From contig CAIJMU010000155.1 in the NCBI GenBank assembly GCA_903821875.1, positions 1-64,000 of the forward strand: a stretch of 64,000 nt of DNA, in the 5' to 3' direction. Both the position numbers and the translations under genes were made by a program. Below, piece after piece: positions 1-64,000 of this stretch (within the stretch, counting starts at the first letter, position 1; every line of letters starts with the position of its first letter). The notes below the pieces were generated by a model. That model was not told the DNA's origin and did not search any database. It saw only the letters and a list, made by a program, of their open reading frames with translations. The DNA is from an uncultured Spirochaetota bacterium (GTDB lineage Bacteria; Spirochaetota; Spirochaetia; Treponematales; Rectinemataceae).

Positions 1-963
1 GACGACCTCATGCGCCTCTTCGGCGGCGAGAATTACAAGGGCCTCATGTCCAGGCTCGGCATGAAGGAGGGAGAGGCCATCTACCATCCCCTCCTCAACC
101 GCACGATCGCGAACGCGCAGAAAAAAGTCGAGGAGCGCAACTTCGAGATCCGGAAGCACCTCCTTGAGTACGACGATGTGCTCAACCAGCAGCGCAAGTT
201 CATCTACGACCAGCGCAACGAGATCCTCAAGGACAGCGACCTCAAGGCACGCGCACAGGATACCGCGAAGGAGATGGTCGGCACCTTCCTCGAAGTCTAC
301 GAGGAGGACCAGAAAAAGGAGGCTTCCTCTGCCTGGGCCATCTTCCAGGAGAACCTCCGCGAAAATTTCAATATACAGCTGCCCTTGAAATCGGACGTAG
401 CCCGCACCAAGACAAACCCCGAGATAGCGGCAGAGGCAGAACGGCTTCTCGACCAGGACATAGCCAACAAGGTCTCCTTCGCCGGTGAGGACAACCTCAA
501 TGGCTTTATCCGCTTCCAGTACCTCCAATCCATCGACAACCGCTGGCTTGACCACCTCGAGTCCATGGAAGCCCTCCGCGAGGCTGTCTACCTGCGCTCC
601 TACGGCCAGAAGAATCCCCTCCTCGAGTACAAGCTCGAGGGCTTTGACATCTTCGAGCGGATGATTGAGGAAATACGCCGTTCCATCGCGATGAAGCTCT
701 ACCTTGTCCACGTGCAGACTCAGGAGGCGCGCCAGGCTTCTTCAGTGTCGGTACAATCGGTGAGCGCATCCCACGCCGACGCCGCCCAGTTCGGTGGTGG
801 CGGAACCTCCACGGGAAATGCAGGTGGCGGCCAGCGCTCCGCCGTAGCCGAGGCTGCCCGCCCCGCAGGCGCAACCGTCGTTCGCTCCGCCGAAAAAGTC
901 GGCCGCAACGATCCCTGTCCCTGCGGCTCGGGAAAAAAATACAAGCACTGCCATGGTCAATGA
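1..963 (+). CDS. secA: SecA preprotein translocase ATPase, C-terminal part (5' end outside window)
   Basis: SecA is the ATPase motor that pushes preproteins through SecYEG. The reading frame is open from base 1 and only the last 320 codons are present, so the nucleotide-binding domains lie upstream of the window. What is visible is the helical scaffold/wing region (for example [20 protein letters not shown]) followed by a low-complexity G/S/A linker. It ends in the zinc-binding SEC-C tail [14 protein letters not shown], whose C/C/C/H pattern is complete and which contacts SecB or ribosomes in other bacteria. The TGA stop sits inside the first of two hairpins. Confidence 0.97.
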
Positions 964-985
964 GGGCTGCGCCCTCATTGCTTTT
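958..985 (+). terminator. Intrinsic terminator after secA
   Basis: A perfect 10-bp stem (CAATGAGGGC / GCCCTCATTG) closed by a 3-nt loop is followed by CTTTTG. The secA stop codon lies in the 5' arm. The T-run is short, so termination may be partial. Confidence 0.65.
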
Positions 986-1012
986 GAAGATTCCGCGTTC
1001 CGCGGAATCTTC
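986..1012 (+). other. Second perfect hairpin after secA
   Basis: A 12-bp perfect inverted repeat, GAAGATTCCGCG / CGCGGAATCTTC, is closed by TTC. It follows the secA terminator directly and has no T-run. It could be a back-up terminator, an mRNA-protecting stem, or a small palindromic repeat. Confidence 0.5.
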
Positions 1013-1053
1013 CCGTCATTTCCGAAGGGTGTAAGCCGCAGGATCATGGCTTC

Positions 1054-2553
1054 GTGTCGCTGAACTGGAAGGAGATCGATCTCGTCCTATCGGAGCTCGA
1101 TCTCGAAGGTGCCCAGATCCAGAAGGTCCTTCAGCCGAGCTTCGACTCGATCCTGCTGGGGCTCTACGGGAAGGGGCGGGAAACAGGGCTCCTCATCTCC
1201 GTGTCGCATGGCGCCTGTCGGATCCACAGGCTGTCCAGGAATCCTCCGAAAAACGATCGTCCCCTTCGCTTCATGGAGTGTCTCCGCTCCAGGCTCCGTG
1301 GAGGTCATGTGCTTTCGCTTTCGCAGCTTGGTGACGATCGGGTTGTGCGCATGGACATCGCCGTGTCACGGCACGAGGGTGAGGAAGGAGATGGCTCGGC
1401 CTCGACAAACCAGGTCTATTCGCTGTTCGCGCGGCTGTGGTCGGGAGCCGGGAACATCGTCCTCTGCGACCAGGCGGGCATCATCATCGACGCCCTGGCC
1501 CGGAGGCCGGCCAAGCTCGAGATAGCTGGGCATCCCTTTGTGGCGGCGCTTGCGAAAAAAGCCCCACCGCCCGATGCCGGACAGCCGCCAAAACCGCCCA
1601 AGCCCCCGCGCGAGTTCCTCGTCCGCGAGCTGCCAGACCCTCCAGGAAGGCCCGGTGCGGGTTTCAACGAACGCGTGGAGGCCTGGTATGCAGAGCGCGG
1701 CGGTGAACTATCGCGGGAGAACCTTCTCGAGCTCGCCCGCGAGCGCTTCGAGAAGCGTCGACGGATCCTTGAGACCCGGATCGCTGCCCTGGAAGCCCAG
1801 GCGAAGGAGTTCAGGCAGGCCGGGCGGAAGCGCGAGCTCGGCGACCTCATCATGGCGAACCTCGGACAAAGCCCCGAAGGACACTTCCTTGCCGTGGAGG
1901 ACTTCTACATCAACGGCCCGGTCCGGGTAGAGATCGACCCCGCCCTGAGCCTCGTCAAGAATGCAAACAATTACTACGAACAAGCCAGGAAGGAAACCCG
2001 TGGTCTCGCCGAGGTGGAGTCGGAGATCACGCGGTGGAAGTCCGAACTGGCGGTACAGGCTGCGGAACTCGCGCGGCTTGAGACAGTCCGCGATCCCCTC
2101 CTCATCGCGAAGAGCCTCGACAAGGGCGGGACGACCAGGACTACGGTCTCGGCGAAGTATCCGGGTATCTCCCTCGAGCGCTCCGGCTGGCTCATCCTCG
2201 TCGGCCGTTCCGCCAAGGAAAACGATGAGCTGCTCCGCCGCCATGTACGCGGTTCGGACCTCTGGCTCCACGCCCGCGACTACGCAGGATCCTATGTCTT
2301 CATAAAAGCCAGGCGCGACAAGTCAGTGCCCCTCGAGATCCTCCTCGATGCGGGCCAGCTCGCCCTCTACTACTCCAAGGGTCGCGAGGCCGGAGAGGGT
2401 GACCTCTATTACACCTTCGTCAAATGGCTCAGGCGCGCGAAGGACGGTCCCAAGGGCCTTGTCATCCCCACCCAGGAAAAGAACCTCCACATACGGCTGG
2501 ACGATGCGAGGGTGCGCGAACTAAGGGCGCTGTCGGGAAGCGACCAGGAGTGA
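1054..2553 (+). CDS. rqcH: NFACT-family protein, RqcH/Rqc2-like ribosome quality control factor
   Basis: Bacterial RqcH binds obstructed 50S subunits carrying peptidyl-tRNA and directs C-terminal alanine tailing of the stalled peptide. The protein has an N-terminal NFACT-N-like region (about 1-170), a charged helical segment predicted as coiled coil (about 215-350, with RERFEKRRRILETRIAALEAQ-like heptads), and a C-terminal NFACT-R/DUF814 domain (about 375-485) with the characteristic DLWLHARDYAGSYVFIK. At 499 aa it is shorter than the roughly 570 aa seen in Firmicutes. The start is GTG with a weak ribosome site. Older annotations call such proteins fibronectin-binding; that name does not imply surface location. 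Confidence 0.85.
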   Translation: MSLNWKEIDLVLSELDLEGAQIQKVLQPSFDSILLGLYGKGRETGLLISVSHGACRIHRLSRNPPKNDRPLRFMECLRSRLRGGHVLSLSQLGDDRVVRMDIAVSRHEGEEGDGSASTNQVYSLFARLWSGAGNIVLCDQAGIIIDALARRPAKLEIAGHPFVAALAKKAPPPDAGQPPKPPKPPREFLVRELPDPPGRPGAGFNERVEAWYAERGGELSRENLLELARERFEKRRRILETRIAALEAQAKEFRQAGRKRELGDLIMANLGQSPEGHFLAVEDFYINGPVRVEIDPALSLVKNANNYYEQARKETRGLAEVESEITRWKSELAVQAAELARLETVRDPLLIAKSLDKGGTTRTTVSAKYPGISLERSGWLILVGRSAKENDELLRRHVRGSDLWLHARDYAGSYVFIKARRDKSVPLEILLDAGQLALYYSKGREAGEGDLYYTFVKWLRRAKDGPKGLVIPTQEKNLHIRLDDARVRELRALSGSDQE

Positions 2554-2567
2554 GTGCCCCCTTTCAG

Positions 2568-4421
2568 CTAGGGTCTGGCAAATCCTGTGGTCAGGAATCC
2601 GTGGCTCCGCAGGAGGGTCGCAACGCGGGGCGCATCATTCTTCCGCACGACGATGTAGCCTCCCTCCACTCGTAGCACCAGGCTCCGCAGTTGCACGTCG
2701 GCCATGAAGAGCGCACGTATTCCGGCGTCAGGGGGAAGCGCAAAAAGAATGGCAGCCTCTCCTTGGGCGAAGACCTGGCTCTTGGTCCGGACCCTCGTGA
2801 AGAGCTCCTCCCAGAGCGGGGGCGGCGAAGCCTGGATCAGGGTACGGAAGCGCTCGATACGCTTTTCGATCTTGGCCGGCGAGTCGCAGCCGGCTATGAG
2901 GCTGGCCTCGGTCACGCGGTAGCGGTCAGGTCCGAGCTTGAGGGCTATCTGTTCGATGAAGACCCGCTTCCCGAAGGAGTCGCCCTGTATGGTAAGGAGG
3001 GGCAGTTCGGGATCGACCAGGACCACGCCGGTATCCTGCCTGCGCTCGGGCAAGCCTGAGGTAAATCCGAGACACCAGGAACCGAGGGGAGTCAGACGGG
3101 CTGCGACCATGCCATCCCAGGGACTCAGAGGCTTGGGGGGGCCGCCCTTAATGAGTCGCTCCAGGGCAGGGAGCTCTGCAATCTCGAGGAGCCCGAGCTC
3201 CGCTAGCAGGTAAAAATAGGCCCTGAAAAGCGGGAGGGCGACAATCTCCCGATGGAGGGGACCTACAGGATAGATGTAGGCCTCATAGGATTCGGTCTCG
3301 TAGTAGTGGTCGCCAATACTAAGTTCCCGACAGGATAGCTTGAAGTACTCGTCGCGGGATTCCGGGCTGACGATGCTCGTCCTTCTGCCCCGCGCGGTCA
3401 GGGCAGCGACGCAGGCTTCGGGCGAGTACCAGGAACCGTCGCGCATCCATCCCAGGGCTTCAAGAAGGCTGAGCCTCACCGCTGGTATGGAGTTCGAGTG
3501 GAGGAAGTTGCCGTTCTTCTTCGACAGGTGATCGAAGAGGCAGCGGTATTCGAAGAGGAAGCCCAGCTCGACCGAGCTCCAATTGATGATTTGAGTGTCA
3601 TCGAAGAAACGTCCGATCGCCCGTCTGAGCCGCTCCTGGGGGGGGACCTGTTCGTCGGTCCGGCGCGGAAGGAAGGTAAGGACAAAGCGGGCGAGGAGCT
3701 CTCCGGATACTATCCCGTAGGTGGCCGCTATGGGGTAGCCGCGCACGCCACAGGCAGCAGCAAAGGCGCGTGCATCCTTCCTGGCAAAGCCCTTGGTCAT
3801 GATGGCCTCGCGATCCCTGTTTTCGAGGTTGGCCGCAGCCAGGGGCAGGATATCGAGGATCGAATCCGAAATCGAATAGAACTCCCCATCGGGTTCAGCC
3901 TGGGGCCTGGGCGTCCAGGAATCCGGCTTCGGCAGCCAGTTCCGGAAGACCTCGGCAGCGAGGGGATGGAGGACTGCATAGGCATCGTCGACAGGCAGGA
4001 TAAGGCCAGGTCCGGCTTCGGAAATGAGCGAAAGTTTGTTGTAATTGTAATAATCGCGGAGCTTGGTCTCAACGATGAGAGGCTTTCCGAAGGCCTTGGC
4101 AAAGGGAGCCAGGTCGAGGTAATCGACCCAGGCCGCAGCGGCGATGAGATTCCTCCGAATCTCTGGCAGGGTTGCAAAAAAACCATCGAAGGCTGCCTGA
4201 TCGGCGAAATCAAGGATGTCCGCCGCCCATCCGATCCACTCGGACTTCTGCAGATTCAGTCTCGAATCCTGGCCCAGGCCGCCAAGCAAGGCCTTGATCT
4301 GCTCGACTGTCTGGCTGTTGAGCCTGGCTTCGAGAGCCTTGCGGAATGGCGTCTGACTAGCTGGCTTGTACGCTGTTTGTTTCAGTGCCGGTGTGACCTT
4401 GCGTGGTTTGCTCGTAGCCAT
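2568..4421 (-). CDS. Helicase-associated-domain-like protein paired with SNF2 helicase
   Basis: This 617-aa soluble protein has no signal peptide or membrane segment. I do not recognise the N-terminal two thirds. The last 160 residues follow the pattern of the helicase-associated/XPB-N-like domain (Helicase_C_3): a strand PLLTIQGDSFGKRVFIEQ, then a YRVTEASLIAGCD segment, and a terminal LRSLVLRVEGGYIVVRKND...LLRSHGFL unit. It starts 3 bp after the stop of the upstream SNF2 gene on the same strand, so the two are very probably co-transcribed and may act in one complex. The domain match is my reading of the pattern, without a profile search. There is no NTPase motif, so it would be an accessory rather than a motor subunit. 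Confidence 0.6.
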   Translation of the reverse strand: MATSKPRKVTPALKQTAYKPASQTPFRKALEARLNSQTVEQIKALLGGLGQDSRLNLQKSEWIGWAADILDFADQAAFDGFFATLPEIRRNLIAAAAWVDYLDLAPFAKAFGKPLIVETKLRDYYNYNKLSLISEAGPGLILPVDDAYAVLHPLAAEVFRNWLPKPDSWTPRPQAEPDGEFYSISDSILDILPLAAANLENRDREAIMTKGFARKDARAFAAACGVRGYPIAATYGIVSGELLARFVLTFLPRRTDEQVPPQERLRRAIGRFFDDTQIINWSSVELGFLFEYRCLFDHLSKKNGNFLHSNSIPAVRLSLLEALGWMRDGSWYSPEACVAALTARGRRTSIVSPESRDEYFKLSCRELSIGDHYYETESYEAYIYPVGPLHREIVALPLFRAYFYLLAELGLLEIAELPALERLIKGGPPKPLSPWDGMVAARLTPLGSWCLGFTSGLPERRQDTGVVLVDPELPLLTIQGDSFGKRVFIEQIALKLGPDRYRVTEASLIAGCDSPAKIEKRIERFRTLIQASPPPLWEELFTRVRTKSQVFAQGEAAILFALPPDAGIRALFMADVQLRSLVLRVEGGYIVVRKNDAPRVATLLRSHGFLTTGFARP

Positions 4422-4424
4422 CGC

Positions 4425-7373
4425 TCAGCCCAACAGATATTCGATGTCGGCCTCGTCGAGGGCCTTGAAGGCCTCCGCGTCCGAGGAGAGGAGGGATCCG
4501 ACGAGGCCTGCCTTTTTTTCCTGCAATTCCAGCATCCTTTCCTCGATCGTGCCCTTCGCGATGAGCCTGTAGCAGAAGACCGGGTTCTTTTGTCCCATGC
4601 GGTGCGTCCGATCGATGGCCTGCGATTCCGCGCTCCGGTTCCACCAGGGGTCGAAAATAAAGACATAGTCGGCAGCAGTCAGGTTGAGGCCGAGGCCGCC
4701 CGTCTTCAAGGTCATGATAAATACCTTGATCTCGGGATCGGACTGGAAGCGGGACACGAGGGTAGCCCGATCGGTCGTTGCCCCTGTCATGGTCAGGTGC
4801 CCGATGCCCAGGGCGGCAAGGTCCTCCGAGACATACTCGACCCCAGCGATGTAGTTCGTGAAGACCAGGCACTTGTGCCCCGAGTCTACCACTTCCCGGA
4901 GGCTCTCAATGAGGGACTCGCGCTTGGCCGAGCGCTCGACCGCTGAGTCACCGGCTTCCGGCACGCTGGCCAGGCGCCTGAGTTCGCTGAAGGCGGTGAG
5001 GATGAGGAAGCTGCTCTTCCTGATCCCTCCGGAGGCGATGGCCGTGTCGATCTCCGCCTTGAGCTCGAGGCGCCGCTTTTCGTAGGCGGCGAAGTGTCGC
5101 GCGTCGAGGTCGATCCACGAGACCTGCTCGGTCTTCTCCGGTAGCTCTGGCAGCACGTCCTTCTTGAGCCTGCGCAGGATGAAGGGATAGATCCGGGCCT
5201 TCAGGTCGCGCAGGGCATCCTCATCCTGGCGCTCCTGGATGGGCCGCTGGTAGTGCTTCAGGAACTCGGAGAGGGAGCCGAACATGCCAGGATTCAGGAA
5301 GGTAAAGAGCGAGTAGATTTCGGAGATGTTGTTTTCCATAGGAGTGCCGCTGAGGGCCAGGCGATGGCGGGCCCTGAGCCGGAGGATGGCTGCGGTGGTC
5401 TTGGCTCCCGCGTTCTTGATGGTCTGCGATTCGTCCAGGACCAGGTAGCGCCACTCCCGCTCGAGGAGTACTTCTACATCGTTCCTTGCGATCGCGTAAC
5501 TTGTCAGTACTATGTCTGCTTTTCCGAGGGCTTCCGCGTCGCGGTCGGTCCCGTGGTACAGGGCGACCGAGAGGCCTGGGGCGAAGCGCGAGAATTCCGA
5601 GGCCCAGTTGAACAGGAGGCTCCGCGGCATCACGATGAGGCTCTGGGCCTGGGCCTGGGCTCCAGGGCCATGGACAGCACGGAGCAGGGCTATGGTCTGG
5701 ATCGTCTTGCCCAGTCCCATCTCGTCGGCCAGGCAGCCGGAGAGGCCCTGCTCGCGAAGGTAGTCCATCCAGCGCACGCCGAATTCCTGGTAGTGACGGA
5801 GCGTCGCCCCCTCGACGGGGAAGTCGCCCGCGCGTTCCGCAATGCCATTGAAGCCACGGTAAAATCCTTCGGGACGCTTCCAGGCCTCTCCCTCGGCCTG
5901 TACCTCGGGCAGCCTTGAGAGGGTTGGCCAGTCAAAGAAGGAGACCTCGACCAGGCCCTCCTCTCCCCTGCTCATCCGCAAGACCCGCTCGAGCCTCGAG
6001 ACAGCCTCTGCCTCGGGGTAGGCCCTCGTGCCATCCGCGAGCGTCACGTAGGAGTTTTCGTGGAAGTGCTTCAGGAAGTCGGCGTAGGTGAACAACTCGC
6101 CATCGATTTCCACCGAGGCGCTGCCTGACAGGAAATCGATTCCCGACGACAGGTTCAGCCTGAGCCGTGGTCGCGCAGTCCTGATCTTGTACGCGGCGAG
6201 GGTTTCGGACTGAAGGAGCGTGAAGCGGCCCACAAGTTCCGTGATATGCGCCGAGATAAAGCGTTCCGCAAAGCCGCCCTCGAGGATGAAGTGGCCCGCC
6301 TCCTCGAGGACCGCCGCCCGGGCTGCCTTGCCCTCCCTTGCCAGGAGAGCCCGGAATTCCTCGTCGGCGAAGCGCGGAAACAGGATCTCGGAAACCAGGA
6401 GGCGGTGCTCCTCCTCGTTGCGTTCTGCCACGAGGCTGATTTCCTCGTCCTCGAGGAAGCCCGGCGGATAGCCTGGAAGGATCGAGATCGGACGCACGTG
6501 GAGGTAGCCATAGGAATCGACTTCCCGGAACAGGAGGGCCGGTCGAGCGAGCCTCGGCGGGCCCTGCGCTGTCGAATAATTTTCGTAATTGATCGTAATT
6601 CCGGGAAAGCGGGACAGCGCCAGGGAAAGGAAGAGGTCGAGGTCACCGGCAGGCACGTCGGCGGCGAGCCTGCCGACATCATGCCATTCGGTGCCAAGGT
6701 CACGGACACGATGGACGCTCGAACCGCAACGGACGTGGCTCGGAGTAATTGGTACTATATCGTCATGATCGCCTTCCCTGGGGCCGCCGGTATCCCCGGC
6801 ATCGCAGCCGCGGCCGAGGCCGAGCCGAGCGCGGAAGAGCGTGGCGGGAATTGCGCCAGGATCGGCTTCCAGGTCGAGCCCAAGGCTGGTTTCCTCGGGG
6901 AAGAACTCCATGAACCGCCGCTTCTCGTCCACAAGGCGGCCGGAGGAGAGCACCAGGTCGACGAGCCGCGTGTTCGGCAGCACGAGGCTCCCCTCCCTGG
7001 GGGCTGTGCCAGCCTGGGGGAGTTCGCTGTCCCAGCGGAACAGTCCTTCCTTCCCCCTGAGTTCTGCCTCGAAGGCGCGGACAGCCTCGCGCAAGGGCCC
7101 CGCAAAGCGCCTGAAATCGGGCTTCAGCGCTCTGTCAGCCCGGTCGACAAGGTCAAGGGTCGTGGAAAAACCGCTGCCGGAGAGCCGGAAGAAGACTTCT
7201 GGAGTCGCGGCGTACTTTTCAGCGACGGGACGATCCTGGAGGGCCGGGGCTGTTCCCTTGTTGGCCACAACGCTGCGTTGCGCGGCCGGGGTTGCGATGC
7301 CTGCAGGATTCTTGGGCGGACGACCACGCTTCCGTGGCGGACCTGCCTCTACTATTTTTGGCCTTCCTGCCAT
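4425..7373 (-). CDS. SNF2-family DNA-dependent ATPase/helicase with N-terminal AT-hook
   Basis: The protein is 982 aa from the ATG at 7373, which has a GAGGG ribosome site; an alternative ATG at 7403 has none. The N-terminus carries an AT-hook-like KRGRPPKN, suggesting minor-groove DNA binding. About 500 residues of bacterial SNF2-associated sequence follow. Then comes the ATPase core: Walker A DEMGLGKT (about residue 550), DESQ box (about 650), SGTPMENN, and the C-lobe FIMTLKTGGLGLNLT and RTHRMGQKNPVFCYR. It belongs to the bacterial SNF2 (RapA/HepA-related) group that translocates on duplex DNA; the target is unknown. It is the first gene of a two-gene unit with the 617-aa partner. Confidence 0.9.
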   Translation of the reverse strand: MAGRPKIVEAGPPRKRGRPPKNPAGIATPAAQRSVVANKGTAPALQDRPVAEKYAATPEVFFRLSGSGFSTTLDLVDRADRALKPDFRRFAGPLREAVRAFEAELRGKEGLFRWDSELPQAGTAPREGSLVLPNTRLVDLVLSSGRLVDEKRRFMEFFPEETSLGLDLEADPGAIPATLFRARLGLGRGCDAGDTGGPREGDHDDIVPITPSHVRCGSSVHRVRDLGTEWHDVGRLAADVPAGDLDLFLSLALSRFPGITINYENYSTAQGPPRLARPALLFREVDSYGYLHVRPISILPGYPPGFLEDEEISLVAERNEEEHRLLVSEILFPRFADEEFRALLAREGKAARAAVLEEAGHFILEGGFAERFISAHITELVGRFTLLQSETLAAYKIRTARPRLRLNLSSGIDFLSGSASVEIDGELFTYADFLKHFHENSYVTLADGTRAYPEAEAVSRLERVLRMSRGEEGLVEVSFFDWPTLSRLPEVQAEGEAWKRPEGFYRGFNGIAERAGDFPVEGATLRHYQEFGVRWMDYLREQGLSGCLADEMGLGKTIQTIALLRAVHGPGAQAQAQSLIVMPRSLLFNWASEFSRFAPGLSVALYHGTDRDAEALGKADIVLTSYAIARNDVEVLLEREWRYLVLDESQTIKNAGAKTTAAILRLRARHRLALSGTPMENNISEIYSLFTFLNPGMFGSLSEFLKHYQRPIQERQDEDALRDLKARIYPFILRRLKKDVLPELPEKTEQVSWIDLDARHFAAYEKRRLELKAEIDTAIASGGIRKSSFLILTAFSELRRLASVPEAGDSAVERSAKRESLIESLREVVDSGHKCLVFTNYIAGVEYVSEDLAALGIGHLTMTGATTDRATLVSRFQSDPEIKVFIMTLKTGGLGLNLTAADYVFIFDPWWNRSAESQAIDRTHRMGQKNPVFCYRLIAKGTIEERMLELQEKKAGLVGSLLSSDAEAFKALDEADIEYLLG

Positions 7374-7719
7374 TCTTGGACCCTCGCCTCCCCTCTGCGT
7401 CATTTTTCAAGGGATCATGCAGATTCTACACCATCCGGGGCTGGTTCCGCTGGCTTGAAAGCTAGCGGTAGGCTGTGGAGAGAACACATCCCCTCATATG
7501 AACACATGCTCATATGTTCATATGAAGGGATGTGCCAGCGCCAAGACACCAGCCTGACGCAGGAACACGATGGCACATGATGCGTCCACCCTGCCTTGGG
7601 TGCAAGCTGGCGAAACCTCGTTCGATGCCCTCCACTGGGTGGCTGAAAGATGACCCCCGAAAGCTTGGTAAATATCCCTTTTTGCGCCAAAGCCCTCAGG
7701 GCCAGCCCCTCGCCTTTGT
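7374..7719. other. Intergenic region upstream of the SNF2 gene
   Basis: About 350 bp lie between divergent genes. The main content is a 50-bp inverted repeat centred near 7510. ORFs on both strands run through it only because it is palindromic, and their peptides look random. I see no RNA gene and no convincing promoter. Confidence 0.5.
7485..7534. repeat. 50-bp palindrome with CATATG core units, possible operator
   Basis: Arms of 20 bp (CACATCCCCTCATATGAACA and its complement, one mismatch) flank a 10-bp spacer. Inside lie three CATATG units and an overlapping 10-2-10 palindrome CATATGAACA-CA-TGCTCATATG. This resembles the ATATGAACA-type operators bound by ArsR/SmtB metal sensors, but no such regulator is encoded in this window. 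A mobile-element end is the alternative. Confidence 0.6.
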
Positions 7720-7947
7720 TTGTCCCGAATCGATACGAAGAAGCGTGTGACGATCCGCGGCGCCCGCTTTGACCATTATCACGTCCAAGAGTTTCTCGAT
7801 GGAAGGATTGTTCTCGAACCGCGCGAGCTTGTTGTACCCTTCGAACTGTCTGCACTGACCATGTCAATGATGGACTCGAGCATGCAGAATCTCGATGATG
7901 GTAAGGTCTCAGAGCCCCTCGATCTTACAGCTTTCAACAATGAGTAA
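7720..7947 (+). CDS. Small AbrB/Phd-like antitoxin-type protein, orphan, possibly decayed
   Basis: This 75-aa protein starts SRIDTKKRVTIRG, which resembles the swapped-hairpin AbrB fold, continues DGRIVLEP, and ends GKVSEPLDL, a tail seen in several small antitoxin-like proteins. The only in-frame start is TTG at 7720 without a ribosome site, and the frame is open upstream to 7672 with no ATG or GTG. No toxin-like gene follows before the end of clpC 50 bp later. It therefore looks like an orphan or a remnant that lost its start. The family assignment is tentative. Confidence 0.45.
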   Translation: MSRIDTKKRVTIRGARFDHYHVQEFLDGRIVLEPRELVVPFELSALTMSMMDSSMQNLDDGKVSEPLDLTAFNNE

Positions 7948-7986
7948 GCGCCTATCTCCATGTTTGTCATTCGACGGAGAGCGCTG

Positions 7987-7999
7987 GGGGTCTGACCTC
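7987..7999. repeat. GGGGTCTGACC-type palindromic element, degenerate copy
   Basis: GGGGTCTGACCTC abuts the clpC stop codon. It matches the GGGGTCTGACCCC element found four more times at 29.6-32.3 kb, with one 3' mismatch. Confidence 0.5.
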
Positions 8000-10535
8000 A
8001 CTGGCGCACGATAGCCCTTCCCTTTTGGCTGCCAGCATCCTTGGTAATTGCTTCTTTCGCGGAAGTCCCCTTCACCCCGAGCTGGATCCTGTCCTTCACC
8101 ACCCTCACCGCTACGACAGCTCCGACCCCGACCCGGGCCTCGAGGATCATGCCTGCAAGCGGATCCTCGATTTCGGCCTGCAAGAGCCGCCGCATGGGGC
8201 GCGCACCGTAGGCGGGGTTGTAGCCGTGAGCGACAAGCCACTGTCGGCCTGTCCGGCCTACCGACAGAGTGATGCCCCGCGCTCCGAGCCGTCGTCCCAA
8301 CTCTGACAATTCGAGGTCGAGGATCCTGCCGACCTCGGCACGGTCCAGCGGCCTGAAGACGACAGTGTCGTCGAGGCGGTTGATGAATTCGGGGTTGAAT
8401 TTGCGCTTGAGCTCCGACAGGGCGGCCGAGCGTACTTCGGGGTAGGAAAGGAGGCGCTCCTCGGCGTGGAAGCCCAGGCCGCCGATGGCGATCTCCCGGG
8501 CCCCGGCATTGCTCGTCATGATGATGACGCAGTTGCGGAAAGACACCGCGTGGCCGAGGCTGTCGCGGAGTTCGCCCTCCTCGAGGAGCTGGAGGAGGAT
8601 GTTGAAGACCTCGGGGTGGGCCTTCTCGATCTCGTCGAAAAGCACCACGGCGTAGGGTCTCCGCCTGATGCGTTCGGTGAGCATGCCGCCCTCGTCGTAG
8701 CCGACATATCCGGGGGGGGCTCCGACCAGACGCGCAGCATTGTGACGTTCCATGAAATCGGACATGTCGATGCGGACAAGGGCATCCTCGCTGCCGAAGA
8801 GGTACTCGGCCAGGGTCTTGGCGACCAGGGTCTTTCCGACACCGGTCGGCCCGAGGAACATGAAGGAACCCAGGGGCCGGCGCCCGTTCGAGACGCCGGC
8901 CCGCGAGCGCCTGATGGCCGAGGCGACGACACGGATGGCCTCGTCCTGTCCTATGACCCGACGGTGCATCTCGTCCTCGATATGGATGAGTCGCTCCGAT
9001 TCGCTTTCGGCGAGGCGCCCGAGGGGTATGCCCGTCGACTCCGACAGGACATGGAAGAGGTCTTCCTCGGTGACAGGCTGGGTCGCCGTGCCCCCTCCAT
9101 CGATCCAGGCGCTTCGTATGGCCTCAAGCCTCGCCTTGAGTATGCGCACGCGGTCGCGGATCTCGGCGGCCTTCTCGTAGTTCTGCGTGGAAACGAGGGC
9201 GAGCTTCTCTTCGGTAAGGCGGCCGATCTCGGCCTCGATCTGGGCCAATTCGGGGGGACGCTTCGGACTGGCAAGCTTCCTGTAGGCTCCGGCCTCGTCA
9301 AGGAGGTCGATGGCCTTGTCGGGAAGCCGGCGCTCGGGGACATAGCGCTGGGAAAGCTCGACGGCGGCGTCGAGGGCGGGGCGCGAGTAGCGTACGCCGT
9401 GGAAATCCTCATATTTGGTCTTGATTCCCTCGAGGATGGTCCGGCTCTCGGCGCCGTTGGGTTCGCCCACGACGATGAGCTGGAAGCGCCTCTCGAGGGC
9501 CGCGTCCTTTTCGAGGTACTTGCGGTACTCGTCCAGGGTGGTGGCGCCGATGCACTGGATCTCGCCGCGCGACAGGGCTGGCTTGAGCATGTTGGATGCG
9601 TCGATGCTGCCCTCGGCGCCACCGGCTCCGATGACCGTGTGCAGTTCATCGATAAAGAGGATGACGTTCCCCGCCTGGGCTATCTCCTTCATGATGCGCT
9701 TCAGGCGCTCCTCGAACTCGCCCCGGTACTTCGTGCCCGCCACGATGGAGGGCAGGTCGAGGGACAGGAGGCGCTTGCGTGCCAGGCCGTCGGGCACGTC
9801 GCCCCTCGCGAGCCTCAGCGCGAGGCCCTCGACGATGGCTGTCTTCCCCACTCCCGGTTCGCCCACGAGGACGGGGTTGTTCTTCCCGCGCCGCGAAAGG
9901 ATTCTAATAACTCTGTCAATCTCCACGGAGCGGCCAATGACCGGATCGAGGCGGCCCTCGCGGGCCTGGACGCCGAGGTCGCGGGAGTGTTCCTCAAGGA
10001 GGGGGGTCTTCGCGGGGAAGGCCTTGCCCTGGTGGCCAGCCTGTTGCGCCAAGGCTCCCTGGTGCTGGGCCGGTTCCGGTGCAGGACGCGGGTTCAGGCC
10101 CTCGCGGTACAGGCTGATGGCACGGCGCAGGCCCTCGACCGAAAGACCGCCCTGTGAACAGTGGACCGAGAGGCTGCTACCCTGCTCGCGGGCTGCCGCG
10201 AGGAAGAGGTGCTCGGTACCTATGTACTCGGAATTGGAATGACTGGCCTCTTCGGCAGCCGACTCAAGGAGGCTCCTGCTTCTCCGCGACAGGGGGATGT
10301 CCCCGGGGATGAAATTGCCCTGCCTGCGCTCGAGCTCGCGTTCGATGGCGCGGGAAAGTGCGGTGATGTCGATGCGGAGTGAACGGAGGATGGTGACGGC
10401 GCCGCTGTCCGCATCGGCGAGGATGGCGAGGATGACATGCTCGGGAAGGACCTGCTCGGCATGGTAGCGGCGTGCCTCCTCCTGACAGCCATGGGTGAGC
10501 ATCTTCTGCGCCCTCGAGGTCAGCCCCTTGAACAT
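7998..10535 (-). CDS. clpC: ClpC AAA+ unfoldase, ATPase subunit of Clp protease
   Basis: ClpC unfolds substrates and feeds them to ClpP. The 845-aa protein has the full layout: a Clp_N double repeat (1-145), a first AAA module with Walker A GEPGVGKT (225-232), a UVR-type middle segment (EEKLALVSTQNYEKAAEIRD), and a second AAA module with LGPTGVGKTL and a ClpB D2-small-type C-terminus. The short UVR-containing middle domain separates ClpC from ClpB, which has a long coiled coil. It is a lone gene: no ctsR, mcsA or mcsB is adjacent, so control by CtsR-like operons is not supported here. Confidence 0.93.
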   Translation of the reverse strand: MFKGLTSRAQKMLTHGCQEEARRYHAEQVLPEHVILAILADADSGAVTILRSLRIDITALSRAIERELERRQGNFIPGDIPLSRRSRSLLESAAEEASHSNSEYIGTEHLFLAAAREQGSSLSVHCSQGGLSVEGLRRAISLYREGLNPRPAPEPAQHQGALAQQAGHQGKAFPAKTPLLEEHSRDLGVQAREGRLDPVIGRSVEIDRVIRILSRRGKNNPVLVGEPGVGKTAIVEGLALRLARGDVPDGLARKRLLSLDLPSIVAGTKYRGEFEERLKRIMKEIAQAGNVILFIDELHTVIGAGGAEGSIDASNMLKPALSRGEIQCIGATTLDEYRKYLEKDAALERRFQLIVVGEPNGAESRTILEGIKTKYEDFHGVRYSRPALDAAVELSQRYVPERRLPDKAIDLLDEAGAYRKLASPKRPPELAQIEAEIGRLTEEKLALVSTQNYEKAAEIRDRVRILKARLEAIRSAWIDGGGTATQPVTEEDLFHVLSESTGIPLGRLAESESERLIHIEDEMHRRVIGQDEAIRVVASAIRRSRAGVSNGRRPLGSFMFLGPTGVGKTLVAKTLAEYLFGSEDALVRIDMSDFMERHNAARLVGAPPGYVGYDEGGMLTERIRRRPYAVVLFDEIEKAHPEVFNILLQLLEEGELRDSLGHAVSFRNCVIIMTSNAGAREIAIGGLGFHAEERLLSYPEVRSAALSELKRKFNPEFINRLDDTVVFRPLDRAEVGRILDLELSELGRRLGARGITLSVGRTGRQWLVAHGYNPAYGARPMRRLLQAEIEDPLAGMILEARVGVGAVVAVRVVKDRIQLGVKGTSAKEAITKDAGSQKGRAIVRQ

Positions 10536-10569
10536 CCGCGGCCTCCTACAGACAATCGCGCCCGCTTTC

Positions 10570-10596
10570 TTTACACGACGGGCCTCTCCCTATACT
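10570..10596 (+). promoter_or_regulatory. Candidate sigma-70 promoter for the ABC importer
   Basis: TTTACA and TATACT are separated by 15 bp, just upstream of the AGGAGG site and the ATG at 10617. The spacer is shorter than the preferred 17 bp. Confidence 0.4.
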
Positions 10597-10616
10597 CTCG
10601 CACAGGAGGCCCACAA

Positions 10617-11603
10617 ATGAAATGCTCCGGTTTTCCAATGACAAAAAAATCCATGCTCCGATCCAGCCTGATGCTTGCCGGAATCTTCGCCGCGGCCCTT
10701 CCCCTTCTCGCCGACGGCCTTCCAATACTCGCAGCGCTCAAGGGACCGAGCGGCATCGGTCTGGCCCAGCTCTACGAAACCCCTCCCCGCCTGGCTGACG
10801 GCCGCCTGGTCCAGATGGTCGCAGTTCCGAGTGCAGACATCATGGCTGCCAAGGTCATAGGCGGGGAGTACCAGGTTGCAGTGCTGCCCATCAACATGGC
10901 AGCGAAACTCAGGTCGGCGGGCGTACCCCTCGTCCTCGGCGCAATCATCGGCAACGGCATGCTCTCCCTCCTGACCAATGATCCCGGGGTCACCAGCCTG
11001 GCCGACCTTAGGGGCTCCGAGCTCGACGTGGCCGGGCAGGGAGCGACACCCGACTTCCTCATGAGACGCCTTCTCCGCGACGCCAGGCTCGATCCCGATG
11101 CGGATCTTCACCTTGCTTACGCCCTCCCCTATCCCGAGATGGCTGCCGCCCTGGCCGCGGGCAAGATACACAACGCGGTCTTGCCAGAACCCTTTTCGAC
11201 GATCGCGAGGATGGCCAACCCCGCGCTCCGCTCACCCATCGATCTCGGAGCCCTCTGGAAGGCCTCCACGGGCATGGCCGACTATCCGATGACAGCCTTG
11301 GTATTCAGGACCGACGCAGGGCTCTCACAGGCAGATATAAGAGGCATCCTCGATGCAGTCCATGCCTCGATCGACGCGACGATACGCGACCCTGTGGCAG
11401 CAGGCCTCCTGGTGGAGAAACACGAGCTTGGCGTCAAGGCTGCCCTCGCGACGGTCTCCATCCCCAGATGCAACTTCACCTACCAGGAAGCCCCAGCCGC
11501 CCGTCCCCAGGTCGAGGCCCTCCTTTCCGAGTTCCTGAAAGCGGCTCCCGCCTCCATCGGCGGAAAGCTGCCCGAGGCTGCCTTCTACGCACGCTTCAAA
11601 TAA
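10617..11603 (+). CDS. ABC transporter periplasmic substrate-binding protein (NMT1/SsuA type)
   Basis: This is a 328-aa exported solute-binding protein. The start is the ATG at 10617 preceded by AGGAGG; the longer upstream frame lacks such a site and would overlap the divergent clpC start region. The N-terminus has a basic stretch and a hydrophobic signal (MLAGIFAAALPLLADG) without a clear lipobox Cys. The body follows the nitrate/sulfonate/pyrimidine-precursor binder pattern, with paired lobes, DLRGSELDVAGQGATPDFLMR in the middle and a second lobe with LPEPF. The ligand cannot be told from sequence. Permease and ATPase genes follow in the same direction. Confidence 0.85.
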   Translation: MKCSGFPMTKKSMLRSSLMLAGIFAAALPLLADGLPILAALKGPSGIGLAQLYETPPRLADGRLVQMVAVPSADIMAAKVIGGEYQVAVLPINMAAKLRSAGVPLVLGAIIGNGMLSLLTNDPGVTSLADLRGSELDVAGQGATPDFLMRRLLRDARLDPDADLHLAYALPYPEMAAALAAGKIHNAVLPEPFSTIARMANPALRSPIDLGALWKASTGMADYPMTALVFRTDAGLSQADIRGILDAVHASIDATIRDPVAAGLLVEKHELGVKAALATVSIPRCNFTYQEAPAARPQVEALLSEFLKAAPASIGGKLPEAAFYARFK

Positions 11604-11631
11604 GTCCCCCCTCCGAGGGCGCCGCCTGCGC

Positions 11632-12366
11632 TTGCTCGGCATGGGCTTCCTGTCCACCGCCATCCTCCTGGGCGTCTGGCAGCTTGCCGCCCTCAGAGTC
11701 GGGGCGGACATCATCCTGCCCTCGCCCCTCCTGGTCATGGCGGAATTCCTGAAGCTCGTCCTGTCGCGCGAGTTCGGGCCAGCCCTCGCCGCCACCTTCG
11801 CCCGCGGACTCGAGGCCTTCGCGTTCTCCTGCCTTGCCGGCATTGTCCTCGGATTTGCCGCGGGCAGCTCGCGGAACTTCGAAGCGGCCCTCGCGCCCAT
11901 CCTCACGACCATCAGGGCCACGCCGATTCTTGCCCTCATCCTCCTGGCCCTCCTGTGGTTCCCCGCGGGCTTCGTACCCGTCTTTGCGGCCTTCCTGATG
12001 GCCTTTCCCGTCATGGCGAGCGCTGCCGCCGAGGGGGCCAGGGCAGCGCCGCGCGAATTGCTGGAAATGTCCCAATTGTTCAAGGTTCCTGCGCGGCGAG
12101 AGTTATTCGAACTCAGGCTGCCCGCGGCCATGCCCCAGCTCCTCGCAGGAGCCCGCTCCGCAATCGGCCTGTGCTGGAAGGTAGTCGTCACCGGCGAGGT
12201 CCTCTCCCAGCCAGTCCGAGCCGTCGGTACGGGCATGCAGTCCTCTCGGGTCCTCCTCGAGACGCCTCGCGTCTTCGCCTGGGCCATGGCCGCCATCCTC
12301 CTCTGTGGCCTGTCCGAGTGGCTCTTCGGCCGCCTCATCGCAATTGGGAGGAAAGGTGAGCTTTGA
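11632..12366 (+). CDS. ABC transporter inner-membrane permease
   Basis: This roughly 244-aa protein has about six hydrophobic segments and the EAA-loop region EGARAAPRELLEMSQLFKVP...LPAAMPQLLAG that docks the ATPase. It belongs to the BPD_transp_1 superfamily, SsuC/TauC-like. The start is uncertain: TTG at 11632 or ATG at 11641 are nearest, but similar sequence (GRRLRLLG) continues in frame toward the preceding stop. It overlaps the ATPase gene by 11 bp, implying translational coupling. Confidence 0.87.
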   Translation: MLGMGFLSTAILLGVWQLAALRVGADIILPSPLLVMAEFLKLVLSREFGPALAATFARGLEAFAFSCLAGIVLGFAAGSSRNFEAALAPILTTIRATPILALILLALLWFPAGFVPVFAAFLMAFPVMASAAAEGARAAPRELLEMSQLFKVPARRELFELRLPAAMPQLLAGARSAIGLCWKVVVTGEVLSQPVRAVGTGMQSSRVLLETPRVFAWAMAAILLCGLSEWLFGRLIAIGRKGEL

Positions 12367-13069
12367 GCTCTCCGGTATCACCCGGAGCTACGACGGACAC
12401 GAGGTCCTCGCCGGCATCGACCTTGCCATCGAGGAAGGCGCGATGGTCGTCATCCTCGGCCCCTCGGGCTGCGGCAAGACAACCCTGCTCAGGATAGTCG
12501 CTGGGCTGGACCGGGAGCACGGAGGAAGGAGGCTGGGCTTCGACAAGGCGCGCTTTTCCTACGCCTTCCAGGAGCCGCGGCTCCTTCCCTGGCTCTCGGT
12601 CCTCGAAAACGCGCGTTATGCGCTCTCAGGGTCGGGCCTCGGTCCCGGGGAGGCCACGGAACGCATCATGCGACTTGTCTCTCTGGCGGGCCTCGCGGGG
12701 CACGAGCAGAAGCGTCCGGCCGAGCTTTCCGGGGGCATGCGGCAACGCGCCTCGCTGGTCCGCGCCTTTGCCTATCCGAATGACTTCCTCCTCCTCGACG
12801 AGGCCTTCCAGTCGGTGGACCTGCGGCTCAGGCGCGAGCTCATCGAGCTCTTCCTCGACCTCCGCGCCATCGAGGACAATACGGCCCTCCTCGTGACCCA
12901 CGACCCCACCGAGGCCCTCCTCGTGGCTGACCGCGTGGTAATCCTCTCGGACCGCCCCGCACGCGTCCTGGACGACTTCAGGATTCCAGCTGGCAGGGAC
13001 GCGCGAACGCCGGGTTCTCCTGGCGTTGCCGCCTTTGAAGAGAGGATCTACCGTAGCGTGCTCGGATAA
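12356..13069 (+). CDS. ABC transporter ATP-binding protein (SsuB/TauB type)
   Basis: The 237-aa protein starts at GTG 12356 with GGGAGGAAAG upstream, inside the end of the permease gene. Walker A GPSGCGKTT, Q-loop FQEPRLLPW, signature LSGGMRQR, Walker B FLLLDEAF and the switch His in THDP are all present. It energises uptake by the importer encoded immediately upstream. Confidence 0.93.
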   Translation: MSFELSGITRSYDGHEVLAGIDLAIEEGAMVVILGPSGCGKTTLLRIVAGLDREHGGRRLGFDKARFSYAFQEPRLLPWLSVLENARYALSGSGLGPGEATERIMRLVSLAGLAGHEQKRPAELSGGMRQRASLVRAFAYPNDFLLLDEAFQSVDLRLRRELIELFLDLRAIEDNTALLVTHDPTEALLVADRVVILSDRPARVLDDFRIPAGRDARTPGSPGVAAFEERIYRSVLG

Positions 13070-13122
13070 GGCCGGTCTGGGCCTGGCAGAGGCCTGACCT
13101 GCATCTTGACCTTCGGCCAGGC

Positions 13123-15006
13123 CTAGAGGAAGTCGGTGACGTCGAGGGGAACTGGGATCTGGATCATGCTCTCGAGATAGCCCGAGGAGCGTTTTTTCAC
13201 ATGGAACTGGATGACAGCCACTCGATCCTTGGCATGGACCGCGATGCCATAGAGCGAGAAGGGGTCGCGCGGGGAAAGTCCAGCCTCGTCGGCGAGCGAA
13301 CCCGCGCGCACGGTTTCGATGGAGTAGGAATCGCCGTCGAAAACACCACCCTTGATCTTTGTGACTTTCATACCCAGGAGCGGCAAGAAAAGGCGGTCCC
13401 GGGTGTCACCGGCAATGGCGCTGTCCAGGGGATGGTCGGGCCGCGTCCCGAGCGCCCTGAGCAGCCTGCGCGTTCCCGAGTCTCCCGAGACTTCGAGGCT
13501 GACGAGGTCGCCCGGACGGCGTTCCATGAGATAGGCCTGGAGTTCCACGACCTTGGAGAGTGCGTGGCCATCGACTGAAAGGATTCGCTCGCCTTCATGG
13601 ATGCTCGCCAAGGCCGATGGATGCCTGTACAGCACCTCGAGGCCAGGGCTTTGCGCTGTCGAATCGCCGAGCTGCAGGCCCAGCCAGGGCCAGGCTACCT
13701 TGCCCCCCTCGTACAGGGTCGGAAGGATCGCCAGGAGCCATTCCGCAGGAATCGCGAAGTTGAGGCCCTGGAAGTTGGTCAGGCCCGCAAAGGCGATGCC
13801 GCGGACCTCACCGTCAGCGTCGAGGACGGGGCCGCCTGAGTTGCCTGGATTGAGGGCGGCATCGATCTGGAACACGTCGCCCCATTCGAGGAACTTGCGA
13901 CCCACTGCCGAGACAATGCCCGAGGTAATAGTGGAATCAAGGCCGGCCGGCGAACCGAAGGCGTAGACAGCCTGACCCTGGGGGGGAAGGCCCGACCTCC
14001 CGATGCGGAAGGAATAGCCCGGCTTCATGTCCACCTTGAGAAGCGCGATGTCAAGGAGGGGGTCCCAGCCTATGACCTTCGCAGGTATGCGGGAATCGCT
14101 GTCCCCTGCCAGCTTGAGGGCGACACGCGAAAAGCCTTCATAGGTCGGATCGACCTCGCTTGCGATGACATGGTAATTGGTAATGAGGTAGCCACGGCTG
14201 TCGATGAAAAAGCCCGAGCCGATCATGCGGTCGAGGGTGCCCACACCCTGCTCGATCTTGATGCCCCGGTCCACCCTGACCGTTACGACGCCCTTGACGA
14301 CTGTGGCGACCATTGAGGGTTCGAGGGAGCGGAGGGTCGGTACTGCAGTAGCAGGCAGAACTGCCTGTTCCTGGGCTCTGAGCCGAAGCGCGTGGGACCC
14401 CTCAAGGAGGCTGGACCATGTGAGGCCGAGAAGGCCTGCAAGAGCCTGGGCACGCTGTCCGAGTCCAGGATCGCCATCCACGGTCTCATGAAGGTCCCTG
14501 AGCAGGGCGCGGAGAAGCTGCTCGGCCCGTGGGAAGGATCCTGAACCTGCTGCCTTTTCCGCAGCTGCAAGCTCCTCCTGTGCCAGACCAGATCTTCCCT
14601 CTGCCACGATGGAGCGTCCGACGGCATCAAGGCAGGCTGACGCTTCCCTGTCTCCTCCGAGGGCCAGGAGCGAAAGGCGCAGGCTAAGGGCCCTGTCCAG
14701 TTTTCCACCAGCAACAGCGCTGCTGTAGTCCGAAGCAAACCGAGCCAGGAGCTCTGACAGAAGGGCCTTGAACGAAGACCTGATTTCCCCAGACGCTGCC
14801 TCAGGAATCCCGAGAAGATCGACCAGACCCTCGATAGCCTTGGGCATGTCTGTCTCGGCCAGCTTGCGGAGTTCTGCCTGCTTGGCTTCGCCGTAATGAG
14901 CTGGAGCAATCAGGCCCTTGGGAAGGCTGGTACAGCCTGACAGAATCACGAGAAGGCCGCAGGCCACCATTGCAGCCAGGGCAGGGCGCAGGAAGGCGGC
15001 CCTCAC
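13123..15006 (-). CDS. Lipoprotein HtrA-like serine protease with PDZ-like domain
   Basis: The 627-aa protein has a signal peptide ending in the lipobox LSGC (Cys25), so it is probably membrane-anchored outside the cytoplasm. Residues 30-220 are a helical region without a known domain. The trypsin-fold protease follows with His279 (NYHV), Asp319 (LLDIALLKV) and Ser390 (GNSGGPV), so the catalytic triad is complete. A PDZ-like segment follows (about 440-510: IHEGERILSVDGHALS). The N-terminal helical region is unusual for DegP/HtrA proteins. It overlaps the upstream gene by 4 bp (ATGA), so it is co-translated with the secreted repeat protein and lies downstream of ftsH. Confidence 0.87.
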   Translation of the reverse strand: MRAAFLRPALAAMVACGLLVILSGCTSLPKGLIAPAHYGEAKQAELRKLAETDMPKAIEGLVDLLGIPEAASGEIRSSFKALLSELLARFASDYSSAVAGGKLDRALSLRLSLLALGGDREASACLDAVGRSIVAEGRSGLAQEELAAAEKAAGSGSFPRAEQLLRALLRDLHETVDGDPGLGQRAQALAGLLGLTWSSLLEGSHALRLRAQEQAVLPATAVPTLRSLEPSMVATVVKGVVTVRVDRGIKIEQGVGTLDRMIGSGFFIDSRGYLITNYHVIASEVDPTYEGFSRVALKLAGDSDSRIPAKVIGWDPLLDIALLKVDMKPGYSFRIGRSGLPPQGQAVYAFGSPAGLDSTITSGIVSAVGRKFLEWGDVFQIDAALNPGNSGGPVLDADGEVRGIAFAGLTNFQGLNFAIPAEWLLAILPTLYEGGKVAWPWLGLQLGDSTAQSPGLEVLYRHPSALASIHEGERILSVDGHALSKVVELQAYLMERRPGDLVSLEVSGDSGTRRLLRALGTRPDHPLDSAIAGDTRDRLFLPLLGMKVTKIKGGVFDGDSYSIETVRAGSLADEAGLSPRDPFSLYGIAVHAKDRVAVIQFHVKKRSSGYLESMIQIPVPLDVTDFL

Positions 15007-16922
15007 GGGCGCACTTCCGCGAACCAGAGTTTCCCCAGGGGGTACAGGATGTACCTGATGCCCAGGACCTCATACTCGCCCTCGTGTGGAACAAAGCCGG
15101 GACCGAGGTCGAAGGGCATCTGCCCGACCCAGCGGATCGATGGATTGCTGTCAGGCAGGACCGGAATGGAACGACCCCCGCGGCCAAAGGCCCGGGCAGT
15201 ACCGTCAGAGGAAACGAGGACGCTTTCGTCAAAAATCCCGTCGCCACGGCTCGAAAACTCGCGTCTGAGGCTGCCGTCCAGCAGCTTCGTCTCGCGGATG
15301 TCTACCCGTCCATCCGCGTCCGGATCCCAGCTCCTGGTCAGGGGCGGGCCGAGAAGTTCTACAAACTCAGCGTAGCCATCACCATCGATATCGGACCTCG
15401 TCTCGCGAACTACGGGCCGTGCTGGATCGGAGCCTGGATCGAGGACGAGGAGGCTCTCGAAGCGACCGTCGCCGTCCTGGTCGAGTCTCTCCTGCAGGGG
15501 GCGCCCATCGCGGTACTCGATGCGCGAAAGGATGCCTCCGGATAGGTAGCCAGTTGCAGTAACAGCCTTGCCACCTTCCAGATCGATCTCGAGGGTCTCA
15601 GACAGGGTCGAGACCGAAAGCCTGACTGCTGCCCCGGCCAAGGCAGACTCAGAGGGGAGCCGTGCCTCTGTAGCCATCGGCAGGATAAAGGAGCCGGTAA
15701 TTCCCTCGACCGCCCCCAGGCGGAAGGGTGCAAGGGCCAGGACCTCCGGAGCGAGGATCCAGACCGAACGGGACCCCTCGATCGTGTCGAGGACCGCAGC
15801 TCCCAGGCGCGGATAGCCCTCGTAGCTGAAAACCCAATTGGCTCCATCCGCTGCGACAGACAGCGTTGCGGGCTCGCCGTACCTGAAGTCCAAGGCACGC
15901 TCGAAGGCGCCGTCCTGGTCCGCATCATGCCGCCATGAGGAGGGCTGGCCCGAGTCGTAGGTCGTCACAGCCTCGGCGAAGGAATCGCCGTCGGCGTCCT
16001 CGCTGATGCTGCCCGAAAAGCCCGAAAGCGCAGCAGCCAAGACCGCAGCATCCCCCGTATCGCGGAGCAGCCCCGCGAGATGGCGCAGGGTCGTAAGTTC
16101 TACCTGCCCCGTGGGAGGCAGGGCCTCGGCGATCCCGGCCTTGAAATCCAGGACCCCGTATTCGATGAGTTCCGGGATACCCGCCTTTCCTCCCATCACG
16201 CGGTAGGCTGCAAGCTGGTTCCGCCTGGCCTCGCGGCTTGGCAGGGCTTCGAGCATCGGAATGACGATATCAGGATCGGCGGAGGACAATCGGTCGAAGG
16301 AGCGGCGCCAGAGCGCCGCGAGCCGCTCGGTTCGCGGTCCCGGAGAAAAGGCCCCGGAGGAAAAGAAAAGGCGCGGGAAGCCTGGATCTGTTGGAAAGGA
16401 GGCAACCGCGCGCTCGAACTGGAGGAGGGCAGCATCTCTCTGCCCTATGGCAAGCAGCAGGGAACACTTCAGGAGCCAGGCCTCGGCATCGGGCGCTGGC
16501 CCGAGGCGGCCGAGGAGCGTGAGCGCCTCATTCCAGCGGTGGAGCCGCGACAGCAGGCTGGCCTGGAAGGTTATCGCCGCATCGCGGTCCATCTGGGACA
16601 GGCGACCGGAAGCGAGGGCGGCGGCGACAGCATCGAGGGCAGGGTGCACCAGCCCAGCCTCAGGACCGCTGGATCTATAGCCTGCCTTGGCAGAGATGAA
16701 AAGAAAGTCAGCATTGCCCGGATCGGCCTCGAGACCGGAAACGGCGAGTTCCTGGGCTTCGTCATAGTTCCCCGCATCAAGGAAGGCCTTGGCCGCGCCT
16801 GTCCAGCCTGCGAGGGCATTGGCGTCAATCGCCGAGCCTTCCGCGCCGACTGGGTGAACACCCATGACCGCAGCGAGGACGATCAATGAGAACCATGGCC
16901 GCGAAAAGTAAAGGCTCATCAT
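15003..16922 (-). CDS. Exported TPR-like protein with D-rich calcium-type repeats
   Basis: About 639 aa from the double ATG at 16922/16919, where a signal peptide begins (SLYFSRPWFSLIVLAAVMGV...VGAEG); the longer frame is an N-terminal artefact inside ftsH. Residues 30-200 contain TPR-like helical repeats (FLDAGNYDEAQELAVSGLEADPGNADFL). The C-terminal half holds several Asp-rich loops resembling EF-hand/dockerin-type calcium sites: DADGDSFAEAV, DADQDGAFERAL, DQDGDGRFESL, DIDGDGYAEFVEL, DPDADGRVDI. It probably acts in the periplasm or at the surface with the co-transcribed protease. I do not recognise the family. Confidence 0.75.
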   Translation of the reverse strand: MMSLYFSRPWFSLIVLAAVMGVHPVGAEGSAIDANALAGWTGAAKAFLDAGNYDEAQELAVSGLEADPGNADFLFISAKAGYRSSGPEAGLVHPALDAVAAALASGRLSQMDRDAAITFQASLLSRLHRWNEALTLLGRLGPAPDAEAWLLKCSLLLAIGQRDAALLQFERAVASFPTDPGFPRLFFSSGAFSPGPRTERLAALWRRSFDRLSSADPDIVIPMLEALPSREARRNQLAAYRVMGGKAGIPELIEYGVLDFKAGIAEALPPTGQVELTTLRHLAGLLRDTGDAAVLAAALSGFSGSISEDADGDSFAEAVTTYDSGQPSSWRHDADQDGAFERALDFRYGEPATLSVAADGANWVFSYEGYPRLGAAVLDTIEGSRSVWILAPEVLALAPFRLGAVEGITGSFILPMATEARLPSESALAGAAVRLSVSTLSETLEIDLEGGKAVTATGYLSGGILSRIEYRDGRPLQERLDQDGDGRFESLLVLDPGSDPARPVVRETRSDIDGDGYAEFVELLGPPLTRSWDPDADGRVDIRETKLLDGSLRREFSSRGDGIFDESVLVSSDGTARAFGRGGRSIPVLPDSNPSIRWVGQMPFDLGPGFVPHEGEYEVLGIRYILYPLGKLWFAEVRP

Positions 16923-16953
16923 TCCATCATCGCCGCGGCCCGTTCCGGAGCCC

Positions 16954-18840
16954 TCAGTGGGCTGCCAGTTCTTCCGCCCGTTTCCGTTCCGGGAAGCCGA
17001 AGAGGGTCCTGATGTCCGCGTCGAGGAGGGTCTCGCGGACGATGAGTTCATCGGCAAGCTTTTCGAGCTTGTCGCGGTTTTCGGTGAGGATCTTGATCGA
17101 GCGGCCCACTGCCTCGTCGAGGAAGTCCTTGATCGCGTTGTCGATCTTCATGGCCGTGTCTTCGGAGTAGTCCTTGTGACGCGCGATCTCCTTGCCGATG
17201 AAGATCGGCTCCTCTTCCTGTCCATAGGCAACGGGTCCCATCGACTCGGCCATGCCCCACTCGCAGACCATACGGCGTGCAAAGTCGGTTGCCTGCCGTA
17301 TGTCCTGGGCAGTGCCAGTAGTGGTCTCCCCGTAGACGATCTTTTCGGCGGCGAAGCCCCCGAAGGCAAAGACCATGTAGTCCCGTAGCCAGCCCTTGGA
17401 GTGCGAATAGGCATCCTTTTCGGGCAGGGAAATAGCCAGGCCGAGGGCACGGCCCCGGGGAACGATGGTCACCTTGTGGAGGGGGTCGGCATGATCGACA
17501 AAATACGTGACAAGGGCATGGCCCGCTTCGTGGATGGCCGTAGCCCGCTTTTCATCATCGGTGATGAAGAGGCTCCTTCGCGCAGCGCCCATCATGACCT
17601 TGTCGCGGGCATCCTCGAAGTCTGACATCTCCACGAGTTCCTTGCCCTTGCGGATCGCGAAAAGCGCAGCCTCGTTGACCAGGTTGGCTAGATCGGCGCC
17701 ACTGGTGCCCGGGGTAGCCTGGGCGATGCGCCTGGCGTCGATGGCCGGATCCACGGGTACCTTGCCCATGTGGATCTTGAGGATATCAAGGCGTTCCTTG
17801 ACGTCGGGCATGGCCACGATGACCTGACGATCAAAGCGCCCCGGCCTGAGCAGGGCAGGATCGAGGACGTCGGGGCGGTTTGTGGCTGCGAGGATGATGA
17901 CCCCGTCCTTGGTCTCGAAGCCGTCCATCTCCACAAGCATCTGGTTGAGGGTCTGCTCCCTCTCGTCGTGGCCCCCACCATAGCCAGCCCCGCGCGTGCG
18001 CCCCACCGCGTCGAGTTCGTCAATGAAAATGATGCAGGGAGCTTTCTGGCGGCCCTGCTCAAAGAGGTCACGCACACGGCTTGCGCCGACGCCGACGAAC
18101 ATTTCGACAAAGTCCGAACCTGACATGTGGAAGAAGGGCACATTCGCCTCGCCGGCAACAGCCTTGGCGAGGAGGGTCTTGCCTGTACCCGGCATGCCCA
18201 CAAGGAGGACACCCTTGGGGATGCGCGCCCCGAGCTTGACAAATTTCTGGGGGTTCTTGAGGTAGTCGACGACTTCCTCGAGCTCGTATTTGGCTTCGAG
18301 CTGTCCTGCCACGTCTGCAAAGGTTGTCTTCTTGGCTGGCTCGACATAGCGCTTGGCCTTGCTTTTTCCGAAGGTGAAGGCCTTGTTGTTGCCCTGCACC
18401 TGCCTGAGCATCATCCAGAGGATGAAGAACCCGAAGAGCCAGGGAAGGGCCTCGAGGAGGATCTGCAAGGGAGTGGCCTGCCTCTGGCCGCCGGAGATCT
18501 TTACGCCTTTTTCCCGGAGCTTTTCCAGGAGGGTGAGGTCGACATAGGGAATGCGCGTCGAAAACAGCGAGGTCGCCCCCGACTTTCCCTTGAGCGTCCC
18601 TTTGACGTCGACCTGGTCGAGGATCTTAACTGTATCGACATCCCCCTGGTTGAGGTGGGTCAGGAAGGCCGAGTAGGGAATTTCCTGGGAATTGTCACGT
18701 TCTCCTGTAAAGAAGAGGGCGGAAAAAAGGACGGCGAGGGCGAGGAAGACGGCGAGGGCCGCCTTGTTCCCACGAAATGGCCCCTCCGGCTGGTTGCCAT
18801 CCTTGCGTTGGGGGCTCTTGTTCTGGTCATCAAAATCCAT
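16954..18840 (-). CDS. ftsH: FtsH ATP-dependent membrane zinc protease
   Basis: FtsH degrades damaged membrane proteins and selected cytosolic regulators. This 628-aa copy has two membrane segments (27-45 and 131-147) flanking a periplasmic region, an AAA module with Walker A GMPGTGKT (215-222), Walker [12 protein letters not shown] and the second region of homology [18 protein letters not shown], and the zinc site HEAGH (437-441). Length and order are standard. It follows tilS by 9 bp, the conserved tilS-ftsH arrangement. Confidence 0.97.
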
Positions 18841-18849
18841 GGTAAGGCA

Positions 18850-20295
18850 CTACCTTCCTTTCGCGAAAACCACAAGCCGCGAACCCCTTCCGGCGATCCG
18901 CAGGTCGTAGCGAGCCCCGGTCTTTCCGGCGGCGTAACAGGATCCAAACACAGCGGCGATGCCGCGACGGTCCTCAACAATGGGGACTAACGCGCGCAGC
19001 TCTCGAGGAATGCTCCACCCCGAAAGGAGGCGATCCACCAGCTTCCAGCCGGAGCTGCCTTCGATCCTGTCGCCGGCCCTCCGCGAACGTAGTACCACAG
19101 GAAAATCCAGACTGGCGGAATCAAGACCGAGTGCTGCGCCTGGACCTTCACCATGCTCCCAGGCGCTCCATACCCTGATTCCGGAAGCGAAACGATGCTC
19201 GATTCCGACATCCCGTTCTTCCAATACTACAAAATACCCGGCAGCAGCCGCAAGATCAAGTATTCTCGAGACACGCAGCGATGCTCCTTCGCTGGAGAAG
19301 CGGAGCCCATGCCCTTCGCAGGAGACCCCTGACTCAAAGGCTCGGCAGGCCGCACGCAAGAGTCCATTGGATACACGTCCTCCCGGAAAGCGATGACCCA
19401 GGGGCAAGGTTCCATCCAGGCGGGAACAGGCTGCAGCAAGAAGCCTGAGTCGCATCGCCAGAGGCAGGGCATTGAAGCCTGGGCCATCCCAGGCCTGTCC
19501 ATCATCACCTTCCCGGGCAGGAGCCGCAGGACGGCAAAGCCGCGCCTGGGCTTCCGCCGTGACGGCTGCCAAGGCTTCATCGTCGCGCCTCAGTCGTTCC
19601 GAAATGCCCCGGGCAGTCTTTTTCCAACCCGGGAACGCATCATCAAGCCGGGGAATGAGCTCGTTCCTGACGCGGTTCCTGAGAAAACGCGGATCACTAT
19701 TGGTGGAATCAAGCGAATACGGGAGACCCCGGGCATCAAGAAAAGCGAGGATTTCCTGTTTCCCTATGCCGGAAAGTGGCCTGACAATGGACCCGGCTAC
19801 CGCGGCTATGCCCTTCAGTCCGACTCCGCCGCCACCGCCGAGGAGGCTCATGAGCAGCTGTTCAAGGCTGTCATCGGCGCTATGGCCGAGGTAGAGTCGC
19901 TGGCAGCCGTATTTCCGCATCAATCGGGCAAAGGCCCTGTGGCGAAGGGTCCGCGCTGCGGCTTCAATGCCCGAGCCCTCCCGCTGGGCATGGGCTTCAA
20001 CCAGGCCCGGAGCGAGCACGACGAGGCTGAGGGCTAGCCCGAGACGCGCGGCAGCCTGCCGCACGAGTCTACGCTCTGCGCGACGCTCGGCTTCGGGCCT
20101 GAGTCCATGATCGACATGGACCATGCGGAGGGGACCCGCTCCAAGGGCCGCAAGTACTTCCAGGAGGGCAGTGGAATCGGGCCCCCCCGAAAAGCCGACC
20201 AGGGCAGGGGTTGTGAGCGTGAGGCCCTGGAGCTCGAGAAAAGTCCGCACCTTCTTTTCGAGGTCCCTATCCGGCTCGCGATCACTCGAAGCCAT
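18850..20295 (-). CDS. tilS: tRNA(Ile)-lysidine synthase
   Basis: TilS converts C34 of tRNA-Ile(CAU) to lysidine so that it reads AUA. The PP-loop SGGPDSTALL near residue 35 is intact, with HVDHGLRPEA and GHSADDSLEQLLM downstream as in the family. The C-terminal part (about 250-481) corresponds to the TilS substrate-binding and C-terminal domains, ending near LRALVPIVEDRRGIAAVFG. The 481-aa length is usual. It lies directly upstream of ftsH. Confidence 0.93.
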   Translation of the reverse strand: MASSDREPDRDLEKKVRTFLELQGLTLTTPALVGFSGGPDSTALLEVLAALGAGPLRMVHVDHGLRPEAERRAERRLVRQAAARLGLALSLVVLAPGLVEAHAQREGSGIEAAARTLRHRAFARLMRKYGCQRLYLGHSADDSLEQLLMSLLGGGGGVGLKGIAAVAGSIVRPLSGIGKQEILAFLDARGLPYSLDSTNSDPRFLRNRVRNELIPRLDDAFPGWKKTARGISERLRRDDEALAAVTAEAQARLCRPAAPAREGDDGQAWDGPGFNALPLAMRLRLLAAACSRLDGTLPLGHRFPGGRVSNGLLRAACRAFESGVSCEGHGLRFSSEGASLRVSRILDLAAAAGYFVVLEERDVGIEHRFASGIRVWSAWEHGEGPGAALGLDSASLDFPVVLRSRRAGDRIEGSSGWKLVDRLLSGWSIPRELRALVPIVEDRRGIAAVFGSCYAAGKTGARYDLRIAGRGSRLVVFAKGR

Positions 20296-20359
20296 CAGAG
20301 CCCAGCCCTCAGGCTAGTACTCCGGACGCCGCGTTCATAAAGCCCCTTTGCGCAGGCTG

Positions 20360-20400
20360 AAAAAAAAGAGAAGGAGAGAGGCTGCCCTCCCACCTTCTCT
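20360..20400 (-). terminator. Intrinsic terminator of the tRNA-Gln/rplY transcript
   Basis: Read on the minus strand, an 8-bp stem AGAGAAGG/CCTTCTCT with internal partial pairing is followed by a run of eight T. It sits about 70 bp after the rplY stop. Confidence 0.8.
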
Positions 20401-20470
20401 GTAAGCTCTGATCCCAGCTCTACCTGGCTGATCCCGGGAACGGAAACGCCAAGCCGGGTCAGGGGCGACT

Positions 20471-21130
20471 CTATTTCTTTTCCTTTTCGGCAGCTGTCGC
20501 CGGTGCGGCTGCTGCGCCAGCGGCGGGCGTAGCGGGAGTAGCTGCCGCGGCCACAGGAGCTGCCTCGACGACAAGCTCTGCCTTGGCGAACTTGACAAGT
20601 GCGACGACCAGATCGCGGCTCGACAGCACTCGCACGTGCTCGAGAACCGGGAGATCACGGACGTGTATCGAGTGATTGGCTTCGAGGTTGGCGATATCGA
20701 CTGAAATATGCTCGGGGAGGTAGCGGGGATCGCACTCGACCTCGATTTCGTGGGCTGGATTCTCGAGGATTCCACCGTTGCGGACACCGATCGAGGAACC
20801 GACCAGTTTGATGGGAACCCTGGCGTGGATGGCGCGGCCAGACACGAGTTCAAGGAAATCCACATGGATGATGTGGCCGGAAAGGACGTCGCGCTGGTGC
20901 TCCTTGATGAACACCTCGCTTATCTTGCCGTCCAGGGAGAGATTGAAGATGGTGCTCTCCGAAAGCCCATGCGAGGTCTTCTTGAACTCGACTGCGTCAA
21001 GAAAGAGCCGCGTTGCGTCCTTGCCGCCGCCGTACATGACGCCGGGGATCTTTCCCGACACGCGCAGGGAGCGCAGTTCGCCCTTCGTCGTTTCCTTGCG
21101 GATCTGGGCGTTGAGCAGACGGTGTTCCAT
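20471..21130 (-). CDS. rplY: 50S ribosomal protein L25/general stress protein Ctc
   Basis: L25 binds 5S rRNA. The 219-aa protein is the two-domain CTC form: an N-terminal L25 domain (about 1-95, KGELRSLRVSGKIPGVMYG) and a C-terminal TL5-type beta domain (about 100-185, HIIHVDFLELVSGRAIHARVPI). The last 35 residues are an Ala/Pro/Thr-rich tail, probably disordered. It is transcribed with tRNA-Gln just upstream. Confidence 0.95.
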   Translation of the reverse strand: MEHRLLNAQIRKETTKGELRSLRVSGKIPGVMYGGGKDATRLFLDAVEFKKTSHGLSESTIFNLSLDGKISEVFIKEHQRDVLSGHIIHVDFLELVSGRAIHARVPIKLVGSSIGVRNGGILENPAHEIEVECDPRYLPEHISVDIANLEANHSIHVRDLPVLEHVRVLSSRDLVVALVKFAKAELVVEAAPVAAAATPATPAAGAAAAPATAAEKEKK

Positions 21131-21166
21131 TCTGATACTCCTTACAAGCTGAAAACTCTGATCTGA

Positions 21167-21238
21167 CTGGGACGGCAGGATTCGAACCTGCGAATATCGG
21201 AGCCAAAGTCCGGTGGCTTACCGCTTGCCGACGTCCCA
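21167..21238 (-). tRNA. tRNA-Gln (anticodon TTG)
   Basis: On the minus strand the acceptor stem TGGGACG pairs with CGTCCCA, the discriminator base is G, the T-loop is GTTCGAATCC, and the anticodon loop CTTTGGC gives TTG (UUG), reading CAA. The top pair of the anticodon stem is a C-A mismatch. CCA is not encoded. The gene lies 36 bp upstream of rplY. Confidence 0.93.
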
Positions 21239-21324
21239 AGGATTGTTCGGGGCCAGGAAAGCACTCGGCAGGATCCGGAAATCGCCAGACCTGATCGCGA
21301 CTCCCACAAGACCGACGGGGGTGT

Positions 21325-21353
21325 ATTCTATACAAGGGCATGAATACTTTCAA
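21325..21353 (-). promoter_or_regulatory. Sigma-70 promoter for tRNA-Gln and rplY
   Basis: On the minus strand TTGAAA and TAGAAT are separated by 17 bp, about 85 bp before the mature tRNA 5' end. The transcript runs through tRNA-Gln into rplY and ends at 20360. Confidence 0.65.
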
Positions 21354-21467
21354 GCATCCGAGGAGGAAGTTCTCTGGCCCCCTGACCCTCCAGTCAGCCC
21401 GGAAGCCTGGAAAAAACTGAAAATGGGGCTGTTGGAAAATCCGTCTATAACTTATCGCGAATCGTAG

Positions 21468-21496
21468 TTGACAGAAGCTTGTCTCCGCTCTTAGAT
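21468..21496 (+). promoter_or_regulatory. Sigma-70 promoter for the acidic small protein
   Basis: A consensus TTGACA, a 17-bp spacer and TTAGAT lie upstream of the gene at 21592, giving an untranslated leader of roughly 90 nt. Confidence 0.65.
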
Positions 21497-21591
21497 TTTC
21501 AAAACATTCTGGATGGGGGTGTCGCCCCTGTCTTCGGGAAAGCGATTGATGCGGATGCACATCCACTTCATCAGCGCGGGAGGAGAGAGCC

Positions 21592-21906
21592 GTGAATACA
21601 TCAGAATCCTGTGATTCCACGCCAGAGCTTTCATTGCTCGGTGTTTTCACCGATGGTGATTCAAGCAACCTGGCCATGCCCTTCCCCATATCTCCCCGCC
21701 TCCGGCTCAGCGATGAGGACGGTGATTACGAGGATGACGATTTCGAAGAGGATGAGGACTTCGATGATATGGATGGGGACGACCTTGATGACGACGATGA
21801 CGATTTCGACGACGATTTCGACGACGATCTCGACGATGATGACCTCGACGGGGAAAATGCATATGAGGATGAGGAAGGGGTCGAGTACGACGATTTCGAC
21901 GAGTAA
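21592..21906 (+). CDS. Very acidic Asp/Glu-rich small protein
   Basis: The protein has 104 aa. The first 40 residues are ordinary (MNTSESCDSTPELSLLGVF...); residues 40-104 are almost entirely D/E with a few F, Y and L. The start GTG has a strong ribosome site (GGGAGGAGAGAG), a consensus promoter upstream, and a strong terminator downstream, so it is an independent, probably well-expressed unit. Periodic aromatics in the acidic tail recall the disordered tails of nucleic-acid mimics, histone-like-protein partners or the RNA polymerase delta subunit. No fold can be assigned. The complementary-strand Ser-rich frame is an artefact of GAY/GAR codons. Confidence 0.8.
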   Translation: MNTSESCDSTPELSLLGVFTDGDSSNLAMPFPISPRLRLSDEDGDYEDDDFEEDEDFDDMDGDDLDDDDDDFDDDFDDDLDDDDLDGENAYEDEEGVEYDDFDE

Positions 21907-21960
21907 GCTGGAATCATGAGCTGCGGGCGCCGAAGGCGCGACTGATATCCCTGACAAGCG

Positions 21961-21992
21961 ACGGCCGGTCCTCTGGACCGGCCGTACTTTTT
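21961..21992 (+). terminator. Intrinsic terminator after the acidic protein gene
   Basis: A perfect 11-bp stem, ACGGCCGGTCC / GGACCGGCCGT, with a TCT loop is followed by ACTTTTT. Confidence 0.88.
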
Positions 21993-22013
21993 CCAGCTGG
22001 ACCTGTCCTGGTG

Positions 22014-22403
22014 CTAGACCGGCCGAGCTGCCTGAAGCTCCTGAGGTGCCTGGGGAGCACTGATGGTCGTCGCCTCGGCCTGGAACCAGAGTTTTTCGAG
22101 TTCATAGAATGCCCTGGCTCTTTCGCTCATGAGGTGGATGACGACATCCCCCATGTCAAGGAGGACCCACTCTTCATCATCCTTTATCGAGGAGCCGCCT
22201 CGCACTGATAGCTTCCGCTCTGAGGCGTAGCCATCGACAGCCTTCGCAAGACCGCGCAGGTGCGTAGTGCTCGTTGCCGTCGCGATCACAAACCAGTCGG
22301 TCCAGCCCGACTGTATCGCGATATCCAGGAGGACGACGGCGCCGCCCCGGTGCTCCGCGAGCAGCGTCCCGATGTCGCCCGCGATTTCCCTGCTAGTGGC
22401 CAA
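22014..22403 (-). CDS. rsfS: Ribosomal silencing factor RsfS (Iojap/YbeB)
   Basis: RsfS binds L14 on the 50S subunit and blocks subunit joining during starvation. The 129-aa protein has the family core: VVLLDIAIQSGWTDWFVIATATST, then HLRGLAKAVD and EWVLLDMGDVVIHLM. A 20-residue Ala/Gln-rich tail follows. It is the last gene of the rplU-to-rsfS cluster and overlaps the LCP gene by 11 bp. Confidence 0.93.
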   Translation of the reverse strand: MATSREIAGDIGTLLAEHRGGAVVLLDIAIQSGWTDWFVIATATSTTHLRGLAKAVDGYASERKLSVRGGSSIKDDEEWVLLDMGDVVIHLMSERARAFYELEKLWFQAEATTISAPQAPQELQAARPV

Positions 22404-23568
22404 TTACGTACCTCCCGTTGAAATCCGCGCCGAGCAGTATCGTGAAGTCGGCGTCGGTATGTGAGATGTTGCCCGGATCCGGGTCGATCGACTTGCATTG
22501 TATGACGTCAGCGAGGTTTTTGGCCGTTTCAGCATTTCCGGCCTTATAAAAAATCCTGGTCGCCTCATTGTCCTCTCGCTCGGCATTACCGACCGAGGTT
22601 ACGTCGAAGCCAAAGCTCTGAACGATCTCTGCGGTGCGAGTTGCAAGGCCCTTGAGGGGCGTTCCGTTGAGAATCTCGACCGAATAGATCTTGTCCGCCA
22701 GCGCGGTGCCTGAAGACACAAGCGCGTTCAGCGTCTGCTTCACGATGTCCTTGACCAGATCGCCATCGTAGTGGGGAAAGAGCAGGAGTTTGCGGTCCAC
22801 GGCACGCTTGGTGCCGGTAATCCGCTGCTGGAGGATGTGGTCGATGTCGATGCGCGACAGCTCGCGGACAAACTGGCCGAGCCCGTCGATTCCCACATTC
22901 GTCCGGATGGAGCCGGCCCAGGACTTGAAGACTTCAGGCTGTGACAACCAATCCGCCTTGAGGGCTATGCGCCTGAGGAAATTCTGGAAAACCTTCTGGC
23001 GCCGAGACGCCGCGTCGGAGTCGTTCTCGTCGCTGGGTACCCAGGCCGCGTACTGGAGCATCTTGTCGCCGTCCAGCAGCGTCGTTCCCGAGGGAAGATA
23101 GATACGGGGCGGCCCTTCCTGGCTTACCGGCGTCGGAATAAAAGCCTCGATGCCTTCGAGATAGTCCGCAGTCCGTGCCATGCCCGCTTCGTCAAAGACA
23201 ATCCAGAGGGGAACCTCGGTCGCGGTCAGCGAGGCGATCTCACGGAGATAGACCTGCGGTCGGCCCTTCTGGTACACGGAGTCAATCCTGTCAACGCGCT
23301 TGAGGCTCTTCAGGATGAGTCCCGTGTCGCCCGGGATATCGAGGACCGCGCCCTTCCCCGTCGCGGGGTAATAGAAAAAGAGCTCAGTCGCTACCGGATG
23401 CCCCTCTTCCTCCAGGATCACCAGGAGGTTGAGGATGCGGTCGCCCTTCATCGCATCTATGACGGGATTGGAGGCGAGCTTGATGGCAAGAAAGACGACG
23501 ATAGCCACGCAGATTGAGATGATCGCGAGGAGGGGGAGGGAGCTTTTGTCAAAGGGCAGCTTTCTCAT
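22393..23568 (-). CDS. LytR-CpsA-Psr (LCP) family membrane protein with LytR_C domain
   Basis: The 391-aa protein has one N-terminal membrane anchor (about 10-32) and an extracytoplasmic region. Residues 40-270 follow the LCP pattern (LLVILEEEG..., GAVLDIPGDTGL, DRIDSVYQKGRPQVYLREI). The C-terminal 100 residues match the LytR_C-type domain (YSVEILNGTPLKGLATRTAEIVQSFGFDV). LCP enzymes attach glycopolymers to the cell wall in Gram-positives; in a diderm spirochaete the substrate is unknown. The usual multiple Arg residues of the phosphotransferase site are only partly recognisable, so activity is uncertain. It sits between yqeK and rsfS. Confidence 0.78.
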   Translation of the reverse strand: MRKLPFDKSSLPLLAIISICVAIVVFLAIKLASNPVIDAMKGDRILNLLVILEEEGHPVATELFFYYPATGKGAVLDIPGDTGLILKSLKRVDRIDSVYQKGRPQVYLREIASLTATEVPLWIVFDEAGMARTADYLEGIEAFIPTPVSQEGPPRIYLPSGTTLLDGDKMLQYAAWVPSDENDSDAASRRQKVFQNFLRRIALKADWLSQPEVFKSWAGSIRTNVGIDGLGQFVRELSRIDIDHILQQRITGTKRAVDRKLLLFPHYDGDLVKDIVKQTLNALVSSGTALADKIYSVEILNGTPLKGLATRTAEIVQSFGFDVTSVGNAEREDNEATRIFYKAGNAETAKNLADVIQCKSIDPDPGNISHTDADFTILLGADFNGRYVIGH

Positions 23569-24197
23569 GGCTTGGGTTTTCTCTTCCTCATGGCATGGTA
23601 CATGGCCAGACTCCCTTCTTCAATCGGTAGCCCCTCCTTGAGAAGCCAGCGGACCGAGTCGGAAAGTACCTCAGAAAAAAGCTCATCTGGAGGCAGCTCC
23701 AGGCAGCTTTCCCTGAAAGCTGCATCGACGTGGCGCCTGCCCGGCTCAAGCTTGTCGGCCGCATAGACTATCTGCGCAAGGGCCCCCATGCCGGGCGCTC
23801 CGACAGTGTGGAAGGCTACGGCTTCGAGTATATCCCTGTCCTCGAGTCCATACTCGCTGGCCAGAAGCTCAGCCGCTGCGGGACCATGCATGAGTGCGCC
23901 TCCGAGGAGGGAGGAAATCCTTTGACCCACACCCGATCGTTGGGCCCAGGCCCGTGCCAGACCCTCCTGCATGGCTCTGTCGAACTCCTTGCAAAGGTCG
24001 TGGGCCAGTCCGGCGACGCTGCCCGCCAGGGGGTCGAGGCCGTTCCGGAGGCACAGTCCTGCTGCCAGGTCCGCGACGGAACGGCTATGCGCAGCCCGAC
24101 GGCGATTCATACAGCCATCTATCCTGCTATCAAGGGCCACGGCGAGGTCCTGGAGGGCGGGTTGGCCATTCCCGGGCATCTCTAGAAGCTCAGGCAT
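23565..24197 (-). CDS. yqeK: YqeK-type HD-domain diadenosine tetraphosphatase
   Basis: YqeK hydrolyses Ap4A symmetrically. The ATG at 24197 gives 210 aa; the longer frame is a shadow within nadD. HD-site residues are visible as HSRSVADLA, GLAHDLCKE, ALMHGPAAAELL, AVAFHTVGAPGM and VYAADKLEPGR. It overlaps the nadD stop by 8 bp and the LCP start by 4 bp, so the three genes are tightly coupled. Confidence 0.9.
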   Translation of the reverse strand: MPELLEMPGNGQPALQDLAVALDSRIDGCMNRRRAAHSRSVADLAAGLCLRNGLDPLAGSVAGLAHDLCKEFDRAMQEGLARAWAQRSGVGQRISSLLGGALMHGPAAAELLASEYGLEDRDILEAVAFHTVGAPGMGALAQIVYAADKLEPGRRHVDAAFRESCLELPPDELFSEVLSDSVRWLLKEGLPIEEGSLAMYHAMRKRKPKP

Positions 24198-24771
24198 AGA
24201 GTCCCCTCGCAGCGATGTGGAGGCGGACCGCCTCGGGAACCAGGTAGCGGATACTCCTGCCACTTTTGATGCGTTCCCGGATCTCGCTCGAAGAGACGGG
24301 GATGACCCTGTTGGCCGAGACCTTGCAAGGGAAGGCTGCCTCCACAAGCGGGCCGCTTCTCCTGGCTACGATGATCTGGGCCTCGCATGCGAGGGCCTCG
24401 CATTCACGCCATTTCGGGAAGTCGTCGACAAGGTCGTCACCGAGAAGTAGGCCGGGCCGCCCCGCAACCCAGCCCTCCTTCACAAGCTCCCTGATCGTAT
24501 CAATTGTAAAGGATGTCCCCCCGCGCAGGAGTTCGCGGTCGTCGACGCTGAAACCGGGATTGTCGGCACAGGCTAGCCTGAGCATCTCCAGGCGCTCCTG
24601 TGGCCCCGGATCAGCCCTCCCGTCCTTGAAAGGCGACCGTGACGCGGGCACCAGGAGTACCAGGTCATAACCCCACTCTTCGCGCACGGACTCCGCCAGC
24701 GCGAGATGGCCCCAGTGGACAGGGTTGAAGGAGCCTCCGAAAACCAGGACCCTCAGGGGTCCCCCGGTCAT
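24190..24771 (-). CDS. nadD: Nicotinate-nucleotide adenylyltransferase
   Basis: NadD makes deamido-NAD from nicotinate mononucleotide and ATP. The 193-aa protein begins with the nucleotidylyltransferase motif FGGSFNPVHWGHLALAE (H-x-G-H) and ends with the second site SSSEIRERIKSGRSIRYLVPEAV. It overlaps obgE by 4 bp (ATGA) and is coupled to yqeK downstream. Confidence 0.95.
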   Translation of the reverse strand: MTGGPLRVLVFGGSFNPVHWGHLALAESVREEWGYDLVLLVPASRSPFKDGRADPGPQERLEMLRLACADNPGFSVDDRELLRGGTSFTIDTIRELVKEGWVAGRPGLLLGDDLVDDFPKWRECEALACEAQIIVARRSGPLVEAAFPCKVSANRVIPVSSSEIRERIKSGRSIRYLVPEAVRLHIAARGLYA

Positions 24772-25931
24772 TCCCCCGCCTCCTCGTCCGCATCGATCCC
24801 AGCCAAGGGGTCCTCTCCGGCCTCCCCTGAAACATCCGCAAAAAAGAAATCGTCAGTACTGGAGGTCTTTCCGGCCTCAGCCTCGGCTTCAATCACCATG
24901 GAAAAGAAAATTTCCTTGAGAGCGTCGAGGCCCTCGTCGCTAAACACGGAAATACCCACGACCTGTTCACCGGGAAGGAGGGCAGTCAGTTCGGCCAGCC
25001 TGCCCTCGGTTTCCTCAAGGTCCAGCTTGGTGCCGATCACGATCCGGCGCTTGTCAGCGAGGAGGGGTGAAAAGGAGCGGAGTTCCTCGAGGAGGATCCC
25101 AAAGGCTTCCTTCCAGTTTTCGTCCGAGAGGTCGATGAGGAAGGCCAGGGCCGCAGTCCGGGAGATATGCTTGAGGAAGCGTATCCCCAGGCCAGCGCCC
25201 TCGCTGGCGCCCTCGATGATGCCAGGGATATCAGCCAGTACGATGTCACGCTCGTGGATGTGGAGCATGCCGAGGTTGGGAATCTTGGTCGTAAAGGGAT
25301 AAGGCGCTATCTTGGGCCGCGCATTGGTGAAACGGTCCAGGAGGGAGGACTTGCCCGCGTTCGGGAAGCCCACAAAGCCGATGTCGCCGATGAGCTGGAG
25401 TTCAATGCGGAGCTTGATGGAGCGCCCTGGTTTTCCGGGCAGGAAAATGCGGGGGGCCTGGTTCACGCTTGTGGCGAAATGGGAGTTGCCCCAGCCGCCC
25501 TTGCCGCCCTTCAGGAAGGTCCAGCGAGCTTCCGTGTCCCCGTCGCGGGCAGCCTGCTTGGCACCACCGAGCCGGCCTGCGCCCGGGATTCCCCGCTCGA
25601 AGCCGAAGTCCTTGATAACCTCACCCGACTCGAAGTCCTTGATGATTGTCCCCGGAGGCACGGGAATGATGGTATCCTCGCCGTCCTTGCCGTAGCGGTT
25701 TTTCCCCATGCCGGGAATGCCGTTCTGGGCGTTGAAGGTCTGCTGGTAGCGGAGGTGGGCGAGGGTCCTGAGGTTGCGCCTCACCTCGAAGATGACGTCG
25801 CCGCCCCTTCCTCCGTCGCCGCCCGCCGGCCCACCCATCGGAACATATTTCTCGCGGCGGAAGGCGATACAGCCATCGCCTCCCTTGCCGGAACTCACGA
25901 TTATCGTTGCCTCGTCGGCGAACCTGATCAT
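24768..25931 (-). CDS. obgE: Obg-family GTPase, ribosome assembly
   Basis: Obg/CgtA is a 50S assembly and stress GTPase. The ATG at 25931 gives 387 aa starting MIRFADEATIIVSSGKGGDG, the conserved Obg N-terminus; the longer frame is not supported. The Gly-rich Obg fold (1-158) is followed by the G domain with G1 GFPNAGKSS, G3 DIPGI, and G4 presented as TKLD. A 60-residue acidic C-terminal extension ends the protein. It lies in the standard rplU-prp-rpmA-obg order. Confidence 0.96.
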   Translation of the reverse strand: MIRFADEATIIVSSGKGGDGCIAFRREKYVPMGGPAGGDGGRGGDVIFEVRRNLRTLAHLRYQQTFNAQNGIPGMGKNRYGKDGEDTIIPVPPGTIIKDFESGEVIKDFGFERGIPGAGRLGGAKQAARDGDTEARWTFLKGGKGGWGNSHFATSVNQAPRIFLPGKPGRSIKLRIELQLIGDIGFVGFPNAGKSSLLDRFTNARPKIAPYPFTTKIPNLGMLHIHERDIVLADIPGIIEGASEGAGLGIRFLKHISRTAALAFLIDLSDENWKEAFGILLEELRSFSPLLADKRRIVIGTKLDLEETEGRLAELTALLPGEQVVGISVFSDEGLDALKEIFFSMVIEAEAEAGKTSSTDDFFFADVSGEAGEDPLAGIDADEEAGE

Positions 25932-26046
25932 TGAATCGACCTTATTAAGATGAAGAAGCCGCCCCATCCCTCCCGAAGGAGGTCGCGGCGGCTTCCAGAT
26001 CGGCACGATGGCCGACTTTCAAGGCGAGAGCGTTTTCGCCCGTAAT

Positions 26047-26298
26047 TTATTCCGCTGAAGCGACGGGAGGCTGAACGCCTGCGTACTTCTTGCCCTTGTA
26101 TTCCTTGAAGAAAATCATGCCATCGACGAGGGCGTAGAGCGTATCGTCCTTGCCGATGCCGACATTGATGCCTGCCTGGATCTTCGTGCCGCGCTGGCGG
26201 ACAATGATGGACCCGGCGGTTACCGTCTGGTTTCCGTAGGCCTTGACCCCGAGATGCTGGGGGTTGGAATCGCGACCGTTGACGCCCTTGTGTGCCAT
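26047..26298 (-). CDS. rpmA: 50S ribosomal protein L27
   Basis: L27 reaches the peptidyl-transferase centre with its N-terminus. The start is ATG 26298 ([17 protein letters not shown]); the longer frame has no support. Compared with the usual MAHKKGGGSTRNGRDS pattern, the segment before NGRDS is about five residues shorter. No N-terminal extension with a Prp cleavage site is present although prp is immediately upstream. The rest ([28 protein letters not shown]) is typical. Confidence 0.96.
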
Positions 26299-26299
26299 A

Positions 26300-26641
26300 T
26301 CAATCCCTCCGTAAAGCTTCCATCGAAAGACCGACCCCCGAGGGATACTCCCTCGCAAGCGCGGCCACCCCCTCGAGGAGAAAGGCGCTCATGCCGAGCG
26401 CCTTGTCCCGTTCGGAGTCCGGCATGGCCTCGACATGGAAGTCAAGGTCGCCGGGCCTCGGGGCCCTGCCCTCCACGACTGCTCCAGGGAGCCGCCCAAG
26501 GGCTGTAAAGCAAGTCCGGGCAAGCACGGTGAATGCCGCACAGACGATATCGGAACCCTGCGGACCCTGTCCGGCATGGCCCCTGGCCTCGAAATCGAGA
26601 AGAAGGCCGTCATTGTCGATCCTGGCCCTGACCCGGATCAT
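26300..26641 (-). CDS. prp: Ribosomal-processing cysteine protease Prp (YsxB/DUF464)
   Basis: Prp removes an N-terminal extension from L27 in Firmicutes and relatives. This 113-aa protein keeps the catalytic pair: His in ARGHAGQG and Cys in [13 protein letters not shown]. It lies between rplU and rpmA as usual. Its expected substrate feature, an extended L27, is absent here, so its role may differ. Confidence 0.9.
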
Positions 26642-26672
26642 GACGCCCTCCAGAGCGCGACTTCGAAGGAAA

Positions 26673-26984
26673 TCAGCCGACGATCTCCTCGACCTTGATG
26701 ACCGTGTACTTCTGGCGATGGCCCTGGGTAACCCGGTAGTCTTTTTTCGGCTTGTACTTGAACACTATGACCTTGTCAGCCTTGATCTCGTCCTGGACGA
26801 TGGCTTTCACCGAGGCGCCAGCCACGTAGGGAGCGCCGACCTTGACCGAGTCACCCGAAACAAGGAGGACCTTGTCAAAGGTGACGGACGAGCCTTTTTC
26901 GGCATCGAAACGATCGACCGAGAGGGTAGAACCCACATCGGCGCGATACTGCTTTCCATAGATCTCAACAACTGCGTACATCAT
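26673..26984 (-). CDS. rplU: 50S ribosomal protein L21
   Basis: L21 is a 23S rRNA-binding protein. The 103-aa sequence (MYAVVEIYGKQYRADVGSTL... ending KPKKDYRVTQGHRQKYTVIKVEEI) is full length and typical. The frame has two Met codons at the start. It heads the minus-strand cluster down to rsfS and has a good promoter upstream. Confidence 0.97.
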   Translation of the reverse strand: MMYAVVEIYGKQYRADVGSTLSVDRFDAEKGSSVTFDKVLLVSGDSVKVGAPYVAGASVKAIVQDEIKADKVIVFKYKPKKDYRVTQGHRQKYTVIKVEEIVG

Positions 26985-27018
26985 CTACCTCGGCACATCA
27001 ATAACGATAGGACGCAAA

Positions 27019-27048
27019 CTAATACAACAATCCGCCCTCGCGTGTCAA
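27019..27048 (-). promoter_or_regulatory. Sigma-70 promoter for the rplU cluster
   Basis: On the minus strand TTGACA and TATTAG are separated by 18 bp, about 35 bp before the rplU start. The -35 box lies close to the 3' end of argS. Confidence 0.6.
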
Positions 27049-27070
27049 TCGAGGACGGCAATTCCTTTCC

Positions 27071-28834
27071 TCACATTGCGTCGAGGAAGGGAATGCAGGT
27101 CAGCCTGGCAGCGGCTGCGAAGGTTGCCCGGACGGCTATCACCAGCTCGAGGCGGCTCGCTGCGAGGTCCGCGTCGGGGTTGGCCAGCACGGGATTGTCC
27201 CGATACCAGGTGGAAAAGTCCTGGGCAAGGTCGTGGAGATAGTTGGCGACGATCGAGGAATCGACCTTGGCAGCCGCAGCCTCGATGGCCCCGGGAAAGG
27301 CAGCCACCCGTCGGACAAGGGCCCAATCGGCATCGGATTCCAGCTTGGCAGGCCTTGGTGTGCCATTCACGTGGGTCCCCTCCCCCTTGTTAGCCTTCCT
27401 GATTATGGAAGAAGCCCGGGCGCCCATGTACTGGATATAGGGTCCGGTATCGCCGTTGAAGGAAAGGGAAGCCTCGGGATCGTAGAGCATGTCCTTGGCG
27501 GGCGCAGTCTGGAGAAGGTAGTAGTGGAGGGCACCGAGGGCTATCTTTTCCCCCACTCCCGCAAGATCGCCCACCGAGTCCTCGCGACCCTTGGCCTCGA
27601 TTTCGGCCACGGCGAGGCGCGACAGCTCGTCGATGAGGTCGTCTGCATCGACGACAGTCCCCTCCCTCGTCTTCATGCGGCCCGAGGGCAGGTTTACGAG
27701 GCCATAGGAAAGGTGGTGGAGGTCGCGGGCCCACTCGAAACCGAGGCGCTTCAGGATCTCGAAGAGGACCTTGAAATGGTACTGCTGCTCGCTGGCTACA
27801 ACGTAGATAAGCTTGTCGTGGGGCCAGGATTCATGGCGCTCGATGGCCGTTCCGATGTCCTGGGTGATGTAGATGCTCGTCCCATCCTTGCGGAGAAGGA
27901 CCTTCTTGTCGAGGCCCACATCCTCGAGGTCGACCTGGACGGATCCGTCCTCTGCCTTGAAAAAGATGCCTTTCGCCAGGCCTTCGTGGACAAAGCGGCG
28001 GCCGAGTTCATAGGTGTCGCTTTCGTAATCGTAGAGGTCGAAGCCTTTGCCTGTCCTGGCATAGGTCTTCTTGATGCCGCTGACTGCCCATTCGTTCATG
28101 CGCTTCCACAGCTCGCGGACCGCCGTCTCGCCGGCTTCCCACTGTACGAGTAGTTCCTGGGCCTCGGCCTCGATGTCCTTGGCCTCGGCCTTGAGTTCGC
28201 CGAAAAGCACATAGTACTTACCAACGAAGTGGTCGCTCTTGAGGCCCTCGTCCTCGGGTGTCCTGCCCTCGCCCTTTTTCATATAGGCGAGCATGGACTT
28301 GCAGATGTGGATGCCACGATCGTTGATGTGGTTGACCTTGCGGACCTCGGCACCCTCGGCGGCAAGTATGCGTGAGACCGATTCACCCAGGACGTTGTTG
28401 CGGAGATGTCCGAGGTGGAGGGGCTTGTTCGTGTTCGGGCTCGAAAACTCGACCATGACGCGCTTGCCGGCAAGGCTCGTGCCCTGTCCCCAGCCCGGGG
28501 AGCGCACTGCGGCAAGGACGCGGGCAATCTCGGGGGCACGCGCCAGGCTCACATTGAGGTAGGGCCCGACAGCCTTGGCCTGCCCCAGGGCAGAGGCCTC
28601 CGGGATAGCCGCGACTCGTGCTTCGAGCGCCTTGGCGATCTGGGCTGGGCCTGCCCGGAGGACCTTGGCCATCGCAAACATCGGGAAACCCAGGTCGCCC
28701 ATGGCAGGATCGGGTGGAGTTTCGACAACGAGTTCATCGGCCTTTGGGGCAGGCTGCCCTGGAACACGAGCTTCGAATTCGGCTGCCAGGGCCTGTGCAA
28801 CGATGGCCATCCAGGCGCTACGGGCTTCAGTCAT
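27071..28834 (-). CDS. argS: Arginyl-tRNA synthetase
   Basis: This class I synthetase charges tRNA-Arg. The 587-aa protein has the ArgS HIGH region SSPNTNKPLHLGHLRNN (about 130-146), a KMSKS-equivalent region GRMKTREGTVVDADDLIDE typical of ArgRS, and a DALR anticodon-binding C-terminus. Length is normal. It is transcribed alone, convergent with nothing and followed by the rplU promoter. Confidence 0.96.
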   Translation of the reverse strand: MTEARSAWMAIVAQALAAEFEARVPGQPAPKADELVVETPPDPAMGDLGFPMFAMAKVLRAGPAQIAKALEARVAAIPEASALGQAKAVGPYLNVSLARAPEIARVLAAVRSPGWGQGTSLAGKRVMVEFSSPNTNKPLHLGHLRNNVLGESVSRILAAEGAEVRKVNHINDRGIHICKSMLAYMKKGEGRTPEDEGLKSDHFVGKYYVLFGELKAEAKDIEAEAQELLVQWEAGETAVRELWKRMNEWAVSGIKKTYARTGKGFDLYDYESDTYELGRRFVHEGLAKGIFFKAEDGSVQVDLEDVGLDKKVLLRKDGTSIYITQDIGTAIERHESWPHDKLIYVVASEQQYHFKVLFEILKRLGFEWARDLHHLSYGLVNLPSGRMKTREGTVVDADDLIDELSRLAVAEIEAKGREDSVGDLAGVGEKIALGALHYYLLQTAPAKDMLYDPEASLSFNGDTGPYIQYMGARASSIIRKANKGEGTHVNGTPRPAKLESDADWALVRRVAAFPGAIEAAAAKVDSSIVANYLHDLAQDFSTWYRDNPVLANPDADLAASRLELVIAVRATFAAAARLTCIPFLDAM

Positions 28835-29229
28835 GCAAGAAACTCCTTGGAAACGACGAAGGCAGGAGTCTAGCGGGCCGGCCGGGCTTGTTCAAGCAAT
28901 GAAAGGTCCGCACACATTCAGGGAGACCGTGAAAAAGCGTGCCGGCGGAGGGTCGGCCAGGGTCTGACGAAAGCAACTGGTGACAAACCTTGGAGTATGG
29001 GTCATCGTTTCTGCCAGAACCTCGCCTTCGATCTTGCGTAAACGGACATTGCTGCCTCCCTTCGGTGATGGATCGCGTGTTGGCTATCCACCAACACTGA
29101 GAAGAGTATCCATCCAAATGACCATTATATCTATTATGCTATTTATTCCCCGTTGGGCTTGTATACGCAATGTGGCGGGGTAAGACCCTCAGCCTTGACA
29201 GATCTCTGGAGGAAGAACATCCTTCTCGC
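28835..29229. other. Intergenic region between argS and the retropepsin gene
   Basis: About 395 bp with no credible gene on either strand. It contains a half-site GGTCTGAC (28961-28968) of the palindromic element seen downstream and an A+T-rich stretch at 29117-29150 that could hold a promoter. It marks the upstream edge of the cassette region. Confidence 0.5.
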
Positions 29230-29658
29230 ATGGGATTGATCTATGCTGACCTTGAATTGATCCGCTCCGACGACCTCGCGCTGGTCCGTGGGGGCTACCT
29301 CAGCCCTGAAAAAGTCCGGGGAATCATTGTCCGCGCCTTGGTCGATTCCGGGGCATACCAACTCTGCATCAACGAGAACATCAAGCGACAACTCGACCTT
29401 CCCCATGTCGACACTATCACCGCAGAACTGGCGGATGGCAGGCTTGCCGACCTGGAACTGGTTGGCCCTGTAGAGATACGATTCAAGAACCGGAAAACCG
29501 TCTGCAATGCCGCCGTCCTGCCCGGCGAGACCGAGGTACTCCTTGGCTCTGTTCCGATGGAGGACATGGACCTCGTGCTTTATCCGAAAGAGGAGCGCAT
29601 GGACATCAACCCCGCCACTCCCTATGTCAGCAAGCGAAAGATCAAGTCGGGGGTCTGA
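29230..29658 (+). CDS. Clan AA retropepsin-like aspartic protease
   Basis: The 142-aa protein from ATG 29230 begins MGLIYADLELIRSDD, the usual start of this small bacterial clan AA aspartic-protease family; the GGAGGAAG upstream is 14 nt away, so the start is not certain. The catalytic loop is ALVDSGAYQLCI (D-S-G instead of the commoner D-T-G), followed by AELADGR and AAVLPGETEVLLGSVPMEDMD. A single D-S-G site implies a homodimer, like retroviral proteases. The natural substrate is unknown. The stop codon lies inside a GGGGTCTGACCCC element, which adds the residues KSGV. Confidence 0.83.
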   Translation: MGLIYADLELIRSDDLALVRGGYLSPEKVRGIIVRALVDSGAYQLCINENIKRQLDLPHVDTITAELADGRLADLELVGPVEIRFKNRKTVCNAAVLPGETEVLLGSVPMEDMDLVLYPKEERMDINPATPYVSKRKIKSGV

Positions 29659-29662
29659 CCCC
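29649..29662. repeat. GGGGTCTGACCCC palindromic element, copy 1
   Basis: A 13-bp palindrome with one central asymmetry is followed by CCAAG-type bases (GGGGTCTGACCCCAAG). It supplies the TGA stop of the retropepsin gene at 29656-29658. Confidence 0.75.
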
Positions 29663-29703
29663 AAGTTTCCCTGGCTTGTCCTTCCCGGAAGCCCGACGGA
29701 AAA

Positions 29704-29873
29704 TCAAAGTCCTTCGATCTCCTTCTGGCTTAGCCCAGTCGCCTTTTCGATGATATCCACCGTCACTCCTAGCTGCATGAAATTCCGTGCCGCCTCGCGC
29801 TTCCCCTCGCGTTCACCCTCAAGCTTCCCCTCGCGTTCACCCTCGGCACGGGCTTCCTCGATGACGAGCCCTC
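29704..29873 (-). pseudogene. C-terminal tail of an Rpn-type PD-(D/E)XK nuclease/transposase
   Basis: About 55 codons remain: EEARAEGEREGKLEGEREGK, a charged repeat helix, then ARNFMQLGVTVDIIEKATGLSQKEIEGL, which is how recombination-promoting nuclease (Rpn/PD-(D/E)XK transposase family) proteins end. The nuclease domain is absent: the fragment begins immediately after palindromic element copy 2. It is a relic. Confidence 0.65.
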
Positions 29874-29886
29874 GGGGTCTGACCCC
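29874..29886. repeat. GGGGTCTGACCCC palindromic element, copy 2
   Basis: An exact 13-bp copy, again followed by AAG, separates the Rpn tail from the Lgt-like pseudogene. Confidence 0.78.
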
Positions 29887-29909
29887 AAGACGAGCGTGGC
29901 TGCAGAAAC

Positions 29910-30561
29910 TCAAGTCGTCCGGGGAGCCGATGGTTTTTCGATCCCTGATCTCCGCTTTTTCATCGCTGCGTAGAGGTCGCGAGGCAGGAGATACAGCAGC
30001 AGTATCCCGAGGGTGGCCCACTGAAAGCCGCTCAGTCCCCAGAGATCCTTCGGCGTAACCCTGATGAATTCGATCGTAAAGCGAAAAATGCAAAAAGCGT
30101 AGAGAAAGCGCTTGAAAAGGTCCCCCTCCTCGTGCACGTTCCTGCGTGAGGCACCAAAGCCAGACGAAAAGGCCGAAGTCGAAAACAGCCGAGTAAAGCT
30201 GGGTCGGGTGCCGCGGTAGACCATCCCCGAAATCGCAGGCCCAGGGAAGCGAGCTCGCGATGCCGTGGCAGCAGCCGTTCAAGAAGCAGCCAATCCGCCC
30301 GAATGCGAGGCCGATGGCCAGGGCAGGGGCGAAGGGATCGCCTGTGCGTCGCTTCATGTCCATGACCCTCTTGGCAAGCTCGATCGCGAGCCAGCCGCCG
30401 AGAAGTCCGCCCACGATGGTCTTGCCGGAGAATATCAGTATTGGGAAGGATTTCAGAAAGCTGCCATCCCAAGGCGGGCCATGCGCTGAAGGCCAGACGA
30501 TAAGGGGCAGTTTCATCCCGACGAGGCTGCCGAGGAGGCTCGCCGCCATGAGGGCGAGGAG
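29910..30561 (-). pseudogene. Prolipoprotein diacylglyceryl transferase-like gene, frameshifted
   Basis: The Lgt-like pattern is clear: GSFLKSFPILIFSGKTIVGG, then LAIGLAFGRIGCFLNGCCHG (the Lgt GRIG-F-NG signature) and GLPRHPTQLYSAVFDFGLFVW. Near 30120 the frame breaks. The rest of the protein, DLFKRFLYAFCIFRFTIEFIR, GLSGFQWATLGILLLYLLPRDL, continues in another minus-strand frame to 29910. One or two bases have been gained or lost, unless this is a sequencing error. The 5' end runs in frame from a permease fragment, so the gene has no start of its own. It is probably a secondary Lgt relative rather than the essential enzyme. Confidence 0.75.
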
Positions 30562-31173
30562 GCGGCGAGAGAGGATCTTCGAGAGGAGGATCAGGCTCGG
30601 GAGGCTGATTCCCGCCGCCGCTGCCATGAAGGCGAAAACTATGCCCTGGTTGAGTCCTTTCTCGAGCAGGGCATAACCGATAGGCAGTATTACGATGACA
30701 TCCGCGTATATGAGGGCGCCGACGAGGGTGGCCAGGAGCACCGCGAGCACGTTGTTGTTCCAGCCGAGTGAGGTGACCCATTCCACGGGGAGCCAGGTCT
30801 TGATACCGGCGCCAACGGCCGCAGCAAGGACCAAGACGGGAAGGAAATGCAGCAAGGCGCCAAGTGAGCGCAGCAGCTCTTTTCTTGCTTTCATTCCAGC
30901 TCCTGCGACCTGGCGGTCTTCCGGCCCTTGAGCTGCGATGAGGTCGGCAAAGGCGGGGTTCACGTGATCCCTTAGGCGGAGGCGGCCGAAAGCGAAGCCC
31001 AGGAGCACGGCGACCGTAAAACAGGAGGCGAGGTACAACAGCGCGGTCTTGCTCCCGAAGAGGGAAAGAAGCAGGACGAAGGCGGCGATGTTCATGGTGG
31101 GCGAGGAAACCAGAAAGGAAATCGCCGGTCCGAGGGCGACATCGCCCGAGATGAGGGCTGCGAAGATGATCCA
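30534..31173 (-). pseudogene. Truncated permease (DUF318/UPF0718 type) fused to the Lgt-like gene
   Basis: The segment begins abruptly at WIIFAALISGDVALGPAISF right at palindromic element copy 3, with the N-terminal half of the permease missing. Multiple membrane helices follow (FLVSSPTMNIAAFVLLLSLFG; HFLPVLVLAAAVGAGIKTWL; LIYADVIVILPIGYALLEKG; GIVFAFMAAAAGISLPSLIL). The frame then runs without a stop into the Lgt-like sequence around LLALMAASLLGSLVGMKLP. No start codon or ribosome site is evident. A deletion fusing two membrane-protein genes is the simplest explanation. Confidence 0.65.
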
Positions 31174-31188
31174 GTCTGACCCTTGGGG
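31173..31188. repeat. GGGGTCTGACCCC-type element, copy 3 (degenerate)
   Basis: AGTCTGACCCTTGGGG keeps the GTCTGACCC half and the TTGGGG (reverse of CCCCAA), but the left GGGG has drifted. It lies 4 bp from the RNA ligase stop and marks the truncation point of the permease fragment. Confidence 0.55.
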
Positions 31189-31192
31189 CTGG

Positions 31193-32263
31193 TCACTCCC
31201 CTCCCTTGAGCAGGAAGCGGTTGCTGACCTTCTTGAACGACAGCGACTGATCCTTGGCGCGTACGACAATACCCTCCCCCTCCTGATCCTTGCGCGCCTC
31301 CGGGAAGACCTCGCGGTAGGGGTACTCCGACAATGCAAAAAGCTCCTGGTTTGAAAAGGCGAATGAATCGCCTTCTCGGAGGATGGGTACGGTACGCAGG
31401 CCATTGACAGCACACAAGCTGCGCATCGCATCGAGGTCCAGGAGGCGATGGCCTTCAATCTCAACAATTGTGAATACAAAGAAGCTGGCTTCGGAAAGGC
31501 CGAGCTTGTTGCCCTGGATGCCAGGTCCACACAGTTCGCCCTGGATGGCAAGGCATGTTCCGGTCGCCGCGAAATGCCGGCGGAGGATCCCTTCGATGTC
31601 GAGCTTTCGCGCAAGGGTCCAGTAGATGTTTCCCGGATCTTCCTCAAGCGAAAGGTTGCGCGAGCAGACATGGAATTCGCAGTCGGCGCCAGGCTTGGCA
31701 GGAAGGTCCAGGATAAAGCTGGCCGATGTTCCGTCGAGTTTGGCGCTTACATACCAAGGCTTGCCTGCCATCTGCGCAAGGAGTTCAGGATCGGATTCAA
31801 GCCGGACCTCATCGGATTTCGCGATCGGCCACGAGAAGTCCCGCGCCTTTCCATCCAGCTGCACGGAAACGGGGGCCTCGTATTTTTCAACATCCAGCGC
31901 ATCGGTAAGGTCCGTTCCTGCGGGGAGGTCCTCGATCGAACCCAGACCGGCAGCTGCTACCCGGGCGGCAAAGCGCGCGATGGGCAGGGCAAGCCCCTGG
32001 GACAGGGCGCCGCGCAGTTTTGCTGTCTTGAGTCTGAAGCATCCCGCCTTTTCGCTCCATGAAGACTTGCGGAGGAACTCGTATTCGGGCCACTCGGGCA
32101 ACAGCGAGTCTATCTCAAAATAGAGGCACTTATCACCTTCTTTGAACTCGCCCTTTTTTGCAACACAGTACCAGCCCAGGATGCCTACACGCTCGATGGC
32201 GTCCGCCCCTTCGATGGGAAGGATCTCACGGATACCCTGAATGCTCGCCAGTTTTCGTGGCAT
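31193..32263 (-). CDS. ATP-dependent RNA ligase, DRB0094/Rnl5-like family
   Basis: The 356-aa protein has an N-terminal OB-like domain of about 150 residues (MPRKLASIQGIREILPIEGADAIERV...GWYCVAKKGEFKEGD) and a nucleotidyltransferase domain with ligase motif I KLDGTSAS (the Lys is adenylylated) near residue 170. IQGELCGPGIQGNK corresponds to motif IIIa, and EGIVVRAKDQSLSFKKVSNRF to motifs IV and V. This is the architecture of the Deinococcus DraRnl type, which seals 3'-OH/5'-P nicks with RNA at the 3' side. The ATG has AGGAGG upstream. It is the only intact gene between element copies 3 and 4. Repair of damaged RNA is the likely role. Confidence 0.85.
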   Translation of the reverse strand: MPRKLASIQGIREILPIEGADAIERVGILGWYCVAKKGEFKEGDKCLYFEIDSLLPEWPEYEFLRKSSWSEKAGCFRLKTAKLRGALSQGLALPIARFAARVAAAGLGSIEDLPAGTDLTDALDVEKYEAPVSVQLDGKARDFSWPIAKSDEVRLESDPELLAQMAGKPWYVSAKLDGTSASFILDLPAKPGADCEFHVCSRNLSLEEDPGNIYWTLARKLDIEGILRRHFAATGTCLAIQGELCGPGIQGNKLGLSEASFFVFTIVEIEGHRLLDLDAMRSLCAVNGLRTVPILREGDSFAFSNQELFALSEYPYREVFPEARKDQEGEGIVVRAKDQSLSFKKVSNRFLLKGGE

Positions 32264-32295
32264 GGGAACCTCCTCTAGATTCGGTCAAACGAGCG

Positions 32296-32308
32296 AGGGT
32301 CAGACCCC
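32296..32308. repeat. GGGGTCTGACCCC-type element, copy 4 (inverted reading)
   Basis: AGGGTCAGACCCC followed by AAG, one mismatch from the palindrome. It contains the stop codon (32300-32302, minus) of the DUF167 gene. Confidence 0.65.
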
Positions 32309-32608
32309 AAGCGCAGCAAGCCTTGCCACGCAGGCAGCCGGCACAGCAACCAGCTTGAGCCGCGCCGTCTGCCCGCCCCTGATCACGATGGCCGACTTCG
32401 GCAACCCAAGCTCCCCGGACAGCCAGGCGACAAGCTCTTCGTTGGCCTTGCCCTTTTCCGGAGCGGCGGCTACGCGCACGAGGAGGGCCGGCCCCCCGGC
32501 AGTGACCCGTATCCCTGCGGCTGCAGTCCGTGAGGCCCCGGGTATTACCTTTATAAGTACGATAATTGTAGTTGGATCTTTTGCATCGGGATGCCAGGGC
32601 TCTTCCAT
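32300..32608 (-). CDS. DUF167/YggU family protein
   Basis: This 102-aa small protein has the family core VLIKVIPGASRTAAAGI, then LLVRVAAAPEKGKANEELVAWLSGELGLPKSAIVIRGGQTARLKLV. The biochemical role of the family is unsettled. It starts 5 bp after the ligA stop, so the two are co-transcribed. The last codon and stop are provided by the palindromic element. Confidence 0.88.
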   Translation of the reverse strand: MEEPWHPDAKDPTTIIVLIKVIPGASRTAAAGIRVTAGGPALLVRVAAAPEKGKANEELVAWLSGELGLPKSAIVIRGGQTARLKLVAVPAACVARLAALGV

Positions 32609-32613
32609 GGGCT

Positions 32614-34524
32614 CTAGACCCCGTTTACGAGGTCGAGAAAGGCCGCCTCGTCGATGATGGTGACCCCGTATTCGAGGGCCTTCCTGTTCTTCGACGAGCC
32701 TGAGCCCGGGTCGTTGGTGACGAGGTAGGCCAGGCCCTTGGTTACCGCCGCCCTGCAGGTCCCGCCCAGGGCCTTCACCCTGGCCTCGGCTTCGGTCCGC
32801 TTCATGGAAGCCAGCTCGCCGGTAAAGCAGAAGCTCTTGCCCGTGAAGGCCCCCCCGGCACGTGGCGCGGCAATCGTGACTACACCGGCTTCCAGCACCC
32901 TGTCCATCCGATCTGCGAGCGCGGCCAGGCCCTCCAGCAGTGCCTTGGCGGTGATCTCGGCAAAGCCATCGACGGCATCGATCTCTTCCACGGTAGCGGC
33001 GCGAAGCTTTTCCAGGCTGTCGTAACCAGAGGCCACAGCCTTCCCCGCTATCAGCTCGCCGATGCCGTCAAGGTCGAAGCCTGCGATAAAGCGCTCGAGG
33101 CTGAGCTCCTTGGGTGCCCTGAGGTTTCGGAGGATCTTGGCCGCGCTCGTTTCGCCCATGCGCTCGTAGGCTGCCAGCTCGTCTATGGTGAGGGTGTAGA
33201 GGTCGGCTATCTCCCGGACCCGACCGCTTGCATGGAGCTTGCCGATGATGCCGACGCCGAAGGAGCGGACATCAACGACAGCAAGCCACTTCTCGAGGCG
33301 GTGGAGTTCCTTTTTCGGGCAGGCTTCATTGGGGCAGTAGAGCCTCGTACCCTCGTCCACCAGGCTGGCTCCACAGGAACAAGCCGTCGGAATTGGTATT
33401 TCCCTGGCGTCCGGAGGATTGGCGACGAGGCCTTCGATCTTGGGGATGATCTCGCCGCGCTTGGTCATGATGACCCGCGAACCAATCCTGAGATTCAGGG
33501 TAGTGATCATATCTGTGTTGCACAGGTTTGCCCGCTGTACGGTCGTGCCACCAAGCCGTACTGGTTGGACGATGCCGATGGGAGTGAAGTTCGCCCCCGA
33601 TTCCGACCACTCCACGGCGATGAGCGTGGAAATTGCCTCCTCGAGGCTGAATTTAAAGGCGATCTGCTTTTCGGGACGGGGCCTGGCAAGGTCCTCCGGG
33701 TCGATGGCGAAACCCTTCACGACGAGGCCATCGATGTCATAGTCCATGCCGGGCCGGGCATCGAAGACACGCGCGCGGTATTCGACCACGGCCAGGGCTG
33801 TGTCGCAGGCCCTGGCTTCCACTACGGCGAAACCCTGCTGCGAGAGCCATCTGAGCTTTCCTGCTTCGTCGCTGAAGGGTGACTGGCCTTCTTCCCCGGA
33901 AGGGCTGCTTCCCTCCATAGGCAGGGTTCCCACTGCGTCATAGCAGACAACCTCCAGGTCGCCGCTCCCCTCCCCGTCCTTGCGCTTCATCAGTCCGTTG
34001 GCTGCGTTGCGGCAGTTGGCCTTGTCGGCGTACCTGGCCGCATGGACCGAGCGGCGCATCAGCACCTCTCCGCGGACCCCTCCCGAAAAGGAATCGCGGG
34101 TCATCGTAAGTACGCCCTTCATCCTCCGGGCGTTGGGCGTGATATCGTCTCCGACCTCTCCGTCGCCCCGTGTCACCGCGCGGACAAATCGCCCGCGCTC
34201 GTACTGGAGTTCGATGCTTGCTCCATCGAGCTTGTGCTGGACGAGCCAGAGCGGATGGGCGATCTTCGCGGCCCAGGCCAGGAACTCCTCTGGGCTCGCG
34301 GCCTTGTCCTGGCTCCCCATCGGTATGAGGTGTCGGGCCTTGGGCCAGCCATCGGCCAGATCGCGACCTACAGAATCAAAAAGCGCATTGCCCGGATCGC
34401 CCTGCTGGAGTTCATCCCAGAGCCTGTCAAACTCGGCATCGGATATCTCGGGCTCGCCGTTGTAGTAAAGGTTCTGGTGGCGCCTGATCTCTGCCTCAAG
34501 AAAAACAATGCGCCCGGCTTCCAT
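32614..34524 (-). CDS. ligA: NAD-dependent DNA ligase
   Basis: LigA seals nicks in replication and repair. From ATG 34524 (GGGGG upstream) it has about 636 aa; a GTG at 34542 is possible. Seen in order: Ia domain with HQNLYYNGEPEISDAEFDRL, adenylation motif HKLDGASIELQY, OB fold, a Cys4 zinc site (CSCGASL...YCPNEACPKK), HhH repeats, and a BRCT domain (FTGKSFCFTGELASMKRTEAEARVKALGG). It is slightly shorter than the typical 670 aa and rather divergent, but all motifs are intact. It is followed by the DUF167 gene. Confidence 0.93.
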   Translation of the reverse strand: MEAGRIVFLEAEIRRHQNLYYNGEPEISDAEFDRLWDELQQGDPGNALFDSVGRDLADGWPKARHLIPMGSQDKAASPEEFLAWAAKIAHPLWLVQHKLDGASIELQYERGRFVRAVTRGDGEVGDDITPNARRMKGVLTMTRDSFSGGVRGEVLMRRSVHAARYADKANCRNAANGLMKRKDGEGSGDLEVVCYDAVGTLPMEGSSPSGEEGQSPFSDEAGKLRWLSQQGFAVVEARACDTALAVVEYRARVFDARPGMDYDIDGLVVKGFAIDPEDLARPRPEKQIAFKFSLEEAISTLIAVEWSESGANFTPIGIVQPVRLGGTTVQRANLCNTDMITTLNLRIGSRVIMTKRGEIIPKIEGLVANPPDAREIPIPTACSCGASLVDEGTRLYCPNEACPKKELHRLEKWLAVVDVRSFGVGIIGKLHASGRVREIADLYTLTIDELAAYERMGETSAAKILRNLRAPKELSLERFIAGFDLDGIGELIAGKAVASGYDSLEKLRAATVEEIDAVDGFAEITAKALLEGLAALADRMDRVLEAGVVTIAAPRAGGAFTGKSFCFTGELASMKRTEAEARVKALGGTCRAAVTKGLAYLVTNDPGSGSSKNRKALEYGVTIIDEAAFLDLVNGV

Positions 34525-34584
34525 TGGTACCCCCGGGCGCACTGTAACATGGAGCAGCGGCTCCTGCGAATATCGGCCCAGGGC

Positions 34585-36138
34585 CTACGGAGCCTTCCTG
34601 AGGAAGGCGTCGCGGAAACCCAGGGACTTGAGGCGTATCACCATGATACCGCTTTCATCTCGGGCAATGGGCCCCACGTAGAGGCGGTATTGGGTACCTG
34701 ATTTCCCGACTATCTTTTCCGCTGTTACGGGGAACTTCGAGCCAAAGCTGCCTGCAGCTGCAGTGAGGGTCGCATCGCTGTTATAGACGCCAACCTGGAC
34801 GTAGTAGGCTCCGCTCTTGAGCTTTTCGACGATGAGGGATGTGGTGGCAGAAGGCTTGGCGGGGGCTTCCATGGCAGTTGGGATCTTTTTAGCCGGTTCT
34901 GGACTGGCTACAGCTGCAGATGGGGCCTTTCCCGCTGTTTCCGCAGCGCGGGAGCTGGCGACCGCAGGGCCGGATGCCGGCTCTTGTGGGGCCGCCACTA
35001 CGCTGGGTGGCCGGGGAGCTGTCGCCTCGAGGGCGACGACGCTTTCTACGGTGCCTGCCTCCACGATGCTGGGAGGCTCCGCTGCCTTGGCAGAGGGATC
35101 GCCGGGAAGTGCGTCAGGCAGGGAATGGCTTGCCAGAGCAGGAGCCTCGGCGGGAGGAGCGGTGATGCCAGGGCTCTCGTTTTCAAGATCGATCCCAGGC
35201 TCGAGGGTGGCAATGGAAGGGGAAACTGCGGGAGGAGCGGTTTCAGCGAGGGCTGGGGCTTCAAGGCTCTTGATTTCCACCGTGGTTCCGCTCTCGCTGC
35301 TTGCTGGAGACGCGCCTTCTGTAGCAACTGGTGCTGCAGGGGCTTCGCTCAGGGCAAGGTCAGGAGGGACAGGATCAGCAACGGGGCTCCCGGAGTCGAT
35401 AGGGCTTGCCTTTTCCTCCACTGAAATGCTGGGGACGGCGGCGTCGGCGAGGGGAGGAAGACCAGGCCCATCCTTGGCGGGAGGAGCGGCGCTGCTTCCT
35501 GAAAGACTGGCTGTTTCAGGTCCTGGCAGGGGAGTTATCTGGGCATCTGCAAGCACAAGCGAAGCAGCTGGTGCCTGTGGTGCAGCCAGGCCAGAAGTCG
35601 AAAGGACGCTCGCCTTTTCAGGCTCGAAGAGCTTGCTGCCGCTGGCTGCTGCAGCGTCGGGCGCTTTTTTCTCCGCACTCGGAGGAAGTGCTGCGGCCGC
35701 GGTCGTCGCTGCAGTAGTTCCTGTCGGCGCTGCCTTGCCGGCTGCGGCCAGGAGGCTGGGATTGAAGTCGGGATCCACCGATCCAGCGACCACTGTTCCC
35801 TTCGTGGCTCCATCGGTAAACAAGGCTATCGAGGTTGCTCGAATCCTCGAGGATATTCCGGAAGTCATGCCGAGATCCCCGGCGGCCTTGGGCGACAGGA
35901 CTATGAATATTCCGGGATTGTCGATTCCGCCTGAGATGACAACGCGGGTGACCTTGCCGTTTTCCAGGTTGCGTATCTCGACTGTCGAATCACGGGGGAA
36001 GGAGTTGCAGGCAGCGAGGTTCCCTCCATCGCGAAACTCTCCCGAAGCCCCGACGACTCCATTGCCTTCCCAGGTAGCAGCCTGGAGCGAGAGGCCAAGC
36101 GATGCAAGGACGATCAGACTGAATATGCGAATTTTCAT
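34585..36138 (-). CDS. Exported SPOR-domain protein with RlpA-like N-terminus
   Basis: The 517-aa protein has a signal peptide (MKIRIFSLIVLASLGLSLQA). Residues 25-125 resemble the double-psi beta-barrel of RlpA (STVEIRNLENGKVTRVVISGGIDNPGIFIVLSPKAAGDLGM). A long Ala/Pro/Ser/Glu-rich, probably disordered stretch (about 130-430) leads to a C-terminal SPOR domain (SGAYYVQVGVYNSDATLTAAAG...YRLYVGPI). SPOR domains bind denuded septal peptidoglycan, so a cell-wall or division role is likely. It overlaps the upstream small exported-protein gene by 4 bp. Confidence 0.83.
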   Translation of the reverse strand: MKIRIFSLIVLASLGLSLQAATWEGNGVVGASGEFRDGGNLAACNSFPRDSTVEIRNLENGKVTRVVISGGIDNPGIFIVLSPKAAGDLGMTSGISSRIRATSIALFTDGATKGTVVAGSVDPDFNPSLLAAAGKAAPTGTTAATTAAAALPPSAEKKAPDAAAASGSKLFEPEKASVLSTSGLAAPQAPAASLVLADAQITPLPGPETASLSGSSAAPPAKDGPGLPPLADAAVPSISVEEKASPIDSGSPVADPVPPDLALSEAPAAPVATEGASPASSESGTTVEIKSLEAPALAETAPPAVSPSIATLEPGIDLENESPGITAPPAEAPALASHSLPDALPGDPSAKAAEPPSIVEAGTVESVVALEATAPRPPSVVAAPQEPASGPAVASSRAAETAGKAPSAAVASPEPAKKIPTAMEAPAKPSATTSLIVEKLKSGAYYVQVGVYNSDATLTAAAGSFGSKFPVTAEKIVGKSGTQYRLYVGPIARDESGIMVIRLKSLGFRDAFLRKAP

Positions 36139-36683
36139 GCTATAACTCCCTCCGTCACTCCCAGGCGACGGGCGGTATGGACATCCTCGATGAAGAGTGC
36201 TGCAAAGGCTTTCCGCATCGAGGGCAAGGCTGCCTTGGCCATCGATTCCCCGACCAGGCGGAGGTTCTTGGCTGAGTCAGTCTGCCTCGTGATGCCGTCT
36301 GTCTGGGTAGTGATCATTCCCGACGCCAGCAACTTTCGGTCGCTGATCCGGTAAACCGTCCATGTGAAGGAATCCGGGAGATTGCGGGCTGTGACACCCT
36401 GCGACCAGGTCGCCGATACGACAAGCAGGAGATCGACCCTGCCCTCACCCGAGGCGTCCATTGCCGCCTGCAGTTCTTCCTGGGAGTCACCGACCGCTGG
36501 CGTGGAAGTGGTGACGATGAGTCCCTCGGCAAAAAGCCGGTCAAGGACGCCCGTCTGGATTTCCCTCGGTGCGGAAGCCGGCACGAAGGCCCCGGAACAG
36601 CGAAGCTGCAACTCAACGGTCTGGGCGGATGCCAGACCGAGGGACAACACCAGAAGCGGAATAGCCAACATCAATTTCGACAT
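36135..36683 (-). CDS. Small exported protein of unknown function
   Basis: The 182-aa protein has a clear signal peptide (MSKLMLAIPLLVLSLGLASA). The mature part looks like a single alpha/beta domain (EIQTGVLDRLFAEGLIVTTSTPAV, LLLVVSATWSQGVTARNLPDSFTWTVYRISDRKLLASG), similar in style to spirochaetal periplasmic proteins, but I recognise no family. Its stop overlaps the start of the SPOR-domain gene (ATGA), so the two are probably made together. Confidence 0.75.
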   Translation of the reverse strand: MSKLMLAIPLLVLSLGLASAQTVELQLRCSGAFVPASAPREIQTGVLDRLFAEGLIVTTSTPAVGDSQEELQAAMDASGEGRVDLLLVVSATWSQGVTARNLPDSFTWTVYRISDRKLLASGMITTQTDGITRQTDSAKNLRLVGESMAKAALPSMRKAFAALFIEDVHTARRLGVTEGVIA

Positions 36684-36823
36684 CAGGCGTCACTCCTTAT
36701 CCCACCCTCTATCGGCCTTTTCTCCTCCAGTCTTGATGGAGGAAACGAGGGTGGAGAGGCTATCGGCTCTTGTCCCTTCTTCTTGTCCATGATAGTTTTC
36801 CTGCCCCGGGCGGAACAACAACC

Positions 36824-37390
36824 ATGCATTACTACGCGATTCAAGTTCAGACTGGCGATGAAGATAAGTTCATCAGGCGGGCGGATATCATCCTCAAGAT
36901 AGGCCCACAGCCAGAGGTTTCTCTGAACTTTTTTGCCCCCAAGCGGACGCTCAAGGAAAAAAAGGCTGGCAAGCAGGTCTCGATACTTCGGCACGTCTTT
37001 CCTGGCTATGTTTTCCTCGAAACCGAAACCCTCGAAACCGAATCCCGCTGGAAGATCCGCCGCCTCCGCGGCTTCTATCGCTTCCTCCCTGATTCAGTAA
37101 GCCCCCTCCCCCTCGTGGAAAGGGACAAGAGTCTCCTTCTGCGTTTCATATCCTTCGGAAAATCGGCCGATATATCGAAGGTAACCTTCGACGAAAACCA
37201 GAGGATCGTCGTTCTCGAGGGCCCGCTCCGTGGCCTCGAGGGCTCGATCGTCAAGGTTGACAAGCGCAGGGGCAGGGCCAAGGTCAAGCTCGACATGTGC
37301 GAGGTCGGCTTCCTGATCGACCTGGGCTTCGAGGTCGTCGCCGGGGTTGCGAAGGGTGGGGATTCTACCAATGGCGAGCATGGATCGTGA
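36824..37390 (+). CDS. NusG-paralogue antiterminator, LoaP/RfaH-like
   Basis: The 188-aa protein from ATG 36824 has an N-terminal NGN domain (HYYAIQVQTGDEDKFIRRAD, RHVFPGYVFLETE) and a C-terminal KOW domain (VVLEGPLRGLEGSIVKVDKRRGRAKV). Specialised NusG paralogues of the LoaP type let RNA polymerase read through terminators in long polysaccharide operons. It stands at the head of a plus-strand run whose first two genes make an amino-sugar precursor, which supports that role. No obvious ops-like element was seen upstream. Confidence 0.87.
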   Translation: MHYYAIQVQTGDEDKFIRRADIILKIGPQPEVSLNFFAPKRTLKEKKAGKQVSILRHVFPGYVFLETETLETESRWKIRRLRGFYRFLPDSVSPLPLVERDKSLLLRFISFGKSADISKVTFDENQRIVVLEGPLRGLEGSIVKVDKRRGRAKVKLDMCEVGFLIDLGFEVVAGVAKGGDSTNGEHGS

Positions 37391-38861
37391 AAGCGCGCGA
37401 ATCTACATAATCGGGGCGGGTTTCGCCGGCAGGGCCATAGCCCGCGAAATCATGACCAAGCGGATCCTCGGCGAGGTTGTCGCCTTTCTCGATGACGACC
37501 ACAAGAAGGTCGGGACGAGGATCGAGGGCATTCCCGTCCTCGGCCCCATCCGCGACGTCATCAACCTGGTGGCGCGGCAACCGGCCGACGAGGCCATCAT
37601 CGCCATACCGAGCGCGACCCGGGAGGCCCTCCGCGAGCTCCACTCCCTCCTCAAGAAGGCCGGCTTCTCCAGGATACGCATAGTACCCACGATCGCGCAG
37701 ATCATCGAGGGCGATGCCCACCTCATCCAGGCCCGCGAGATCGATCCCCAGGACCTCCTTGGCCGCAACCCCGTGAACATCGGCCTCCGGGAAAGCCTTC
37801 AGTACCTGAGGGGCAAGCGCGTCCTCATCACGGGGGCGGGCGGGTCCATCGGTTCGGAGCTCTCTCGGCAGCTCCTTTCAGCCGGCGTCGCGCGGCTCTA
37901 CCTCTTCGGCCACGGCGAGAACTCGATCTACAACATCGACCGCGAGCTCAGGCTCCTCCAGGAGGAGGGGGTCGGCGAGAAGACATCCATAGTTCCCGTG
38001 ATCGGCGAGCTCAAGGACCCCGACTACGTCCGCTTCATCATAGCCAGGCTTCGCTGCGAGGCGATCTTCCACGCGGCCGCCTACAAGCACGTGCCGATGA
38101 TGGAAGCCAACCCGGTGGCTGCCATCGAAAACAACATCATAGGTACACGCAACCTCGTGGAGGCTGCCCTGGCTTCGGACACTCGCCGCTTTGTGCTGAT
38201 CTCGACCGACAAGGCCGTCGAGCCGGTATCCACCTATGGCGCTTCCAAATTCGTAGCCGAGCGCCTTGTCCTCGACGCCTCCGCCCGCTCCGCTGCAGGA
38301 CGTGAGTTCATGGTCGTCCGCTTCGGCAACGTGCTCGGATCACGCGGCTCGATCGTCCCCCTCTTCCAGGGACAGATAGAGAAGGGCGGTCCGGTGACCG
38401 TCACCCATCCCGACGCGACCCGCTACTTCATGACCATCCCCGAAGCCTGCTCCCTCGTGCTCAAGACCGGCGGCGTCGGAAAGAGCGGCGCCCTCTACCT
38501 CCTGGACATGGGCGAGTCGGTGAAGATACGCGACCTCGCCGAGCAGATGATCCGCTTCTACGGCTACGAACCGGGCAAGGACATCAAGATCGACTATATC
38601 GGCCTGAGGCCCGGCGAACGCGTCGAGGAGCGGCTCTTCTCTCCCGAGGAGACGCTTGTGCCGACCGAGTATCCACGCATCAACCGCCTCGAGCGGAAGA
38701 CCGAACCCTTCGCCATCGACGCCCTTCTCGCCGACGTGGCCCCGGTCTGCCGCTTCGACCCCGCAAAGCCCAAATCCTACAGGAACCGCCTCGCACTCCG
38801 CGCAATCATGAAGAAATATGTGCCGTCTCTCCTGGTTCCGGAACATGAAAGCGAGTTCTGA
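37371..38861 (+). CDS. Nucleotide-sugar 4,6-dehydratase/epimerase, CapD/WbpM/PglF family
   Basis: About 496 aa. It has two Rossmann modules: an N-terminal sugar-binding-like domain (YIIGAGFAGRAIAREIM, VVAFLDDDHKKVGTRIEGIPVLG) and a C-terminal NAD-binding dehydratase (VLITGAGGSIGSELSRQL, FHAAAYKHVPMME, STDKAVEPVSTYGASKFVAE). The four N-terminal membrane helices of full-length CapD/WbpM are missing; the frame upstream is LoaP coding sequence, so this is a shorter soluble form. It probably makes a UDP-4-keto-6-deoxy-HexNAc. The ATG at 37371 overlaps loaP by 20 bp. Confidence 0.88.
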   Translation: MASMDRESARIYIIGAGFAGRAIAREIMTKRILGEVVAFLDDDHKKVGTRIEGIPVLGPIRDVINLVARQPADEAIIAIPSATREALRELHSLLKKAGFSRIRIVPTIAQIIEGDAHLIQAREIDPQDLLGRNPVNIGLRESLQYLRGKRVLITGAGGSIGSELSRQLLSAGVARLYLFGHGENSIYNIDRELRLLQEEGVGEKTSIVPVIGELKDPDYVRFIIARLRCEAIFHAAAYKHVPMMEANPVAAIENNIIGTRNLVEAALASDTRRFVLISTDKAVEPVSTYGASKFVAERLVLDASARSAAGREFMVVRFGNVLGSRGSIVPLFQGQIEKGGPVTVTHPDATRYFMTIPEACSLVLKTGGVGKSGALYLLDMGESVKIRDLAEQMIRFYGYEPGKDIKIDYIGLRPGERVEERLFSPEETLVPTEYPRINRLERKTEPFAIDALLADVAPVCRFDPAKPKSYRNRLALRAIMKKYVPSLLVPEHESEF

Positions 38862-40062
38862 CTTCATCCCCTTCGCGCTGCCCCACATCGGCGTCGAAGA
38901 GGAGGAGGCAGTGCTCGCCGTGCTGCGTTCCGGCTGGCTGACCACCGGAAAGGTCGCCCGTGCCCTCGAGGCAGAGTTCGCGGCCTTTGTAGCGCCTTCC
39001 GGAGCGGAGCTGCATGCTCTGGCCGTCAATTCCGCAACCAGCGGCCTCCATCTCGCGCTGGAAGCCGTCGGGGTCGGAGCAGGCGACCTTGTCGTCACCT
39101 CACCCTACACCTTCACTTCCACCGCTGCTGTCGCGCGCCACCTCGGGGCCGAGCTCCGCTTCTGCGATGTCGGTACTGCCGACTACAACCTCGATCCCTC
39201 ACAATTAGAACGAATACTCTCCGCCGAGCCGAAGGTGAAGGCCGTCATTCCCGTGCACATCGGAGGGCTCCCCTGCGACATGGATGCCATCCTGGCGCTC
39301 TGCCGTCCACGCGGCATAGCGGTCATCGAGGACGCCGCCCACGCCTTTCCCTCCCGCACGAAGGCCGGCTTCGCCGGCACCCTGGGTGACATCGGGGTCT
39401 ATTCCTTCTACGCAACCAAGACCATGACCACGGGCGAGGGTGGCATGATCGTAACCGCCAACGCTGCCTATGCAAAACGCATGACGACGATGCGCCTCCA
39501 CGGTTTTGACCGTGAAGCCTGGGACCGCTATACCTCGAAAAAGGCAGCCTGGTACTACGAGGTCGTCGAGGCGGGCTACAAGTACAACCTGCCCGACATC
39601 CTCGCGGCCCTCGGCCGTGTCCAGCTCGCGAAGGCCGACCGCCTCAGGGACGAGCGGGTCGCCATCTCCGATCGTTACAACACTGCCTTTTCCGGCCTGC
39701 CCGGCCTTGCCCTTCCACCCAGGGGGACAGGCGGAAGCGCGGCCCACGCCTGGCACCTCTATGCCCTCCGCGTATCCGGTTCTGACCCAGGGACCCGCGG
39801 GCGCAGGGATGGTCTCATCGAAGCCCTCAGCGCTGCGGGCATCGGCTCCTCGGTGCACTTCATACCCCTCCACCTGATGCCGTACTACGCGAAGCGCTAT
39901 TCCCTGTCTCCCTCCTCCTTCCCCCTGGCCCTCGCGAAATTCGAATCGAGCGTCTCGCTCCCGATCTGGCCTGGCATGGGCGAGACGGCCATGATGCGGG
40001 TCATCGACGCGGTCTCAACCTGGGCGGCCACGCCCAGGTCACAGGGCGGGGCCGATGCATGA
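38845..40062 (+). CDS. DegT/DnrJ/EryC1/StrS sugar aminotransferase
   Basis: The 405-aa PLP enzyme has its Schiff-base Lys in FYATKTMTTGEGGMI and SGWLTTGKV near the N-terminus. VIEDAAHAFPSR and a C-terminal HLYALRV...SSVHFIPLHLMPYY region fit the PglE/PseC-like group. It would aminate the keto-sugar made by the upstream dehydratase. Its start overlaps that gene by 17 bp (ATG 38845; ATG 38818 is an alternative). Confidence 0.9.
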   Translation: MKASSDFIPFALPHIGVEEEEAVLAVLRSGWLTTGKVARALEAEFAAFVAPSGAELHALAVNSATSGLHLALEAVGVGAGDLVVTSPYTFTSTAAVARHLGAELRFCDVGTADYNLDPSQLERILSAEPKVKAVIPVHIGGLPCDMDAILALCRPRGIAVIEDAAHAFPSRTKAGFAGTLGDIGVYSFYATKTMTTGEGGMIVTANAAYAKRMTTMRLHGFDREAWDRYTSKKAAWYYEVVEAGYKYNLPDILAALGRVQLAKADRLRDERVAISDRYNTAFSGLPGLALPPRGTGGSAAHAWHLYALRVSGSDPGTRGRRDGLIEALSAAGIGSSVHFIPLHLMPYYAKRYSLSPSSFPLALAKFESSVSLPIWPGMGETAMMRVIDAVSTWAATPRSQGGADA

Positions 40063-42154
40063 GGGCCTGGCCTGGCCCCAGAATGGAGCCGATTCGGCGA
40101 TAGCCCTCTCGGATATCGTGATGGACGGGCTCGTCAACGTCGCCCATGTTCGGGCGCCTGCCCCCCATGGCCGGATCCGCGCACTCAAGTCCCCGACCCT
40201 GCCCAGCGGCTACCTCATGATCACCGCGAAGGACATTCCAGGTGCCCAGTTCCTGCCCGGCCTCGATTCGAAGATCCCCCTCCTTGCCTCGGGAACCTTC
40301 TGCTGGAAGGGCGAGCCCGTAGCGCTGATCGTCGGTCCCGATCCCAACATAGTCGCCGAACTCGCAGCGACAGCCTCGGTGGAGTGGGAAGAACTCCCGG
40401 CCCTCCTCGACGGATCGGGGAGCCCGAGCTCCTCGGTTGTCGCGAGGCGCAGCTTCAGCCTCGGCGACGTGGACGAAGCCTGCAATCAGGCGACAACGCT
40501 CCTCGAAGATACCTGGAGGTCGAGTACCCTCGAGCACTGGTACAGCGAGCCTCAGGGGGCAATCGCCTGGTCGACCCAGGGCCGCGTGATAGTGCGCACA
40601 GCGACACAGTGGCCCTCGCACGTGCGGGAGTGCGTCGCAGCAGCCCTTGGAGCTGATCTTGCCCGGATCCGCGTGATCCCTACCCTCCTCGGGGTCCATC
40701 TCGACGGAAAGATCTGGTACCCCTCCATGCTCGCCTGCCACGCTGCCCTTGCCTCGCGTGCGGCAGGGAAGCCTGCCCGCGTCCTCTTCACGCGCGAGGA
40801 GGATTTCCTGTACAGCCCCAAGGGAGCGCGCGTGATCATCTCCTCGCGCGCTGCCCTTGATTCGCAGGGCAGACTCTCGGCCATCGATGCCCGCATCACC
40901 CTCGACATAGGGGCAGGGGTTGCCTTCGCACGGGCCATGTTGGTCGAGGCGGGGACGGCCATGATCGGCGCCTGGAACTGCCCGAACCTGCGCATCGAGG
41001 CTGTCGCCGTGACAACAAACACGCCGCCTGCCGGAGCCTTTGCCGGCCTCGGTGCAGCCCACGCCTTCTTCGCTGCCGGTGCCCTCGCAACCCGACTCGC
41101 AGAGGCCATCGACGAGGATCCCATATCCTGGATGTCTGACCAGGTCCTGTCCCGTGGCATGGCCCATCCCTCGGGCGAAGCCCTCCGCGTGGAACTTCCC
41201 GTCCGCAGCATCGGCGGGCGCGTGGCCGCCGCAAGCGATTTCAGGAGACGGCATGCTTCGTACGAATTGCTCCGGAAACGCGGGACTGCAGCGGGCATCC
41301 AGAAGGGCATCGGCTACGCCTTTGCGTTCCAGTCCGACGGTATCTTCGCCTCCGACGATCCGGGCGACAACTATTCCATGGAAGCGGTCCTCGACAAGGA
41401 CCTGAAGCTCTCGATCGCCTCGACCTGCGCCCCGCCAGACGGAGGCATCTCCTCTCTCTGGCGCGGTGAGGCTGCAAGGATCCTCTCCCTCCCCCTCGAA
41501 GACATCATAATAATCCCCCCCGACACAGACCTCGCCCCGCCTTCGGGGCCGGGCATCAGGTCGCGCTCCATCTCGGTTTCAGGAAGGCTCGTCACCCGCG
41601 TCTGCCAGGCCATCAGGAAGCGCCGCTTCAGGGATCCCCTTCCCATCCCGGCCAAGGCCTCGGCGCGTGTCGAACGTGGCCTCACCTGGACCGAGACCGG
41701 CATGCAGGGCAGCCCCTTCATGAACGCCGCCTGGGCTGCTGCCGTAGTCGAGGTCGAGATCAACTCCTTTACAGGGGAGACCCGCCCCACGGGCCTCTGG
41801 CTCTGCATCGACGGTGGCCATATCCTGTCCACCGAAAAGGCTGCCAAGTCCCTCCGGGCCGCGAGCCTTGATGCGCTCTGGGCGAGCGCGGGTGAGGAAG
41901 TCATGTTCGAGTCCGGGGGAGTCCTCCATTCGGGCTACTACTCCTACTCCCACGGAACAAGGAAGAGCCTTGTACCAGTGGCCATCGAGTTCATAGACCC
42001 CGATCGCGCGACGCCTCCACGGGGAATCGGGGAGCTGCCCTTCCACTGCATCCCTGCTGCCTTCCTCTCCGCCGCCTCGCAGGCTCTCGGTGCACCCATA
42101 ACCAGTCTGCCCCTCCATACCGAGGCCAAGCTCCGCGCGCGGTCCGAACCATGA
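40055..42154 (+). CDS. Molybdenum hydroxylase large subunit, xanthine dehydrogenase family, divergent
   Basis: The 699-aa protein is shorter than the usual 750-790. It follows the XdhA/CoxL pattern: ITAKDIPGAQFLPG, FCWKGEPVALIVGPDP near the N-terminus, and PPRGIGELPFHCIPAAFLSAA near the C-terminus, where the catalytic Glu (GIGE) is kept. The loop normally reading A-Y/F-R-G-F-G is GAFAGLGAAHAFF, so the substrate-binding Arg is replaced by Ala. It overlaps the aminotransferase gene by 8 bp and the iron-sulfur gene by 4 bp. The substrate is unknown. No XdhC-like maturation gene is adjacent. Confidence 0.82.
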   Translation: MHEGLAWPQNGADSAIALSDIVMDGLVNVAHVRAPAPHGRIRALKSPTLPSGYLMITAKDIPGAQFLPGLDSKIPLLASGTFCWKGEPVALIVGPDPNIVAELAATASVEWEELPALLDGSGSPSSSVVARRSFSLGDVDEACNQATTLLEDTWRSSTLEHWYSEPQGAIAWSTQGRVIVRTATQWPSHVRECVAAALGADLARIRVIPTLLGVHLDGKIWYPSMLACHAALASRAAGKPARVLFTREEDFLYSPKGARVIISSRAALDSQGRLSAIDARITLDIGAGVAFARAMLVEAGTAMIGAWNCPNLRIEAVAVTTNTPPAGAFAGLGAAHAFFAAGALATRLAEAIDEDPISWMSDQVLSRGMAHPSGEALRVELPVRSIGGRVAAASDFRRRHASYELLRKRGTAAGIQKGIGYAFAFQSDGIFASDDPGDNYSMEAVLDKDLKLSIASTCAPPDGGISSLWRGEAARILSLPLEDIIIIPPDTDLAPPSGPGIRSRSISVSGRLVTRVCQAIRKRRFRDPLPIPAKASARVERGLTWTETGMQGSPFMNAAWAAAVVEVEINSFTGETRPTGLWLCIDGGHILSTEKAAKSLRAASLDALWASAGEEVMFESGGVLHSGYYSYSHGTRKSLVPVAIEFIDPDRATPPRGIGELPFHCIPAAFLSAASQALGAPITSLPLHTEAKLRARSEP

Positions 42155-42639
42155 TCGTCAACTTCATCCTCAACGGAGAGGATGTAAGCCTCCGCGCGAG
42201 GTCGGGAGACCGTCTCATCGACATCCTCCGCGACAGCTTCGGCCTCCACGCTGCCAAGGCCGACTGCCGCAAGGGTACCTGCGGGAAGTGCCTGGTAGTC
42301 ATGGACGGCAGACTCGTGCCTGCCTGCATGGTCCTCGCCTTCAAGGTCAGGGGCCGCGAGGTTATCACCATCGAGGGCTTTGTCCAGACCGATGAGTACA
42401 AGGACGTCGCCGAGGGCATCCGCGAGGTCGGGCTCGAAACCTGCGGCTTCTGTGATGCCGGAGTCATCCTGGCCATCGCCTCAGCGATAGAGGGCCAGAC
42501 GCGTCCAGACCGCACAGAGATCATCGAAGCCCTTTCCTCGGTACAGTGCCGCTGCACCGATCCCGAGACCACACTCCGGGCAGCCCTCGCCGCCGCTGAC
42601 GCAAAAGACCGGAGGCTGTACGCCCGTGACCGCAAGTGA
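42151..42639 (+). CDS. Molybdenum hydroxylase small [2Fe-2S] subunit
   Basis: The 162-aa protein has the plant-ferredoxin-type cluster motif ADCRKGTCGKCLV with a later Cys (PACMV), and the second cluster CGFC...CRC in an all-helical domain. CGFCDAG replaces the more common CGxCTPG. It passes electrons from the Mo site to FAD. ATGA overlap with the large subunit; 14-bp overlap with the FAD subunit. Confidence 0.93.
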   Translation: MIVNFILNGEDVSLRARSGDRLIDILRDSFGLHAAKADCRKGTCGKCLVVMDGRLVPACMVLAFKVRGREVITIEGFVQTDEYKDVAEGIREVGLETCGFCDAGVILAIASAIEGQTRPDRTEIIEALSSVQCRCTDPETTLRAALAAADAKDRRLYARDRK

Positions 42640-43450
42640 AGTCCACCTGCCCGTAAGCATCCCCGAGCTCCTCGAACTCCTGAAACGGAATCCCCAGCTC
42701 CTCCTCTTCGCTGGAGGAACCGGCATCCTCAGGGAAAAGGGCAGCAGATTCATCGACCTGCCCCCCTCCATCGCTCTCCTGGACAATGTGGCCGAACTCC
42801 GGACGGTGACCCGTACCGAGCGCTATGTCGAACTCGGTTCAGGCCTCAGGCTTTCGGAGATCCTTTCCTTCAAGCAGGGAACAATCGCCCCGATACTCAG
42901 GGAGGCCATAGCCGGCATAGCCAACCCGGTAATCAGGAATCTCGCGACACTTGGCGGGAACCTCGCCTGTCGCGAGCGCTTCATGGACTCCTGGTCAGCC
43001 CTCGCCTGCCTCGATGCCCTCCTTGAAATCAGGGAGCCCTCGGGTAGCCATTGGATGAACGTAAACCGCCTCATCGGTGAGACGGGGAAGCCTGCCCTCC
43101 CCCCTGTCATGGTGATCTCACGCATACGTGTCCCCGTGGACTCCTGGCCCTTCATCCTGGTCCGGAAGCTCGGCCAGGCCGGCTGGCCCGGGGATGACAC
43201 CTGGACCTTTGCCGCCCTCGCCAAGATAGACAAGGGCTACCTCGTCGATCTCCGCCTCGCCATGGGAGGGAGATGCGGACTCCGCTTCCCCGAACTCGAC
43301 TCGCGCCTTGAGGGTTCGAGCCTTCCACTCGGGACGAAGGAGGTCGTGGCACTTGTGGCCGACTATCGTGAGGCCGCCTGGGAGCTGGATCCCGACGCCG
43401 CCTTACCCTTCTCCCGGATGGCCGACCTTGCCCTCGGAAAGCTACGATAA
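42626..43450 (+). CDS. Molybdenum hydroxylase medium FAD-binding subunit
   Basis: This 274-aa protein of the CoxM type has FAD-binding motifs LLFAGGTGILRE and NPVIRNLATLGGNLACR, followed by a CO-dehydrogenase flavoprotein C-terminal-type region. GTG start inside the end of the iron-sulfur gene. With the two preceding genes it forms a complete large/small/medium hydroxylase; the order large-small-medium is less common than medium-small-large. Confidence 0.9.
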   Translation: MTASEVHLPVSIPELLELLKRNPQLLLFAGGTGILREKGSRFIDLPPSIALLDNVAELRTVTRTERYVELGSGLRLSEILSFKQGTIAPILREAIAGIANPVIRNLATLGGNLACRERFMDSWSALACLDALLEIREPSGSHWMNVNRLIGETGKPALPPVMVISRIRVPVDSWPFILVRKLGQAGWPGDDTWTFAALAKIDKGYLVDLRLAMGGRCGLRFPELDSRLEGSSLPLGTKEVVALVADYREAAWELDPDAALPFSRMADLALGKLR

Positions 43451-43454
43451 CTGT

Positions 43455-44243
43455 ATGCTTCCCTCAGCTGGCCGCCTCTGGCTCATCCCGAATCTGATAG
43501 CTCCCGGCTCCCCCGAGACAGCCCTCCCCCCCGCCACCCTGGACCGGGTGAGGACCCTCCGGCGCTTTGTCGTCGAAGGAGAGCGCGCCGGGTGGCGCTT
43601 TCTGTCAGCCATCCTCGAGCGTCCCGCCCTTGAGCTCGTGGAGTTCTCGGTCCTCGACGAACATACGGCTATGGAGGAGATCGAGCGCCTCCTGGCACCT
43701 GCCCTCGCGGGCGAGGACCTCGGCCTCATTTCCGAGGCGGGAATGCCCTGCATCGCCGATCCCGGTGCTCCCCTCGTCGCCCTCGCCCATGAACGAGGCA
43801 TACGAGTGATCCCCCTCGTCGGACCCTCCTCGATCTTTCTCGCCCTGGCTGCCTCGGGCCTGGACGGCCAGCACTTTTCCTTCCTCGGCTACCTTCCCTC
43901 CGACAGGGAGGGTCGAAGGGTTGCCCTGCGCGCCATCGACCGGGGCATCGCAGAGGATGGTGCAACCCGGATCTTCATCGAAGCCCCCTACCGGAACGAT
44001 CACCTCCTTGAAGATTGCCTGGCCTGCCTTTCCCCCCAGACCCGACTCTGCGTCGCCAAAAACATAGGGGCGCCTGACGAATCCATTCTGCAGGGAAGGG
44101 TTTCCGCCCTTCGCCAGACCCCTGCCCCGATCGGAAAATCACCGACCATCTTCCTGGCTGGCATGGTCCCGGGCCTCGTACTTGACCGACCCCCTCCCCC
44201 TCGCAATAGTCAATTGAAGCGGATTCACGAAGGCAGGAAATGA
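43455..44243 (+). CDS. SAM-dependent methyltransferase, RsmI-like (tetrapyrrole methylase fold)
   Basis: The 262-aa protein from ATG 43455 has GLISEAGMPCIADPGAPLVALAHE, VIPLVGPSSIFLALAASGLDGQHFSFLGYLP and FIEAPYRNDHLLED, which are RsmI family motifs. The first 60 residues differ from standard RsmI (LWLIPNLIAPGSPETALPP), as in the short variant group. It may 2'-O-methylate 16S C1402 or a related target. It follows the hydroxylase genes by only 4 bp but is functionally unrelated. Confidence 0.82.
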   Translation: MLPSAGRLWLIPNLIAPGSPETALPPATLDRVRTLRRFVVEGERAGWRFLSAILERPALELVEFSVLDEHTAMEEIERLLAPALAGEDLGLISEAGMPCIADPGAPLVALAHERGIRVIPLVGPSSIFLALAASGLDGQHFSFLGYLPSDREGRRVALRAIDRGIAEDGATRIFIEAPYRNDHLLEDCLACLSPQTRLCVAKNIGAPDESILQGRVSALRQTPAPIGKSPTIFLAGMVPGLVLDRPPPPRNSQLKRIHEGRK

Positions 44244-45007
44244 ACTACATCGAGGCATACCCCGACGCGACAGTCCAGTTTTCTCCCTTTGCCTTCTCGA
44301 ATACAGGTGTCATAAAGTCCCAGACAGTCCTCAAGCTCGACACCTATAGCCTCGTCACAGTCCCGTGGCAGTTCTCGATGACGAAGGCCATCCTCCTCGG
44401 TTCCTTCTCGTTGGATGAAATCAGCTTCTTCCAGCGCTTCAGGGCTTCCGTAGCCAGCCTTTCACTGGGAGTCCAGCGCCCCGACGAGCGTCAGCCCATC
44501 AAGGTCTTTGCCCGCTGCACCGTCAGCGCCATCGGCCCGATGAAGGACAAGAAGGGCATAGCCCTGATAGTCCTCGAGTGGAAGCCGATGCCCCCCGATC
44601 TCGCGGAGATCCTGGGCCGCTACCTCGACCTCGTCGAGCGCCTCAAGGTCGAGGTCGGCGACTACAAGGACAAGTTCATCCAGATCAGCCCGACCACGGC
44701 CAAGCGCCTCGGTTATAACAACTATGCGGTTCTCCGCAAGGGTGGGGAGCAGGCGAAGATAGCCCTCTTTTCGCTCGCTTCCAACCGCCTCGATTTCCTC
44801 GAATCCATGAACTCGCCCGACCGCCTTGTCGGCGAGCAGGTCGTCATCGACCTCTTCTTCCTGAAATACCGCTTCTCCGTGTCGGGAACCATCGACTCCG
44901 CGACCAGGCTCCCCACCGGCGTCCAACGCAGCAAGCTTGTCATCGGATTCTCCGCCGAGCTCATGCACATCCTCGAGGAATACTTCAACCAGCACGGAAT
45001 GTCCTAG
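44240..45007 (+). CDS. Conserved-looking protein of unknown function
   Basis: A 255-aa soluble protein with ATGA overlap to the methyltransferase gene. I do not recognise it. It appears to be two similar beta-rich domains (1-115 and 145-255). The second ends with FSVSGTIDSATRLPTGVQRSKLVIGFSAELMHILEEYF. The general look recalls spirochaetal PilZ-like proteins, but the RxxxR and D/NxSxxG c-di-GMP motifs are not visible. Codon use matches its neighbours, so it is a resident gene. Confidence 0.65.
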   Translation: MNYIEAYPDATVQFSPFAFSNTGVIKSQTVLKLDTYSLVTVPWQFSMTKAILLGSFSLDEISFFQRFRASVASLSLGVQRPDERQPIKVFARCTVSAIGPMKDKKGIALIVLEWKPMPPDLAEILGRYLDLVERLKVEVGDYKDKFIQISPTTAKRLGYNNYAVLRKGGEQAKIALFSLASNRLDFLESMNSPDRLVGEQVVIDLFFLKYRFSVSGTIDSATRLPTGVQRSKLVIGFSAELMHILEEYFNQHGMS

Positions 45008-45009
45008 GA

Positions 45010-46383
45010 ATGGCCATCCTCCCTGTCTTGTCGCCCCTAGCCCTGTCCCGCGAGCTCCTCGAATTTGCACGGGTCTTCAAGGATGCCGGGCATTCCCTCT
45101 ATTTCGTCGGAGGGGCGATCCGGGACTCCCTCCTCGGACGCAGGGCCAGCGACTTCGATGCCGCCACCGACGCAGGGCCAGAAGCTGTTGTCGCACTTTT
45201 CAGGCGGGTCATACCGACAGGCATCAAGCACGGCACGGTGACCGTCCTGTGGAGGGGCCAGGAGATCGAGACCACCACCTTCCGCAGCGAAGCCGGCTAC
45301 AGCGATGGCCGCCATCCAGACCAGGTGCGCTTCGGTGTCAGCATCGAGGAGGACCTCGCGCGGCGGGATTTTACCATCAACGCCATGGCTTACGAGCCCT
45401 TCGAACGGAGGATCGTCGATCCCCACGGCGGAGCAGCCGACCTCCGTGCGTGCCTGATCCGCGCCGTCGGCACGGCCTCCGAGCGCTTCGACGAGGACGG
45501 GCTCCGCATCCTCCGCGCCGCACGCTTTGCAAGCCAGCTCGGCTTCCAGATAGAAGCGGCTACACTCTCTGCCATGGCCTTGCGGGGCGCAGCTGTCGAA
45601 TCTCTTTCCCCCGAACGCGTCCGCGACGAACTGTCAAAGACCCTCATGTCCCCGAATCCCTCACGCGGCCTCCGCATCCTCGAAGATACGGGCATCCTTG
45701 TCCGGATCCTTCCCGAACTCGCCGAGGGTCGCGGGGTGGAACAGAAGGGCAGCCATGTCTTCGACGTGCTCGACCACTCCCTCGTAGCCCTCGACGCAGC
45801 GCAGGGCGGCCTCGAGCTCCGCCTCGCAGCCCTCTTCCATGACGTAGGCAAGAGCCGCGCCAAGGCCATCGGAGCCGACGGCGTGCCCACCTTCCACCGC
45901 CACGAGGAAATCTCTGCCACCATGACCGAAGGGGCGCTCAGGCGGCTCCGCTATCCCAACGCCACCATCGACTCGGTCGTCCACCTCGTCGCCCAGCATA
46001 TGTTCAATTATAACGATTCCTGGTCGGACGGGGCAGTGCGCCGCTTTGTCGCCCGCGTCGGCAGGGAAAGCCTCGAAGGGCTCTACGCCCTGCGCCGCGC
46101 CGACGCCACGGGCATGACCGGCTTCGGGACCGACGGGAGGAGCCTCGGAGCCCTCCGTGCGCGGGTCGAGGAGGTCCTGGCAGCCGACTCGACCCTCGGA
46201 CTGAAGGACCTGGCCATAGGCGGGAAGGAACTCGCGGACATCGGCGTGCCCCGCGGCCCCGTGATGGGCCGCATGCTGGCCGAACTCCTCGAAGCCGTCC
46301 TCGACGACCCGGCCCTCAACACGCCTGGACGCCTCATTGAAATTGCAGGCCTCATGAAGGGCAAGCACGGGCTCGGGCCCTGA
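45010..46383 (+). CDS. cca: CCA tRNA nucleotidyltransferase with HD domain
   Basis: It adds or repairs CCA on tRNA 3' ends, consistent with the tRNA-Gln gene here lacking an encoded CCA. The 457-aa protein has the class II nucleotidyltransferase head YFVGGAIRDSLLGRRASDFDAAT, then EDLARRDFTINAMAY and ERFDEDGLRILRAARFASQLGF, and an HD domain (LAALFHDVGKSRAK). It may start slightly downstream: the ribosome site is weak. It begins 2 bp after the preceding stop. Confidence 0.93.
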   Translation: MAILPVLSPLALSRELLEFARVFKDAGHSLYFVGGAIRDSLLGRRASDFDAATDAGPEAVVALFRRVIPTGIKHGTVTVLWRGQEIETTTFRSEAGYSDGRHPDQVRFGVSIEEDLARRDFTINAMAYEPFERRIVDPHGGAADLRACLIRAVGTASERFDEDGLRILRAARFASQLGFQIEAATLSAMALRGAAVESLSPERVRDELSKTLMSPNPSRGLRILEDTGILVRILPELAEGRGVEQKGSHVFDVLDHSLVALDAAQGGLELRLAALFHDVGKSRAKAIGADGVPTFHRHEEISATMTEGALRRLRYPNATIDSVVHLVAQHMFNYNDSWSDGAVRRFVARVGRESLEGLYALRRADATGMTGFGTDGRSLGALRARVEEVLAADSTLGLKDLAIGGKELADIGVPRGPVMGRMLAELLEAVLDDPALNTPGRLIEIAGLMKGKHGLGP

Positions 46384-46395
46384 AAGGCCAGAGGC

Positions 46396-47520
46396 CTAGG
46401 CCACGGCAGAAGGCCGTAAAGGAAGCGCAAAATGAAAGCTGCTTCCCCTTCCCTCCTCGCTTTCCACCCAGAGCCTGCCGCCGTGCCTTTCGACAAAATC
46501 CTTGCAGATGATCAGGCCCAGGCCGCTGCTCGGCTCGCCCTCAGTCCCCTTGCGGTTGTTGTGGGCATCGATCCGGAACAGACCGACAAGCATCGCGCTG
46601 TCCATCCCTATTCCCGTATCGCTGATTGAAAGCCTAACTGAATCTTCGCCTGATTGGGTAGCCGCGATGGTGACTTCCCCGCCCTTCCTGGTGAATTTCA
46701 CCGCATTGGTTACAAGGTTCCGGAGGATGGACTCGAGCATGTATTCGTCGGCTACTACCTCCAGGCCTTTGGGGATTTCAAGCCGTATCTGTACTCCCTT
46801 CGCAGTGGCCGAATCAGTAACATGTCCGATACTCTTTTCGACCAGACCCATCAGAGGCAATTGCAGGGCTTCGAAATTCGTCAAGCCCCTCTGCAATCGC
46901 GCCCACTCAAGGAGGTTTTCGAGCAGGCGGTAAAGGTTGGATGCAGAATCGTTCAGACCCTTCGCGAAGGTGATGACCTCTTCCTGCGACAAGTGCGGCA
47001 ATTCTTCGAACATCAACTGGGTTGCTCCGAAGAATCCTGCAAAGGGAGTCCGGAGGTCGTGGGCGATGATGGAAAAAAACTTGTCCTTCGTGGCATTCAG
47101 CTCAAGGAGTTCCTGACTCTGCCGGTGGATCTGCAGGTGGGTGCGGATCCTCGCCTTTACCTCCTCGGCGATGAAGGGTTTGTTGATGTAGTCGACCCCG
47201 CCCAGGGCCAGGGCTGTGACGATGTCGTTGGTGCGGTCCAAGGCGCTGATGAATATGACCGGTATATCCTTCAGTCCCGGGTCGGCCTTCAGGCGCCGGC
47301 AGACCTCGTAGCCGTCCATGCCCGGCATCATTACGTCAAGAAGGATGAGGTCCGGCTTTTCCCGGGCCGCCACCTGCAGCGCCAGTTCGCCAGAGGGAAC
47401 CTGACGGACCTTGTAGCCCTCCGTTTTCAGTATTTCCCCGAGCAGTTTGAGATTGGCTGCCACGTCATCCACGACGAGGATGTTCGGAACGCCCGGGCCT
47501 GGTTCCATTCCCTTATCCAT
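46396..47520 (-). CDS. Response regulator-histidine kinase fusion (REC-HisKA-HATPase)
   Basis: The 374-aa soluble protein starts at ATG 47520 with AAGGAG seven bases upstream. REC domain first (NILVVDDVAANLKLLGEIL, phosphoacceptor Asp in LILLDVMMPGMDGYE, Lys in DYINKPF), then HisKA (FFSIIAHDLRTPFAGFFGA) and HATPase (ILRNLVTNAVKFTRKGG, SDTGIGM, SGLGLIICKDFVERHGG). It is the second gene after a large hybrid kinase and overlaps it by 8 bp, so the two form one phosphorelay. The input signal is unknown. Confidence 0.92.
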   Translation of the reverse strand: MDKGMEPGPGVPNILVVDDVAANLKLLGEILKTEGYKVRQVPSGELALQVAAREKPDLILLDVMMPGMDGYEVCRRLKADPGLKDIPVIFISALDRTNDIVTALALGGVDYINKPFIAEEVKARIRTHLQIHRQSQELLELNATKDKFFSIIAHDLRTPFAGFFGATQLMFEELPHLSQEEVITFAKGLNDSASNLYRLLENLLEWARLQRGLTNFEALQLPLMGLVEKSIGHVTDSATAKGVQIRLEIPKGLEVVADEYMLESILRNLVTNAVKFTRKGGEVTIAATQSGEDSVRLSISDTGIGMDSAMLVGLFRIDAHNNRKGTEGEPSSGLGLIICKDFVERHGGRLWVESEEGRGSSFHFALPLRPSAVA

Positions 47521-50350
47521 TGGCAAGCTCCTTCGGGTTCAGGGCCTCCTGGAGGCCGTCAAAGTCATACTTGTCAGCAAGGAGGGCGAGGCGCCGTGCA
47601 AGTACCGGATTGTCGGCATCGATACTGCCGATAAGCTCGGACAGCAGGCTGAAATCGGCTACGCCCAGGGCCTGGCGCATCTCGGAAAGCAGCTCGTCAG
47701 GGAGTCCTGCCAGGTCTTCCTCTGGCGTCCGGCCACTATCCAGGTCCTGACCAGGAGCTGCCGTCAGACCCTCTTCCTCATAATTGTATTCAATTCCCAA
47801 TGCGTCCCCGATGACCGCGAACAGCTCTGCCTCGTGGAAGGGCTTCCGGATATAGCCCTGGACCAGGCTGGCGATCTCGTTTTTCCGCTCCTCGTCGAAG
47901 GAACTTGCGGTCAGCACGACAATCGGCGTCTCCTTGCCCTTGTCGGTCGACTTGATGCGGCGCGTCGCCTCGTAGCCATTCATCACGGGCATGCACATAT
48001 CCATGAGGATCAGCTGGGGTTCCCATTCGGCGAAGAGGGCGAGGGCCTCTTTGCCGTCGACAGCTTCCTTCGTCTGGAACCCGGCATAGGCCAGGAATTT
48101 CGCGACCACCTGCCGGTTTTCCTGTCTGTCATCGACAATCAATATCCTGTAGATCTCCCGCCTGTCCTTAATCCCTACAACCATTTTTTTATTAATTGCA
48201 TTGATCGCCAGGTCCTCCCCATCGCCAATCCCGACATGGAAGCTGAATACCGAACCCTTCCCTGCCTCGCTGGTGACGCTGATATCTCCACCCATCAATA
48301 GGGCCAGCTCACGACAGAGCACCAGACCCAGACCGGTGCCGCCACCCGTCGCAATTCCAACGCTCGTCTGCGTGAAAGGCCTGAAAAGGCTGCCCATTTC
48401 GCTTTCGGAAATGCCAGCGCCAGTATCCTGAATATCAACTGCGAGGCTCTTTTTTGCCTCGCTGCTGTCGCGAAGGCCGATACGGATACTGATGCCGCCT
48501 TCGTGGGTGAATTTCACCGCGTTCTCGATGAGGTTGTAGAAAATGCGCCGCAGCTTGCCGTCGTCGACTACTGCCAGGCGGGGAACCTCCGGAGCGACAT
48601 CGAAGGTGAAGCTGAGGTGCTGCGCCTGCGCCCGTTTCCTGTAGATCACATGGATGTCATTCAAGAGGATATGGAGGTCGACTGTTGAGGGGTTCAGTGT
48701 TATCCGTCCCGCCTCGATCTTCGACAATTCCAGGATGTTGTTGATGAGCGAGAGCAGTTGCTCGCCGGCAAGATTGATCGCAGTTATGTTTTCCTGCTGT
48801 GCAGCTGAGACCGTAGCATCACGCTTCATCAGCTGGGAAAATCCGATGATCGCGTTGAGCGGCGTCCGAATCTCATGGGACATGTTCGCCAGGAAAACGC
48901 TTTTTGCCTTGTTGGCCGATTCAGCCTGCAACTTCAGGCTGATGGCGTTGTCAGTTGCGGTCTCGAGGCTGGCATTGGTATCTCGTAGGGCTATTTCCGC
49001 CTTCTTGCGCTCGGAAATGTCGCGGTAATTGAGGAGGACACCATGGATATGCGAATCGCCCAGGAGATTCGCCGCTGTTAGCTCGATGGGTTTATAGCTG
49101 CCATCCTTGCATTCATACCTGAATTCCAGAGTCACGACTGACGTGTCTTTCCCGAGCACGTCGAAGAAGGCCTTCTGGACAGCCGGGATGTCATCAGGAT
49201 GCACGGTCGAAAAACCGCTGGTACCGATGCGATCTTCCGGCAGCCAGCCGAACCATTTTTCAATGTTCGGGCTCTTGTAGGTCATGATTCCGTCTGCGCC
49301 CATGATACCGATTACGTCTGATATGTTGGCGATCATGGAAGCGTGCCGGGCATGGCTCCGCTGCAGCTCGTCCTTGATTTTCTTCTGTTCGGTCACATCA
49401 TGCAAGGAAACCATGATGCTCCGGGCCCCATCGTAATCAATTGCTATGCCTTGAACTTCTGCGTCAATAATCGTCCCATCGAGCTTGTAATACCTCATTT
49501 CAATCAGCGGCGCGTTAATGCCTGCTTCTATCCCGTTTCGTATTCGGTCAAGAGCGATTCGGTGACCATCCGGATGAAGCCGGTCAAGGATGTTGGTTCC
49601 TATCAGGTCCTGTGCGGTTCCCGCACCAAACATCATTGCAGCAGAGGAGTTGCAATATTCTATTTTCAGGTCCTTGTGGACGATAACCGCATTGGGTGAC
49701 CATTCAATCAAGGCCTGGTAACGTTGCTCGCTTAGCAGCAAGGCTTTCTGAGCCAGTTGCTGTTCGGCCAATGCATTTTTAGCCCGCTGGAATGCCTCAC
49801 GCGATATGCGTAGTCCATGAGCGGTCATGAAGCCGCAAAGCCCAATAATTGCTGTATATGTGACCCAGTTTCTAAATGCCGGTGAGATGACTGGACTCAA
49901 TAGCAACCCGGCATTTTCGGCGGCTATGAGGCCCGCTATCGCTAGTGAACTTAGCGCAGAAAACAGGAGGATACCCGGCAATTCGAAACACAATCCGGCC
50001 ATGATTACAACTACTACGAACAACATTGCAACTGGGGTTTGCACGGCACCATTCAAGGCAACGACAGCTATGACAGTTGAATAACTAATAACCAGTAGCG
50101 CAGCGCTTGCCGATCGAATCCTTCCTCGACGTATCCAGTAGAGTAATAATATGCTACTAAATACGAGAATATAGCATATTCCCTGAATTGCGGTCGCGGA
50201 TCTACCGTTTACTATGTTCCCAAGGATGCCTAGGATAGCAAGGATTATAACTGAGAATATCGAAACATTGAGCAGGCTGGCGATGCGGGTCCTGGCTTCA
50301 TCGTCAGGGAAGACCGGCGGGGCGAGCAGGCGCTTGACGAAGTGCAGCAT
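47513..50350 (-). CDS. Membrane hybrid sensor histidine kinase (6 TM-PAS-PAS-HisKA-HATPase-REC)
   Basis: 945 aa from ATG 50350, chosen for AAGGAG eight bases upstream. About six membrane helices (residues 25-175), then PAS (RYQALIEWSPNAVIVHKD), PAS (MIANISDVIGIMGADGIM), HisKA (FLANMSHEIRTPLNAIIGFSQ), HATPase (YNLIENAVKFTHEGG, GTGLGLVLCRELALLMGG) and REC (LIVDDRQENRQVV, LILMDMCMPVMNGYE). A 70-residue C-terminal tail follows. The N-terminal half (48.9-50.35 kb) is visibly more A+T-rich than the rest of the window, which suggests recent acquisition or exchange of the sensor part. It is coupled to the REC-kinase gene downstream. Confidence 0.92.
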   Translation of the reverse strand: MLHFVKRLLAPPVFPDDEARTRIASLLNVSIFSVIILAILGILGNIVNGRSATAIQGICYILVFSSILLLYWIRRGRIRSASAALLVISYSTVIAVVALNGAVQTPVAMLFVVVVIMAGLCFELPGILLFSALSSLAIAGLIAAENAGLLLSPVISPAFRNWVTYTAIIGLCGFMTAHGLRISREAFQRAKNALAEQQLAQKALLLSEQRYQALIEWSPNAVIVHKDLKIEYCNSSAAMMFGAGTAQDLIGTNILDRLHPDGHRIALDRIRNGIEAGINAPLIEMRYYKLDGTIIDAEVQGIAIDYDGARSIMVSLHDVTEQKKIKDELQRSHARHASMIANISDVIGIMGADGIMTYKSPNIEKWFGWLPEDRIGTSGFSTVHPDDIPAVQKAFFDVLGKDTSVVTLEFRYECKDGSYKPIELTAANLLGDSHIHGVLLNYRDISERKKAEIALRDTNASLETATDNAISLKLQAESANKAKSVFLANMSHEIRTPLNAIIGFSQLMKRDATVSAAQQENITAINLAGEQLLSLINNILELSKIEAGRITLNPSTVDLHILLNDIHVIYRKRAQAQHLSFTFDVAPEVPRLAVVDDGKLRRIFYNLIENAVKFTHEGGISIRIGLRDSSEAKKSLAVDIQDTGAGISESEMGSLFRPFTQTSVGIATGGGTGLGLVLCRELALLMGGDISVTSEAGKGSVFSFHVGIGDGEDLAINAINKKMVVGIKDRREIYRILIVDDRQENRQVVAKFLAYAGFQTKEAVDGKEALALFAEWEPQLILMDMCMPVMNGYEATRRIKSTDKGKETPIVVLTASSFDEERKNEIASLVQGYIRKPFHEAELFAVIGDALGIEYNYEEEGLTAAPGQDLDSGRTPEEDLAGLPDELLSEMRQALGVADFSLLSELIGSIDADNPVLARRLALLADKYDFDGLQEALNPKELANG

Positions 50351-50468
50351 ATTGACCGTCTCCTTGTGCATGGCGGCATCGAAGAGCTTTGGTATCGTTA
50401 TGCGCAATATGTGCAACAGTATAGATCATTGCCTGCATCCATTCAATGCCGGAAAGCCCCGTATAAAA

Positions 50469-51259
50469 CTACCGGGAATCTGGTAGCGGAGTGCCTGGAG
50501 CCATGCTCCCTTTCATCGATTCGGAAACCATCGAGGCTTGGGCTGCATGCAATTCCTCCTCGTGGAGGAGGAAGGCGCCGACGATGCTTCCATCGAAGTG
50601 CTGCCCAGCTCCCTTTTGCACCAGGACCCTGACCTCGTCACGGGTAAAGGCAGGACGGTAGACCCGGTCCGAAGATACGGCGTCAAAAAAGTCAGCGACG
50701 GCGACGATGCGCGCAGATAGGGGGATGGCGGTACCCGCCAGGCCCTGGGGATAGCCCCAGCCATCCCACTTTTCGTGATGGCTGCGGGCGACCTCGATTC
50801 CCATTTCAAGGAAGAAATTGTTGCTGTGCTGACGGCTCACCACTTCCAGGGTCTCGGCGCCGATCTGGGCATGGGTCTTCATGATCACGAACTCCTCGCT
50901 GCTTAGTTTCCCGGGCTTGAGGAGCACCGCATCGGGAATGGCGACCTTGCCGACATCGTGCAAGGCAGCGGCCTGGTAGATGTCCTGACGAAGCGCTCCG
51001 CGCCCGAGGCGGCTGCCTCGAGCAGACCGGAGACCTGGCTCGACAGCCGGGCGAACTGGAAATACAGAGCTTCGAGGAGGCCGCTCAGACTGCCGAAACG
51101 GGCGATGATTTCACTTTCCGCGATGCCTGCCTGAGCGGCGATGGCACTGAGCGTCATCGGCCTTGGAGTCCCATGCCGAATGGCATCGATCGAAGCCCGA
51201 AGAATGGTCTCCCTTGCGCGGAAATGCGGCAGGGCAAGATCGCTGGTTCCGTAATTCAT
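50469..51259 (-). pseudogene. TetR-like/HD-GYP gene broken by a frameshift near 50985
   Basis: The upstream frame starts at ATG 51259 with a TetR-type helix-turn-helix (TPRPMTLSAIAAQAGIAESEIIARFGSLSGLLEALYF). It loses sense after EAAASGAERFV. The shifted frame carries an HD-GYP domain: DIYQAAALHDVGKVAIPD, MKTHAQIGAETLEVV, ARSHHEKWDGWGYPQGL, ARIVAVADFFDAVSSDRVYR. All metal ligands are present. A one-base change near 50985 would join them as one HTH-HD-GYP protein of about 260 aa. HD-GYP enzymes degrade c-di-GMP. Alternatives are two separate genes, with the HD-GYP part starting at TTG 50963, or a sequencing error. Confidence 0.68.
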
Positions 51260-51366
51260 TCTGTCTTCCTTGCGTCTTTCAGGGCCGGTTTCGCCCTTGA
51301 ATCGGTAAGGGGCTTCAGGCGCTCACCCGTTCCGCCGGCCATGACCAGGGTCACAACACCATTCAT
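51256..51366 (-). pseudogene. 36-codon relic of a GlgC-like nucleotidyltransferase
   Basis: ATG 51366 begins MNGVVTLVMAGGTGERLKPL, continues TDSRAKPAL, then KDARKTE and stop. GGTGERLKPLTDSRAKPAL is the pyrophosphorylase signature at the N-terminus of glucose-1-phosphate adenylyltransferase and related NTP transferases. The remaining ~350 residues are gone. The TGA overlaps the ATG of the TetR-like frame (ATGA). Either a deletion fused the start of glgC to the next gene, or the mini-ORF now serves as a translated leader. Confidence 0.65.
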
Positions 51367-51513
51367 GCGGGACTCATGCAAGGGACTCGGACTTGAGTGT
51401 CTTTTTTTCAAGAAGATTCACCAATTCGCTGCTGATTTCGCCGAGAACTGCCATCTGGCTATCGAGAAAGTGGCGATCCCTGCAAGTATCGTGAAACCTA
51501 TTAATTGCAACAA

Positions 51514-51552
51514 TACCGGGAAAGGGGTAGGGCGGTACCGGGAAAGGGGTAG
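51514..51552. repeat. Tandem 17-bp direct repeat
   Basis: TACCGGGAAAGGGGTAG occurs twice, at 51514-51530 and 51536-51552, with a 22-bp period. It lies between the NarL-type regulator gene and the glgC relic. It could be a regulator-binding site or replication slippage. Confidence 0.6.
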
Positions 51553-51567
51553 CGCGCCGCCTCGCCG

Positions 51568-52212
51568 TCAGGCCGAGATCAGCCCCTTCCTGATGGCGTA
51601 GCGCGTCAGATCCACAGCCGTATGAATGCCCAGCTTGCGCATGATGTTGCGCCGGTGGACCTCCACTGTTCCGACCGCGATGTTGAGTCTGGCGGAGATC
51701 AGCGTCGAAGCCAGGCCTTGGGCCAGGAGTTTGAGAACCTCGAGCTCGCGTCGGCCAAGGATGCTGCTGGGGCTAAGTTCAGCCTTCCCCTCATCGCCTT
51801 GCCTTCGTACGAGGGCCTGCATGGCTTCGACACAGAGGAAATTCCGTCCGCCCGCCACCATCTGGATGGCTGTCAGCAGATCCTTGGTGCTCGCGGTCTT
51901 CACCAGGTAGCCCTGGGCCCCGGCCTTGAGCATCGCTTCCACAAAAAGGCGATCGGTGTGGGCAGTCAGAGCTATTATCTTAAGGTCGGGGAAAGACTGT
52001 CTGAGCTTCCGGGCAAGGTCGATTCCGTTGATATCCGGCAGGCTGATGTCCAGCAAAATGAGGTCGGGCTTCAATCGAGCGACTTCCCTGAGTGTTTCCT
52101 CGCCACAGCCTGCCTCGCCGACGATCTCGACCTGCCCGCTCTCCGAAAGGGATAGGCGCAACGACTCCCTGAACATCCTATGGTCGTCGGCAATCAGGAT
52201 GCGGATACTCAT
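51568..52212 (-). CDS. NarL/FixJ-family response regulator
   Basis: The 214-aa protein has a REC domain (RILIADDHRMFRESL, Asp in LILLDISLPDINGID, Lys in GYLVKTAS) and a LuxR-type HTH (LGRRELEVLKLLAQGLASTLISARLNIAVGTVEVHRRNIMRKL). It controls transcription when phosphorylated by the kinase encoded just upstream, whose stop it overlaps by 4 bp. The targets are unknown; the direct repeats beyond its 3' end may or may not be related. Confidence 0.93.
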   Translation of the reverse strand: MSIRILIADDHRMFRESLRLSLSESGQVEIVGEAGCGEETLREVARLKPDLILLDISLPDINGIDLARKLRQSFPDLKIIALTAHTDRLFVEAMLKAGAQGYLVKTASTKDLLTAIQMVAGGRNFLCVEAMQALVRRQGDEGKAELSPSSILGRRELEVLKLLAQGLASTLISARLNIAVGTVEVHRRNIMRKLGIHTAVDLTRYAIRKGLISA

Positions 52213-53534
52213 GCCGACGCCTGGTGCGCGGAAGGGCCGCAGGGAAGGGGCAACCGGAGCGTCACCAGAATCCCCGCCCCAGGTGTCGAAGTCATGCTCA
52301 TCGCCCCACCCATCTGGCTCAGGCGCTCGCGGATGCTCCGAAGGCCGTAACTGGCATTGCTCGGGGGGGGGTATTGTTCTGTATCGATCATACCAATACC
52401 TAGGTCATTTATGGAAATGTTGATCTGGGCCGGTTCTATCGAAAGTCCAAGCCAAGCTTCCAGTTTTCCTGAATGCTTGGCGACATTGATCAGCAATTCC
52501 CTCACCGATCTGAACAGGATGAGCGACAGCTCCTCAGGGAAGGAAGCAGGCATTTCCTCGCACTCAAGATGTACCCGAAGGCCGTACTCGCGCATGAGAT
52601 CCTCTGCAAGCCAGGAAAAAGCGGGTACCAGGCCGAAGGTGGCGAGCACTGGTGGGCTCAAACGGGATGTAACTGATCCCACCATTCTGATCGCCTCCCT
52701 GAGCAAATCGTCCAGGTCCTTGGCAAGGACCTGGCTCTTATTGTTAAAACCCTGGCTGTAGAGGCCTTCGGACTTGAGCAGGATTACATGGAGCAACTGC
52801 CCGATGCCGTCGTGCAGGTCGTGGGCTATGAGCTGGCGTTCCCGTTCTTCCGCACGCGTGACGGATATCGCCAGATTGCGGACCTCTGCAGTCCGGTTCA
52901 TTACCTGTGTTTCCAGGTCCTCTTTCAGGAATTTAAGGGCGAGCTCCGCACGTTTCCGTTGGTCGATATCGCTCAGGATGACGCGCTGAATTGGCTTTCC
53001 GGAAGCATCCTTGGCGAGGGTCGAGGAGATCTGTACCCAGAATCCTGTCCCGCCGGCCTTTTCCATGCAGATTTCGCAGGACTGAGGCAACCCCGTCTCA
53101 AACAGCTTTTTGTGGTGCATGTAGAATATTTCCCGATACTTGAGCCCAAGCTCGTCCTTGGCTATGGACTGGCTTAATACCCGACCTGCCAAGGTGCGCC
53201 TGTCCATGCCCAGTAGTGTTGCTGCCACCAGGTTGGCCTCGAGGATGAGGCCCTTCTCGCTCAGGGTGAGGTAGCACAGGGGGGCCTGGTCGTAGAGGTC
53301 GAAGTAGCGGACGAGCGAAATTTCGAGCGCTTCCTGGGAGCGACGGAGTTCCTCGTTCTGCATCTCGAGCTCGATCTGGTGGATCTGGAGCTCATGCAGG
53401 GTGAGGTCGGCGGGCGCCACCGATGCAAATCCAGGGCTCGCTGCTGGAGGCTCCTGCCCCAGTTTTTCCCGCAGCTCCTCCTCGGCGCGCCTTCGCAGCT
53501 CGGCCGTCTGGTCGGATAACCTGTCAGCGCTCAT
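52209..53534 (-). CDS. NarX/DegS-type sensor histidine kinase with PAS domain, soluble
   Basis: The 441-aa protein has no membrane segment. The N-terminus has a coiled-coil linker (ELQIHQIELEMQNEELRRSQEALEIS) and a PAS domain (YDQAPLCYLTLSEKGLILEANLVAATLLGMDRRTLAGR). HisKA_3 follows with phosphoacceptor His in LIAHDLHDGIGQLLH, then an HATPase domain (LRSIRERLSQMGGAM). It forms a pair with the NarL-type regulator downstream. The cytosolic PAS domain suggests an internal signal. Confidence 0.92.
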   Translation of the reverse strand: MSADRLSDQTAELRRRAEEELREKLGQEPPAASPGFASVAPADLTLHELQIHQIELEMQNEELRRSQEALEISLVRYFDLYDQAPLCYLTLSEKGLILEANLVAATLLGMDRRTLAGRVLSQSIAKDELGLKYREIFYMHHKKLFETGLPQSCEICMEKAGGTGFWVQISSTLAKDASGKPIQRVILSDIDQRKRAELALKFLKEDLETQVMNRTAEVRNLAISVTRAEERERQLIAHDLHDGIGQLLHVILLKSEGLYSQGFNNKSQVLAKDLDDLLREAIRMVGSVTSRLSPPVLATFGLVPAFSWLAEDLMREYGLRVHLECEEMPASFPEELSLILFRSVRELLINVAKHSGKLEAWLGLSIEPAQINISINDLGIGMIDTEQYPPPSNASYGLRSIRERLSQMGGAMSMTSTPGAGILVTLRLPLPCGPSAHQASA

Positions 53535-53708
53535 GCCTGCCTCCCTGGCCTGCAGCCGTCACGGCCGGTGGGGCATGCCCCCAAAGAGTCTCGAAGGCGG
53601 ATTGCCCCGACTACCCGACGCAAAGGATCTATGTGGAACTATAGTCTCGCGAGGGATTGCGCGCAACGCGTCGTTGCAGCACGCCATCAACCTCAGCCTT
53701 CCCTTCCC

Positions 53709-53738
53709 TTGATGATCCTTCCCCGTTCAAGCTATATT
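53709..53738 (+). promoter_or_regulatory. Sigma-70 promoter directly at the lysS start
   Basis: TTGATG and TATATT with an 18-bp spacer. The -10 box ends 8 bp before the lysS ATG, so transcription should begin within one or two bases of it and the mRNA would be leaderless. Confidence 0.5.
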
Positions 53739-53746
53739 CCCCGACC

Positions 53747-55324
53747 ATGGAACCCTCGAAGAGCATCCACTGGGCCGACCAGGCCGCCGAAACCATCATC
53801 GCCACCTGGGGCGACAAGCCTGAGTACACCTGCGCCTCGGGCATCACCCCCTCGGGCACCGTCCACGTGGGCAACTTCCGCGAGATGATCTCCGTCGACC
53901 TCGTCGTCCGGGCCCTCCGGGACCGTGGCAAGAAGGTCCGCTTTATTTATAGTTGGGACGATTACGACGTTTTCCGCAAGGTCCCCCTCAACATGCCCTC
54001 CCAGGATGTCCTGGAAAAGCACCTCCGCTTTCCCATCACGATGGTGCCCGACCCCTGGGGGAGGGACGCAAGCTACGCCCGCCACCACGAGGTGGACGTC
54101 GAGTCGGTCCTCCCCGAGGTGGGCATCCATCCGGAATTCCTCTACCAGGCCGAGCGCTACCGCTCCGGCATGTACGCCGAGGGCATGCGCACTGCCTTGC
54201 AGAAACGCCCCCAGCTCAAGGTCATCCTCGACAAGTACCGCGACGAGGACCACAAGATCCAGGGCGAGTGGTGGCCGGTCTCTGTGTTCTGCACGCAGTG
54301 CCAGAAGGACACAACTCAGGTTATTTCCTGGGACGGCGACTGGGGCCTCGAGTACCGCTGCGAATCCTGTGGCCATCACGAGACCGGCGACCTCCGAACG
54401 CTCAAGGGCGCCAAGCTCGTCTGGCGTGTCGACTGGCCCATGCGCTGGGCCAGGGAGGGCGTGGATTTCGAGCCAGCGGGCAAGGACCACCACTCCGAGG
54501 GCGGGTCCTTCGACACCTCCAAGCATGTCGTCGAAGAGGTCTATGGCAGGAAGCCTCCCGTAACCTTCCGCTACGATTTCATAGGCATCAAGGGCTCGCC
54601 GGGGAAAATGTCCTCGTCCAAGGGCAAGGTTGTCGACCTTCCCGATCTCCTTCGCGTCTACCAGCCCGAAATCGTCCGCTACCTCTTTGCCGGAACCCGT
54701 CCAAACACCGAATTTTCCATCTCCTTCGATCTCGACGTCATCAAGATCCACGAGGACTACGACAAGACCGAGCGGATCTACTGGGGCACCGAGGCAGCCA
54801 AGGACGACGAGACCCTCCGGCGGGAAAAAAGAATCTATGAATTGTCACAGCTTGAGTCCGTGCCCGCGCTCATGCCCTACCAGGTGGCCTTCCGCCACCT
54901 CACGAGCCTCCTCTTGATCTACCAGGGTGACATCGAGCGGGTCCTGGCGAGCCTTCCCGGCCTGGAGCCGGAGCAGGTCGCCCGCGTGCGCCAGAGGGCA
55001 GTCCGGGCCTGGTACTGGGTCAACGAGTGCGCGCCTGAGGACTTCCGCTTTGCCGTGCGCGACGAGGGGGCACCCATCTCTGTTGCAGCCAACGAGGCCG
55101 CGGCCCTCCGTGCCCTCCGCGAGCTGGCACTCAATGGTCCCCGTGAGGAAAAGGAACTGTCAACTGCCATCTTCGACGCAGCCAAGGCCAATGGGCTCGA
55201 GCCCAAGGCCTTCTTCAAGGTTGTCTACCAGGCCCTTATCGGGAAGGACCAGGGTCCACGCCTGGCTGGCTTCGTGCTGACCCTCGGGGGCGAGCGGGTA
55301 GCCAGGATACTGTCCGGGTACTGA
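53747..55324 (+). CDS. lysK: Class I (archaeal-type) lysyl-tRNA synthetase
   Basis: The 525-aa enzyme from ATG 53747 belongs to the class I LysRS found in archaea, spirochaetes and some alphaproteobacteria, unrelated to the usual class II LysRS. HIGH-type motif SGITPSGTVHVGNFRE, zinc-ribbon-like CTQCQK...CESCGHH, and KMSSSKGKVVD are all intact. The C-terminal helical region (about 350-525) is the class I LysRS anticodon-binding part. No Shine-Dalgarno sequence precedes the ATG; the promoter is almost on top of it. It is one of the better clues to a spirochaete host. Confidence 0.95.
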   Translation: MEPSKSIHWADQAAETIIATWGDKPEYTCASGITPSGTVHVGNFREMISVDLVVRALRDRGKKVRFIYSWDDYDVFRKVPLNMPSQDVLEKHLRFPITMVPDPWGRDASYARHHEVDVESVLPEVGIHPEFLYQAERYRSGMYAEGMRTALQKRPQLKVILDKYRDEDHKIQGEWWPVSVFCTQCQKDTTQVISWDGDWGLEYRCESCGHHETGDLRTLKGAKLVWRVDWPMRWAREGVDFEPAGKDHHSEGGSFDTSKHVVEEVYGRKPPVTFRYDFIGIKGSPGKMSSSKGKVVDLPDLLRVYQPEIVRYLFAGTRPNTEFSISFDLDVIKIHEDYDKTERIYWGTEAAKDDETLRREKRIYELSQLESVPALMPYQVAFRHLTSLLLIYQGDIERVLASLPGLEPEQVARVRQRAVRAWYWVNECAPEDFRFAVRDEGAPISVAANEAAALRALRELALNGPREEKELSTAIFDAAKANGLEPKAFFKVVYQALIGKDQGPRLAGFVLTLGGERVARILSGY

Positions 55325-55370
55325 GGGCTGCTGCGCTACGAGGCTGGCTGATTGGTTCCCTGGCGGACCC

Positions 55371-55400
55371 TTTACATGAAATCGTACTGTCGTCTATAGT
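55371..55400 (+). promoter_or_regulatory. Candidate sigma-70 promoter of the rsgA leader transcript
   Basis: TTTACA and TATAGT with an 18-bp spacer, about 320 bp upstream of rsgA and 65 bp upstream of the 18-codon ORF. Confidence 0.5.
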
Positions 55401-55464
55401 CTCGAATCCGATATCGAGTACTTTCCCGCTTGTGCGGGCCATGCACAGTCCAAGGAGGTCGACC

Positions 55465-55521
55465 ATGAATCAAAGAGCCATTGCAGTAAGGGTCGGTCTC
55501 CGGGATGCCCAGAGCGCCTGA
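55465..55521 (+). CDS. 18-codon leader ORF upstream of rsgA
   Basis: MNQRAIAVRVGLRDAQSA followed by TGA. It is preceded by AAGGAGG at ideal spacing, one of the strongest ribosome sites in the window. There is no repeated amino acid to suggest classical attenuation. Its stop codon overlaps the first of two AGCGCCT repeats that can pair with a downstream AGGCGC, so translation could change folding of the leader. It may also be the start of a lost gene. Confidence 0.45.
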   Translation: MNQRAIAVRVGLRDAQSA

Positions 55522-55678
55522 AAGCGCCTAGCGCGCTAGCCTTTTCCACAAGGCGCCCTTCCCTTCCCCCTAGCCCGGATTACCGACAGTTCCCCTGTGA
55601 ACTCCTCCATCTACGCGCAGGTCAATGCGCTTGTAGTAGAGGAACGAAGAGGGCCTGGCAGCGTGATGCGTGCCAGGC
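55513..55678 (+). promoter_or_regulatory. Structured leader between the 18-codon ORF and rsgA
   Basis: AGCGCCT at 55513 and 55523 can each pair with AGGCGC at 55551, giving two mutually exclusive hairpins. CTAGCGCGCTAG lies between them. A separate perfect hairpin GCCTGGCA / TGCCAGGC occupies 55653-55678. I cannot match this to a known riboswitch. The rest of 55325-55726 shows no other gene. Confidence 0.4.
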
Positions 55679-55726
55679 GGCACCAATGCCCTAGCGGCGC
55701 GGATAGACACGAGGACAGTACCCATC

Positions 55727-56896
55727 ATGACACCCGGACATCTGGAATCGCATACTTCCTTGCATATTTCTCATGCTGACATTCTCGCATCCCTCGGATG
55801 GGATGCCGATCTCGAGGCTCGATTCAACGAGCGCGCTGAAACAGGAGAAAGCCCCGCGCGCATCTCGAGAGTCAACCGAGGCTCGTATTCAGCACTGGTC
55901 GTCGCTCCCGACGGCAGTATCGGTGAAGTCGAACTCAAGATTACCGGGGCCTTTTCCTACAGGGTCGCCACCACCGCCGAGCTCCCCGCTGTGGGGGACT
56001 GGGTCCTGGCGCGGCTTTCCTGGGTCGGCGCAGATACTGCAGGTGATGGACAGCTGATTTCGTCGGTCCTTCCGCGGAAAAGCGCCTTTGCCCGACGCGC
56101 GGCCGGCAGGCGTCCGGACGCCCAGATTCTGGCTGCAAACGTCGACCTGGCCCTGATCATCTCTGCAGCGGGGCGGGACTGGAATCCACGCCGCATCGAG
56201 CGCTACATCGCTCTGGCCCGTGACGCAGGAGTCGAAACAGCCATAGTGCTTACAAAGATGGACCTTGCTGCTGACCGTGAAGCCTTGGTCCAGGAAACCC
56301 TGGCCAGCGTGCCCGGGATCCCGGTGCTGCCGGTCTGCGCCCTCGACGGTGAGGGTATCGAAAGCATTGTGTCCTTTCTGGGCAAGGGTCGCACCGCTGT
56401 CCTCCTGGGTTCTTCAGGCGCGGGAAAATCGACCCTGCTGAATGCGCTGGCCGGAAGCGAACTGTCAGCCACCGGCGCGGTGCGCAGCGACGACGAGCGG
56501 GGACGGCACACGACCACGAGCAGGAACCTCTACCTCCTTGGGTCGGGAGCCCTCCTCATCGACACGCCAGGCCTGCGGGAGGTTCAGCTCTGGGCCGATG
56601 AGGATGCCGTTGACGCTTCATTTGCGGACATCGAGGAGCTTTCCGCTTCCTGCCGATTCAGGGACTGCCGCCATGAAAACGAACCCGGCTGCGCCCTGCG
56701 CGAAGCCCTCGACTCGGGAAGCCTCGATCGGAGGCGCTATGACAGCTGGCGGAAGCTCAGGCGTGAGGCAGCCCACCTGGAGCGCAAGGAGGACATCCAC
56801 CTTGCGCAGGCCGAATCCGAGCGATGGAAGGCTATCAACAAGTCGATGCGCGGCTACAGCAAGGAGCGGAGATCCATCCAGGGTTCCTCGAGGTAA
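55727..56896 (+). CDS. rsgA: RsgA, small-subunit-dependent circularly permuted GTPase
   Basis: RsgA assists late 30S assembly and releases RbfA. The 389-aa protein from ATG 55727 (GAGGA upstream) has an OB domain, then permuted G motifs: G4 VLTKMDL before G1 LLGSSGAGKSTLLNAL and G3 DTPGLRE. The zinc site CRFRDCRHENEPGCAL follows. A longer upstream frame has no support. Long untranslated leader. Confidence 0.94.
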   Translation: MTPGHLESHTSLHISHADILASLGWDADLEARFNERAETGESPARISRVNRGSYSALVVAPDGSIGEVELKITGAFSYRVATTAELPAVGDWVLARLSWVGADTAGDGQLISSVLPRKSAFARRAAGRRPDAQILAANVDLALIISAAGRDWNPRRIERYIALARDAGVETAIVLTKMDLAADREALVQETLASVPGIPVLPVCALDGEGIESIVSFLGKGRTAVLLGSSGAGKSTLLNALAGSELSATGAVRSDDERGRHTTTSRNLYLLGSGALLIDTPGLREVQLWADEDAVDASFADIEELSASCRFRDCRHENEPGCALREALDSGSLDRRRYDSWRKLRREAAHLERKEDIHLAQAESERWKAINKSMRGYSKERRSIQGSSR

Positions 56897-56915
56897 AAGC
56901 GAGCTGCCCTCCGGT

Positions 56916-58988
56916 TCATTCGAGGCTCGCTGCAGAGATCCTGCCAATTTCCTGCATGATCCCGGCGAGGCGCTGGCTGATCTCCTCGAGGAGATCGAAA
57001 AAGCTGGAGTTTTCGCTCGAGATGTCCATGAGTCGGTCGAGGGCGCTGCGGATCTGTCCGGAACCTCCGGCGAGCTCCTCGATGCCTGAGGCTAGTTCCT
57101 GGGTACTCTGACCAACTTCCTGGAATTGCGAGATCAGGGCCTGAAGGCTGATCGCTGTTTCCTTGGATACGGAACTCGTCTTGGCTATCTCCTGGGACAC
57201 CGAGGAAAGGTCACGGGAAATGGCTGAGGCATGCTCGCCTGTCTTGAAGGCCAGCTTCCTGATCTCGTCGGCGACGACGGCAAAACCCCTGCCAGACTGT
57301 CCGGCGTGGGCAGCCTCGATGGCAGCGTTCATGGCCAAAAGGTTGGTGTTCTGCGCCAGGTCGTCAATGGCCTGGTTGAAGCCTGCAACCTTGCCGACCC
57401 CGACAACGACGCGATCGATGCCTGAAAAGGCGTTCTTCACGAGGTCTGCATCACGACCAGACTGGACTACGAGCTTCGAGATGAACTCCCGCTGCCTGCC
57501 AGCGAGATTGCCGATCGAAGCAAGGGTCGAGAGCATCTGCACGATGGCCGCCGAGGATTGCGAAATGGCGCTCCCCTGCTCATGGAGGTTGGCCTTGGCG
57601 CTACCTACCCTGGCAACCATGCCATCGAGGACGGATCGCGAATCGGTGATCCGGTCGTGAAGTTTGGCGGAAACCTCGCTGGCGCTCAGCTTCGCCGCTG
57701 CCATCATGGTCGTCTTGTAGTGGTGGCAGTTCTCAGGCTTGTTGAGTCCATTGTGGATGGCGACAGCCATCCACTCGCAGCTGTCGTAGCCGCAGGAAGC
57801 ACAGTTGAGGAAATCCCGCTTGTCGTTTTTAAGCATGCGCTTGTAGATGGTCTCGAGCTCGGAATTCGAGGGCCTGCGGATGAGCGCGCTGCCTGAGAGG
57901 TTTTTATAGTCACGGCCATAGATGCCGGGCTTCCAGAAAGGCGCGAGCCGCCTGGCCACAACCTTGGATGCCTTGGCGCGCTTGCCAAGCACTCCAGCCT
58001 TCAGCATCATCGCCTTGGAGCGCGCTGCCACCGCTCCCTCGAGGTCATCGACCAGTGCCTCGCGCTGATGTGTCCCGGTTCCGCCGTTGCAACCGCGCTC
58101 GCAGGACAGGCAATCCAGGATGGCTATGCCGCGCGGCATGGTCTTTCTTAAAGCCAGCTGGTCGAGATAGGGATAGATCGTCGCGGGACCTTCGATCTTC
58201 CTGATGGAATCCTCAAGGCCGGGGACATCGCGGGCGACCGTCGCCTTCAGCCCGCCAGGGGTCGAGAACAGGACAGCGCGTTCGGCATCGGGATTGTCAA
58301 AGGGGACTTCGGGGAATTCCTCAAGACGCTTCTTGTTCTCCCTCATCCATTTTTCGATCGAGAGGAAGGTGAGATTCAAGGCGCCGGAATTGGTCGCTGC
58401 AAACTCACGGCGCTTGGCGATGCAGGGAGAGACGACGACAATCCGTTGCTTCGCGAACTCGGGCCGAAACTCGCGGATCATCCTGATGGCGTGCATCATC
58501 GGGCTATGGGCAGGCGCGAGCCTGGAAAGGAGCTCTGGCTTCCATATCTCGATGTAGGAAACAAGGGAGGGACAGGGCTGGGCGATGATAAGGTCGGGTT
58601 TCGCAGCCTTGTAGTACTCGATATAGCTCTTTACGGTCAGTTCGGCACCGAAGGACACATCGAAGGCAGCCTCTATGCCCAGGCTCTTCATGAGGCCGTT
58701 GAGCCGCTCGATGGAGGGGAAACTCGCCGCTGCCGAGGGCGCGACAACCGATACAAACCGCTCACCCTTTTTCGAGGCAGCGATGAACTCGTCCCAGTCA
58801 TCGACATAGACGCGGGCATCGTGGGAGCAGGCATCGATACAATTGCCACAACCTATGCAGAGATCATGGTTGATCGTGACAGTTTCGCCAGACGCGTCTT
58901 GACAGTACTTTACGGGACAGACCGCAATGCACTGATGACATGCGACACATTTATCCTTAATGACTTCTACGACAGGCACGAGCGCCAT
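56916..58988 (-). CDS. Soluble chemoreceptor with [FeFe]-hydrogenase-like sensory domain
   Basis: The 690-aa protein has no membrane helix. Order: two [4Fe-4S] ferredoxin motifs ([27 protein letters not shown]; residues 13-60), a hydrogenase large-subunit-like domain (about 80-370), another Cys-rich motif ([13 protein letters not shown], about 400), then a cytoplasmic MCP signalling domain (about 450-690) with the hairpin tip [28 protein letters not shown]-cluster ligand motifs are present in sensory form: [17 protein letters not shown] and [11 protein letters not shown]. The proton-transfer Cys that precedes the ligand Cys in catalytic enzymes (TSCCP) is Pro. It is probably a redox or H2 sensor feeding chemotaxis; no hydrogenase or che genes are nearby. 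Confidence 0.9.
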
Positions 58989-59048
58989 ACACCCCCCACA
59001 GCATCCTTACCGGACGATGGCACAATCCATCGAATACGACAGTAAGGA

Positions 59049-59077
59049 ATTATAGGGGTGCCCGCAGCCATTTGCAA
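59049..59077 (-). promoter_or_regulatory. Sigma-70 promoter for the hydrogenase-like chemoreceptor
   Basis: On the minus strand TTGCAA, a 17-bp spacer and a perfect TATAAT, about 60 bp upstream of the start at 58988. The gene is therefore expressed as its own unit. Confidence 0.7.
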
Positions 59078-59097
59078 ACACGGGTGAGCGATACTTC

Positions 59098-60933
59098 CTA
59101 TTTTTTCGCCAGGTTCCCGAACTCTGTTATCTGCCTGGCGAATACGTCGAGCCCGCCCTTCCAGAATTCCTGGCTCTCTATGTCGCAGCCCGCGCGCCTG
59201 GTGACGTCCACAGCGCTGGCGCTGCCGGTTTCGCGGAGGATCTGCCTGTAGGAGGCCGCGAAGGCAGGACCTTCCCTCCGGTAGCGGTCGTAGAGTCCGA
59301 GGCCGAAGAGGAGGCCAAAGGCGTAGGGAAAATTGTAGTAGGCGAGGCCCGGGCTGTAGTAGTGGCCCTTCACTGCCCACATGTATTGGTGCAATTGGTC
59401 GGGATCGAGACCGTCCCCATAGGTAGACTTCTGTGCCTCGAGCATGAGCGCGGAATATTCTTCGGCGGAAAGCTCGGCCTTTTTGCGGCGCTCAAAGACG
59501 GCCTTCTCGAAGCGGAAACGCGAGAGGATGTCGACGATGACCTGACAGCCGTCCTGGATGTGTCCCTCCACGAGGCCGAGCTTTTCAGCAGCTGCGGCTG
59601 CGGAGATCGCAGACTCGAACACGACCGTTTCCGCGAAGATCGACGCGGTTTCGGCAAGGGTCATCGGATACTCGGTCAAGGCGATGGGCAGGTCCTTGAG
59701 GCAGTCGGAGTGCCAGGCGTGGCCGAGTTCATGGGCGACCGTGGTCAGGGACGAAAAGGATCCGTCGAAATTGCAGAGCACACGAGGCGCCTTCGCCATG
59801 GGCAGGTACATGCAGTAGGCGCCGCCGACCTTTCCCTCGCGGGGTTCGGCATCGATCCAGGACCTGTCGAAGGCCCTGCGGGCGAAGTCGCCCATCGCTG
59901 GATCGAAGCCGCCGAAGCGGTCGACGATGTAGTCGGAGGCTTCCTTCCAGCTCCATTTCTTTCCCCCTGGCAGGCCAGGGACGTCTAGGCCTCCGGCCTG
60001 CCCCACAGGAGCGAAGATGTCGTAGAAGGCGCAGGTCTCCACGCCGATGAGGCTGGCCTTGATCTTGAAGTAGCGCCGCCATATCGGCAGCGATTCCTCC
60101 ATCGCGGAAGTGAGGGCTTCGAGGGTCTTGGGCGTAATACGCGCCTGAACGATGGACTTGTCGAGGGCCTCATTCCAGCCCCGACGGGCCTCGAGGCTGA
60201 TCGTGGAACCCTTTACACCGTTGAGGGCTGCTGCCATGGGGATCTCGACGCCCTTCCAGGCCTCGATCTCGAGCTTCCACGCTTTCTGGCGGACCGCACG
60301 GTCGGGGTCGAAGGCGAGGGCGCGAAGCGCGACGAGGGTCTTCCGCTCGCCGGTCTTTTCGTCCCAGACCATGCTGGTATTCGAGGAGACAGCTTCCTGG
60401 AGACGTCCCCAGGCGTCCCCGCCCGAGCGGAGGAGGTCGGCTGCAAGGTCCTCGAGTTCGGGGGCCATCTGGTGGGCCTGCCAGGCCAGTTCCTCTTCGA
60501 TGTGGAAGGCGAAGGGCTTGATCCCTGCGTCGGTCTTCGACAGGGCCAGGACCTTGTCCCGCCGCGCGGCGAGCGCGTTCCGGAAAAGAACTGAAAGGCG
60601 CTTGACCGAGAGTCCGAGGGCTTCGATGGCGTTGAGCTCGCCCAGGGCCACCTCGTCCCGCGTCGCAGTGGAATAGCGGGCGTAGCAGTAGGAGCCGAGG
60701 GTCGAGTACAGGACAGCGACCTCATCTTCGATGGCGAGGGCAGCGACCGTCCATGCGCCTGTATCCTCGCCAGGCGAGGGCGCGACCGCGAGGGTCGACT
60801 CGGCTTCTGTGGCAAGCTTCGCGAGCCTCTCCTTCGCCGCCTTGTACTCCGGAGACCCGAAGCCGGGAAAGACCGGATCCAGGTCCCAGCGCGGGAGGGA
60901 AGCCGACGATTCTGATTCCTTAGATCCAGCCAT
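59098..60933 (-). CDS. pepF: Oligoendopeptidase F-type M3 metallopeptidase
   Basis: The 611-aa cytosolic zinc peptidase from ATG 60933 has the M3 zinc motif TVAHELGHAWHS, an upstream GGAYCMYLP segment, and the family's YNFPYAFGLLFGLGLY near the C-terminus. It degrades oligopeptides. Its start lies 14 bp inside the end of ndk, so it is coupled to that gene. The longer frame inside ndk is unsupported. Confidence 0.93.
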   Translation of the reverse strand: MAGSKESESSASLPRWDLDPVFPGFGSPEYKAAKERLAKLATEAESTLAVAPSPGEDTGAWTVAALAIEDEVAVLYSTLGSYCYARYSTATRDEVALGELNAIEALGLSVKRLSVLFRNALAARRDKVLALSKTDAGIKPFAFHIEEELAWQAHQMAPELEDLAADLLRSGGDAWGRLQEAVSSNTSMVWDEKTGERKTLVALRALAFDPDRAVRQKAWKLEIEAWKGVEIPMAAALNGVKGSTISLEARRGWNEALDKSIVQARITPKTLEALTSAMEESLPIWRRYFKIKASLIGVETCAFYDIFAPVGQAGGLDVPGLPGGKKWSWKEASDYIVDRFGGFDPAMGDFARRAFDRSWIDAEPREGKVGGAYCMYLPMAKAPRVLCNFDGSFSSLTTVAHELGHAWHSDCLKDLPIALTEYPMTLAETASIFAETVVFESAISAAAAAEKLGLVEGHIQDGCQVIVDILSRFRFEKAVFERRKKAELSAEEYSALMLEAQKSTYGDGLDPDQLHQYMWAVKGHYYSPGLAYYNFPYAFGLLFGLGLYDRYRREGPAFAASYRQILRETGSASAVDVTRRAGCDIESQEFWKGGLDVFARQITEFGNLAKK

Positions 60934-61369
60934 CGTTCCCGTCCTTCCAGGAAATAATGTCCTCCGGCTTGAAGTAAAGGGCGATCTCGCGCTCTGCACT
61001 CGCGGCTGCGTCCGAGGCGTGGATGATGTTCATTCCGGTGTGCATGGCAAAGTCGCCGCGGATGGTTCCGGGAAGGGCATCCTGCACCTTGGTGGCTCCG
61101 CAGAGCCTGCGCACTGTGGCAATGGCATCATCGCCCTCGATGACCATGGCGAAGACCGGGCCACTGGTGATATAGCTCGTGAGCTCGCCAAAGAAGGGAC
61201 GTTCGCGGTGTTCGGCATAGTGGGTCTCGGCGAGGGCCCTCCCGATATTCATGAGCTTGGCTGCCACGATCTTGAGGCCCTTGGCCTCGATCCGGGACAG
61301 GATCTCGCCGGCGATCCTGCGCTGCATCACGCCGGGCTTCAACATCACATAGGTTCTCTCGATGGCCAT
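60920..61369 (-). CDS. ndk: Nucleoside diphosphate kinase
   Basis: Ndk exchanges phosphates between NTPs and NDPs. The 149-aa protein from ATG 61369 (GGAGGA upstream) has ERTYVMLKPGVMQRR, and FAMHTGMNIIHASDAAASAEREIALYF with the conserved NxxHxSD catalytic region (NIIHASD). The catalytic His is present. Divergent from ileS. Confidence 0.95.
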   Translation of the reverse strand: MAIERTYVMLKPGVMQRRIAGEILSRIEAKGLKIVAAKLMNIGRALAETHYAEHRERPFFGELTSYITSGPVFAMVIEGDDAIATVRRLCGATKVQDALPGTIRGDFAMHTGMNIIHASDAAASAEREIALYFKPEDIISWKDGNDGWI

Positions 61370-61528
61370 GGTAGTCCTCCAAAGTGAAAAAATGAGTCCG
61401 CATTGTACATTCACGCTTCGATTTGCGCCATATGGAAGGCGGGGCAGAAGCACCACGTACTGGAAACGCCCTTCCCCTTCATGGCATTATCCCGGCGACT
61501 CTTTTTCCCGTCCCCTTTGGAGGAAACC

Positions 61529-64000
61529 ATGTTCAAGCCTGTCGATCCAAAACGCAGTTTTCCCGAATCAGAAGAGGAGACAATCCGCTTCTGGGAATCG
61601 GAAGGCATATTCCAGAAGTCCATCTCGCAGCGCGAGGGACGGGAAGAATTCGTATTCTACGACGGCCCCCCCTTCGCCACGGGCCTCCCCCACTTCGGCC
61701 ATTTCGTGCCCGGCACGATCAAGGACATCATTCCCCGCTACAAGACGATGAAGGGCTTCAAGGTCGACCGCCGCTTCGGTTGGGATTGCCACGGCCTGCC
61801 CGTCGAGAACCTCATCGAAAAGGAGCTCGGACTCAACTCGAAGACCGACATCGAGAAGTTCGGCATTGCTAATTTCAACGAGGCCTGCCGCGCCTCGGTG
61901 CTGCGCTACACCAAGGAATGGCGCAGCATCATGACCCGCGCCGGCCGCTGGGTCGACTTCGAAAACGACTACAAGACCATGGAGCCCGACTACATGGAAT
62001 CGATCTGGTGGGTGATGAAGACGCTCTGGGACAAGGGCCTTGTGTACGAGGGACACTACATCCTCCCCTACTGCCCACGTTGTGCGACTGTATTGTCGAA
62101 CCACGAGCTCCAGCTCGGCGGCTACAAGGACGTACACGACCCGGCCATCACCATCCGTTTCCGCGTGAGCTCCGTGCCGAAGGGCTTTGCCGACGCGAGC
62201 CTGGCCGACGAGGCGCGGCCTGCCTACTTCCTGGCCTGGACCACCACCCCCTGGACCCTCCCCTCCAACCTTGCCCTCGCTCTCGGCAAGGACATCGACT
62301 ATGTCTGCGTGGAGGAGAGCGCTGCAGAGACCGGCGAGGCCCCGGCCAAGGCGGCGGTACGCTACATCCTGGCCGAGGCCCGCCTCGGCGATTTCTGGAA
62401 GGACAGCTCTGCAATCGAAGTGCTCTGGAAAAAGAAGGGCGCAGAGCTCCTCGGCCTTTCCTACGAACCCCTCTTCCCCTACTTCAAGGACCTCGCGTCC
62501 ACGGGAGCCTTCAAGACCTACCCGGGAGCCCATGTCACCACAGAGGACGGTACTGGCATCGTCCACACTGCCCCGGGCTTCGGCGAGGAGGACCAGGTCG
62601 TGCTCAAGGGCTCAGGCGTGCCGACCATCTGCCCCATCGACGCCGAGTGCCGCTTTACCGAAGAAGTTACCGACTATAAGGGTATTTTCGTCAAGGACGC
62701 CGACAGGGCCATCATGGACCGGCTCAAGGCCGAGGGAAAGCTCCACAGGCGCGAGCAGGTCCTCCACGCATATCCCCATTGCTGGAGGTGCGAGCACCCC
62801 CTCATCTACCGGGCCGTCGGCAGCTGGTTCGTCAAGATAGACCCGATCAAGCAATCGATGATCGAGAACAACCGCAAGGTCTACTGGGTGCCCGAGCACA
62901 TCAAGAACGGCCGCATGGGCAAGTGGCTCGAAGGCGCGAGGGACTGGGCCATCAGCCGCAACCGCTACTGGGGCAATCCCCTGCCCATCTGGAAGTGCCC
63001 CGACTGCGGAAAGACACGCTGCATCGGCTCGCGCGCGGAGCTCGAGGGGCTTTCCGGAAGGAAGGTGACCGACCTCCACAAGCACTTCGTCGACGAGATC
63101 ACCTTCCCCTGCGACTGCGGTTCGACAATGACGCGCATCCCCGAGGTCCTGGACTGCTGGTTCGAGTCGGGAGCCATGCCCTACGCCCAGGTCCACTATC
63201 CCTTCGAGAACAAGACGCATTTCGAGGAGCATTTTCCCGCCGACTTCATCAACGAGGGCCTCGACCAGACCCGGGGCTGGTTCTACACGCTGACGGTGCT
63301 GGCCGCCGGGCTCTTCGGCGACCGTGCCTTCAAGTCCTGCGTGGTCTCGGGCCTCGTCCTGGCCGACGACGGAAGGAAGATGTCGAAATCACTTCGCAAC
63401 TACACCGATCCGATGGAGGTCATGCAGAAGTTCGGCGCCGACGCGCTGCGCTTCTTCCTGATGAACTCCGCGGCAACCCGTGCCGACGACCTCCGCTATT
63501 CCGACGATGGCGTCAAGGAGGTCCTGAAAAGCGTCCTCCTCCCGATGCGGAACGCCTTCGGCTTCTTTGCCACCTATGCCAACATCGACGGGTGGCCGGA
63601 ACGCTTCGAAGGCGCCACCAGGGACGCCCAGGCGCCGAAGGAAGCCGGGAATTCCCTCGACCGCTGGATCCTGTCTGTCTGCGAGGGAATGGTCAAGGAG
63701 GTGGGGGACGCCCTCGAGGCCCTCGAGATGCAGGCGGCCATCGCGCCCATCGTCGACTTCATCGACCTTCTTAATAATTGGTACATACGTCGCTCGCGGC
63801 GCAGGTTCTGGCGGGCCAGCCCGGCGGGATCGGCGGCGGGGGGCGACAGCGACAAGCTGGAGGCCTATGCGACCCTCTACAGGGTCCTGGTCCGGCTCTC
63901 CCTGGTCACCGCTCCCATCCTTCCCTTCATCGCCGAGGAGATCTGGCGCAACCTGCGCAGTCCCGGCTGGGCAGAGTCTGTCCACCTTGCCGATTGGCCT
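61529..64000 (+). CDS. ileS: Isoleucyl-tRNA synthetase, eukaryote-like type 2 (3' end outside window)
   Basis: ATG 61529 has GGAGGAAA upstream; 824 codons are present, about 80% of the expected length, and the frame is open to the end. HIGH region DGPPFATGLPHFGHFVPGTIKD, RRFGWDCHGLPVE of the type-2 subgroup, editing domain (TTPWTLPSNLALAL), and DDGRKMSKSLRNYTDP are intact. Type-2 IleRS is the eukaryote-like form, associated in other bacteria with natural insensitivity to mupirocin. The anticodon-binding domain begins near the window edge. Confidence 0.95.
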   Translation, partial: MFKPVDPKRSFPESEEETIRFWESEGIFQKSISQREGREEFVFYDGPPFATGLPHFGHFVPGTIKDIIPRYKTMKGFKVDRRFGWDCHGLPVENLIEKELGLNSKTDIEKFGIANFNEACRASVLRYTKEWRSIMTRAGRWVDFENDYKTMEPDYMESIWWVMKTLWDKGLVYEGHYILPYCPRCATVLSNHELQLGGYKDVHDPAITIRFRVSSVPKGFADASLADEARPAYFLAWTTTPWTLPSNLALALGKDIDYVCVEESAAETGEAPAKAAVRYILAEARLGDFWKDSSAIEVLWKKKGAELLGLSYEPLFPYFKDLASTGAFKTYPGAHVTTEDGTGIVHTAPGFGEEDQVVLKGSGVPTICPIDAECRFTEEVTDYKGIFVKDADRAIMDRLKAEGKLHRREQVLHAYPHCWRCEHPLIYRAVGSWFVKIDPIKQSMIENNRKVYWVPEHIKNGRMGKWLEGARDWAISRNRYWGNPLPIWKCPDCGKTRCIGSRAELEGLSGRKVTDLHKHFVDEITFPCDCGSTMTRIPEVLDCWFESGAMPYAQVHYPFENKTHFEEHFPADFINEGLDQTRGWFYTLTVLAAGLFGDRAFKSCVVSGLVLADDGRKMSKSLRNYTDPMEVMQKFGADALRFFLMNSAATRADDLRYSDDGVKEVLKSVLLPMRNAFGFFATYANIDGWPERFEGATRDAQAPKEAGNSLDRWILSVCEGMVKEVGDALEALEMQAAIAPIVDFIDLLNNWYIRRSRRRFWRASPAGSAAGGDSDKLEAYATLYRVLVRLSLVTAPILPFIAEEIWRNLRSPGWAESVHLADWP

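Follow-up and report, generated by a model that had tools for sequence, protein, structure and literature searches.

The terminal inverted repeats (TIRs) that flank TIRYT genes carry the motif GGGGWSAS (Di Nocera 2013, PMC3733652), restated as GGGG[AT][CG]A[CG] in the work that lists TIRtrons as subclass 2.1 (PMC6006769). Some of these TIRs are self-complementary, and they are found as singles, dimers and clusters and, as inverted repeats, flanking Y1 transposase genes. The GTAG-tagged REP, REPIN and BIME repeats are dispersed palindromes of 20-40 bp, single or clustered, which lie mostly downstream of genes and have a GTAG or GTGG foot. CGTC-tagged REPs, described in Spirochaetes among other phyla and without a known dedicated transposase, have a stem that starts AT after the CGTC tag and tails that fit CCA. 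Integron attC sites, too, are folding sites at gene 3' ends, with toxin-antitoxin genes nearby.

We analysed a window of 64,000 nucleotides from an uncultured Spirochaetota bacterium, in which a preliminary description had seen gene cassettes bounded by copies of a short palindrome. We think it somewhat probable that this palindrome forms the core of a TIR/REP-like repeat of about 37 bp, which is dispersed and non-coding and can form a hairpin, and that copies of this repeat now stand as joints. Like TIRtron TIRs, the repeat occurs as singles, dimers and clusters, GGGGTCAG in its core fits GGGGWSAS, and the Y1 transposase genes of this clade are likewise flanked by GGGWCAG. In contrast to those TIRs, the copies in the window genome do not flank the one Y1 gene found as inverted repeats and instead lie at gene-fragment joints, and the full centre, GGGGTCWGACCCC, is absent from the accessible portion of the published motif text. 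The repeat shares size, dispersal, the mostly downstream position and the single or clustered arrangement with REPs, REPINs and BIMEs, but the part common between genomes is the centre and not the foot; membership of the GTAG class was rejected because, on reading the aligned copies, no GTAG or GTGG foot stands beside the hairpin. The outer arm also ends in YGTCA, as in CGTC-tagged REPs, but here a GC-rich stem and core bear no relation to theirs, and that class was rejected on arms of TGACRARCCC and a core of GGGTCWGACCC in place of an AT-starting stem and a CCA tail. Unlike attC cassettes, the arrays here contain broken genes in mixed orientation, and the integron integrase profile TIGR02249 gave 7 partial matches in our search, none over the cut-off and the best without profile positions 181-239. 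The repeat appears to work like, and probably descends from, TIR/REP-like repeats, with the characters of TIRs present in part.

The repeat unit and its copies in the window

Across the whole genome (4.68 Mb in 193 contigs) there are 62 occurrences of GGGTCWGACCC and 1 of the reversed control; the genome-wide count, which the preliminary description had offered as a refuting test, did not refute it. A 1.65-Mb subset takes in all 62 sites, and there the palindrome is the commonest odd one; the next two, at 47 and 45, look like GC-rich coding words. It forms the core of an imperfect palindrome of about 37 bp, TGACRARCCCNNR-GGGTCWGACCC-YNNGGGYTYGTCA, the unit ending 13 bp beyond the 11-bp core on each side. 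A matching arm, always at the same distance, accompanies about 25 of the 62 core copies, on one side or on both; about 37 have no recognisable arm, and some core matches, by reading, sit in ordinary conserved coding sequence. With an arm-plus-core model, 30 sites score at least 23, compared to 0 in reversed sequence. Folded as single-stranded DNA, near-palindromic copies form strong hairpins (z -4.6 to -8.1), and the window copy at 29862 a poor one (z -0.1). A literature search returned nothing on the 13-mer, and for the 11-mer only papers that seem unrelated by title. Within the window, a relaxed motif (at most 2 mismatches) has 5 matches against 3.1 expected, which does not exceed chance; the case for the palindrome is therefore carried by the genome-wide count. 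The features to which we refer are as follows.

7720-7974, plus strand: fragment with 95% identity to positions 1021-1271 of contig C126; the similarity stops at the element edge
7975-8011, plus strand: element copy, core with one mismatch
28900-32300, no strand: block of about 3.4 kb, found in the window but missing in relative G001; its limit towards argS is approximate
28947-29004, plus strand: possible degenerate half-elements GGGTCTGACG and TGACAAACCTTGGAG, close to where the block ends on the argS side; by themselves not significant
29170-29658, plus strand: retropepsin-like aspartic protease gene (TIGR03698, PF13650)
29637-29673, minus strand: element copy, core GGGGTCTGACCCC at 29650-29662, only the core kept
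29707-29861, minus strand: Rpn C-terminal tail; similar over 29707-29826, the rest up to the element edge assigned by reading
29862-29898, plus strand: element copy with full arm TGACGAGCCCTCGGGGTCTGACCCC, core at 29874
29910-31171, minus strand: ArsP_1 permease plus LGT region, N-terminally truncated and frame-disrupted
31159-31195, minus strand: element copy, arm TGACCAGCCCC kept, core degenerate
31193-32263, minus strand: RNA ligase gene, intact (PF09414, PF21189; TIGR02306 just under the cut-off)
32283-32319, plus strand: element copy, core only, at 32297-32307, at the DUF167 stop codon
32300-32608, minus strand: DUF167 (YggU) gene, stop codon inside the element core

Four copies had been placed at 29649, 29874, 31173 and 32296. 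The first two are exact matches to GGGGTCTGACCCC, although the first starts at 29650, and the last has one mismatch. The copy at 31173 lies more than 2 mismatches from the 13-mer but retains its arm and a broken core: at 31172-31195 on the minus strand the score is 18.0, against a maximum of 15.0 in reversed controls. The copy reported beside clpC at 7987 is present with its one mismatch. The half-site proposed at 28961 is not significant by itself; neither it, nor a second at 28981, nor GGGGTAAGACCCT at 29177 rises above control.

As first described, the element supplies stop codons: the core TGA ends the retropepsin gene (29656-29658) and the DUF167 gene (at 32300). The RNA ligase gene does end at an element, but not 4 bp away from it as had been thought; its stop codon, 31193-31195, is the first TGA of the arm. 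At clpC, a TGA stop stands directly before GGTCAGACCCC, and the copy at 7975-8011 separates this stop codon from a piece of a gene that has a duplicate on contig C126; the open reading frame of this piece has no Pfam match. Both truncations noted earlier were also recovered: the permease begins at ArsP_1 profile position 72, its N-terminus missing at the 31173 copy, and of the Rpn gene the short tail at 29707-29826 is all that is left between the first two copies.

Joints at element edges and the 3.4-kb block

When the flanks of element copies were compared by BLAST with the 1.65-Mb subset, alignments ended where the element begins on either side. With the count restricted to flank alignments that cover at least 40 positions and stop 3 bp or less from an element edge, 12 edges at 11 sites were found, against a mean of 1.27 expected and a maximum of 6 in 2000 shifted controls. 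The weakest of the 11 sites, at position 179 of contig C29, matches neighbouring element copies on its own contig. Flank similarity to C29 and C72 breaks at the window copy 29862, a joint where the Rpn tail meets the permease/LGT gene at its 3' end. Contig C189 holds a 286-bp Rpn fragment with an element at each end. C126 and C50 have the element and the right flank in common, with the left flank changing at the edge; a third copy resembles them in the 36-bp unit alone, the flanks differing on one or both sides. Direct and inverted element copies are both seen, and the fragments, in both orientations, are often broken genes. Among the cases checked, none had the same gene continuing across an element; they are therefore joints rather than simple insertions. 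A clean insertion of the element into an otherwise intact copy was not found, so we only infer that the element itself moves.

In both G001, a member of the same genus, and G005 the genes run ligA, DUF167, argS; DUF167 and argS of G001 are some 80 bp apart. In the window this interval holds the block of about 3.4 kb, which contains the RNA ligase gene, the damaged permease/LGT gene, the Rpn tail and the retropepsin gene. The block starts at the DUF167 stop codon, that is, at the TGA of a core copy, and the copy at 32283-32319 is the DUF167-side end of the inserted block. The preliminary description had proposed to look for gain or loss exactly at the palindromes; the single locus that was compared, with a single relative from the same genus, shows a block which is absent there and begins at the palindrome, and so did not refute the idea. 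Because the short gene order is also present in G005, the evidence favours a gain by the window genome over a loss from G001, though the direction is not certain.

Gene neighbourhoods, relatives and candidate enzymes

The proposed enrichment at gene 3' ends was also seen: 29% of palindromes lie 40 bp or less from a called gene 3' end, compared to 7% of random positions, with rough gene calls and some inflation from the TGA inside the element. The figures are 40% against 6% in G023 and 50% against 4% in G009 (ten sites each), and G054 has no excess near gene 3' ends. Families beside the copies include Rpn (PDDEXK_2, YhgA-like), DUF2442, UPF0175, PIN, HEPN, BrnT, a reverse transcriptase domain and FGE-sulfatase or Lcl_C. 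Rpn proteins are reported in one study to be anti-phage toxin-antitoxin systems (PMC10327210), and for this reason the element islands look like defence-rich variable regions. Because several of the copies follow FGE or Lcl_C genes, target hairpins of the type seen in diversity-generating retroelements (DGRs) were also considered. By eye, locus L033 (contig C50, 9501-12420) is DGR-like, with an FGE-type gene, a reverse transcriptase reading frame and a repeat resembling the FGE 3' end; the FGE domain alone was tested. At L054 (C162, 2335-3215), a BrnT toxin gene ends at an element and is followed by a short RlaP fragment; taken with the RNA ligase in the window, this hints that genes for RNA repair lie near elements. 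Two further repeats were observed. One is a second palindromic repeat in the same islands, CATCCCCTCATATGAACA...TGTTCATATGAGGGGATG (window 7488-7537; contigs C126, C13, C4, C92 and C115). The other is a 30-bp repeat, GCGAAGCCTAGCGAGCGAAGCGAGCGTTAA, that sits cleanly inside an Rpn gene in comparison with the C126 copy, at about 345-375 of L185 (C182) and about 910-940 of L035 (C189).

The 13-mer is present in 15 of 393 genomes sampled from the phylum, with 126 copies in G054, 23 in the window genome, 8 in G045, 7 in G258 and 5 in G400; the 11-mer has 104 copies in G023 and 44 in G009. The centre is constant among relatives and the arms differ, being by reading approximately AAATTTAAANTTNG-core in G023 and AGTCAANNTTG-core in G009. 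Core clusters in G054 (contigs C7, C55, C127, C146 and C202) are spaced at 28-29 or 39 bp, a difference of about one helical turn. The strict arm-plus-core pattern had 0 matches in viral contigs; among genome contigs it was seen once, in a Gemmatimonadetes MAG (L079, 4240-4263).

In the surroundings of 20 Y1 matches in relatives, GGGWCAG reaches 2.07 per kb; farther away its density is 0.60 per kb, and the reversed control has 0.12. The form at the Y1 transposase gene of G010 is GGGGACAGACCCC, and in G015 the Y1 stop codon abuts GGGGTCTGACCCC. The window genome has a single Y1 transposase gene, on contig C57 and just below the NCBIfam cut-off, with one GGGACAGAC nearby and no GGGTCWGACCC-family palindrome beside it in an assembly that is 97% complete. 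Core-rich G009 and G054 (estimated completeness 88% and 95%) gave no Y1 match, and no candidate enzyme common to all palindrome-rich genomes was found. The associated transposase that the preliminary description proposed to look for was thus not recovered: no integrase passed the cut-off, and no copy flanks the C57 gene.

A proposed mechanism and its alternatives

Copies of the repeat may have been spread by a single-strand HUH transposase (Y1/TnpA-REP-like), which would nick at the element edge and join that edge to a different single strand. If one element were cut and its end ligated somewhere else, unrelated fragments would come to lie on either side of it with the element precisely at their border, and recombination between copies through their hairpins could add further joints. 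As the outer arm begins with TGA (TGAY) and the core holds a TGA, copies supply stop codons and would be tolerated at gene 3' ends.

It is unlikely, though plausible, that these are ordinary REP-like repeats at 3' ends in islands of decaying genes, where the joints are unrelated deletions and the elements passive. The neighbourhoods contain Rpn, toxin-antitoxin (DUF2442, UPF0175, PIN, HEPN, BrnT), reverse transcriptase and FGE/Lcl_C genes, many of them broken, Rpn copies also have deletions without an element at the break, and other palindromic repeats occupy the same places. However, break points are about nine times commoner at element edges than at shifted positions, and one fragment has an element at both ends. 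Since the genome is fragmented into 193 contigs and several copies lie near contig ends, assembly errors at the repeat would be a natural worry. The exact repeats that run through the core, however, measure 14-19 nt at most of the joints tested and never more than 29 nt, and paralogous flanks are mostly 71-97% identical, not 100%, which makes such errors unlikely as a general cause; the window block, moreover, is internal to a contig of at least 64 kb and has conserved genes to its left and right, and we regard this explanation as extremely unlikely.

An integron-like cassette system, with the palindromes as sites for a site-specific recombinase, would account for folding sites at gene 3' ends, the toxin-antitoxin gene content and the gene-sized spacing seen in the window and, by position only, in G023 and G009, where contigs C25, C45 and C60 have copies close together. 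Fragments of broken genes in both orientations, direct together with inverted copies and the lack of an integron integrase over the cut-off make it very unlikely. The earlier proposal of recombination joints therefore stands in part: joints at gene 3' ends are supported, with copies of neighbouring sequence stopping at element edges, and a dedicated cassette system with its own recombinase is not supported. That the elements belong to the Rpn (PD-(D/E)XK) genes, as gene ends or cutting sites, is suggested by Rpn fragments repeatedly abutting elements, by 14 PDDEXK_2 matches in the window genome and by a MITE family tied to YhgA genes proposed in Thiomargarita (PMC4853749). Yet G009 and G023 are core-rich without a PDDEXK_2 match, for which reason Rpn was rejected as mobiliser, and Rpn copies lack a constant unit at the ends of their flanks; we hold this link to be highly improbable. 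A more far-reaching reading, in our judgement doubtful, is that the conserved 13-bp centre with its genome-specific arms is the site of a putative enzyme, linked here to neither the Y1 transposase nor the Rpn genes, that cuts and rejoins gene pieces in several relatives. If that were true, arrays of defence genes and fragments would be built and eroded at the palindromes.

REP-like repeats are usually regarded as passive passengers. The unusual feature of the hairpin repeat described here is that its copies lie exactly where pieces of different genes are joined, and it may be a mark or a cause of the shuffling. With element edges that match fragment joints within a few bases, the role of such a repeat in building and breaking gene arrays, among them arrays of toxin-antitoxin and Rpn genes, becomes testable. 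Its sporadic occurrence (15 of 393 genomes, 126 copies in one), constant centre and changing arms raise the question of which enzyme reads the centre.

Follow-up and report, generated by a model that had tools for sequence, protein, structure and literature searches.

A soluble Spirochaetota chemoreceptor with a putatively sensory [FeFe]-hydrogenase-type domain

A gene on the minus strand of the window (the whole 64,000-nucleotide stretch analyzed here, from an uncultured Spirochaetota bacterium) raises the question of whether an [FeFe]-hydrogenase-type domain can serve as the sensor of a chemoreceptor and, if so, what it senses. The gene (56916..58988) starts with ATG at position 58988 and encodes a 690 aa protein in an uninterrupted frame. 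A preliminary description had proposed that ferredoxin clusters, a domain of the H-cluster type (H-domain) and the output domain of a methyl-accepting chemotaxis protein (MCP) are joined here in a single soluble polypeptide, coupling H2 or redox state to motility. The features considered below are the following:

59049..59077, minus strand: sigma-70-like promoter, TTGCAA-17 nt-TATAAT (consensus match only)
56916..58988, minus strand: H-domain/MCP chemoreceptor gene (open reading frame and domain search)
58815..58961, minus strand: two [4Fe-4S] ferredoxin motifs, residues 10-58 (C14, C17, C20, C24 and C44, C47, C50, C54, invariant in 30 orthologues)
58080..58757, minus strand: [FeFe]-hydrogenase-type H-domain, PF02906, residues 78-303 (Pfam, Foldseek)
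58566..58583, minus strand: L1 motif AQPCPS, with Q137, P138 (relay Cys position) and ligand C139 (alignment)
58413..58430, minus strand: L2 motif SPCIAK, with S187 (M353 position), ligand C189 and K192 (K358 position) (alignment)
58080..58115, minus strand: L3 motif, from residue 292, with an extra invariant C293, L294 (M497 position) and ligands C296 and C300 (alignment)
57726..57803, minus strand: C-terminal Fe-S motif Cx2Cx4Cx16C, with C396, C399, C404 and C421 (Pfam, alignment)
56922..57725, minus strand: MCP signaling hairpin, helix 422-561, tip and helix 563-689 (Pfam, AlphaFold2)
57249..57338, minus strand: hairpin tip region (alignment)

The proposed architecture is borne out by domain searches. 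Pfam identifies a pair of Fer4 domains, Fe_hyd_lg_C (PF02906, residues 78-303, 1.8e-25), FeS (PF04060, residues 394-422) and MCPsignal (PF00015, residues 515-655, 1.6e-24), and the highest 19-residue Kyte-Doolittle mean is 1.2, with no transmembrane segment, which predicts a soluble MCP of the cytosolic type. Several NCBIfam models for FeFe and MCP proteins also match, but none of the 25 best matches listed reaches its curated cut-off, and the protein therefore receives no curated subfamily name. Structure prediction, which had been suggested earlier as a check, returned a hydrogenase fold: the AlphaFold2 model, built with a 30-row orthologue alignment, has a mean pLDDT of 85 (mostly 85-96 in the sensor), and the top PDB matches listed by Foldseek are the [FeFe]-hydrogenases CbA5H, DdHydAB and CpI, with E-values down to 3.7e-16. 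The model also contains two long helices (422-561 and 563-689), the first of which, 140 residues in length, begins right after C421, the last ligand of the FeS motif, and therefore positions this motif where it could mechanically couple the sensor directly to the output. Chance or misread domains are ruled out by the E-values, the conservation and the fold.

The gene is flanked by a convergent rsgA and by a gene for an M3-family oligoendopeptidase. Upstream, TTGCAA-17-TATAAT (59077-59049, minus strand) matches 10 of 12 consensus positions, with 0.6 promoter-like sites expected from shuffles of the region; the promoter announced in the preliminary description thus holds as a consensus match, and the term "strong" goes beyond such a match. 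Its outer edge at 59077 accounts for the end coordinate given in that description. The receptor is the only PF02906 match on its 87.7-kb contig, in agreement with the reported lack of hydrogenase neighbors, and three further PF02906 proteins are encoded elsewhere in the genome. Two of these, both group A-like (L026/L088, 710 aa, and L089, 626 aa, on contigs C44 and C144), read TSCSPGW, with Ser at the position of the CpI ligand Cys300, and the third group A-like protein (L090) reads TTCCPAW. Elsewhere in the window lie a class I lysyl-tRNA synthetase gene (PF01921; 53657-55324, plus strand) and a PAS-HisKA_3 kinase gene adjoining one for a LuxR-type response regulator (51568-53534, minus strand).

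The active-site positions were assigned by aligning the receptor with group A-like hydrogenases of its own phylum. All four H-cluster Cys are retained, as had been claimed (C139, C189, C296 and C300), and K192 occupies the K358 position; together with the fold, these residues agree with membership of the [FeFe]-hydrogenase superfamily. The Pro described at the position of the TSCCP proton-relay Cys is likewise found (P138, in AQPCPS), and the M353 and M497 positions are occupied by S187 and L294. All three residues that mark a catalytic [FeFe]-hydrogenase of group A are thereby replaced. Pocket residues that would hold a diiron site are conserved (P84, P163, K192, G245-G246 and the bridging C300). 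Two further residues, Q137 and C293, the latter a Cys beyond the four ligands (in D-C-L-[NS]-C), are missing from the group A motif and invariant in 30 of 30 orthologues, and either may substitute for the lost proton relay. The positions of Glu252 and Glu289 of the sensory hydrogenase TamHydS, whose sequence context was read from mutagenesis primers (PMC10407848), are occupied by L247 (in 30 of 30 rows) and D292.

Of 296 genomes surveyed in the phylum, about 50 carry the full-length fusion, with 36-44% identity over the whole length, and a genome of the same genus carries an orthologue at 73% identity. This orthologue, together with the open frame, rules out a pseudogene in this window. Elsewhere, receptor copies that are split or contain an in-frame stop were seen in G119:C56, G120:C51, G300:C21 and G036:C1, as a result of decay, recoding or an error in assembly. 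Each of the 30 aligned orthologues has the H-domain, Fer4 and MCP domains, with every cluster Cys invariant. Compared with the other orthologues, the mean identity of the receptor is 0.57 in the F-domain, 0.51 in the H-domain, 0.69 in the FeS region, 0.25 in the MCP part as a whole and 0.60 in its tip; the sensor part is thus more conserved than the MCP arms. In known MCPs, the hairpin tip is the part that contacts CheA and CheW. Here it is 96% identical to that of the same-genus orthologue and 60% identical on average to those of the others, and is of the ordinary CheA/CheW-binding MCP type. One consensus-like methylation site is found, at residue 633.

Phylogenetic inference on H-domains assigns the receptor to a sensor clade comprising 49 rows (SH-aLRT 100). 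Groups A and B lie outside this clade, as does a second sensor clade, whose L2 motifs are of the FIGPC type. With regard to the sensory groups C and D, named in the preliminary description, this tree was built without named HydS references, and the residues give a mixed picture: the M353S and M497L replacements are those of TamHydS, and Glu252 is absent. Among other H-domain proteins, eleven group B-like ones (L160, L162, L164, L165, L167-L172 and L177) read TTSCCSAY, where Ser follows the ligand Cys in place of the usual Pro. In relatives of the sensor module (L102, L103, L108, L110 and L112), the fusion partner is a HATPase kinase, a hybrid kinase of the HisKA-receiver type or GGDEF-EAL, and sensors linking H2 or redox state to c-di-GMP are possible among them. 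Such swapping of outputs among signaling domains is as would be expected of a portable sensor.

Chemotaxis proteins encoded in the genome of the receptor comprise CheA proteins, which have Hpt, ATPase and CheW domains, as well as CheR and an ordinary HAMP-containing MCP; CheW domains give 15 matches. There is good support for a sensory H-domain, non-catalytic and wired to chemotaxis: the fusion is found in 30 of 30 orthologues, outputs are swapped among signaling domains, the relay Cys is replaced by Pro, and CheA, CheW and CheR are encoded in the genome. This part of the earlier proposal stands; H2 as the ligand is only inferred. The protein most likely acts on CheA as a soluble receptor that detects H2, or redox state via its H-domain. 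Within this description, we consider it probable that it represents the "chemotactic sensory [FeFe]-hydrogenase" kind of cytosolic chemoreceptor and responds to H2. A catalytically crippled H-domain would carry an H-cluster, be fed by the two ferredoxin clusters and respond to H2; a redox or conformational change would then reach the MCP hairpin by way of the C-terminal Fe-S motif, the last Cys of which, C421, directly precedes the hairpin. The kinase activity of CheA would change as a result and swimming would be biased, in a direction that we would likewise only infer. H2 is a plausible signal. Both TamHydS and TmHydS have a working H-cluster despite altered C299, M353 and M497 positions (PMC8163306, PMC10055695), and exposure of TamHydS to H2 changes its secondary structure without reduction of the C-terminal cluster (PMC13104023), as would suit a relay into the MCP helix by conformation and not by electron transfer. 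Among sensory HydS sequences, about 10% have Pro at the relay position and about 32% have Ser at the M353 position (PMC10055695). Against the H2 reading stand the replacement of Glu252 by Leu and of Glu289 by Asp, and, among the maturases HydE, HydF and HydG, those that were not found in this genome or in other fusion genomes.

The preliminary description had asked whether these maturases are encoded elsewhere in the genome. In this assembly of 193 contigs, 97% complete, HydF occurs with its dimerization and tetramerization domains, but family models did not find HydE or HydG, and a search for HydG with the protein from the same genus did not find it either. The genome of the same genus contains all three genes in a row (hydG-hydE-hydF). 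To our knowledge HydF has no other role, and an assembly gap is for this reason the likeliest explanation for the missing HydE and HydG. No conserved operon partner of the receptor gene was found apart from the hyd maturase genes in two genomes, with the gene orders hydE - MCP receptor - hydG - hydF (G264) and MCP receptor - hydE - hydG - hydF (G320), which provide the best genomic link between the receptor and a diiron site. Also in favor of the H2 reading, HydG, tallied by hand across the 296 genomes, is present in 32 of 52 genomes with the fusion versus 62 of 244 without it (Fisher p 1e-6, uncorrected for kinship), and the association is weak within the large genus g25.

The same survey lends weight to the strongest alternative, a redox (energy-taxis) receptor containing only [4Fe-4S] clusters, with one cubane at the H-cluster site, that would report cytoplasmic ferredoxin or redox potential, or O2 damage, instead of H2. 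HydG is missing from 20 of the 52 fusion genomes, and HydF was above the cut-off in 0 of the 16 of these that were newly checked. HydG status changes seven times on the receptor tree, yet the four Cys, K192 and the pocket residues are equally conserved in HydG-negative and HydG-positive receptors. Fusion genomes without HydG but with unrelaxed cluster residues make the [4Fe-4S]-only receptor a serious rival, to which the failure to find HydE and HydG in the genome studied here also adds. On the other hand, P84, P163, K192, G245-G246 and the bridging C300 are conserved beyond the needs of a cubane, the receptor gene is linked to hydE, hydG and hydF in two genomes, and HydF is present in its own genome. 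For the receptor described here we regard the redox reading as possible but somewhat doubtful. Lineages without HydE, HydF and HydG may, in a similarly tentative reading, have live receptors whose H-domain holds only [4Fe-4S] clusters (or an H-cluster obtained by an unknown route) and senses redox state; if so, such receptors would form a class that uses a hydrogenase scaffold for chemoreception and is uncoupled from H-cluster maturation.

HydG-negative fusion genomes also keep other H-domain proteins, of group A or group B. More generally, 38 of the 39 nearest genomes (most of G002-G038, same family and order) encode H-domain proteins, and only 10-12 encode HydE, HydF or HydG above the cut-off. 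In two single-contig genomes, G026 and G029, H-domain proteins are present and none of the three maturases is above the cut-off.

Whatever the signal, the output might also be directed elsewhere. The 15 CheW-domain matches and several CheA-like proteins indicate that several pathways exist in this genome, and the receptor could feed a non-flagellar Che-like pathway instead of the main chemotaxis array. The hairpin tip is however of the ordinary MCP type and the gene neighborhood gives no sign of a dedicated pathway, making this destination unlikely. A slow hydrogenase tethered to the chemoreceptor array, with H2 turnover as its main role, would account for the H-cluster ligands and ferredoxin clusters, but is highly improbable in view of the Pro at the relay Cys position, the changed M353 and M497 positions, the three other group A-like H-domain proteins already in the genome and outputs that swap among signaling domains only.

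The preferred reading, a chemoreceptor responding to H2, bears on a wider problem, since sensory [FeFe]-hydrogenases are still termed "putative" for want of direct evidence leading from H2 binding to output. Direct fusion to an MCP provides a built-in, measurable read-out (CheA activity, swimming), and the many fusion lineages with or without HydEFG constitute a natural test of the need for the diiron site in sensing.

In 2012, Ballor, Paulsen and Leadbetter reportedly proposed that hydrogen sensors in termite-gut treponemes are connected with methylation pathways and with chemotaxis; these are also H-domain sensor proteins in treponemes, from a different organism. The kind of receptor described here is already known: HydDB named [FeFe] group C2 "Chemotactic (putative)" in 2016 (PMC5037454). 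The receptor shares with this group, to which it is matched by definition only, a sensory H-domain coupled to methyl-accepting chemotaxis, with PF02906 and PF00015 in one polypeptide. In the literature searched, we found no test of the chemotactic sensory hydrogenase class, no experiment on such an MCP fusion, and no description of a receptor gene within a hyd maturation locus (as in the two genomes above) or of its repeated persistence without HydF and HydG. In one study (PMC9431212), C2 candidates from Clostridium acetogens did not pass hydrogenase checks, whereas the receptor described here keeps all H-cluster ligands. TamHydS (group D / M2e; PMC8163306, PMC10407848, PMC13104023) resembles the receptor in the loss of the relay Cys, the replacement of M353 by Ser and of M497 by Leu, the two N-terminal clusters and the C-terminal Cx2Cx4Cx16C motif. 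The receptor differs from it in its MCP output, in having Pro where TamHydS has Ala (C299 position), Leu for Glu252, Asp for Glu289 and Asn for Asp next to a Cys of the C-terminal cluster, and in the extra invariant C293. It thus has the group D features represented by S187, the lost relay Cys and C396/C399/C404/C421 but lacks the Glu252/Glu289 proton path, and strict membership of group D is ruled out by the Leu at the Glu252 position. Membership of PAS-linked group C is likewise ruled out, with no PAS match in Pfam and an MCP helix running from residue 422. TmHydS (group C / M2f; PMC10055695) shares with the receptor a sensory H-domain, a C-terminal cluster and the loss of the relay Cys, but contains a PAS domain, with Gly at the M353 position and Ser at the M497 position, where the receptor has Ser and Leu and is fused directly to an MCP.
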